NCBI GenBank assembly: GCA_023150915.1
Contig: JAKLKA010000080.1
Coordinates: 1-32,434, forward strand
From: Polyangiaceae bacterium
Lineage (GTDB): Bacteria > Myxococcota_A > Polyangia > Polyangiales > Polyangiaceae
Direction: 5' to 3'
Length of the DNA: 32,434 bases
In this document: piece by piece, positions 1-32,434 of the stretch
Position numbering within the stretch: the stretch's first letter is position 1
Layout: every line of letters starts with the position of its first letter
The notes under the pieces: generated by a model
Databases searched by the model: none
Told to the model about the DNA's origin: nothing
Seen by the model: the letters and a program-made list of their open reading frames with translations, nothing else
Translations under genes and position numbers: made by a program

Positions 1-302
1 CGACGGAAGGGGCGCGCCGGATTGCCGTCCGTGGTCTGTGGCAGCGGCAGCGTCATGGGCTCGCCGGCTCGCGAGGCGGCGCGACGCTTCGGGGTCGGAG
101 CGGGGGTGAGCAGCACACGCCACGCACGCGGGCGGCGACCCGACGCACCTTGCCCGAAGGCCGGGCGAGGCGGAGGCAGCTCGCTCCGACTCCATTGCGA
201 ATTTGTGCTTCGCCTTCCAGCCCACACGCGCCACGCCTCAACTGGTCGAAGACGCGTCCCTTTTCGCAACCGTCCGGCCCGACAACCGGGCGGGGATGGG
301 GG
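1..302. other. No recognisable gene; 3' flank of the VanW gene
   Basis: All six frames were inspected. Open frames cross this stretch but encode Arg/Pro/Ala-rich sequence without recognisable motifs, as expected from GC-rich DNA. A perfect 5-bp inverted repeat (277-281 with 287-291, 5-base loop) lies 11 bases beyond the stop of the VanW gene on the minus strand. It is too weak, and lacks a T-run, to be called a terminator. The edge of the window may cut a neighbouring gene that cannot be identified. Confidence 0.5.
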
Positions 303-2159
303 TCACTCCTCCCCGGTGCCCCCGTCCGGTTCGGGGCACTTCTCGCCGGTATGGCCCGGCTCGCCCTTCGGCACCCGGCATGGGTGCACGACCACGCGCC
401 GCGTGCGCGGCTTGTACACCACCTTGCGCTTCTCTTCTCGCTTGGTGCCGCCCGCCAGCTCCACCTCGCGACTGACGAACACGGTCCAGCCAATCTGCCC
501 CGCCTCCATCGTCTTGTCCTTCTCGTGCGACTGCGTCAAATCGGGGATGTACTCGATCGGCGGCTTCACCAGGTTCTGTTGCGGCGAGACCTTGATGCGC
601 ACCTTGCGCCCCCCGGTGTCGCCGAACACCTTCACGGTGATGTGGTCGTCGCCGTACTCGGTCCAGATCAACGCGCCCGCGTCGCTGTCGTTCTTGAATG
701 CCACGTCGGGCTTCGGCCACGACAGCGTGGCGTCGCGCCCCATCGGATAGCGCGCGAACCAGAAGGTGTGCGGCGTCCGTTCGACGATGTCGTACCCCGC
801 CAAGAACAACGCATTGAACAGCGTGGTGGCGAACTGGCTCACCCCCCCGCCCAGCGAATCGACCATCTCCCCCTCTTCGATGGTGGGCGCCGGCTTGAAG
901 CCGCTCTTGGCGGTGCGTGGGCCAACCAAGGCGTTCACGCTGAAGGTTTCGCCAGGCTTCACCACCTGCCCGCGCAGCAGGTCGGCGATGCGGTGGATGT
1001 TCTCGACGCGCGGCTGGCAGCAGGGGTGGTGGGTGGTGTACTGCCCCACCAGCCGGGTGATGTTCAGCGCCCCGAGCGCCTCGGTGGTCACCTCGGGCGG
1101 GGCGCCGTTCTCGAGCGGCAGCGGCCCGGTCCGAGTGCTCGACAGCGCCGCGTCCAGTAGCCCCTGGGCCACCTTTTCGGCCTTCAGCACCGCGCCGCTG
1201 GTTCCCGGCTCGATGCGGATCTGATCGCGCCCTTCGACCACGAAGCGCGCGTTCTTGGGCGGCGCCTCCAGCTTTTCGCGCAGGGGCGAGAGCTTCTCTT
1301 CGATCACGCTCGCGTCGAGCAGAAGCACGACGCGCGGCTCGGCCGGCGTGGGCGCCAGGCTGCGCAACGCCCGCGCGACGTCTTCCCGATCGAGCCGGAG
1401 CTCGAGGCCCGAGTCCCCGCGCAGCGTCAACGCGTCGCTGGTGATGCGCATCGCTTGCTGCACGGCCGCCTCGACGGCGCCCGGAACGGTGAACGGCTCG
1501 CGCTCGACCAGTGGCAACGCCACCGGCTGCCGGGGCCAGCTGCCCAAGCCGCGCACGATGACCTCATCGGCCGACCCGCGGTCGACGACCCATCCGCGCC
1601 GCGGCGGGTCGGCGCTGACGGACCCGGAAGCGACCTTCACGCCGCCACCGAACGGCAAGTCCAGGTGGCGACGCTCCCACTCGTCGTACAGCGCGGGCAG
1701 GGGCCCGCGATCGATCTCGACCACGGGCGCCACCGCCCAGGGCGCCTTCAGCCGCGCCAGCCAGAATCGGAATTCGAACCACAGCCCGCCGGCCTTGCCC
1801 TCGGAAACTGCGCGCCGGGCCGTGGCCGCCGCGTCCAGACGCAGCGACAGCGTAGCGGGCGAAACGTCCACCGCGCTGTCGCGAACCCTCACCCCCAGCG
1901 CCTGCCCCCGCAGCTTCTGCTCCAGCTCGCGGGCAACTTCCTCGACCTCGGGCGCGGTCATGCCTCCGACGGGCACGTCGGCGAGCCAGACGTTGCGGAG
2001 TGCCCGATCGCCGTGACGAGCCCGGTCCAGCGCGTACGCGAGCACCAGCACGAGCGGCGCGGCGATGGCCACCAGCACAGCGATGCGCGCCGGGCGACGT
2101 GTGCGCAGCGTGGGAGCGCCCTCCCCTTCCGACCCCGGGTTCCGTTCGTTCGTCACCAC
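303..2159 (-). CDS. VanW family protein, membrane-anchored
   Basis: This encodes a 618-residue protein. A charged N-terminus is followed by one membrane helix (about residues 26-43), so most of the protein is extracytoplasmic. Residues of about 60-350 resemble the peptidoglycan-binding-like repeats usual in this family. The VanW domain (about 360-510) shows the hallmarks GETFSVNALVGPRT, APTIEEG, LGGGVSQFATTLFNA and MGRDATL. The usual Cys of the GGGVCQ motif is Ser here. About 60 residues near the C-terminus look G5-like. VanW proteins accompany some glycopeptide-resistance loci, but most are chromosomal and of unknown biochemical role; a role in envelope or peptidoglycan is inferred. The GTG start at 2159 was chosen because GAGG lies 8 bases upstream and the protein then begins just before the membrane helix. 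An open extension to 2465 overlaps the divergent gene and was rejected. Confidence 0.85.
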   Translation of the reverse strand: MVTNERNPGSEGEGAPTLRTRRPARIAVLVAIAAPLVLVLAYALDRARHGDRALRNVWLADVPVGGMTAPEVEEVARELEQKLRGQALGVRVRDSAVDVSPATLSLRLDAAATARRAVSEGKAGGLWFEFRFWLARLKAPWAVAPVVEIDRGPLPALYDEWERRHLDLPFGGGVKVASGSVSADPPRRGWVVDRGSADEVIVRGLGSWPRQPVALPLVEREPFTVPGAVEAAVQQAMRITSDALTLRGDSGLELRLDREDVARALRSLAPTPAEPRVVLLLDASVIEEKLSPLREKLEAPPKNARFVVEGRDQIRIEPGTSGAVLKAEKVAQGLLDAALSSTRTGPLPLENGAPPEVTTEALGALNITRLVGQYTTHHPCCQPRVENIHRIADLLRGQVVKPGETFSVNALVGPRTAKSGFKPAPTIEEGEMVDSLGGGVSQFATTLFNALFLAGYDIVERTPHTFWFARYPMGRDATLSWPKPDVAFKNDSDAGALIWTEYGDDHITVKVFGDTGGRKVRIKVSPQQNLVKPPIEYIPDLTQSHEKDKTMEAGQIGWTVFVSREVELAGGTKREEKRKVVYKPRTRRVVVHPCRVPKGEPGHTGEKCPEPDGGTGEE

Positions 2160-2322
2160 GCGCCAAGCCTCGGCGAAGCCCCCGGAATCTCGACGAAGGG
2201 CGCCGCGAAGACAAGCGTGTGGCTGGCTATTTTGGGGTTGCACCACCCGCTCGCGTGCTAGAACGAAGCTCAGAGTGTGGGTTCGTAGCTCCGCCATCCG
2301 CCCCGTCCCGTCGTACGCCAGG

Positions 2323-2856
2323 GTGCCCACCCATGCTCTCGACGCGGTGCGCGAGAGCCTGGCCGACGACGACGATGCCGCCCGCGAGCAGCTGGACGCT
2401 GCCTTCGAGCGGTTCGAGCGGCTGCAGCCGGCGCTCGCGGCCCGGGTGGCCGAGACGCTGAGCAAGCCGCTGGACGAAACGGCGCTCGGCCTGGGCTACT
2501 TCCTGGCGCTCGCCGTGTGGCTGGCGTTCGAGAAGGTGCATGGCGACCACGTGGCCGAGATCCGAGAAGACGAGCTTCTGGCCACCGACGAGCTGCTCAC
2601 CCTGGACGAAGAGCTGCGCCGCGCCGATCCGGCCGAGGCGTTGGACAGCGACGACGTGATCGGCATGGAGCAGCCCGATCTGGTCGAATTCGTCCACGAG
2701 CACGTCGACGCAACGCTCGAGGCCAACGCCGACGAGGTCGACGTGGACGACGTTCACCAGGTCTACCGAGCCGTGCTGATCGAGATATTGGCCCTTTCCT
2801 ACGCGGTCCAGCGCCCGAGCGGCTACCCCGTCGCCAAGTCCGAGCTTCTGGCGTAA
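2323..2856 (+). CDS. Acidic helical protein of unknown function
   Basis: This predicts 177 residues, strongly acidic (many Asp/Glu, especially residues 75-150), with no signal peptide. A short hydrophobic patch near residues 45-55 (GLGYFLALAVWLAF) looks like a buried helix rather than a membrane span. I do not recognise the family. The coding call rests on acidic, Leu/Ala-rich helical composition and on clean termination 47 bases before the next gene. The start is uncertain: GTG at 2323 is preferred, GTG at 2275 is in frame, and neither has a convincing ribosome-binding site. The gene is divergent from the VanW gene and upstream of a lipoprotein gene on the same strand. Confidence 0.65.
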   Translation: MPTHALDAVRESLADDDDAAREQLDAAFERFERLQPALAARVAETLSKPLDETALGLGYFLALAVWLAFEKVHGDHVAEIREDELLATDELLTLDEELRRADPAEALDSDDVIGMEQPDLVEFVHEHVDATLEANADEVDVDDVHQVYRAVLIEILALSYAVQRPSGYPVAKSELLA

Positions 2857-2903
2857 CCTTCCGGCCGCGAGCGCGCCCCCTCTTCCGCTCGCATGGAGTC
2901 GAG

Positions 2904-4004
2904 ATGCGTAGTCTTCGTGCCGGCTTGCTTGGGATGATTGCCGCCCCTGTCGCGATCTTCGTCGGTTGCGGCGGCGTGACCGACATCGGCTTCCAGGGCT
3001 CCGACGCCAGCGTTGGCGGTACCGGCGGCAGCGGCGCCACGGGCGGATCGGGCGGGACGATCACCGGCGGCACCGGCGGCGGCATCACCGACGGCGGCAC
3101 GGGCAACATGGGCGGCGTCGCGGGCACGAGCGGCGGGGGTGGCACCGGCAACGTCGCGGGCACCGGCGCCACCGGAGGCACCGGGCCGGTGGTGTGCGGC
3201 GGCAAGGTCTGTCCGCCACCGAGCGTACCCATCGGGCAGGTCGACTCGTGCTGCGCCGGCAGCAAGTGCGGCATCAGCTCGAGCATGATCGGCGTCGGCA
3301 CCTGCATCGAGCTCGGTCAAGCCGGCAAGCTCGACCCCACCTGCCCGCCACAGAGCATTCAAGGCCTCACGCTTCAGGGTTGCTGCAAGCCCACCGGGAT
3401 GTGCGGCGTGATGGACACGTTCATCGGCGTGGGCTGCGTCGATCCGACCCAGTTCGGCGTGGGCACCCCGACCAAGTGCGGCGGCACTGGCACCGGCGGC
3501 ACCGGCGGCACCGGGGGGGTCGGCGGAACCGGGGGGATTGGCGGCACGGGCGGCACCGGCACCGGCGGCACCGGCACCGGCGGCACCGGCGGCATCACCG
3601 ACGCAGGCGTCGGTGGAACGTCGTCTGACGGCGGCATCGCCGGCGAGATCTACTGCGACACCTCGCCTTCCGTGCTGGTCTGCGCGGCCAGCCAGAACTG
3701 CTGCCTGCTGAACCCAGGCGCCGAATATTGCACGCCGAAGGGCACCGCGTGCGCCTGCACCGGCGCCAATTGCGACGCGACCACGGTGAGCTGCGACGGC
3801 CCCGAAGACTGCAGCGGCGGTCAGGTGTGCTGCGGCACCTTCTCGCAGCAGGCAAACGCCTACACCTCGCTGCAGTGCAAGAGCACCTGCGGCGGCCAGT
3901 GGGAGCGCGAGATCTGCAAGCCGAATGGCGGCAAGTGCACGAACGGCGCTCAGACCTGCTCGCAGTCGAGCTTTTTGCCGAACCACATCTGGCGCTGCAA
4001 CTGA
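2904..4004 (+). CDS. Gly/Thr-rich, Cys-rich lipoprotein
   Basis: This encodes 366 residues. The N-terminus is a lipoprotein signal peptide ending in a VGC lipobox (Cys22; Phe at -3 is atypical). Two low-complexity Gly-Thr tracts (about 37-95 and 192-230) alternate with two Cys-rich domains (about 98-192 and 251-366). The second Cys-rich domain has more than a dozen Cys, including CC pairs (266-267, 309-310), suggesting disulfide-bonded knots outside the cytoplasm. Such proteins are common in Polyangiales genomes and are often misannotated because of the GGTGG repeats; their function is unknown. The start is set by GGAG 5 bases before ATG 2904. The 3' end lies 4 bp from the converging FG-GAP lipoprotein gene. 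Confidence 0.85.
   Translation: MRSLRAGLLGMIAAPVAIFVGCGGVTDIGFQGSDASVGGTGGSGATGGSGGTITGGTGGGITDGGTGNMGGVAGTSGGGGTGNVAGTGATGGTGPVVCGGKVCPPPSVPIGQVDSCCAGSKCGISSSMIGVGTCIELGQAGKLDPTCPPQSIQGLTLQGCCKPTGMCGVMDTFIGVGCVDPTQFGVGTPTKCGGTGTGGTGGTGGVGGTGGIGGTGGTGTGGTGTGGTGGITDAGVGGTSSDGGIAGEIYCDTSPSVLVCAASQNCCLLNPGAEYCTPKGTACACTGANCDATTVSCDGPEDCSGGQVCCGTFSQQANAYTSLQCKSTCGGQWEREICKPNGGKCTNGAQTCSQSSFLPNHIWRCN
3012..3188 (+). repeat. Imperfect GGC/ACC codon repeat (Gly-Thr tract 1)
   Basis: This stretch is dominated by GGC, ACC and GGA codons encoding Gly-Thr-Gly-Gly variants, interspersed with Ser, Ala, Asn and Asp. It is degenerate, so it is probably a flexible linker of old repeat origin. Confidence 0.7.
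3477..3593 (+). repeat. GGC-ACC-GGC tandem repeat (Gly-Thr tract 2)
   Basis: This is a near-perfect run of GGCACCGGC units encoding GTGGTGG-type sequence between the two Cys-rich domains. It is cleaner than the first tract, so it is the likelier place for length variation between strains by slippage or recombination. In the reverse frame it reads as Val/Pro-rich, which is a shadow. Confidence 0.75.
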
Positions 4005-4008
4005 CGGG

Positions 4009-5223
4009 TCAGAAGCCCAGCACGTAGGCGGCGCCGGTGCGTTCGTTGGCGAGCGGGGCTCCGATCACCAGACGCTTGTCCGAGAGCGACAGCGAGTAAC
4101 CGAACCAGTCCTCGTTTTTGCCGTTCGGCGCCGTCACCGTGCGCGAAAGCTTCCACTCGCCGCCGCGCCTTTCGTACAACAGCACGCGCCCGGCTTCGAC
4201 CAGGTGGAAGCCGATCGCCAGCCGGTCGTCGGTCAGGGCCAGGGCGGCGTCGGCGAGGCCAGTGGTCACCGGGGGGGTGATGCGCTGCGCGGCCTTCCAC
4301 TGGCCGCCGCTCTCGGTAAACACGCTGATCTGCTTTTCGCTCGAAGCCACCAGGGTCGTCTTGGCCACGGCCACCGAGCTCCCGAAGTGGTTGGTCTCGG
4401 CGGCGTCTGCTTCGACGAGCTCGGCGGCCTGCACCAACCCGCCCTTGTCGCGGCGATACACGAACACCACGCCTTGCTCCGAGAGCTTGCCGGAATACGG
4501 CGCGCCGGCCACGACCCAGTCGCCACCGGCGGCGATCGCCTCGGCGGGCCCGTTCTGATGGCGGAAGGGCAGCGCCTTCTTGGCCACGAAGGCGGCCTTG
4601 TCGCGCTCGAACGTATAGAGAGAGCCGCCCGCCTCGCGGCTGTTCGCGACGACCAGCGTGCCGCCGACCAGCGCCACGCCGATCCCGAACGAGTCGTCGG
4701 GCTTGGAGTCCGCTGCCGAGAGCTTCTGGGCCTTGGACCACCCGCTGGCCTCGACGGAAAAGGCATACGCGGCCCCGGTCTCGGCGGCCTTGCCGGCGTC
4801 GTACAGCGCTCCGACCAGCAGCACGCTGCCGTCGAACGCAACGCTGTTGCCGATCTGGTGCGAGCCGTCGACCGTGAGCTCTGCCTCGCGCTCGGGTTTG
4901 CCGGCGACCAGCTTGAACACGAACACCGCACCGGGGTGTGCTTCGTCGGTCTTCCCCTTGCGCTTGTAGGCCGTGACGGCCACGCGCTCGCCCGCCGTGG
5001 CCACGGCGTAGCCGAGCTCGTCGCCCACACCGACCTCTGCCTCGAGCTGCACCACCCCCGCGCTGTCGGCGCCTGCGGGCGACGGCTCGGCGCTGGGCGC
5101 GGGCGCCGACGCCGACGCGACTGGGGGCGGAGCCGTGCTCGTGGCGGCGGGCACCGGGGCGGGGTCCTTCTTGCAGCCCCAGACCGCCAGCGCCGTCAGG
5201 AGCCAGGTGGCGCGCGACCTCAT
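4009..5223 (-). CDS. Lipoprotein with seven FG-GAP-like repeats (beta-propeller)
   Basis: This encodes 404 residues. The signal peptide ends at a VWGC lipobox (about residue 17), followed by KK and a Pro/Ala/Ser linker to about residue 55. The rest holds about seven repeats of the integrin-alpha FG-GAP type. Examples are DELGYAVATAGERVAV, DDSFGIGVALVGGTLVV and DWFGYSLSLSDKRLVIGAP, each ending in a V-F/Y-aromatic strand. Seven repeats fit one closed seven-bladed propeller on the periplasmic or outer face of the outer membrane. Ligand and function are unknown; adhesion or protein binding is typical for the fold. ATG 5223 was chosen over an open upstream start at 5253 because it begins the signal peptide. 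It follows the TerB-like stop by 4 bases, so the two are probably co-transcribed. Confidence 0.82.
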   Translation of the reverse strand: MRSRATWLLTALAVWGCKKDPAPVPAATSTAPPPVASASAPAPSAEPSPAGADSAGVVQLEAEVGVGDELGYAVATAGERVAVTAYKRKGKTDEAHPGAVFVFKLVAGKPEREAELTVDGSHQIGNSVAFDGSVLLVGALYDAGKAAETGAAYAFSVEASGWSKAQKLSAADSKPDDSFGIGVALVGGTLVVANSREAGGSLYTFERDKAAFVAKKALPFRHQNGPAEAIAAGGDWVVAGAPYSGKLSEQGVVFVYRRDKGGLVQAAELVEADAAETNHFGSSVAVAKTTLVASSEKQISVFTESGGQWKAAQRITPPVTTGLADAALALTDDRLAIGFHLVEAGRVLLYERRGGEWKLSRTVTAPNGKNEDWFGYSLSLSDKRLVIGAPLANERTGAAYVLGF

Positions 5224-5227
5224 CGGC

Positions 5228-5716
5228 TCAGCCGTCCTCGCGCCCCGAGGCACGCGCCTCGCGGGCCTCGGTCAGTCGCTCGTGGATGATCCGCCGCAGC
5301 GTGCCCAAGTCGAAGCGATGGGGGCGGATGTCCTCGGACTGGTGTGCCACCTCGCGCATGATGGTGTCGGCGTGCTCCCGCGGCTTGTCGGGGATCTTCA
5401 GCGCATCGCCGAGTCGCTTCAGCGCGGCCGTCTCTTCGTCGGTCACGCTGCCGTCGAGCCAGGTCATCCACGATGCCACCGCGTAGACGAACAGCTTGTC
5501 CTCTTTCGACATTCCCCGCCGATCGATCTCGCCAATGTCGACCGGGAACTTGGTCGCCTTCTCGATCTCGGTGATTTCGGACAGGCCCAGCCCCTCGTCC
5601 GTGGCCATGCGCACGATGGCGTCCGCCTCGTCCGCGTCCAGGTTTCCGTCAGCCCAGCCGACCGCGGCCAGTGCGATGTACACATCCAAACCGAGTGCGC
5701 GTTTTTCGCCCGACAT
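5228..5716 (-). CDS. TerB-like protein
   Basis: This encodes 162 residues without signal peptide. Two WxDG motifs followed by acidic residues (WADGNLDADE near residue 21 and WLDGSVTDEE near 85) lie in helical sequence. This is the arrangement of the TerB/tellurite-resistance-like superfamily, whose members have an all-helical, sometimes metal-binding fold. The biochemical role is unknown; tellurite resistance should not be inferred from the fold alone. The start is firm: GGAGG lies 5 bases before ATG 5716. It is the first gene of a two-gene unit with the FG-GAP lipoprotein and is divergent from the gene at 5798. Confidence 0.75.
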   Translation of the reverse strand: MSGEKRALGLDVYIALAAVGWADGNLDADEADAIVRMATDEGLGLSEITEIEKATKFPVDIGEIDRRGMSKEDKLFVYAVASWMTWLDGSVTDEETAALKRLGDALKIPDKPREHADTIMREVAHQSEDIRPHRFDLGTLRRIIHERLTEAREARASGREDG

Positions 5717-5757
5717 CGTGTCCTCCGCCGTCAGCGCTTCTACCACGCCAGGTTTCC

Positions 5758-5775
5758 TGCCAAAAATGCCAAAAC
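5758..5775. promoter_or_regulatory. Tandem TGCCAAAAN repeat in a divergent promoter region
   Basis: Two consecutive 9-mers, TGCCAAAAA and TGCCAAAAC, lie between the TerB-like gene and the plus-strand operon. They form an AT-rich island in a GC-rich region. A -10-like TAACAT (5781-5786) follows on the plus strand, which would place the transcript start within a few bases of ATG 5798. The repeat may be a regulator site or an upstream promoter element; this is inferred from position only. Confidence 0.35.
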
Positions 5776-5797
5776 TGACCTAACATTCGCCCGACCC

Positions 5798-7369
5798 ATG
5801 GCGCACTCTTCTTCCGCAGCGCTCGCGCACGCCGCACTGGCCGCGTGCCTGCTGTTCGCTCCGCTCGCCCACGCCGGGAAGGCGGACGACCAAGCCAAGA
5901 AGGCGATCCGCGAGGCGATGGAAGACGACTACCTCGCGACCAACATGACTACCGCGGTCGCGAAGCTGCGCAACGCTCTGACGGCCTGCGAGAAGAGCGG
6001 CTGCAGCAAAGAGACGCTCGCCAGCATCTACGGCGCGCTGGGCACGGTGTACTCGGCGGGCCTCTCGGCGCACGAAGACGCGGTCGCCGCTTTCAAGAAG
6101 ATGCTCGAGGCGGACCCGAAGGCCAAACCCCAGGCCGCGTACCTGACGACCGACGTGCAGAAGGACTTCGATCGCGCCAAGGCCGAGACCAAGGGGGGCG
6201 GCGAATCGTCGACGCCAGCGAGCGGTGGCAGCGTGGCGGTCTTGGAAGAGAAGCCGTGGACGGAGCAGGCGACCTTCCACCCCATTCCCGTGTTCGTCGA
6301 GGCGCCAGACGGCGTGAAGGTCGCTCGCGTGGTCGTGCGCTACAAGGGCCCGGCCGACGCCGAGTGGCGCGAGCTCGCGCTGGGCAAGCACAAGTCCGGG
6401 TTTGGTGGGCTCATCCCCTGCGCCGCCGTCGAGAAGGCGGGCACTCTCTCGTACTATGTCACCGCGTTCGACTCGAACCTGGACCGGGTGGCCAGCGCAG
6501 GGTCGGGGGACGAGCCCCGCAAGGTCAAGCTGAAGTCGGCCATCAGCGGTCGCCAGCCCTCGCTGCCGGGCAGTGTTCCGCCCGAGGCGTGTCCGCGGCC
6601 CGTTCAGGGCCTGTCGTGCGAGACCAACGACGACTGCCCGGGTGCCAAGGTGTGCGTGAACCTGTCGTGCACCGACGAAGGGAGCCTGGAAAAACCCAAG
6701 CCGGAAGAGAAGCCCGACACGACGCCGCGCAAGCGAAACTGGCTGTCGCTTGCGTTCTCGCCGGACCTGACGGTGATGTCCAACCTGTCGGATGCGTGCA
6801 GCCCGAAGGCCCAGCAAGACGAAACGCTGTCCTGCTTCTTCAAGGGCGATGTGGCGTACACGGGCACGCCGGTGCAGGGCAACGGCAACACGGCCAAGGG
6901 CGGCGTCGCCCTCGGCTCGATGCGCGCGCTCGTGGGCTACGACCGGTTGATAGGCACTCAGCTCACCCTGGGCGCGCGCGTGGGTTACGCTTTCGCGGGT
7001 TCGCCCAAGCGCCCGGGCGGCAAAGACTTCATGCCGTTCCACGCCGAAGCACGCGGCGCGTACTGGCTGGGCAGTGACCCCTTCAGCCGAGCCGGCGTTC
7101 GGCCTTACGTGATGGCCAACGCGGGGATGGCCGAGGCCACCGCGAAGCTCTCGACCGAAGTCGTCGAAGACGACGGCTCGGGGAGCTTCCGGAAGCTCAC
7201 GCTCGACGCCTACAAGACCCACGGGCCGTACTTCGCCGGCGCGGGCGTCGGCGTGCAATACGCCGTCTCGCCCGAGGCTTCGATGGTGATCGAGGTCGCC
7301 GGCCGCGCCATGTTCCCGACCTTTGCGCCGGTGATTGCGCCTTCCCTGGGTTTCGCCTACGGGCTCTGA
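5798..7369 (+). CDS. Envelope protein: TPR-like region, Ig-like region, Cys cluster and outer-membrane barrel
   Basis: This encodes 523 residues. A signal peptide ends near AHA (residue 26). A helical, TPR-like region (about 28-130) contains AVAAFKKMLEADPKAKP, followed by a Ser/Gly linker. A beta-rich Ig-like region (about 155-245) precedes a short Cys cluster (265-291, six Cys). Residues from about 312 to the end alternate polar and hydrophobic strands with many Gly and Tyr, as in an outer-membrane beta-barrel. The protein ends in GFAYGL rather than the common terminal Phe. Function is unknown. ATG 5798 begins the signal peptide and has no clear ribosome-binding site, so the transcript may be nearly leaderless. 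An open upstream extension is a shadow of the TerB-like gene. It heads a five-gene run; the next start abuts its stop. Confidence 0.8.
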   Translation: MAHSSSAALAHAALAACLLFAPLAHAGKADDQAKKAIREAMEDDYLATNMTTAVAKLRNALTACEKSGCSKETLASIYGALGTVYSAGLSAHEDAVAAFKKMLEADPKAKPQAAYLTTDVQKDFDRAKAETKGGGESSTPASGGSVAVLEEKPWTEQATFHPIPVFVEAPDGVKVARVVVRYKGPADAEWRELALGKHKSGFGGLIPCAAVEKAGTLSYYVTAFDSNLDRVASAGSGDEPRKVKLKSAISGRQPSLPGSVPPEACPRPVQGLSCETNDDCPGAKVCVNLSCTDEGSLEKPKPEEKPDTTPRKRNWLSLAFSPDLTVMSNLSDACSPKAQQDETLSCFFKGDVAYTGTPVQGNGNTAKGGVALGSMRALVGYDRLIGTQLTLGARVGYAFAGSPKRPGGKDFMPFHAEARGAYWLGSDPFSRAGVRPYVMANAGMAEATAKLSTEVVEDDGSGSFRKLTLDAYKTHGPYFAGAGVGVQYAVSPEASMVIEVAGRAMFPTFAPVIAPSLGFAYGL

Positions 7370-7894
7370 ATGCTGCTCAGCGCCGACGCCAGCCTGCTCT
7401 TTCCCCGGCCCGTGGTCTTCGCTGCATACCGCGACCACTTGGCCGACCTGGTCGAGTTCTTGCCGAACATCCGACGAATCGACGTGCAGCGGCGCGAAGA
7501 CCGCGGCGCAATCACCCAGCTCTTGAACGAATGGCATGGCGGCGGCGAGATTCCGGCCGCGGCTCGGGCGTTCTTGAGCGAGAGCATGCTCAGCTGGTCG
7601 GACCACGCCACCTGGAATCAGGACGAGTGGACGTGCGACTGGCGGATCGAGACCCATGCCTTCACCGAAGCCGTGCACTGCGCCGGCAAGAACCGCTTCG
7701 TCGAGATCGACGGCGGCACACGGCTCGAGATCCGGGGCGAGCTCACCATCGACGGCGCCAAGCTCAAGGGGGTGCCGAAGTTGCTCTCGAAGAAGGTCGC
7801 CTCTACGGTCGAGGACTTGCTGGTCAAGAAGATCACGCCGAACCTGCTCAGCGTCAGCGACGGCCTGCAGAAGTACCTGGAGCAGAAGCGGTGA
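7370..7894 (+). CDS. SRPBCC/START-like domain protein (DUF2505-like)
   Basis: This encodes 174 residues without signal peptide. The start PRPVVFAAYRDHLADLVEFLPNI fits the first strand and helices of the SRPBCC (Bet v1-like) fold. Alternating strands follow, then a long C-terminal helix (STVEDLLVKKITPNLLSV), as in DUF2505-type proteins. This fold forms a hydrophobic cavity for lipids or other ligands, but the ligand here is unknown. The ATG immediately follows the TGA of the preceding gene, and the stop overlaps the moaD start by 4 bases, so translational coupling is likely. Confidence 0.65.
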   Translation: MLLSADASLLFPRPVVFAAYRDHLADLVEFLPNIRRIDVQRREDRGAITQLLNEWHGGGEIPAAARAFLSESMLSWSDHATWNQDEWTCDWRIETHAFTEAVHCAGKNRFVEIDGGTRLEIRGELTIDGAKLKGVPKLLSKKVASTVEDLLVKKITPNLLSVSDGLQKYLEQKR

Positions 7895-8142
7895 AGAAGG
7901 TGCGCGTGCTGTACTTCGCCGGGGTGCGGGACCTGGTCGGCATCCCCGACGAAGAGCTCGAGCTTCCGGACGAAACCTGCAACCTCGATGCGTTCGTGCG
8001 GCTGTTGGTCGCGGCGCGTCCGGCCCTCGACGGGCGGCTCGGGGGCGTGCGGTTCGCGGTGAACGAGACCTTCGCCGTCGGGCCCGATCCGGTGGCGCCG
8101 GGCGACGTCATCGCCGTGATCCCCCCGGTGGCGGGCGGCTGA
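7891..8142 (+). CDS. moaD: MoaD/ThiS-type sulfur carrier, molybdopterin synthase small subunit
   Basis: This encodes 83 residues with the beta-grasp pattern VRVLYFAGVRDLVG at the N-terminus and the diagnostic PPVAGG C-terminus. In the family the terminal Gly-Gly is adenylated and thiocarboxylated to carry sulfur into molybdopterin. Size and motif fit MoaD better than ThiS. No MoaE, MoeB or other cofactor gene is in the window, so its partner must be elsewhere. The GTG start overlaps the preceding TGA in a GTGA arrangement. It sits between a SRPBCC protein and an RNase HII-like protein, which gives no obvious pathway link. Confidence 0.85.
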   Translation: MKKVRVLYFAGVRDLVGIPDEELELPDETCNLDAFVRLLVAARPALDGRLGGVRFAVNETFAVGPDPVAPGDVIAVIPPVAGG

Positions 8143-8172
8143 TTTCGCCACAGCCGGGGTACACTTTCGCCC

Positions 8173-9099
8173 GTGTCCGCCAGCTTCCGCATCGGTGTCG
8201 ACGAGAACGGACTGGGGGCGCGCCTCGGACCAATGGTCGTCACGGCGGTGCTGGCTCGGGTCGACCCGAGCGGCGCACGCCTGCTCAGCCGGAAGCTGCC
8301 GAAGCGCATCGCCGAGCTGATCGGCGACAGCAAGCAGCGTGTCTCGCACGACGACGTCGCGCTGGGCGAGGCTTGGGCCCGCGCGCTGGTCGACCCTGAG
8401 GCACCTTGCCCCGAGGCCGTCTTCGGTCGCCTTTCGCTGGAAGGTGTCGAGCGCTTGGCGGTGCCCTGCCCCGAGCACGTACACGCCCAGTGCTGGTCGG
8501 CGCACGGCGAATCGTTCAGCGCCGAGCACCAGCTGGTGGCAGGCGCCCTGCGGGTGCGGGCCGAGCTCGCGGCGCGGGGCGTGGAAGTCCTGTCGGTCAA
8601 GAGCAGCGTGATCTGCACCGAGCGCCTCAACGCAGCGCTCGCCGCGGGCAAGAACCGGTTCGTCGCCGATCTGCACGCGATGGAGTCCCTGGTGCTCGCG
8701 CACCGCGCACAGGCCCAGGCCGACGTCGTGGCGATCTGCGGCAAGGTCGGAGGCATGGCCGACTACTCGCGCTTCTTCGGCCCGCTCGGCGGCCGCCTGC
8801 ACGTGGTGCTCGAGCAACGCCGCGCCCACAGTGCCTATCGCTTTCCGGGCTTGGGCGAGCTCCACTTCGTCCGCGACGCCGACGCCTCGGACGCCCTGGT
8901 GATGCTGGCGTCGCTGGTGGGGAAGTGGGTGCGCGAGCTGCTCATGGCGCGGGTGGCGCGCTGGTACGACGACGCTGGGGCTCCCAGCGGGTATCACGAC
9001 CCCGTCACCGCGCGATTCGTCGAGGCCACGGCTCTGGTCCGCCATGGGCGCCGGGTGCCCGACACCTGCTTCGAGCGGGTCAGGGCCCGCGATGAGTGA
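8173..9099 (+). CDS. Divergent RNase HII-like protein
   Basis: This encodes 308 residues with RNase HII landmarks in order. GVDENGLGARLGPMVV at 8-23 corresponds to the DE-G-G-GP motif (Asp10, Glu11). DSK lies at 52-54. An AM motif is at 169-170. VRDADASDALVMLASLVGKWVRELLM (233-258) aligns without gaps to the fourth-Asp helix of E. coli RnhB (Asp237, Lys251). The C-terminal SGY...HG...CF resembles the RnhB tail KGY...HG...SF. Family enzymes cut RNA in RNA-DNA hybrids using four acidic residues. Here the expected third Asp (DG in RnhB) appears to be Cys189-Gly, and the GRG substrate motif is GLG. Activity is therefore uncertain. It has an insertion of about 60 residues before the AM motif, compared with about 200 residues in classical RNase HII. 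The alignment was done from memory of RnhB. The start GTG lacks a clear ribosome-binding site. Confidence 0.6.
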   Translation: MSASFRIGVDENGLGARLGPMVVTAVLARVDPSGARLLSRKLPKRIAELIGDSKQRVSHDDVALGEAWARALVDPEAPCPEAVFGRLSLEGVERLAVPCPEHVHAQCWSAHGESFSAEHQLVAGALRVRAELAARGVEVLSVKSSVICTERLNAALAAGKNRFVADLHAMESLVLAHRAQAQADVVAICGKVGGMADYSRFFGPLGGRLHVVLEQRRAHSAYRFPGLGELHFVRDADASDALVMLASLVGKWVRELLMARVARWYDDAGAPSGYHDPVTARFVEATALVRHGRRVPDTCFERVRARDE

Positions 9100-10513
9100 G
9101 CGCATCCGGCGCGGGTCCGTCCCGGTAGAGGTCGCTCGCTTCGGCGCCCCGCTCGCCCTCGGAATGGGCCTGCAGGTCACGTTCAATCTGGTCGACGCCT
9201 ACCTGATCTCGCGCCTGCCTCACCCGGTGGCGGGTCCGGCGCTCGGGGCCATCGGGATCTGCGACCAGCTCGCCGCACTGGGCACCATCGTGAGCTATGG
9301 GCTCAGCGTCGCCACCGGCGCCATCGTCAGCCGCAAGCAAGGAGCGGGCGATGCCGAGGGCGTGCGCGCAGCCGCGTGGCAGTCGCTGCTGCTGGTGCTG
9401 GGGGCCAGCCTGGTGTTCGGGCTCGCAGGCGTGCTCGGCGCGCGGTTTCTGCTGGTCGACCTGGTCGGCGCCAAGGGGCGCGTGGCCGAGCTGGGCACGA
9501 AGTACCTCACGGTGATGCTGGGCGGCAGCTTCACCATCTTCTTGCTCTTGCACTTGACCACGCTGCAGCGGGCACTGGGCAGCAGCAAGACGCCCGCGGC
9601 GCTCTTGGTCCTGGCCAACGTCCTGAACTTCGTGTTCGCCGTGCTGTTGGTCTACGGCCCGGGTCACGCGCCCCCGGTGTTCGGCTGGGGCCCACCCGTG
9701 GCCCGCGCTCTGGGGATCCCGCGCATGGAGCTGATGGGCGCCGCGTGGGCAACGGTGCTTGCCCGCGTGGTGGTGCTGATCCCGCTGTGGCTGCTCTTGA
9801 CCCGACGCTTTGGCCTCTTCCGACGAAAGTCGTTGGTCAAGCCCGACTGGCTAGCGATGTCGTCACTCTGGCGGGTGGGGTGGCCATCGAGCACACAGCT
9901 GGTGGTGCGCATCGCCACCATGTTGGTGATGCACTCGCTGGTCGCACGGGCCTACACCACGCCGAGCGACCAGTCGGCCACCACCGCCCTGGGAATCGTG
10001 TTCCGACTCGAGACCATGGCGCTGTTCGTGGGGCTGGGCTGGGGCAGCGCGGCGCAGACCTTCGTGGGGCAGAACCTGGGGGCGGCCCAGCCCGATCGGG
10101 CGGCCGGGGCGGGATGGTTCGCGGCGCTCTACAACGCGGTCATGATGACCGCCCTGGCCGTGGCGTACCACGCGTTCGGACGAGACATCATCCGGTTCTT
10201 CGACAGCGGGGCGGAGGTCGTCGAGATTGGCGTGAGCTACGTCCGGGCCGTGGGCTTCAGCTATGTCGGGCTCGGCATCGGCATCGTGCTCGGGGCCGCC
10301 ATGCAGGGCGCAGGCGCCACCAAGCGAACGCTGGGGCTCGACAGCGTCGTGGTGTTCGCGTTCCAGCTGCCGCTCGCGTGGCTGGTGGTGTTCGGGCTGA
10401 CCCTGCCCCTCGAGCGGCTGTGGCAGGTCATCGCCTGGAGCTACGTGGCCTTCGCGGCGGTCTACGTCACGAGCTATCGCCGCGGTAAGTTCCTCACGAC
10501 CGCGCTGCCGTGA
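9092..10513 (+). CDS. MATE family efflux transporter
   Basis: This encodes 473 residues with about twelve hydrophobic helices in two homologous halves, typical of MATE (MatE) transporters. The N-terminal helix reads APLALGMGLQVTFNLVDAYLISRL. Repeated motifs include GYGLSV...GAIVSRKQGAGD in the first half and GLGWGSAAQTFVGQNLGA in the second. Family members export cationic drugs, metabolites or secondary products by Na+ or H+ antiport; the substrate here is unknown. ATG 9092 overlaps the end of the RNase HII-like gene by 8 bases and has AGGG upstream, so the two are probably coupled. The stop codon abuts the stop of the converging cytochrome gene. Confidence 0.9.
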   Translation: MSERIRRGSVPVEVARFGAPLALGMGLQVTFNLVDAYLISRLPHPVAGPALGAIGICDQLAALGTIVSYGLSVATGAIVSRKQGAGDAEGVRAAAWQSLLLVLGASLVFGLAGVLGARFLLVDLVGAKGRVAELGTKYLTVMLGGSFTIFLLLHLTTLQRALGSSKTPAALLVLANVLNFVFAVLLVYGPGHAPPVFGWGPPVARALGIPRMELMGAAWATVLARVVVLIPLWLLLTRRFGLFRRKSLVKPDWLAMSSLWRVGWPSSTQLVVRIATMLVMHSLVARAYTTPSDQSATTALGIVFRLETMALFVGLGWGSAAQTFVGQNLGAAQPDRAAGAGWFAALYNAVMMTALAVAYHAFGRDIIRFFDSGAEVVEIGVSYVRAVGFSYVGLGIGIVLGAAMQGAGATKRTLGLDSVVVFAFQLPLAWLVVFGLTLPLERLWQVIAWSYVAFAAVYVTSYRRGKFLTTALP

Positions 10514-12124
10514 TCAGCCTCCGTGGCCGGGCCCCAAGATGCGCGGCCACGCCTGCTCCACGTTCCAGTCCTTCCCGACGTGCGGCGGGTGATGACACTC
10601 GGAAGCACACAGCGACTTGGGTGGCGCACGCACGATCAGGGTCTTGTCGTTGGGCGCTTCCGCGTGGCGGGACGCCGGCCCGTGACACACCTCGCACTGA
10701 ATGTTCGTGAGCCCGCTCACGTGGGTGACCGTCGAGCCGCCCGGCTTGTCGTAGCCGGTGACGTGGCAGCCGACGCAGTCCAGGTTGAACTGCTTCTCTT
10801 GGGTCTCGAGTGGAGCGTAAGCCCGCGAGTGGTTGGTGCTTTGCCAGAACTTGTGCTCTTCGCCGTGGCAGCTCACGCACTTGTCCGCGCCCAGGTACGC
10901 GCTCTTGCCGGCCGGCACGGGCGCTGGCTTTCGATCGGCGAACGCCGTGCGGTTGTGGTCGTTGACACGCTTGTAGTACCCCTTCATGCGTTCGCTCACG
11001 GCCGCGTCCGCACCCAGGCTCTCGCGCACCGCCTCGAGCTCGTAGCGGAAGAAGCTGCCGGCGGCCGGCGGCTCGGGCACGCCGTTCTGTTCGATGTCGC
11101 GCTTCACGGCTTCGCGGTCCTTGCGTCGCGCCTCCAGGTCTTCCGGGCGCACGCTGCTTCCGGGCCGCTCTGCCTCGCTGATCAGGCGGTCCAGGTCTTC
11201 CAGGCGGCGCCGCAGCGTCTCGCGCTTCTCGGCCCGCGCCAGACCCGAGCCGTCCTGAAAGCGCATGTCGTCCCCGCGCACGAACAGGTCGACCACGGCC
11301 ACGCCCTGCAGGTGGTTCGGGGTCTGCACCACCAGCGTCTCGCCGACCAAGGTGGGCGGCGTGGGGGCGTCGTTGACTTCGCCGCGGTCGACCGCCTTGC
11401 CCACGATCACCAGCTGATAGCCGGAGACGCTTTCGATCATCCGCATCGCGGCGCCGCGAGGCATGGCCAAGAGCGCGATGCGAATGCGCGCGCCGCCCGC
11501 GTCGAGCTTCTGCTTGGCCGCCTCGAGCGCGGCCTTCGCATCCGCCACCTCGACGCCGGCCGGCGCCTTGTCCGACTCGAGCGGAACGGCGATGCCCACG
11601 ATCCCCAGCTTGTGGCCCTGGGCCTCGACGATCTTCACGCTCTCGGCGCCGCCGGTCTGCCCGCTCAGATTGGCCGCCAAGAGCGGAGCACCCGTCAGCT
11701 GGCGCAGCCGGGCAAGCTCGTCCGGGCCCGCCGCCCAGTCGTTCACCCCCGGCGTCCAAGCCACCAGCTTGGCATCGGCCAGCGAAGCCGCGATCGCCTC
11801 GGCCTTCCACAGCGTCTGCGAGCGCTGCTCGGCCTTCAACGCCGGGTCCATGAACAACGTGGGACCGGCTGCCAGCACCAGCGACGACGACGCCGACTCG
11901 CGGCGGCTGCGGATGAACGCCGCCGCGTGATCGATACCGCCGAGCATGTCCTTCACGCAGCCGCAGGGCTCGAGGGCGCCCGCCAGACTGGTAACTACGA
12001 ACACGCGTACCGTGGGCGTGCTGGGCGCGCCCGCGGGCGTGGCCGGCGCGCGCTTGCACATAGCCGCCATCAGGCAGGCCAGCGCGACGATCACGATCCG
12101 GGCCGAGGCAGAAGACAGGCGCAT
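10514..12124 (-). CDS. Exported multihaem cytochrome c with degenerate metallophosphatase-like N-terminus
   Basis: This encodes 536 residues. A signal peptide with possible lipoprotein Cys (Cys17 or Cys23) precedes a domain (about 38-290) resembling 5'-nucleotidase/metallophosphatase proteins. It has LEPCGCVKDMLGGI at 51-64 and VNDWAAGPDEL where metal-binding GNHE is usual, so catalysis is doubtful. A charged coiled-coil-like stretch (295-345) leads to the C-terminal haem region. That region has CVSCH (416-420), CVGCH (450-454), CEVCH (477-481) and a CX3CH motif CASECH (506-511), similar to cytochrome c554-type domains. It probably transfers electrons in the periplasm or at the cell surface; the partner is unknown. 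ATG 12124 starts the signal peptide; the open extension to 12409 overlaps the divergent kinase gene. Confidence 0.85.
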   Translation of the reverse strand: MRLSSASARIVIVALACLMAAMCKRAPATPAGAPSTPTVRVFVVTSLAGALEPCGCVKDMLGGIDHAAAFIRSRRESASSSLVLAAGPTLFMDPALKAEQRSQTLWKAEAIAASLADAKLVAWTPGVNDWAAGPDELARLRQLTGAPLLAANLSGQTGGAESVKIVEAQGHKLGIVGIAVPLESDKAPAGVEVADAKAALEAAKQKLDAGGARIRIALLAMPRGAAMRMIESVSGYQLVIVGKAVDRGEVNDAPTPPTLVGETLVVQTPNHLQGVAVVDLFVRGDDMRFQDGSGLARAEKRETLRRRLEDLDRLISEAERPGSSVRPEDLEARRKDREAVKRDIEQNGVPEPPAAGSFFRYELEAVRESLGADAAVSERMKGYYKRVNDHNRTAFADRKPAPVPAGKSAYLGADKCVSCHGEEHKFWQSTNHSRAYAPLETQEKQFNLDCVGCHVTGYDKPGGSTVTHVSGLTNIQCEVCHGPASRHAEAPNDKTLIVRAPPKSLCASECHHPPHVGKDWNVEQAWPRILGPGHGG

Positions 12125-12203
12125 GCGGTGCGGATCTCTAGCGCAGAACCGCGGCGATTTCAGGCCAAGATCGCCCGAAGGGTAGCGGCAGCGCCCGGCC
12201 GAG

Positions 12204-12216
12204 CGGCATAATGCCG
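12204..12216. promoter_or_regulatory. Perfect inverted repeat CGGCAT-A-ATGCCG upstream of the kinase
   Basis: A 6+1+6 perfect inverted repeat ends 8 bases before the kinase ATG. Its centre contains CATAAT, one mismatch from a -10 box, so it could be both promoter element and operator. No convincing -35 is seen 17 bases upstream. If used, the kinase transcript would have an almost absent leader. This is inference from position. Confidence 0.35.
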
Positions 12217-12224
12217 AAACGCGG

Positions 12225-14291
12225 ATGAGCAGGGAAACGAAAGAACCTGCCACGCCGTTCGGCCCCTTCGTGCTGGAACGGCGCCTCGCCGTGGGTGGCA
12301 GTGCCGAGGTGTTCCTGGCTCGGCCGAAGACCGGCACCGTGCCGGCGCCCAAGCTGGTGGTCAAGCGCCTCTTGACCGACAAGAACGAGGACCAGTTCGA
12401 CGTGCTCAATCACGAAGCCGACCTGAACCGCGCCATCTCGCACCAGAACGTGGTGGTGGTGTTCGGCGCCGGCATGGTCGGCCAAGAGCCCTATCTGGCA
12501 ATGGAGTACGTCGAGGGCGTCGACCTCTATCGTCTGCTGAGACACCTCGAGAGCGAGCAGCGCCGGCTTCCATTGGACGTGGCCGTGCACGTCACGCGCT
12601 CGATGGCGGCGGCCCTCTCGGCGGTCCACGCCGCCCGCAACTCCGACGGCGTGGCGCTGGGCATCGTCCATCGCGACGTGACGCCTTCGAACGTGTACCT
12701 GTCGGTCGACGGCGACGTGAAGCTGGGGGACTTCGGCATCGCCCGCGTGAGCGAGCAGCTGCGCCCGCCCTCGCGCGACGCCGGGCTCAAGGGAAAGTTC
12801 GGCTATCTGGCCCCCGAGCAGATCGCCGGCGAGCCCTTCGACCACCGCGCCGATCTGTTCGCGCTGGGCTCCATTCTGGGTGAGATGGTGCTGGGCGAAC
12901 GCGTCTTCCCCGGCAGCGGGCAGCTGGCGGTGTTGCTCGCCATTCGCGATGCGAACATCGAGCCGCTGCGCGCCCAGGCGCAGCGCATGCCGCCGGGGTT
13001 CTTCGCGATCTGCGAGAAGACCCTGGCGCGCAGCCCCGGCGATCGCTACCAGGCGGCGTCGGAGCTGGCCCAGGCTCTGGCGCCCTTCGACGCGCCCGGC
13101 GCGCGGGCGGCGCTGGCCGAGCTGGTGCGTGATGCGTCGGACTCTAAGCAGCTGGCGCGCAAGATCAAGGACAGCGTGGACCGCATGCGCGCCGTCGCGC
13201 GCCGGTTGACGCCGAACCCGGACATGGCCGAATCGGTGCCGCCCATGGCGCTCGCGGCCCGGCCCACGGCACCCGCCGGTCCGCGCGCCTTCGGCCCCCA
13301 GCCCACCGTCCGCTCGGCCGACAGCGTCGAGGTCTCGCGCGTTCGCCGCACCGATGGGCGCGAGCTCGAGGGGCTCGCGCTGCCGCGCCTGCTCGAGTTG
13401 GTCGCCACCGGCGAGCTGACGGGCGACGATGCCGTCGCTTTCGGCGAGGGCGGCTTCTGCAAGATCCGCGACCACGCCGAGCTCTCTCGGCATCTCTTGC
13501 CCTCGACCACGCAGACCACCCGCGACCTGCACGCCCCGGGGGCGCCCGACTATCGAGCGCTGCTCTCGGATACGCCCATGTTGGAAGTGCTGGCCAAGAT
13601 GCGGCAAGAGCGCGAGACGGGCGCGCTGTTCGTGGAGCGGGCGGATCGCACCGGCGCGCCCCAGCGTAAAGAGCTCTACCTGCGCGGCGGGCGACTGCAC
13701 CATGTGGCCTCGACCGACCGCACCGAGCTCTTGGGTGAGTACCTGGTGCGCCGGCAGGCGCTGTCGCGGCAGCAGCTGGAGCAAGCCCTGGCGTCGCTCT
13801 CGCGCTTCGGCGGCCGGCTGGGCGACACCGTGGTCGGCCTGGGGTTCGTGGAGGCGATGGATGTCTTCCGCGCGATCCGCGATCAGGGGCGCGACCGCGT
13901 GGCGGCGCTGTGCGGCTGGAAGCGCGGCTCGGTCGTGTTCTATCGCAGCACCGACCCCGGTCACGTCGAGTTCCCGCTCGATCTCGATCTGTCGAGCCCG
14001 ATGATGGCCGGCGCCATCGTGCAGTCGAGTGGCGATCCGCGCCTGCTCTTGCCGGGCGACGACACTCCACTCGTTCCCGGGCCGCGACACTACGCCGCGT
14101 TCGACACCGCAGAGGTCGGCACGGCACCGGTCTCGCTGCGCATGCTCCCGACGCTGGCCACACAACGGCTCTCCGTCGCCGAGGCCGTGCACCGCCTCAC
14201 CACGCCGCGCCCCGCAGAGCGCGTGATCGGCGACAAAGAAGCGCACGCCGCCCTGGTCGCCGCGAAGGTGCTTGGCTGGGTCGAGTACTAG
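12225..14291 (+). CDS. Soluble Ser/Thr protein kinase with GYF2-like and DUF4388/PATAN-like domains
   Basis: This encodes 688 residues. The kinase domain (about 14-288) has a Gly-loop GGSAEVF (24-30), Lys47, helix-C Glu64, HRDVTPSN (149-156), DFG (169-171) and APE (196-198). All catalytic residues are present. HRDVTPSNV is a common myxobacterial variant of HRDLKPENI. A linker leads to a GYF2-like segment (about 370-423) and a C-terminal DUF4388/PATAN-like region (about 447-600), beginning with the LEVLAKMRQERETGALFVER pattern. There is no transmembrane helix, so it is cytoplasmic. Such domains are believed to mediate protein interactions in myxobacterial signalling; the target is unknown. It is divergent from the cytochrome gene, with 100 bp between them. 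No clear ribosome-binding site precedes ATG 12225. Confidence 0.88.
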   Translation: MSRETKEPATPFGPFVLERRLAVGGSAEVFLARPKTGTVPAPKLVVKRLLTDKNEDQFDVLNHEADLNRAISHQNVVVVFGAGMVGQEPYLAMEYVEGVDLYRLLRHLESEQRRLPLDVAVHVTRSMAAALSAVHAARNSDGVALGIVHRDVTPSNVYLSVDGDVKLGDFGIARVSEQLRPPSRDAGLKGKFGYLAPEQIAGEPFDHRADLFALGSILGEMVLGERVFPGSGQLAVLLAIRDANIEPLRAQAQRMPPGFFAICEKTLARSPGDRYQAASELAQALAPFDAPGARAALAELVRDASDSKQLARKIKDSVDRMRAVARRLTPNPDMAESVPPMALAARPTAPAGPRAFGPQPTVRSADSVEVSRVRRTDGRELEGLALPRLLELVATGELTGDDAVAFGEGGFCKIRDHAELSRHLLPSTTQTTRDLHAPGAPDYRALLSDTPMLEVLAKMRQERETGALFVERADRTGAPQRKELYLRGGRLHHVASTDRTELLGEYLVRRQALSRQQLEQALASLSRFGGRLGDTVVGLGFVEAMDVFRAIRDQGRDRVAALCGWKRGSVVFYRSTDPGHVEFPLDLDLSSPMMAGAIVQSSGDPRLLLPGDDTPLVPGPRHYAAFDTAEVGTAPVSLRMLPTLATQRLSVAEAVHRLTTPRPAERVIGDKEAHAALVAAKVLGWVEY

Positions 14292-14304
14292 CGCGGGCCT
14301 CGGG

Positions 14305-15768
14305 TCACGGGCTCGGCGCGAACGGCAAGATTGTCTTCAGGTCGTCGTCGTTGAACTTGAGCTGAAGACCGATGAAGTAGTCACGCCGGCCGGCGCTCAA
14401 GATGTCGTCGATGCCCGCCAAGAGCCACAGCCGGCTCACGAACTCGTAGCCCAGCGACACGCGCCAGCGCGGCAGCACCACCTCGCCGAAGCCGAACAGG
14501 TCTTGTCGGATCTCGAAGCGATCGTCGAACAGCAGCGTGTCGAGCCCCACGCCGCCCGTGGACTCTTTGATGCCGAATCGCCCGACGAAGGGGCCCATGC
14601 GCTGGGCGAACTGCAGCGAGAAGCGGAACGAGTTGGTGGTGACCGTCCGCACCTCGCGATAGTGCGGCGGGTCGTTGGGGTTGGTCGAGTCGACGTCGAT
14701 CTGCTCGAATCGGGTGAGACCGCGGGGGTCGTTCACCACTTCGATGGAATAGTACTTGTCCTCGCGCGGCTGCAGTCGAAGCTCGACGTAGCTCTTCACC
14801 GTGCTGGTCAAGAACTGATAGTCCGTCCTGAGCGCCACGATGGTCTGCAGGCGGTTGATGCCGCCCACGAACTCGCCCACGTTTTCGGCGACCCCTTCGA
14901 CCTCGTTGATCAGCTTCTCGTCTTTGCTCAGGCGCCCGAGCGTGCCCTCGCCCCGCTCGAGCCGACCGGTGACCTTTTCCAGGTTCGACAGGGTCTTTTC
15001 CAGATCCACGCTGGCCCGGTTCACGCGCTCGATGACCTGTCGGACCTCGCCGGGCGACCCCTGCCCCTCTTCGCCCTTCTGCAGCAGCTCGCGCACGTCT
15101 TTGGTCGCGACCCGTACGTTCTCGAGGATGCGCTCGACCTCGGGCTCGCCCTTGTTGGTCATGCGCTCGACGTTGGTCAAGATGCTCTTGATGGAACCGC
15201 GGTTCTCTCGAACCGTCTGGTTCAATGCTTCGGTGACCTCGGCCAGATTCTGTAGCGTGTCTTTGAGGTTCTCTTCGCCCTTCTTGGTCCCGATGGACCC
15301 TGCCAAGCTGTCGGCGACCTTCTTCACCTGTTTGGTGATGTCGGCGACGTCCTTCAAGATCTGATCGGTTGTCGCCGCTTCGACCACGGCGTTGATGCGG
15401 TCGCCGTTCTGGAGCTGCGGCTTGCCCTCGGTGCCCGGCGCGACGGCCAGGAAGTATTCGCCCAGCAGGCTCGAGCTCACCTTGGCCACGGCCGCGTCTT
15501 CGTAGAGCGGCACGTCGGGACGAATGCGGATGTCGATCCGCGCCTTGCCGTCTTGCAGGCGAATGCTCTCGACCTGACCGATGGGAATGCCGGCGACCTT
15601 GACCTGCGAGTTCTTCGGCACCCCGGTGGCGTCGTTGAGCAGCGCCCAAACCACGTAGCCGCCCTGGCCGGCGGTCTGCTTGCTCACGAAGCGGTAAATG
15701 AAGACGCCCGCGACCACGGTGATGATCGCGAAAAGTCCCACCTTCGCCGCTGTCGAGATCCGGCTCAT
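14305..15768 (-). CDS. MCE/MlaD family lipid-transport protein
   Basis: This encodes 487 residues. One N-terminal membrane helix (about 8-26) is followed by an MCE domain (about 37-115) with LLNDATGVPKNSQVKVAGIP, IGQV and LLGEYFLAVAPG. A long helical region (about 135-305) follows, typical of the hydrophobic tunnel of MCE rings. Residues 306-487 are unusual: repeated amphipathic strands (YQFLTSTVKSYVELRL, FRFSLQFAQRMGPFVGRFGIKE, RWRVSLGYEFVSRLWL) look like a beta-barrel or beta-rich outer-membrane module. MCE proteins move phospholipids between inner and outer membranes, normally with MlaE/MlaF-type permease and ATPase, which are absent here. ATG 15768 begins just before the membrane helix; the open extension to 16575 is a shadow of the divergent CAP gene. 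Confidence 0.85.
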   Translation of the reverse strand: MSRISTAAKVGLFAIITVVAGVFIYRFVSKQTAGQGGYVVWALLNDATGVPKNSQVKVAGIPIGQVESIRLQDGKARIDIRIRPDVPLYEDAAVAKVSSSLLGEYFLAVAPGTEGKPQLQNGDRINAVVEAATTDQILKDVADITKQVKKVADSLAGSIGTKKGEENLKDTLQNLAEVTEALNQTVRENRGSIKSILTNVERMTNKGEPEVERILENVRVATKDVRELLQKGEEGQGSPGEVRQVIERVNRASVDLEKTLSNLEKVTGRLERGEGTLGRLSKDEKLINEVEGVAENVGEFVGGINRLQTIVALRTDYQFLTSTVKSYVELRLQPREDKYYSIEVVNDPRGLTRFEQIDVDSTNPNDPPHYREVRTVTTNSFRFSLQFAQRMGPFVGRFGIKESTGGVGLDTLLFDDRFEIRQDLFGFGEVVLPRWRVSLGYEFVSRLWLLAGIDDILSAGRRDYFIGLQLKFNDDDLKTILPFAPSP

Positions 15769-15865
15769 GCGCGCCCGAACACTGGGCAGACTACCAGCGG
15801 GGCCCGGGCGGGTCGACTTCGCGGCAAAACCCGCGGGGATCGCCGGGGTGCTACCCTCGCCCGCC

Positions 15866-17056
15866 GTGCGCCTGCCCATGGTCCTGACTGCCGCGCTGGC
15901 CGCGTGCGCGCCGGCCGAGGCGCCGCCACGGCCGGCCGCGGCGCCCGCCCACAGCGCACGTGCGCCCGCGGGGCCCTCGAAGGGGATCCCGTGGCAGTCG
16001 GTGACCCGGTCGCCCGTGCCGAGCGTGGCCAAGGGGCTGGCCGAGATCGTGGGGGCCGCCTGCGCGCGGAGCGATGGGGCGCTCGATCGCGTCGCCGCGC
16101 GGCTGGCGACGCGCGTCGACGCCGCCAACCTGGAGCCCGCGGAGCTGGCCTTCGAGCTCCGGGCCGCCGGCTCACCCCACGTGTGGCCGCGTGCCTGGTC
16201 GTACACCGGCGCCGCGCTCGACGCCGACGACACGGTCCGGCGCGCGCGCCGCTGGCTCGGCGGCTTCGGCGACGGAGGCGTGCGCAGCTGCGGCGCCGCC
16301 CACACGACGGCAGAGGGGCGCGAGTCGGTGACGCTGGTGGCCGTCGACGCACTGGCCGATCTGAAGGGTGTCCCGCTGTCGGCGCGCACCGGCCAGTGGC
16401 TCGACGTGACCGCGAGCATACTGGTTCCCGCGCGAGAGGCGAAGGTCGTGGTGCTGGGGCCCCAGGGCGCGCCCAGACCGATCCCGACCTCGCTCGAGGC
16501 CGGCGTCGTTCGGGCGCGCTTCGCACCGAGCAGCCCAGGCACGTGGCTGGTGCAGGTCTTGGCCGATGTCGACAAGGGGCCGCGCCCCGTGCTCGAGGCC
16601 TACGTGCACGCGGACACGACCCCGCCCACCGCGTTCGCATCGCAGCCCGCCCCCGGCGAAGGCGCGGGAGGCGCCGCCACCGATCCGACGGATGCGCTCC
16701 TGGCAATGGTCAACGCCGCGCGCCATGCCGAAGGGTTGGGCGCGCTGGCGCGCGTCGCCGAGCTCGACCGTGCGGCGCTGGTGCACGCCGAAGCGATGCG
16801 CGACGCACGCGTCCTGGGACACGACGTCGGCAAGGGCTCGGTGAAGCTCCGCCTCGAAGCGCTGGGGCTCGAGCCCGCCGCCTTCGGCGAGAACGTGGCA
16901 CGGGCCGCCAGCGCGGCGCGCGCCCATCGAGCCATCTGGGCGAGCCCCTCGCACCGCACCAACCTGCTCGAGCGACGCTACGACTCGGTCGGGCTCGCTG
17001 CCGTGACCGGGCCCGACGGCCTGTGGGTGACCGAGGTCTTCGCCGACCTGCGCTGA
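15866..17056 (+). CDS. CAP/SCP domain lipoprotein
   Basis: This encodes 396 residues. A short signal peptide ends at an LAAC lipobox about 15 residues in, followed by a Pro/Ala linker. The middle region (about 50-250) is not recognised but contains strand-like sequence resembling an Ig-like domain near its end. The C-terminal CAP (SCP/PR-1) domain spans about 278-396. It has LLAMVNAARHAEGL, the His of LVHAEAM, the GEN motif, and SPSHRTNLLERRYDSVGLA. Bacterial CAP proteins are secreted or surface exposed; most have no proven activity. GTG 15866 was chosen; ATG 15878 is a credible alternative that retains the lipobox. It is divergent from the MCE gene. Confidence 0.8.
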   Translation: MRLPMVLTAALAACAPAEAPPRPAAAPAHSARAPAGPSKGIPWQSVTRSPVPSVAKGLAEIVGAACARSDGALDRVAARLATRVDAANLEPAELAFELRAAGSPHVWPRAWSYTGAALDADDTVRRARRWLGGFGDGGVRSCGAAHTTAEGRESVTLVAVDALADLKGVPLSARTGQWLDVTASILVPAREAKVVVLGPQGAPRPIPTSLEAGVVRARFAPSSPGTWLVQVLADVDKGPRPVLEAYVHADTTPPTAFASQPAPGEGAGGAATDPTDALLAMVNAARHAEGLGALARVAELDRAALVHAEAMRDARVLGHDVGKGSVKLRLEALGLEPAAFGENVARAASAARAHRAIWASPSHRTNLLERRYDSVGLAAVTGPDGLWVTEVFADLR

Positions 17057-17125
17057 TATCGGCCGCACGAGGTCTTTCGGGCTTTCAATGGCCAGGGCGG
17101 CGGGGTAGCTTCCGGCGGGGTTCGC

Positions 17126-18847
17126 ATGTTGGAAATTCTCCATTCACTCGCTGCCTTCGGCTCCCGTTTCGCAAAGAAGGCCCTGCCCTTCGGGCTGGGC
17201 CTCGCTGCCCTCGGGGCCGCCGCGCCCGCGGCCGCCCAGACCCGTGTCTGGTACCTCGACCGCGCCCAGATTTCCGGCGCCCCGGACGACGGCTTCATGG
17301 TCTGGCGCCCGTACATGGCCGAGCGGACGCGCTTCTATGGCCAGATGGCCCTGGGGTTTTCGCTGAACCCACTCCGGGACTCGAACGTCACCGACGACGG
17401 CACGACGCAAGAGAAGATCCAGAACCCGGTGCAGGGGCAGATCATCGACTACCTCAGCGTCGGCATGGAGCTCGCGAGCCGCGCCAGCTTCAACGTGGCG
17501 CTTCCCATCGCCTTCTACCAGTGGACCGGTGAGGACCCGCAGTCCCGCGGGGTGTCGCGCGACGGGCTCGCGGTGCGAAAGGTCACGATTCACGACCTGC
17601 GCTTCGACGCGCGGGTGAAGGCCCACGAGTCGAACAATCGGAAGTTCCGCCTGGGGTTCGGCGGCGGCCTCTGGGCTCCCACGGGCGATCCCGAGTCGTT
17701 CACCGGCGACAACCAGACCACCGGCTGGTTCTTCGCCAACACCGAGTACGACGGCGGCAAGTTCCTGATTTCTGGCCACCTGGGGCCGCAGTTCCGGCCT
17801 GAACGCTCGATCGGCGGTTCGAACGGCGCCCTGACGATCGAAAGTGAGATGCGCACCGCTGCGGGGATCTACTTCCCCCTGCGCAGCGGTCGGGTCCGTA
17901 TCGGTGGCGAGATCTTCGGCTCGACCGGCATGACCAGCGACACCGTCTTCAAGGGGAAGAACACCCCCTTCGAATGGTTGGCGCAGGGCCGCTTCGCCCT
18001 GGGCGAGAAGCAGAAGACCTGGGCAATGGTCGGAGCGGGCACGCGCTTCACCGGCGGCTATGGCGCGCCCGATCTGCGCGTGTTGGCCTCGATCGGCCAC
18101 TATGTGAACCTCACCGACTTCGATCCCAAGTCGCCGCCCAGGAAGGTGCGCGTCCGGCCGGACGTCGACGACTACGCGTCGGACCGCGACAAGGACGGGT
18201 ACCCCGACGACATCGACAAGTGCCCGGACGTGCCGGAAGACGGCAAGCCGCCGGAGCCGGCCGATGGCTGCCCGGTGGGGTCGGATCGCGACAACGACGG
18301 CATCCCCGACAGCGCCGACGCTTGCCCCGACAACCCCGAGGACAAGGACGGCGTCCAGGACACCGACGGCTGCCCAGAGGACGACGCGGACAACGACAAG
18401 ATCCCCGACCAAGAGGATCGCTGTCCGCTCGAGCCGGGTCTCAAGAACAAGATCGCCGAGAAGAATGGCTGCCCCGGCCTGACCAAGGTCACCGAGGACG
18501 GCGAAGTCGCGCTGCTCGAGCCGATCCAGTTCGAGACCGGCAAGGCGGTGATCAAGCCCGTCAGCTTCCCGATCCTCGACGAGGTCGTCGCCCTGATGAA
18601 GGCCCGGCCCGCGCTCAAGATCGGCGTCTACGGCCACACCGACGACGTGGGCGCCGACGCGATGAACATGAAGCTCAGCAAGGACCGCGCAGCCAGCTGC
18701 ATGAAGTACCTCACGAGCAAGGGCATCGCCCAGTCGCGGCTCGAGAGTGAAGGCTTCGGCGAGACCAAGCCGCTGGTGCCGAACGACAGCAAGGAAGCGC
18801 GGGCGAAGAACCGCCGCGTCGAGTTCAAGATCCTGAGCGGCGACTGA
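17126..18847 (+). CDS. OmpA family protein with N-terminal beta-barrel and thrombospondin type 3 calcium-binding repeats
   Basis: This encodes 573 residues. A signal peptide ends at AAAQ (about residue 38). Residues of about 40-340 alternate aromatic and polar residues as an outer-membrane barrel (YGQMALGFSLNP, SFNVALPIAFYQW). A region of about 345-455 has repeated DxDxDGxPD-type motifs (DRDKDGYPDDIDKCPD, DRDNDGIPDSADACPD), which are thrombospondin type 3 calcium-binding repeats. The C-terminal 111 residues form the OmpA-like peptidoglycan-binding domain, with GHTDDVGADAMNMKLSKDRA and RAKNRRVEFKI. The protein anchors the outer membrane to peptidoglycan. ATG 17126 follows GGCGGGG. It ends 20 bp before a strong hairpin. 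Confidence 0.9.
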   Translation: MLEILHSLAAFGSRFAKKALPFGLGLAALGAAAPAAAQTRVWYLDRAQISGAPDDGFMVWRPYMAERTRFYGQMALGFSLNPLRDSNVTDDGTTQEKIQNPVQGQIIDYLSVGMELASRASFNVALPIAFYQWTGEDPQSRGVSRDGLAVRKVTIHDLRFDARVKAHESNNRKFRLGFGGGLWAPTGDPESFTGDNQTTGWFFANTEYDGGKFLISGHLGPQFRPERSIGGSNGALTIESEMRTAAGIYFPLRSGRVRIGGEIFGSTGMTSDTVFKGKNTPFEWLAQGRFALGEKQKTWAMVGAGTRFTGGYGAPDLRVLASIGHYVNLTDFDPKSPPRKVRVRPDVDDYASDRDKDGYPDDIDKCPDVPEDGKPPEPADGCPVGSDRDNDGIPDSADACPDNPEDKDGVQDTDGCPEDDADNDKIPDQEDRCPLEPGLKNKIAEKNGCPGLTKVTEDGEVALLEPIQFETGKAVIKPVSFPILDEVVALMKARPALKIGVYGHTDDVGADAMNMKLSKDRAASCMKYLTSKGIAQSRLESEGFGETKPLVPNDSKEARAKNRRVEFKILSGD

Positions 18848-18859
18848 GCGCGCTCGCTG

Positions 18860-18913
18860 GGCGCCTCGCACCCCCGCGGCTGCCTCTCACGAGAGCCGCG
18901 GGGTGCTGGCGCC
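18860..18913. terminator. Long GC-rich hairpin between ompA-like gene and rpmG
   Basis: Outer arms GGCGCC (18860-18865 and 18908-18913) flank a core stem of CCCCGCGGCT (18872-18881) with AGCCGCGGGG (18894-18903). GCA/TGC pairs extend it outside and CTC/GAG inside. It lies 12 bp after the OmpA-like stop and about 50 bp beyond the rpmG stop on the other strand. It could serve both converging genes. No T-run follows on either strand, so termination is inferred; it could instead be an mRNA 3' stabiliser. Confidence 0.55.
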
Positions 18914-18961
18914 TACCTCCCCCGATGTCGCCACGCGCGCGCGGGCGCGCGGCGCCGCGCC

Positions 18962-19129
18962 TCACTTGCTGTGAGGCGGCATCTTGGCTTCTTTGAACAC
19001 CACGTGCTGGCGCGCGACCGGATCGTACTTCTTCAGCTCCAGCTTCGAAGTCTGGGTGCGCTTGTTCTTGGTGGTGTAGTAAGTGAAGCCGGTGCCGGCA
19101 GAGGACACGAGGCGGATGTTGTCTCGCAT
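18962..19129 (-). CDS. rpmG: Ribosomal protein bL33
   Basis: This encodes 55 residues matching bL33: [20 protein letters not shown] at the N-terminus, then a [17 protein letters not shown] core. It has no Cys, so it is the zinc-independent C-minus form. ATG 19129 was chosen; an open extension to 19168 is unrelated to bL33. A candidate -10 (GATAGT) lies about 12 bases upstream on the minus strand. It stands alone facing away from the rpmH cluster, not beside secE/nusG or rpmB, where rpmG often lies. Confidence 0.92.
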
Positions 19130-19314
19130 GGGAGGCGACGAACTATCACCCGGCGCTGCCCCGGGCAAGCCCCCGGGCGAGGCTGCTCGGAAGTGCAGTT
19201 GTCAGCTCGAGCTTGACTAGCTGCTCGGCCCGTGGCTGACTCCCGGCCCCTCGACGCCCGGGTCCGTCCCGACCGACCGAGGCCGACCCCAACCGCAAAC
19301 CAGCGGGTACCGTC

Positions 19315-19464
19315 ATGAAGCGCACTTTCCAGCCGAGCAACACCAGCCGCTCCCGCACGCACGGGTTCCGCAAGCGCAACAGCACCAAAGGTGGACGCGA
19401 CGTCCTGAAGAGCCGCCGCCGCAAGGGCCGCTGGCGTCTCGCGGTCTCCACCTACAAGAAGTAG
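19315..19464 (+). CDS. rpmH: Ribosomal protein bL34
   Basis: This encodes 49 residues with the bL34 signature: [25 protein letters not shown] and RRRKGRWRL. It is a little longer than the typical 44-46 residues, through a short C-terminal tail. It opens the conserved rpmH-rnpA-yidD-yidC-jag cluster. Its TAG stop overlaps the rnpA GTG by one base (TAGTG). The 185 bp upstream to rpmG were read for DnaA boxes and no TTATCCACA-like site was seen. Confidence 0.95.
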
Positions 19465-19901
19465 TGCCCCGACCCTCCGGTCGGTTCTCGCCTGCGGCGC
19501 GGGTCAGAAAGCAGGCGGAGTACCAAGAGATTCTGCGCGTCGCGCGTCGGGTCAACACCCCGCGCTTCGCGTTGCTCTTGCGGGCGCGTGCTGACGACCG
19601 CGGCGCGCGGTTGGGCTTGATCGTGAGCAGCAAGGTCGGCGGCGCGGTGGTGAGAAACCGCGTGAAACGGCTGATTCGCGCGGCATTTCGCCATACTCCC
19701 GAGCTGTGGCCGGCCGACATCGACGTGGTGGTGATCGCCAAGCGCTCGACTGGCGACACCCAGCTCGACAGCGTGATCGACGAGCTGCGAGCGGTGGCTG
19801 GGGTGCTGGGCCGACGCGCGTCGGACGCCCGCGCGGACCTCTCCCGGCGCACCCTGGCTGGCAGCCCCGGTGAAAAGGCGCGAGACTCCCGGGGCCCATG
19901 A
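19464..19901 (+). CDS. rnpA: Ribonuclease P protein component
   Basis: This encodes 145 residues. The N-terminal [17 protein letters not shown] and the RNR motif in [15 protein letters not shown] (Arg64-Arg66) are diagnostic of RnpA, which helps the RNase P RNA process the 5' ends of tRNA precursors. The start is GTG, sharing its G with the rpmH stop. The C-terminal tail (about 110-145) is Arg/Ala-rich and variable. The stop overlaps the yidD ATG by 4 bases, so expression is coupled. The order after rpmH is the usual one. Confidence 0.93.
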
Positions 19902-20203
19902 TCGCGCGGCTGCTCATCCTGTTGATCCGCGCCTATCAGATCGCGCTCTCTCCGCTGCTGGGGAACGTCTGCCGGTTCCACCCGTCGTGCTCCCGGTACG
20001 GGCTGCGCTGCATCGAGCTGCACGGGGCAGCCAAGGGCAGCTGGCTCACGGTAAAGCGCCTTTCTCGTTGCCATCCGTTCCATCCAGGTGGATACGATCC
20101 GCCACCCCTGCCGGAGGGCCACGCCGATGCGGCACTCCCCCCCGCCGACCCGACCGGCAGCGGCGCGCCCGAGCGGCGCGATCGCGCGGCTGACTCCGCC
20201 TGA
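19898..20203 (+). CDS. yidD: YidD membrane protein insertion efficiency factor
   Basis: This encodes 101 residues with the YidD pattern: [35 protein letters not shown] and then [13 protein letters not shown]. Three conserved Cys lie in VCRFHPSC and RCHPF. It helps YidC in membrane-protein insertion. The core is about 75 residues; about 25 residues of Pro/Asp/Arg-rich C-terminus are lineage-specific. It overlaps rnpA by 4 bases and precedes yidC by 35 bp. Confidence 0.93.
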
Positions 20204-20238
20204 GGTTTCGAAGCACTTTCTCGCCCCCAGAGCACGAC

Positions 20239-21963
20239 ATGGAACGAAGCGGTATCGCGCGGTGGCTCTTCATCGGCCTTTCCGTGCTTTTGGCAGTGCT
20301 CTTCTTGCCGAAGCTGTTCGGCGAGAAGGCTCCCGAGCGCCAGCCGCTGCAGTTCGAGGGCAAGGCCGTCCCCGCCGCGCGCAAAGCGAAGCAGCAGTGT
20401 GACATCTGGGGCCCGCGCTTCCACGCCCAGCTCAGCACCCAGGGGGCGTCGCTCGAGCACTTCTACTTGATCACCGCCAAGTACCGGCAGAAGGGCAAGT
20501 CCGTCGATCTGGCGACCACGCCCGACGTCGAGCTGCGGCGTCAGCTGCGCTTCCACTTCCGGAACGAGCGCTTTCACCCGTCCGACGACTGGCAGCTCGA
20601 CTTCGACGAGGTCGACTACGACCTGGTGAAGGCCGACGGTAAAGCTTGCGAGTTCGTGTACCGCGACGCCAAGGTCGAGATCCGCCGCAGCGTGCGTGCC
20701 ACCGAGCACCCCTACGAGCTCGAGGCCGAAGCCACGGTCACCAACCTGGCAGACAAGAAGCTCAAGCACGCGCTGACCGTGCACACCGACGCTTGGCGCA
20801 CCAACCACGAGGTCGAGAGCGGGATGTTCCGGGTCAGCCCGTTCATCACGCACGTGGAGTGCATTTCCACCACGAACAAGGCGACGCGCATGCGGCCGCC
20901 GGATTTCGAGCCCGACAAGTTCAAGGGCGACGCTTTCACGGGCGATTTGAACGCCGGCGACTGGTACGACCCCAAGACTCCGGCGGCCTACGCCGCGGTC
21001 TCGAACGCCTATTTCTCGCACGCGCTGGTGCCGGTGGCCGCGCCCGACGACACCCGCCCGGCCTGCCAGCTGCAGATCGAGCAGTGGGGCAGCGCAAAAG
21101 ACCCGAGCGCCGGCGCCATGTACCGTGCGCGCCTGGCCTACCCGCCGGTCGCCCTGAACCCGAAAGAGAGCGCGCGGTACTCGGTGCTCACCTATGTGGG
21201 CCCGAAAGAGCGCGAGGTGCTGGCCGCGGTCGGCGGTGGCAAGCGCGACCTGACCGAGCTGATCGATCTCGGCTTCTTCAGCGTCATCGCCAAGGTCCTG
21301 GTCGGGTTCCTGCTCAAGGTCTACCAGGTGCTGCCCAACTGGGGCCTGGCAATCATCATCCTGACCATCACGGCGCGCGTGCTCTTGTTCCCGCTGGCCG
21401 TGCCCAACATCAAGAGCATGATCAAGATGCGCGAGCTCAAACCCGAGCTCGACGCGCTGAACGAGAAGTTCAAGGACGACGCCCAGGCCAAGGGCTTGGC
21501 CCAGATGGAGCTCTGGCGGAAGCACAACGTGAATCCGCTCAAGGGCTGCCTGCCGCAGCTGGCCAGCATGCCGGTGTGGTTCGCGCTCTACACCACGCTG
21601 CAGACCGCGGTCGAGCTGTTCAACATCCCGTTCTTGTGGTTCCCCGATCTCTCGCAGCCGGACCGCTTCTTCATTCTGCCGTTCATCATCGGCGCCACCA
21701 ACTTCGCCCAGCAGAAGCTGATGCCGATGCAAGGCGACCCGATGCAGCAGAAGATGATGCTGTATTTCATGCCGGCAATGTTCACGGTGTTCATGCTGTT
21801 CTTGCCGGCCGGCCTCGGCGTCTACATGTTCACCAACGGCCTCTTGACCATTGCCCAGCAGCAGATCGTCGAGAGCTACGTGCGCCGTCAGACGCTGAAG
21901 AGCGAGGCGGAAAAAAAAAGCCGGGAGATCGGCGTGAAGATCAAGGAGGAAGCGAGTAGCTGA
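20239..21963 (+). CDS. yidC: Membrane protein insertase YidC
   Basis: This encodes 574 residues. An N-terminal membrane helix (about 8-25) precedes a large periplasmic P1 beta-sandwich (about 50-330). The Oxa1/YidC core of five C-terminal helices follows. The conserved groove Arg is Arg380 in ITARVLLFPL. Other signatures are NPLKGCLPQLASMPVWFALY and QQKMMLYFMPAMFTVFMLFLPAGL. It inserts proteins into the inner membrane alone or with SecYEG. Length suits the Gram-negative type with P1. A nine-A tract (21911-21919) lies near the 3' end within the cytoplasmic tail, before a Lys-rich C-terminus. Confidence 0.96.
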   Translation: MERSGIARWLFIGLSVLLAVLFLPKLFGEKAPERQPLQFEGKAVPAARKAKQQCDIWGPRFHAQLSTQGASLEHFYLITAKYRQKGKSVDLATTPDVELRRQLRFHFRNERFHPSDDWQLDFDEVDYDLVKADGKACEFVYRDAKVEIRRSVRATEHPYELEAEATVTNLADKKLKHALTVHTDAWRTNHEVESGMFRVSPFITHVECISTTNKATRMRPPDFEPDKFKGDAFTGDLNAGDWYDPKTPAAYAAVSNAYFSHALVPVAAPDDTRPACQLQIEQWGSAKDPSAGAMYRARLAYPPVALNPKESARYSVLTYVGPKEREVLAAVGGGKRDLTELIDLGFFSVIAKVLVGFLLKVYQVLPNWGLAIIILTITARVLLFPLAVPNIKSMIKMRELKPELDALNEKFKDDAQAKGLAQMELWRKHNVNPLKGCLPQLASMPVWFALYTTLQTAVELFNIPFLWFPDLSQPDRFFILPFIIGATNFAQQKLMPMQGDPMQQKMMLYFMPAMFTVFMLFLPAGLGVYMFTNGLLTIAQQQIVESYVRRQTLKSEAEKKSREIGVKIKEEASS

Positions 21964-22001
21964 CGCACTCGCTTCACTCTTGCCATGGAAAGGCCTGTCA
22001 A

Positions 22002-22676
22002 ATGAGCGACGTGGAGCAAGAGCTCGACCAAGAGTGGGACGACGAGCAAGACGACGAGGGTGACGACGAGGGCGATGCGGACGGCGACGGCGCCGCCGAA
22101 GCGTCCGAGGGCGGGGACGACGGCGCCCCGCGCCGCCGCCGGCGCGCTGGGCATGACGACGGGGGCCCGGACTGGGTTCCCGACAACGACCCGCGGGCGC
22201 TGTCGGCCCTCGAGTTCGTCGCGACCGTCGTCAAAGAGATGGAGATGGACTGCCGGGTGCGCCTGCTGCGTCCGAAGGAAGACGACGAGAGCCCCGAGAT
22301 CAACATCGAGATCGCCGGGCCCGACGCAGGTCGCATCATCGGCAAGAAGGGCCAGGTGCTGATGGCGCTTCAGTTCTTGACCCACCGGGTGGTCAACCGC
22401 TCGGGGCTCGAGAAGCGCCACGTTCTGGTGGATGCCGAGGGCTACCGCAGCCGTCGCGACAGCTCGCTGGCCAGCATGGCCCGCCGCCTGGGAAAGCAGG
22501 CGGTCGAGCTGGGCAAGATCATCACCTTCGAGCCGATGAACCCGCGCGATCGCCGCGTGGTGCACCTGGCTCTGGCCAAGTTCGAAGGCGTGGTCACCAA
22601 GAGCGACGGCGAAGGCCAGAGCCGCCGGGTGCAGATCATCCCGGTGCGCCGGGCTTCTGCTCAGAGCCAGCCCTGA
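22002..22676 (+). CDS. jag: Jag/KhpB RNA-binding protein
   Basis: This encodes 224 residues. A KH domain (about 70-145) carries the RNA-binding GKKG loop (114-117). An R3H domain (about 150-215) has the RRVVH form of the Rx3H motif (Arg184, His188). The usual N-terminal Jag_N domain is absent; residues 1-45 are a highly acidic stretch followed by a basic RRRRR patch. Jag/KhpB proteins bind many RNAs with KhpA and influence envelope growth. It lies 38 bp after yidC, the usual place. The start ATG 22002 follows a GGAAAGG run upstream. Confidence 0.88.
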   Translation: MSDVEQELDQEWDDEQDDEGDDEGDADGDGAAEASEGGDDGAPRRRRRAGHDDGGPDWVPDNDPRALSALEFVATVVKEMEMDCRVRLLRPKEDDESPEINIEIAGPDAGRIIGKKGQVLMALQFLTHRVVNRSGLEKRHVLVDAEGYRSRRDSSLASMARRLGKQAVELGKIITFEPMNPRDRRVVHLALAKFEGVVTKSDGEGQSRRVQIIPVRRASAQSQP

Positions 22677-22716
22677 GCCACCGCCCGAAGGCCCGAGCCC
22701 CCGGCGGCAGGGTCGA

Positions 22717-24648
22717 TCACCTGAGCGCGAACGCGCTGCCGTCGAACTCGTACTTGCGTGCGCCTGCGCTGCCCCACGGCAACAGCAGCGGCTCGAGCCC
22801 GCCGGCAGCGGTCGTGTCGGGGGGGAACGGATAGGTCTTGTCGGTCCAGCCGATGGCGCGACCGGCCCGGAGCTCGATCCGCACCCCCGCCTTCGCCGGG
22901 ACGAACGCGATGGTCCCGACGACACGGTTGTCCTTGAGCGCGCGCCCAGTCTCGGCCGCGAACACACGACGGACTCCGCCGTCGGTCACCTGATAGACGA
23001 ACAGCGCGTAGCGATCGACCACATCGCCGCCCAGCTCTTTGCTGGCCTTCGCGTGGAGCAGCCCACGCACGACGATCTCGGCTTTTCCGTCCCCCGTCAG
23101 GTCTCGGGCCGTCACGTCGACGATGTCCTTGGCGTCCGCGACCCCGATGGTGATGAACGAATACGTGGTCCCGGCACGGTAGCCCTTGCCGAAGACCACG
23201 ATGTCCTTGTCGTGCACCAGCACGCGCTCGGTCTCGGACCCGCCCGCCACATCGGTCACGAAGTCGAAGCGCGGCGCCTTGGTGCCCAGCTTGCGATCCT
23301 TGCGATACAGGGCGTACAGCCGATCGAGCATCTCGTCGGCGGTCGGCGGGCGCGGCGCGGGCGGTTGGGGCGGCCCCGCGGGCGCGCTCTCACCCGGCTT
23401 CTTGCCCGGCTTCTTCCCCCCGGCCTTCGGCGCCTGAGCGCCCTCGCCGACCTTGGCGAACTGCTTGCCGTCCCACTGAAAGGTCCGAGACTTCACGCTC
23501 TCCCACGGCAAGAGCGTGCCGGGCATGTCCCCCGAGACCGGCTCGGCGTAGCTGTCCGGCTCGAACCCCTCGGCCTTGCCCTGCGCGATCTCGATAGTCG
23601 GCAGCTTGCCGCGAGTCCCCAAGAGTACCTCGTTCTGGACCTTCCCCTTCTCGGTGACGATGGCGACCTCGTGCGAGAACGCTGCCCAGGGCGTGTCCTC
23701 GGAGCCGATCTTCATGATCTGCACGATCTCGCGGTACTTGTCGGAAGCGCCGATGCGCTTCTGGATCAAGATGTCGTCCTTCCCGTCGCCGTCGAAGTCG
23801 CGCAGCTCGAGCCGGGTCACCATGCCGGCGTCCGACACGCCGAGCTCGCCGAAGTAGAACTGATTGCCCCCGCGGTAGCGCGGCCCGGTGATGGTCAGAT
23901 ACCCGCCGTAGACGGCGACCCGCTCCAGCATCTTGTCGCCTGACACGTCGCCGTACGCCTCGCGCGCGGGCGCGCTGGGCAGGCTCTTGGCGCGGATCAA
24001 GCTCTTGTCGAGCCCCTGCTCGTTCTCGAGCAAGAGCGGCGGCAGCGAGCCGCCGCTGCCAGCCGCCGTACCGATCACGCCTTTGACCGAGCCCGCCGCG
24101 TCCGAGTCGGTGTAGCGCAGTGCGCCCCGCAGGCCGACCCGAACGGTGCCGGCCTTGGAGAACGCGCTCCACGGAACCTTGGCTTCGAACACGAAGCCGG
24201 TCTTGCTGGGCGCTTCGACCAGCGTGGCGCCCGCGACGGCACCAGACTTGGTGCGCACCGCACCGCCAACCTTGCCCGGGTCGCCCTGGAAGAGCAGCAG
24301 CTCTTCGGTGACGTAGCCGCCCTTGCCCGTCGGGAAGGCGACCACCAGCGAGGCGTGATCTTCGCTCGTGCCGTAGCTCGAGGTCCGCACCAGCGTCTTG
24401 TCCGAGACGCGGAATGCGACGTAGACATGGCTGTCGTCGTAGCCGACGTGCCCCGATGCCGCGTCGGACGAGCCCTGAAGAGACTGCGTCAAGTCGGTCA
24501 TCTTGCCGGGCCACTCGCGCAGGTCACCGTCGATGCGGATCTTCGCCCCGGCCATCGGGATGGCCTCGAGCGTGCGGCCCGCCGCGGATGCCGGGGGCGC
24601 GATGCTGACCGCCGCCAGCGCGCCCAGAACGACGGCAGCGGGCTTCAT
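22717..24648 (-). CDS. Secreted protein with CBM9-like domain and FG-GAP-type calcium motifs
   Basis: This encodes 643 residues. A signal peptide ends at ASA-A (about residue 22). A first domain (about 24-185) has IDGDLREWPGKMTDL and YDDSHVYVAFRVSDKTLV, resembling the carbohydrate-binding CBM9-like/DOMON sugar-binding type. FG-GAP/calcium motifs appear at DFDGDGKDDILI (about 284-295) and LTGDGKAEIVV (about 520). A Lys/Pro-rich linker (about 415-450) separates two similar halves, each ending with LLPWxS and a F/Y-x-W/F-DGxxF-type strand. Ligand is unknown. Its ATG overlaps the pspA stop by 4 bases. A longer open frame running to 25590 is not one protein: it reads through pspA out of frame. Confidence 0.75.
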   Translation of the reverse strand: MKPAAVVLGALAAVSIAPPASAAGRTLEAIPMAGAKIRIDGDLREWPGKMTDLTQSLQGSSDAASGHVGYDDSHVYVAFRVSDKTLVRTSSYGTSEDHASLVVAFPTGKGGYVTEELLLFQGDPGKVGGAVRTKSGAVAGATLVEAPSKTGFVFEAKVPWSAFSKAGTVRVGLRGALRYTDSDAAGSVKGVIGTAAGSGGSLPPLLLENEQGLDKSLIRAKSLPSAPAREAYGDVSGDKMLERVAVYGGYLTITGPRYRGGNQFYFGELGVSDAGMVTRLELRDFDGDGKDDILIQKRIGASDKYREIVQIMKIGSEDTPWAAFSHEVAIVTEKGKVQNEVLLGTRGKLPTIEIAQGKAEGFEPDSYAEPVSGDMPGTLLPWESVKSRTFQWDGKQFAKVGEGAQAPKAGGKKPGKKPGESAPAGPPQPPAPRPPTADEMLDRLYALYRKDRKLGTKAPRFDFVTDVAGGSETERVLVHDKDIVVFGKGYRAGTTYSFITIGVADAKDIVDVTARDLTGDGKAEIVVRGLLHAKASKELGGDVVDRYALFVYQVTDGGVRRVFAAETGRALKDNRVVGTIAFVPAKAGVRIELRAGRAIGWTDKTYPFPPDTTAAGGLEPLLLPWGSAGARKYEFDGSAFALR

Positions 24649-25469
24649 CGCTTCATTCGGAGCTCGGCCTGCTCCTGCGCCTCGAGATCGGCCAACGCCC
24701 GCGACAGCTCTTCTTGTTCCGCGGCGTCCAACTCGGGAAGCTCTTCTTTGTGCTCCACGCGCACGGCCTCGCGCGGCGCGGGCGGCGGCTCGGGCGGAAG
24801 CACGCCCATCTTGCGCTTCAGCGCTTCCAGATCCGAGTCGGCCCCGGCGGTCTGCTCGAGCTGGGCAAACTTGGTCGCCAGCACGTCCCCGCTGTACTCC
24901 TCCGCGATTTCGGCGCCGGCCTCTGCCTCTGCCTCCATCTGGTTGATGCGCTGCTCCATCTGGTCGAACGCCTCGAATGCGCTCGCGTTCTTGAGCCCGC
25001 TCATCGTCTCTTGAATCTGCTTCTGGGCCTCGGCGCGCTTCTTCCGGGCAATCAGCAGGTTCTTCTTGCGCTTCGCCTCTTCGATCTTCGCATTCAGCGC
25101 TCGCAGCGCGAGCTTCAGCGAGTCGACGGCCTGCTTCTGCTTCTGCCACTGCAGCTTGTACTGCTCGGCGAGCTGCTCGTGCTCTTTCTTGCGAGCCAGC
25201 CCCTCTTTGGCCAGGTTGTCGTCGGCCGCACGCACCGCCATCATCGCGCGGCGCTCCCACTCGGCCGCCGTGGCTGCCTCTTGCTCGGCCTGCTTGGCCA
25301 GGCGCTTCTCGTCGGCGATGGACGAAGCCACTTGCTTCTTCGCCTCGATGAGCTGTGCGCTCATGTCGATGACGATCTGGTTGAGCATCTTCTCCGGATC
25401 TTCGGAGCGGCTGATCAGATCGTTCAGGTTGGATTTGATGAGTCGGGCGAGGCGCGCGAAAATTCCCAT
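24645..25469 (-). CDS. pspA: PspA/IM30 (Vipp1) family membrane-stress protein
   Basis: This encodes 274 residues, almost entirely alpha-helical coiled coil. The N-terminal amphipathic helix MGIFARLARLIKSNLNDL and the PEKMLNQIVIDM motif are diagnostic of PspA/IM30. The family makes ESCRT-III-like rings or rods that bind and stabilise inner membranes. It is about 50 residues longer than E. coli PspA; the tail (about 220-274) is Pro-rich and then acidic, ending MKR. No pspF, pspB or pspC is nearby. It is the middle gene of a minus operon, with GGAG upstream of ATG 25469. Confidence 0.9.
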   Translation of the reverse strand: MGIFARLARLIKSNLNDLISRSEDPEKMLNQIVIDMSAQLIEAKKQVASSIADEKRLAKQAEQEAATAAEWERRAMMAVRAADDNLAKEGLARKKEHEQLAEQYKLQWQKQKQAVDSLKLALRALNAKIEEAKRKKNLLIARKKRAEAQKQIQETMSGLKNASAFEAFDQMEQRINQMEAEAEAGAEIAEEYSGDVLATKFAQLEQTAGADSDLEALKRKMGVLPPEPPPAPREAVRVEHKEELPELDAAEQEELSRALADLEAQEQAELRMKR

Positions 25470-25489
25470 GGTCGTGACTCCAGCCAGGC

Positions 25490-25885
25490 CTATTTCTTGG
25501 TGAGCTCTCGCAGCACGCCCACGTGTTTCGACAGCGCCATGCCCATGTCCGAGAGCACGGCCTCGAGCTCGTTGTCGTCCAGGTGCTCAAGCTCGAGGGC
25601 GGCGATCAGCACGATGCGCCCGTCTTCCAGCGCATAGGCGGCATGCAAGAGGTCCCCGGCGTTGAACTCGAGCAGCTTGCGGAAGACCTTGGCCTCGAGC
25701 GCGGTGTCGCCCTTCGGCGCGTCACCGATGGCCACCTGAAACACCAGCACGGGTGCAGCGATGCGCAGCGCCACCGGGGCAGACCCCGCCCCCACTGCCA
25801 CCAGAAACGTGCCGCCCTCGATGCGCTCGAAATTTCGTCCGAGCTTGCTCAGAATCCCCTCGAGATCTTCGTCCGTCTTCAGCAT
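25490..25885 (-). CDS. YbjN-like / type III secretion chaperone-like protein
   Basis: This encodes 131 residues with an alpha-beta pattern of the YbjN/CesT-Tir chaperone-like fold. It has an N-terminal amphipathic helix, a GTFLVAVGAGSAPVALRI strand region, LLEFNAGDLLHAAYALEDGRIVLIAALELEHLDDNEL, and a C-terminal helix pair. The LDDNEL element is typical of YbjN proteins. The function of the family is not settled. It lies 20 bp upstream of pspA on the same strand and is likely the first gene of that operon. ATG 25885 was chosen; GTG further upstream is in frame but lacks support. Confidence 0.7.
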   Translation of the reverse strand: MLKTDEDLEGILSKLGRNFERIEGGTFLVAVGAGSAPVALRIAAPVLVFQVAIGDAPKGDTALEAKVFRKLLEFNAGDLLHAAYALEDGRIVLIAALELEHLDDNELEAVLSDMGMALSKHVGVLRELTKK

Positions 25886-25943
25886 CGGACCGCTACCGTA
25901 CCATGGCACCGGGGCAGCCGGGTGGGGCCGAATTTCACCGGGC

Positions 25944-26903
25944 TCAACCCGCCTTCGTGATCGGCGCGCCGTGGCGACTGGCACGCAGGCTGACCACGGC
26001 GTCGGGTGGGGGCGCCTCGGGTTGTATGGTGGCGTGAGCCAGACCGAACTCGGCCTCGAGCTTCTCGGCCACGGCGCGGCAGACCTCGACCCCGTGGGCG
26101 CCCCGCGCCAGCGTGACGTGGACGGTGAGCGCGTCGAAGCGATCGGAGATCCGCCACACGTGCAGGTCGTGCAGGTCGACGACCCCGGGGCAGGCACGGA
26201 TGGTCGCTTCGATCACCGACACGTTCAGGTGACTCGGCGTGGCTTCGAGCAAGATGCTGGTGGTCTCGCGCAACACGCGCCAGCCGCTGTAGGCCACCAA
26301 GAGGGCGATCAGCACCGAGAGCAGCGGATCAGCGCGGGTCACCCCGAAGAAGTGGACCAGCCCCCCGGCGATCAGCGCCGCGACCGAGCCGAGCGCGTCC
26401 GACGCGACGTGGGCAAAGGCCGCCCGAACGTTCAGGCTGTCGCGCTGCGCGCGCATCAAGACCGCCGCAACCAGCAGGTTGACGACCAGACCCGCCCCGG
26501 CGACCGCGAGCATCACGTCGGCGCGGATCTGCGACGGCGTCAGCCAGCGCTCGACCGCCTCTTTGATCACCCACAGCGCGGTCACGCCGAGCGCGATGCC
26601 GTTGACGAACGCCGCCAGCACTTCTGCCCGCCTGAGGCCAAAGGTCGAGCGTTCGGTCCGCGGGCGCTGCGCCCAGCGCTGTGCCGCAAACGCCAGCGCC
26701 AGGGCGCCGGCATCGGCCAGCATGTGCCCGGCGTCGGCCAAGAGCGCCAGGCTTCCGCTGATCAGCCCGCCGGCAAGCTCGACCAGCATGAAGCTGAAGG
26801 TCAGCGCCAGCGCCACGCCCAGCACCCGAGAGGGGGCCGCGCCGTGCGTGTGCCCGTGACCGTGCGCGTGGCCGTGGCCGTGAGCGTGGTCGTGGGCGGA
26901 CAC
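25944..26903 (-). CDS. Cation diffusion facilitator, zinc-type (CzcD/ZitB-like)
   Basis: This encodes 319 residues. A His-rich cytoplasmic N-terminus (residues 4-20, alternating His-Gly/Ala) precedes six membrane helices. The metal site is HxxxD in TM2 (His60, Asp64) and HxxxD in TM5 (His165, Asp169), the combination of zinc-type CDF proteins. A C-terminal cytoplasmic domain contains VDLHDLHVWRISDRFDALTVHV. It exports Zn2+ (perhaps Co2+ or Cd2+) by proton antiport. The start is GTG at 26903. It lies 58 bp upstream of the YbjN-like gene on the same strand; whether it shares a transcript is unclear. Confidence 0.9.
   Translation of the reverse strand: MSAHDHAHGHGHAHGHGHTHGAAPSRVLGVALALTFSFMLVELAGGLISGSLALLADAGHMLADAGALALAFAAQRWAQRPRTERSTFGLRRAEVLAAFVNGIALGVTALWVIKEAVERWLTPSQIRADVMLAVAGAGLVVNLLVAAVLMRAQRDSLNVRAAFAHVASDALGSVAALIAGGLVHFFGVTRADPLLSVLIALLVAYSGWRVLRETTSILLEATPSHLNVSVIEATIRACPGVVDLHDLHVWRISDRFDALTVHVTLARGAHGVEVCRAVAEKLEAEFGLAHATIQPEAPPPDAVVSLRASRHGAPITKAG
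26842..26898. repeat. Imperfect CGTGGC-type hexamer repeat encoding the His-rich tail
   Basis: Six-base units of the type CCGTGG/CGTGGC recur about nine times and encode the His-Gly/Ala-His N-terminus of the CDF protein on the minus strand. Such repeats are prone to length change without frame change, which would alter metal-binding capacity. Confidence 0.6.
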
Positions 26904-26963
26904 GTCGCTAGCTTACCTGGTCTTCTCGGGGCGCACCCGATCGAGTAAGGGGACCTTCCTCCC

Positions 26964-27464
26964 ATGAAGTACCGCCTTTTCGCCGGCCTCACCGCGGCAC
27001 TCTCGGGGTGCAGCGGCACCGCGGCACCGCCCCCGCAGGGGCAGCCGCCCGCGCCCCAGGCCTGCACCACCCTGGGCTGCACCAGCGGGCTCGAGCTTCA
27101 GCTGGTTCGCGCCACGCCCTGGCCCCCCGGCACCTATCGGATCACCCTGCGGGTCGACGACAAGTCGACGAGTTGCGAGGGCAAGCTGCCGCTCGAGCCG
27201 TGCGATCGCGGTCCGACCTTCCATTGCACCGACGCCTCGCTCAGCGTGGCCGAGAGCGGCTGCGCACTGCCGGCCGACCAGCATGCCATCACCGGGCTCA
27301 GCTCGAAGGCCACGCAGGCCGCGAAGGTCTCGCTGGCCATCGAACATCAAGGCTCGATTCAAGCCAGCGCCCAGCTCAGCCCGACCTTCCAGACGGTGCA
27401 GCCCAATGGCCCTGGCTGCGAGCCGGTGTGCGAGACCGCAGCGATGCGGCTCCAGCTGCGCTGA
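26964..27464 (+). CDS. Small Cys-rich lipoprotein of unknown function
   Basis: This encodes 166 residues. The signal peptide ends in an LSGC lipobox (Cys16), followed by a short Pro/Gln-rich linker. The remainder has strands and eight or more Cys (CTTLGC, SC...PC, HC...GC, GCEPVC), suggesting a disulfide-rich beta domain. I do not recognise the family. AAGGGG lies about 11 bases before ATG 26964. It is divergent from the CDF gene and ends 8 bp from the converging protease gene. Confidence 0.75.
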   Translation: MKYRLFAGLTAALSGCSGTAAPPPQGQPPAPQACTTLGCTSGLELQLVRATPWPPGTYRITLRVDDKSTSCEGKLPLEPCDRGPTFHCTDASLSVAESGCALPADQHAITGLSSKATQAAKVSLAIEHQGSIQASAQLSPTFQTVQPNGPGCEPVCETAAMRLQLR

Positions 27465-27472
27465 GCCGCACG

Positions 27473-28693
27473 CTAGCGCTGGCGGCGCCGACGAAGCGCG
27501 AGGCCGGCGATGACCAGAGCCCCCACCGCCCAGGGCACGGGGCGCACCGGGCCGCTGACGGCGCAGCCGCCGTCGTCCCCCGAATCGTCGCTCTTGGCCT
27601 CGGGTACGCAGACCTTCAGGCTTGGCTCGCAGCGGGTACCCGAACCGCACGCGGGCGCAGCGGGATCGCAGGCGCCGGCACAGATCCCCGTGTCGCCGCC
27701 GTTCGCCGCGTAGCACGAGTAGCCGCCGGGGCACGGCGCGGTCGCCCCACACGCTCGCCCCTGGGCATCGGCCCCAGCGTCGCCGCCGGCGTCGGGCTCG
27801 GGCGGCGGCGGCCAGCTCACGCCCGACTTGGCCCAGAACGGCGCTTCGTAACCACCTTGGGCGGCGGCATCCAGCGCCGTCGCGATGATCATCTCCTTCC
27901 ACTGGCTGACGTCGCCGTACGTGGCGTCGCCGCAGCCCTGCGGCCCGCGCGACAGCACGCCCATCACCCGCCCCTTGTCATCGAGGGCCGGGCCCCCTGA
28001 ATCGCCAGAACACGTCCCGGGCCCGCCTTGCCACTCGGTGGCCTTGACGCTGCTGAGTCCGCCGCAGTCGTCGCCGACGCACTTCACCTCGAGCCCGTCG
28101 CGTCGCATGCGCGTCCCGCTCGAGCCCTGGTCGTTCGGGTCGGTGAGGCCGTAACCGACAGCCGAGTACTTCTCGAACTCGGCGGGGCGAGAATCGATGC
28201 GCGGGATGATGGGCTGGGTGACGCTGGCGGGGATGCCCGCCCCCTCGAGAACGATCAGCGCCACGTCGTTGCCGCAGATGTCCGTCGATTCCTTCGGGAC
28301 CACCAGCGTGCCGGTGCCCTTGTAGAACTCGGGGCCGTCCTTCTGCGGACGCACCGTCTCGGTCGTGACCCGGAAGACCGAACCGCTCGGCGGGTTCGAG
28401 AAGTTCGTCTGGCCGCAGATCACGCTGCCCTGCGGACCGCCGCCCTGGGTGAGCGCCACGCAATGCCGCGCCGTGAGCACCAGGTTCGGGGCGATCAGGC
28501 TGCCGCTGCAGTGGCCCATGAAGTAGCTGAAGATGTTGATCGCCAGACCCACCGCAGCCTTGTCGGTGTCGTCGACCTGGCCGTCGATGACGCGCGCCTG
28601 CGTGCTCTTGGTTTCGGGATGGGCGCTCGGCTCGCCACTGCCACAGCCCGCAGACAAGAGTGCAATCCCCAAGAGACACGACGTTCGCTTCAT
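27473..28693 (-). CDS. Trypsin-like serine protease with lipobox and MYXO-CTERM-type C-terminus
   Basis: This encodes 406 residues. The signal peptide ends at LSAGC (Cys17). The S1 peptidase domain (about 35-280) has the catalytic His77 (LTARHC), Asp143 (CGNDVAL) and Ser232 (GDSGGP). Gly226 occupies the S1-pocket position where trypsin has Asp, so cleavage after Lys/Arg is not expected; a small or hydrophobic preference is an inference. A Cys-rich linker (about 314-365) follows. The C-terminus GGCAVSG - hydrophobic helix (385-400) - RRRRQR matches MYXO-CTERM sorting sequences, which myxosortases process near the Cys for surface display. ATG 28693 starts the signal peptide. The open extension to 29782 is a shadow of guaB. 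Confidence 0.88.
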
Positions 28694-28798
28694 CTGCGGC
28701 TCCCGACCGGCGCCCGAAATGTACCGGGCTTCCTCGCCCGCGCAAGCTCCCTTCCATTGGGTCCTTCCGAGACGCCGGCGCCGAGAGTATGCTGCCGC

Positions 28799-30250
28799 AT
28801 GCTCGACGGTGAGCTTCGTGAGTGTCTGACGTTCGACGACGTCATGCTGACGCCGGCCTACAGCGAGGTGCTGCCGGCGCAGGTGGACCTGAAGACGCGC
28901 GTGACGCGCGGCATCGAGGTGAACATCCCCCTGGTCAGCGCGGCGATGGACTCGGTGACCGAGGCCCGCGCGGCAGTGACCATCGCCCGCGAGGGCGGCA
29001 TCGGCATCATCCACAAGAACCTGCCGCCGCGGGACCAGGCCGCCGAGGTGGATCGGGTGAAGCGCGCCGAGAGCGGCATCATCACCGATCCCGTCACGGT
29101 GGGGCCCAGGCAGTCGCTGCGCGAAGCGCTGGCGGTCATGCACGACCACGACGTCTCTGGCGTTCCCGTGGTCGAGGGCGACACGCCCGTCGGCATCCTG
29201 ACCGCCCGTGACATCCGCTTCGAGAAGAACCTCGATCAGCCGGTCAGCGCGCTGATGACGACCCAGCTCGTGACGGTGACCTCGGGTGTGAGCAACGACG
29301 CCGCCCGCCAGCTGCTCCACAAGCACCGCATCGAGAAGCTGCTGGTGGTGGAAGGCAGCAAGCTGGTGGGTCTGATCACCATCAAGGACTTGCTGCAAGC
29401 CGAGCGCAACCCGTCGGCAGTGAAAGACGACCGCGGTCGGCTGCGCGTCGGCGCCGCCATCGGTCCGGGCCCCGAGGGCGTGGAGCGGGCCGACCTGCTG
29501 ATCGAAGCTGGCGCCGATCTGGTGGTGGTCGACACCGCCCACGGCCACTCTCGCGGCGTGATCGAGGCGGTGCGTGCCGTGAAGCAGCGCCACCCCGGCA
29601 TCCAGCTGGTGGCGGGCAACATCGCCACCGCCGAAGCCACCCAGGCGCTGATCGATGCGGGTGTGGACGCGGTCAAGGTCGGCATTGGCCCCGGCAGCAT
29701 CTGCACCACGCGCATCATCGCGGGCATCGGGGTGCCGCAGATCACGGCCATCGCCGACTGCGTGCGCGTGGCCGACCGCCACGACGTGCCCGTGATCGCC
29801 GACGGCGGGGTCAAGTTCTCGGGGGACGTCACCAAGGCCATCGCCGCGGGCGCGTCCTCGGTGATGATCGGCTCACTGTTCGCCGGTACCGACGAGTCCC
29901 CAGGCGAGCTCGTGCTCTATCAGGGGCGCAGCTACAAGGTGTACCGCGGCATGGGGTCGCTCGGGGCGATGAAGCGCGGCAGCAAAGACCGCTATGGCCA
30001 GGCCGGCACCGCCGACGAGAAGCTGGTGCCCGAAGGCATCGAAGGGCGCGTCCCGCACCGCGGCTCGCTGCGGTCGGTGATCGATCAGCTGGTCGGCGGG
30101 CTTCGCTCGGGCATGGGCTACACCGGCTCGCGCACCGTGAGCGAACTGCGCAAGAACGCCAAGTTCATCCGCATCACCGGCGCGGGCCTCAAAGAGAGCC
30201 ACGTGCACGACGTGATCATCACGGAAGAAGCGCCGAACTACCGCGCGTAG
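28799..30250 (+). CDS. guaB: IMP dehydrogenase
   Basis: This encodes 483 residues, the normal bacterial length. It has [16 protein letters not shown] at the start, two CBS domains (about 90-205), a catalytic loop GPGSICTTR with Cys302, the phosphate-binding [12 protein letters not shown], and the flap [15 protein letters not shown]. It oxidises IMP to XMP with NAD, the committed step of GMP synthesis. The CBS pair allows regulation by purine nucleotides. guaA is not adjacent. No strong ribosome-binding site precedes ATG 28799. Its last 13 bases overlap the 3' end of the converging outer-membrane protein gene. Confidence 0.97.
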
Positions 30251-31230
30251 CCCACGCGCGTCGGCGACGCGCTGGGTGAGTCGTCCAGATCGAAACGGTA
30301 GGCGAAGCCCAGCCGGGCGCCGACCGCGGTGATGGACCCCGAGCCGGGCGCGCACCCTTCGATGCTATCGCCGGTCTGGCGGTGAGCCGCGGCATCGACG
30401 CCGGTGACGAACGCCAGACTGCGAGTCATGTCCACGTCCAGACCGATGCCACCCCCCAGGGCGAACCCCGGGCCGTCGGTGGCGCTGCAGGCGAATGGGT
30501 CCGACGGCTTCACGAAGTCACCGTCCGCGCGGGTTCCGGTGCCGCGCGCGGTCTGCCACGACGCGCCGAGCCCGAGCCCCACGTACAGGCCGACGTCGTC
30601 GGTGCGCCAGGGGTAGGCGCGACCCTTCAGCCAGACGGCATCGAGCGAGCGCTTCACGTCGACGGTGTTCGCAGCTGCCTCGGAACGATCGACGCCGAGC
30701 GTGGCGTGCTCGTAGCCGAGCCCGACGGACCAGAGCCTTGCCGGTGCGAACCACACGCTGGGGCCGAAAACCATCCCGCTCGACTGGTCGCGCTTCAGAT
30801 CGTAGTCGCTGCTCCCACCGAGCCGGCCGATGACCCCGACGTCGACCGCCAGGGCGAGCGTCATCTCGGGCGGCGGCAGCGCGCGCTTCTCTTCGGGAGC
30901 GGCGTCCATGGCCCCCGGAGGGAACGCCGGCTGCACCGGCGGCACGACCACGGGCGCCGCGGCCACGGGCGGTGGCGCCGGCTCGGGCGCGGGTGGCGGG
31001 ACGGGCGCGGGCGGCGGGACGGGCGCGACCTCTGGGGCCGGTGCACCGGGCGCGGGCGCGCCAGGAGCAGGCGTGGCGGCAGCGGGCGCGCCGCCTTCGG
31101 ACGGCTTGTCGCCTGCTTCTGCAGGCAGCGGGCTACCCGGTGCGACGTTGGGTGGAGGCACTTGCGCCCACGCGAGCGTGGAGAAGCTGCAACACACCAG
31201 GAAGGAACTGACGAGTACGCCCCGAGCCAT
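30238..31230 (-). CDS. Outer-membrane beta-barrel protein with Pro/Ala-rich linker
   Basis: This encodes 330 residues. The signal peptide ends at AWA-Q (about residue 23). A long Pro/Ala/Gly region (about 25-120), probably extended, precedes a barrel-like domain (about 128-330) with strands such as [40 protein letters not shown] and [14 protein letters not shown]. Function is unknown; it may be a porin-like or OmpW-like barrel. ATG 31230 begins the signal peptide; an ATG at 31263 would add 11 residues. Neither has a clear ribosome-binding site. It overlaps the upstream small ORF and may be expressed from the promoter ahead of that ORF. Its 3' end overlaps guaB. Confidence 0.75.
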
Positions 31231-31438
31231 CACGCCCGGCACTATCGCCTTGTCTGCTGCCATAGGCAACGCGACCGAACCCTCGCCACCCAGCGAGCGA
31301 CAGCCGGTGGATGCGCAACTTTGGGCGGGCGAGGCGCAGGGTCTCGTGAGCCACGACGGCAAACGCCGGGGCGACCATGGCGACGAGAACCGCGGCCGAA
31401 CCGACGGGCCCGAGGCTGCTGAAAATCGCTTCAAACAT
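31133..31438 (-). CDS. Possible small membrane protein or leader ORF upstream of the barrel gene
   Basis: This reads 101 residues. The first 40 (MFEAIFSSLGPVGSAAVLVA, then a continuing hydrophobic stretch and a basic LRLARPKLRIHR) look like a single membrane helix with a basic flank. GGAGG lies 5 bases before ATG 31438, and a near-consensus promoter is 35 bases further up. From about residue 70 it overlaps the barrel gene in another frame and looks like non-native sequence. It may be a real short protein, a leader peptide coupling translation to the barrel gene, or the 5' end of a gene broken by a frameshift. The 31231-31563 gap holds nothing else recognisable besides this ORF and its promoter. 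Confidence 0.4.
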   Translation of the reverse strand: MFEAIFSSLGPVGSAAVLVAMVAPAFAVVAHETLRLARPKLRIHRLSLAGWRGFGRVAYGSRQGDSAGRDGSGRTRQFLPGVLQLLHARVGASASTQRRTG

Positions 31439-31453
31439 CTGACCTCCAATAAA

Positions 31454-31465
31454 AACTGGCCGGTT
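31454..31465. promoter_or_regulatory. Candidate operator AACTGGCCGGTT at the transcript start
   Basis: A near-palindrome (10 of 12 positions) covers the predicted transcript start (about 31465, minus strand) and first bases. Its place just after the -10 box and the adjacent TetR gene make a repressor site plausible. This is inferred from position and symmetry only. Confidence 0.35.
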
Positions 31466-31471
31466 GGATTG

Positions 31472-31500
31472 TTTTTAAGCACTCTTGCGCGACGTGTCAA
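31472..31500 (-). promoter_or_regulatory. Strong sigma-70-type promoter reading toward the barrel gene
   Basis: On the minus strand a perfect -35 TTGACA (31500-31495) is followed by an exact 17-base spacer and a -10 TAAAAA (31477-31472; four of six consensus). The region is AT-rich in an otherwise GC-rich window. Transcription would begin near 31465, some 27 bases before the small ORF. Confidence 0.65.
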
Positions 31501-31563
31501 TAGGACAAAAATATCCCATCGTTTCGGTAAGTTCGCCGCCACCCCCCCGGCCGCGAGCGGCTC

Positions 31564-32172
31564 TCAGCCCCCGATCAACGACAGCGCGATGGTCTCGAGG
31601 GCGGACTGGACGAACTCCTCGTCCTCCGGGCTCATCGGATCGAAGAAGTCGTGGAGGGCCAGGCCGTCGAGGATGCCGATCACCAGCCGCGGCATCACGT
31701 GCACCGGAACCCGCGGCGTGATGCCCAGCTCTCGGAAGCTCTGTTCGAGGTGCGCGTGCACCTCTTGGCGGTTGGCCTCGAACATTGCCGAGAGCGCCTG
31801 GCGGAGCTTGGGGTCGTGGATCCCTCGAGCCATCAGGTCCGCCAGGACCCTGAGCTCGGCACTGCCCTGGCTGCGAGCCGCGCGCATCTCGCGCAGGGCA
31901 CGCCGGACCTTTTCTTGGGGCTCACCGGGGGCATCCCATGCGGCGCGGACGCGCTCGCGCATCACGTCGGCGCAGCGGACGAGCACCTGCGCGATCAAGT
32001 CGTCCTTGCTCTCGAAGTGGTAGTGGACCGCGCCCTTGCTCATACCGGCGGTCTCGGCGATGTCGCTGACGCTGGTGTGGGCCGAACCGTTCTCGGCCAG
32101 GGCACGGATCGCGGCGTCCAGCACCTGCTGCCGGCTGGCCTCGCTCTTCTTGTAGGTTCGACGCGGACGCAC
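31564..32172 (-). CDS. TetR family transcriptional regulator
   Basis: This encodes 202 residues. The N-terminal helix-turn-helix (about 13-60) reads QQVLDAAIRALAENGSAHTS, then VSDIAETAGMSKGAVHYHFESKDDL, the classic TetR signature. The C-terminal ligand-binding helices (about 65-202) match no particular subfamily I recognise. The start is GTG 32172, with AAGGGG and AAAAGG upstream. Its targets may include its own gene or the downstream barrel gene promoter, 60-130 bp beyond its stop on the same strand; this is inference. Confidence 0.9.
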   Translation of the reverse strand: MRPRRTYKKSEASRQQVLDAAIRALAENGSAHTSVSDIAETAGMSKGAVHYHFESKDDLIAQVLVRCADVMRERVRAAWDAPGEPQEKVRRALREMRAARSQGSAELRVLADLMARGIHDPKLRQALSAMFEANRQEVHAHLEQSFRELGITPRVPVHVMPRLVIGILDGLALHDFFDPMSPEDEEFVQSALETIALSLIGG

Positions 32173-32219
32173 GGGCCTTTTCCCCTTGAATCACGGCCCG
32201 TCCAGCCAAGGCAAGGGCG

Positions 32220-32248
32220 TTGACAGACTCGAAATCGGCTGCCAAAGT
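32220..32248 (+). promoter_or_regulatory. Promoter of tRNA-Ser
   Basis: A perfect -35 TTGACA (32220-32225), a 17-base spacer and a weak -10 CAAAGT (32243-32248) place the transcript start at about 32255, one base before the mature 5' end of the tRNA. The -10 matches the consensus at three positions only. Confidence 0.5.
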
Positions 32249-32255
32249 CCGCCGC

Positions 32256-32342
32256 GGAGAGATGACCGAGCGGCCGAAGGTACCTGATTCGAAATCAGGC
32301 GTACCCTAACGGGTACCGTGGGTTCGAATCCCACTCTCTCCG
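32256..32342 (+). tRNA. tRNA-Ser (CGA anticodon)
   Basis: This is an 87-base cloverleaf. The acceptor stem GGAGAGA pairs with TCTCTCC; the discriminator is G. The anticodon stem CCTGA/TCAGG encloses the loop TTCGAAA, giving anticodon CGA for UCG codons. The long variable arm GTACCC-TAAC-GGGTAC marks a class II tRNA, consistent with serine. The T arm is GTGGG-TTCGAAT-CCCAC. CCA is not encoded (the next bases are CTG), so it must be added by the CCA-adding enzyme. Confidence 0.95.
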
Positions 32343-32364
32343 CTGCGTGCCTGGGTCGTCGTCT

Positions 32365-32396
32365 CGATCGGACCACCAACCTGGTGAACCCGATCG
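32365..32396. terminator. Hairpin downstream of tRNA-Ser
   Basis: CGATCGG (32365-32371) pairs with CCGATCG (32390-32396), and inside it CACCA (32374-32378) pairs with TGGTG (32382-32386) around a three-base loop. It lies 22 bp past the tRNA. It has no T-run, so it may act as a terminator or a processing end; function is inferred from position. Confidence 0.4.
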
Positions 32397-32434
32397 GGGT
32401 CGACGGCTCGGATCCCGGAGCCCCTGTGCACCGG

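Follow-up and report, generated by a model that had tools for sequence, protein, structure and literature searches.

Can a protein that carries much of the RNase HII signature, and lacks one of its catalytic carboxylates, be filed as RNase HII, and does it do that enzyme's work in the bacterium that encodes it? The question is raised by one gene in the window, which is the whole stretch of DNA analysed here (32,434 nucleotides). A first-pass annotation had described the product as a divergent RNase HII-like protein with an altered active site, and this description holds: the predicted fold is that of a type 2 RNase H, and both the third acid and the GRG motif are absent.

8173..9099, + strand: three-carboxylate RNase H2-like gene, an open reading frame of 308 aa from GTG to TGA

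Profile matches and selection

The profile search that the first-pass annotation had proposed gave a divided answer. In hmmscan the window protein scored 28.7 bits against Pfam RNase_HII (PF01351), above the gathering score of 25.8, with an alignment covering residues 7-29 only, but its best NCBIfam match, TIGR00729, reached 33.2 bits, below the cut-off of 123.3, and the protein falls far below the NCBIfam RNase HII equivalog cut-offs generally. In a six-frame search of the genome the same protein scored just 18.7 bits with PF01351. Close gene pairs gave dN/dS ratios of 0.18 and 0.29 (NG86) and, for one pair, 0.05 (YN00); ratios below 1 indicate purifying selection on the family gene.

Predicted fold

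The AlphaFold (AF2) model of the window protein, made with 77 sequences, has a pLDDT of 93.9 and a pTM of 0.93. In VIA-align the whole-chain model matched 25 type 2 RNase H entries with Z scores of 11.4-17.1, and type 1 entries at about 5-6, with a maximum of 6.3. Two matches tied as best at Z 17.1, Bst-RNase HIII (3asm; 201 residues, rmsd 3.0) and M. jannaschii RNase HII (1eke_B; 207 residues, rmsd 3.2), and human RNase H2A and E. coli RNase HII scored 16.3 and 13.9. All 28 Foldseek matches at E 0.001 were type 2 RNases H. By its modelled fold, the window protein belongs to the type 2 RNase H superfamily. The first-pass annotation had named two findings that would speak against its reading, a conserved third Asp and the lack of an RNase H fold; neither was seen, since Gly190 is invariant and the fold scores Z 17.1.

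Active-site residues

Conservation was scored in two alignments that overlap in organisms and both include the window protein. The 46-sequence set was built without two copies of the window gene (L031, L032) and two incomplete sequences (L048, L050), but with L046, whose C-terminus is cut. From 80 named loci, L120 (frameshift) and L092 and L136 (the match runs past its own stop) were left out, and the second set holds 78 sequences. Alignment A2 is without L148 (partial), and A5 holds 73 of the 77 listed fragments.

8200..8205, + strand: D10-E11, the first pair of catalytic carboxylates, where strand 4-12 ends; 46/46
8209..8217, + strand: G13-L14-G15 where GRG is expected; Leu in 44, Met in 1 and Val in 1 of 46, both Gly invariant
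8326..8334, + strand: DSK motif, residues 52-54; 46/46
8737..8742, + strand: C189-G190, with G190 at the predicted position of the third catalytic Asp (register from structures and the relative L171); C189 43/46, G190 46/46
8881..8883, + strand: D237, fourth carboxylate, aligned with the ADA motif of 1eke; Asp in 45 and Glu in 1 of 46
8989..8994, + strand: G273-Y274, 2'-OH-sensing Tyr motif, aligned with SGY of 1eke; 46/46

Of the motifs that the first-pass annotation had listed, DE (10-11), DSK (52-54), AM (169-170), D237, K251, GY (273-274) and the C-terminal CF are present. It had also correctly read GRG as GLG, which occupies residues 13-15. In the model, strand 1 spans residues 4-12 and is closed by D10-E11. 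The counterpart of D237 in M. jannaschii 1eke we take to be its D149; in the 78-sequence set this position is Asp in 74 and Glu in 4. K251, R254, S272 and D276 are also invariant (46/46). A Pro follows GxG in 37 of 46 sequences, and the window protein has Ala after GLG.

The third carboxylate is lost in every aligned family member, the very distant relative L171 aside. Neither the 46- nor the 78-sequence set has a conserved acid at positions 188-192, where single acids occur at 188 in L047 and L103 only, and Gly190 is invariant in both overlapping sets (46/46 and 78/78).

Register of the third carboxylate

Because sequence aligners misplace the region of the third Asp, we read its register from a truncated model. 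A comparison of profiles with canonical RNase HII covered just the stretch from the fourth Asp to past the Tyr, and MAFFT, run in three modes, put the third-Asp region in the wrong place. The truncated model (residues 1-191; pLDDT 91.1, and 56 at the last residue) pairs residue 191 with residue 142 of human RNASEH2A (3puf_J, 8yjz_H), 181 of Ta-RNase H3 (4py5), 113 of the M. jannaschii enzyme, 106 of those of T. kodakaraensis and P. horikoshii, 102 of A. fulgidus, 109 of E. coli, 203 of Bst-RNase HIII and 180 of Aquifex RNase H3. The rows that show this register less directly are 3p5j and 3kio (mouse sequence), which end at 143, and human 3p56_D, which ends far off at 169; mouse RNase H2A numbering runs one higher than human. 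Type 2 rows score Z 4.7 to 6.7 against the truncated model, unrelated rows score similarly, and the register leans on the agreement among rows together with L171.

Comparisons with characterized RNases H draw on passages of three papers (PMC3025331, PMC7028304, PMC4132731). Those passages give human Asp141 and Ta-RNase H3 Asp180 (PMC4132731) as the catalytic third carboxylate, and residue 191 aligns with the residue after each, so the missing Asp corresponds to Gly190. The whole-chain model agrees with this register, as its strand 185-191 is followed by V192-G193 in the way that human strand 135-142 is followed, according to the same passages, by V143-G144. L171 reads VVCDRIGG where the window protein reads AICGKVGG, with Asp at position 190. 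In this modelled register Gly190 stands in place of the third catalytic Asp and Cys189 is its neighbour. The first-pass annotation was thus right that the third acid is missing, but had placed the site at Cys189.

Cys189 was considered as a replacement metal ligand and set aside: it is Cys in 43, Ala in 2 and Leu in 1 of 46 sequences, and in the register it lies next to the catalytic position. Given this variation in 3/46 it is no general substitute ligand. Other candidate third ligands are E66 (Gln in 4/77), D166, D235 (variable in 3/46) and D276; no other invariant acid was placed at the site.

L171 comes from a viral contig (IMGVR_UViG_3300036766_002130) and is 23% identical to the window protein. 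It shares DENGYG, DSK, VVCDRIGG, GKYVRE and GY, and differs from the family in keeping Asp at the third position and in having no Cys aligned with C148 or C299. A search of phages with L171 found no match, a search of plasmids with the window protein found none, and predicted viral structures gave no match at E 0.001. A phage or plasmid origin was rejected on the phage and plasmid results, the viral-contig relative being a single one.

A helical insertion with conserved cysteines

Between the DSK motif and the third strand the family carries a helical insertion, and four Cys, two of them inside it, are conserved.

8341..8580, + strand: helical insertion, residues about 57-136, with helices 63-134 between DSK and strand 137-147
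8467..8469, + strand: C99, insertion Cys; 46/46 and 77/78
8491..8493, + strand: C107, insertion Cys; 46/46 and 78/78
8614..8616, + strand: C148, just past strand 3; 46/46 and 78/78
9067..9069, + strand: C299, C-terminal Cys; 45/45 of the sequences with a residue there, and 78/78

In the truncated model the chain of the window protein up to the third position exceeds that of the human and M. jannaschii enzymes by 73-75 residues. The extra residues of the first-pass annotation are therefore real, but they number about 73-75 rather than 60 and lie between DSK and strand 3. By eye, 13 more distant members have Cys in similar contexts (L185 was read only to before its C-terminus). Four conserved Cys suggest a metal site, and our guess from the alignment is that C99, C107, C148 and C299 may form a structural one that anchors the insertion.

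Distribution and proposed displacement of canonical RNase HII

A separate housekeeping rnhB had been expected elsewhere in the genome. We found none: in the window's genome (8.0 Mb, 98.8% complete) PF01351 has no match at E 0.001, and a search to E 10 returned the window gene alone (PF01351 18.7 bits, TIGR00729 18.8 bits). The idea that a normal enzyme is kept alongside a repurposed paralogue consequently fails for this genome.

The family is present in 51 of 59 genomes sampled from genus to order level, the window's own included, and canonical RNase HII, counted when over 100 bits, in 8 of 59. Both occur in 3 genomes (G023, G035, G048), the family only in 48, the canonical enzyme only in 5 (G028, G038, G044, G045, G058) and neither in 3 (G003, G052, G057; 80, 82 and 88% complete), giving a Fisher p of 5.4e-4 that ignores relatedness. 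For the 50 genomes at least 90% complete the counts are 44 with the family only, 4 canonical only, 2 both and 0 neither (Fisher p 6.5e-5, relatedness again ignored). The two states also occur side by side within bacterial families: in f3, G038 and G058 carry the canonical gene, G053 the variant and G048 both; in f10, G045 is canonical and G051 variant; in f1, canonical G028 sits among variants. RNase HI was found in 53 of the 59 genomes, the window's own among them. No canonical copy over the cut-off was found in three complete Sorangium cellulosum chromosomes and a Polyangium fumosum draft (4 of the 5 genomes searched).

In a phylum-wide sample of 282 genomes, the family is found in 40 of 42 members of the order among the genomes listed. 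Elsewhere in the sample, matches over 200 bits occur in four genomes (G191, G277, G235 and G059), one of them summed over two pieces, and weaker matches resemble canonical RNase HII at the ten places read. PF01351 matches at 1e-6 in 229/282 genomes. Twelve of the 282 have neither PF01351 nor a strong family match; none of these is in the order, and one, G255, is in the class and 92% complete. In the bacterial family of G277, another family of the class, the gene is present in 14/14 genomes and CGK in 12/12 proteins inspected. A genome collection yielded 182 stretches that encode a relative; the titles among 80 of the 182 include Polyangiaceae, Sorangium, Polyangium, Minicystis, Myxococcales, Deltaproteobacteria, a single 'Nannocystis exedens' bin and a single 'Proteobacteria'. 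We infer from these titles that the order, a myxobacterial one, is Polyangiales. Among the literature matches listed, none reported on RNase HII of these bacteria or described a family without the third Asp, which is no proof of absence.

Several canonical or near-canonical copies are themselves unusual. Canonical RNases HII of the same order (L051-L057) are without GRG, having GMS in six and GMG in one; by eye they retain the other acids. The copy of canonical type in G023 (L058:812-1450), a draft genome 88% complete that also has the family gene, has lost D-E (IGGAGMS). RNases HII of other families of the class (L155-L159) have an archaeal-like GRGPxLGP and keep D-E and the third Asp, with Glu as the fourth acid by eye; these may be the nearest normal relatives. 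In Minicystis rosea the family gene is frameshifted (L120:4001-4923) and a second RNase HII-like gene (L161:1297-2127) has GVG and no clear fourth acid. We considered this species as a natural complementation case and dropped it, as the second gene is odd and a sequencing error could account for the frameshift.

Comparison with known type 2 enzymes

With archaeal RNase HII and eukaryotic RNase H2A (1eke, 1i39, 3puf) the family shares the fold (Z 15.9-17.1 over 189-207 residues), DE, DSK and the fourth Asp; it has in common with the archaeal enzymes SGY followed by DP, and with human RNase H2A the V-G loop after strand 4. It differs from them in having Gly for the third Asp, Leu, Met or Val for the Arg of GRG, about 75 inserted residues and four additional conserved Cys. 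Bacterial RNase HII (RnhB; E. coli 7uwe, T. maritima 3o3f) is alike in fold (Z 13.5-13.9) and, given the complementary distribution, in genomic place, whereas the third Asp and the GRG Arg are replaced, the insertion and Cys are extra, and the scores lie far below the NCBIfam equivalog cut-offs. RNase HIII (3asm, 4py5) has the same fold (Z 15.0-17.1) and GxG, but the family lacks its N-terminal substrate-binding domain, keeps the Tyr and misses the third Asp.

As for membership, D-E, DSK, the fourth carboxylate (ahead of the last core helix) and the Tyr of RNase HII are all there, and the third carboxylate, expected where strand 4 ends, and GRG are not; of the RNase HIII features GxG is found, and the N-terminal substrate-binding domain and the set of four carboxylates are missing. 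Since the third carboxylate and GRG were looked for and are absent, filing the window protein as RNase HII is not warranted, although it may work like one.

Possible function and alternative explanations

We put at about even odds (probability roughly 0.5) that these proteins form a distinct type 2 RNase H family, with three carboxylates, GxG and a Cys-bearing insertion, that displaced canonical RNase HII in most of the order and acts as a metal-dependent nuclease nicking at junctions. The fold, the residues and the distribution are what the analysis shows; activity, substrate, metal use and repair role we infer. By analogy with studied enzymes, the family enzyme is probably junction-specific. 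Passages of PMC3025331 report that yeast mutants of the third and fourth Asp lose hybrid cleavage and keep junction cleavage (Jeong 2004, as cited there). Taken with the distribution, the features retained for metal A and junction sensing make displacement of RNase HII by an RNase H2 of the junction type the best reading. A more specific proposal, which we hold tentatively and rate somewhat short of even, is that this is a natural RNase H2 that cuts at ribonucleotide-DNA junctions although its DED(D/E) site, described as 'absolutely conserved', has no third Asp, with the metal B site missing or rebuilt and perhaps helped or gated by a Cys-bound metal, and that it took the place of RNase HII in most of the order as well as in neighbouring families.

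In T. maritima RNase H2, according to the same passages, metal A is bound by D18, the E19 carbonyl and two phosphates, and metal B by D18, E19 and D107 (PMC3025331). The family enzyme would nick 5' of the ribonucleotide at an RNA-DNA junction, and ribonucleotide excision repair would start there. Metal ion A would be kept, held by the D10 side chain, the E11 carbonyl and two substrate phosphates, with the backbone distorted by Tyr274; metal ion B, bound in RNase H2 by D1, E2 and D3, would be weakened or lost, or else coordinated by a different ligand. The family keeps the features that metal A and junction sensing require and lacks part of those required for metal B.

Several observations count against the displacing junction nuclease. 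In the passages of PMC3025331, the T. maritima mutant D107N, altered at this same position, has neither metal B nor activity, and two archaeal enzymes mutated in the third Asp are likewise inactive. In the passages on the GRG motif, R22A is mild on most substrates and slightly lowers single-ribonucleotide cleavage, the very activity proposed here. Three genomes (G023, G035, G048) carry both genes, and the window protein has Ala after GLG. With RNase HI present and 12/282 genomes without either gene, loss of RNase HII may also be tolerated.

The inactive mutants also favour a rival in which the protein binds RNA-DNA junctions or R-loops but does not cut them, serving as a sensor, recruiter or protector, and canonical RNase HII was lost because RNase HI together with nucleotide excision repair is enough. 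Mutation of the residue that the family has lost inactivates the T. maritima and archaeal enzymes, RNase HI is present in 53/59 genomes, and uvrA lies in the flank of 10/80 and dksA of 21/80 named loci. A dead enzyme, however, should let its catalytic residues drift, and D10, E11, DSK and K251 are kept in 46/46 and D237 in 45/46; moreover, each of the 50 order-level genomes at least 90% complete carries either the family or canonical RNase HII. We regard such a pseudo-nuclease as unlikely, though a serious contender. The mere nucleic-acid binder that the first-pass annotation had envisaged is made less likely by the invariance of the first two carboxylates (D1, E2), DSK and the Tyr.

Slightly less probable still, in our judgement, is an active nuclease of another specificity, which would cut inside RNA/DNA hybrids as RNase HIII does or read a new substrate with its insertion. 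The large conserved insertion and the tied best structural match to RNase HIII (Z 17.1) speak for it, as does GxG in place of GRG, the rule in RNases H3 in the passages of PMC4132731. Yet Tyr and the Pro after GxG are described in the passages drawn on as specificity residues of the RNase H2 type, and here Tyr274 is invariant and Pro follows GxG in 37/46; with strand 1 starting at residue 4 there is no room for the RNase HIII N-domain; and the yeast third-Asp mutants lose hybrid rather than junction cleavage (passages of PMC3025331). That the protein is an ordinary RNase HII whose third Asp was missed by misalignment is very improbable: the insertion does make sequence aligners place the region badly, but no acid is conserved at 188-192 in 46 or 78 sequences and the structural register gives Gly190.

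Many myxobacteria seem to have exchanged the usual enzyme that removes stray ribonucleotides from DNA for an unusual relative without one of the four acidic residues regarded as essential, so that either there is an exception to the known chemistry or DNA repair takes another course in these bacteria. A bacterial order in which most members depend on a variant with no third Asp, and usually have no normal RNase HII, would provide a natural enzyme in which to test whether metal B is needed, and a comparison set is ready in related genomes with the canonical gene only, the variant only or both. If the protein is inactive, these bacteria would be a natural case of life without RNase HII.

Genomic neighbourhood

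The gene had been placed in an operon with MoaD and a MATE transporter. The spacing in the window is indeed tight, with the MATE ATG at 9092 overlapping the stop of the RNase H-like gene, but the order is not kept in most related loci examined, and we rejected a functional operon on that ground.

7891..8142, + strand: MoaD, molybdopterin synthase small subunit, neighbour only; TIGR01682 71.7 bits
9092..10513, + strand: MATE transporter, neighbour only; TIGR00797 180.7 bits, scanned from 9080

Among the 80 named loci, MATE occurs in 15, MoaD in 11, dksA in 21 and uvrA in 10 of the flanks retrieved, whose length is limited at some loci; among 17 order-level loci the counts are MATE 0, MoaD 0, dksA 4, uvrA 2 and RNase HI 3. 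As no context is general across loci, the gene seems to stand alone, and with gene order not kept no repair partner supports the repair role. The three order-level loci (of 17) with RNase HI within a few kb of the family gene are L036, L044 and L045. In the window, an upstream open reading frame (7370-7894) matches DUF2505 weakly, its 22.1 bits falling short of the cut-off of 26.9, and positions 12225-14291 encode a Ser/Thr protein kinase with a DUF4388 domain.
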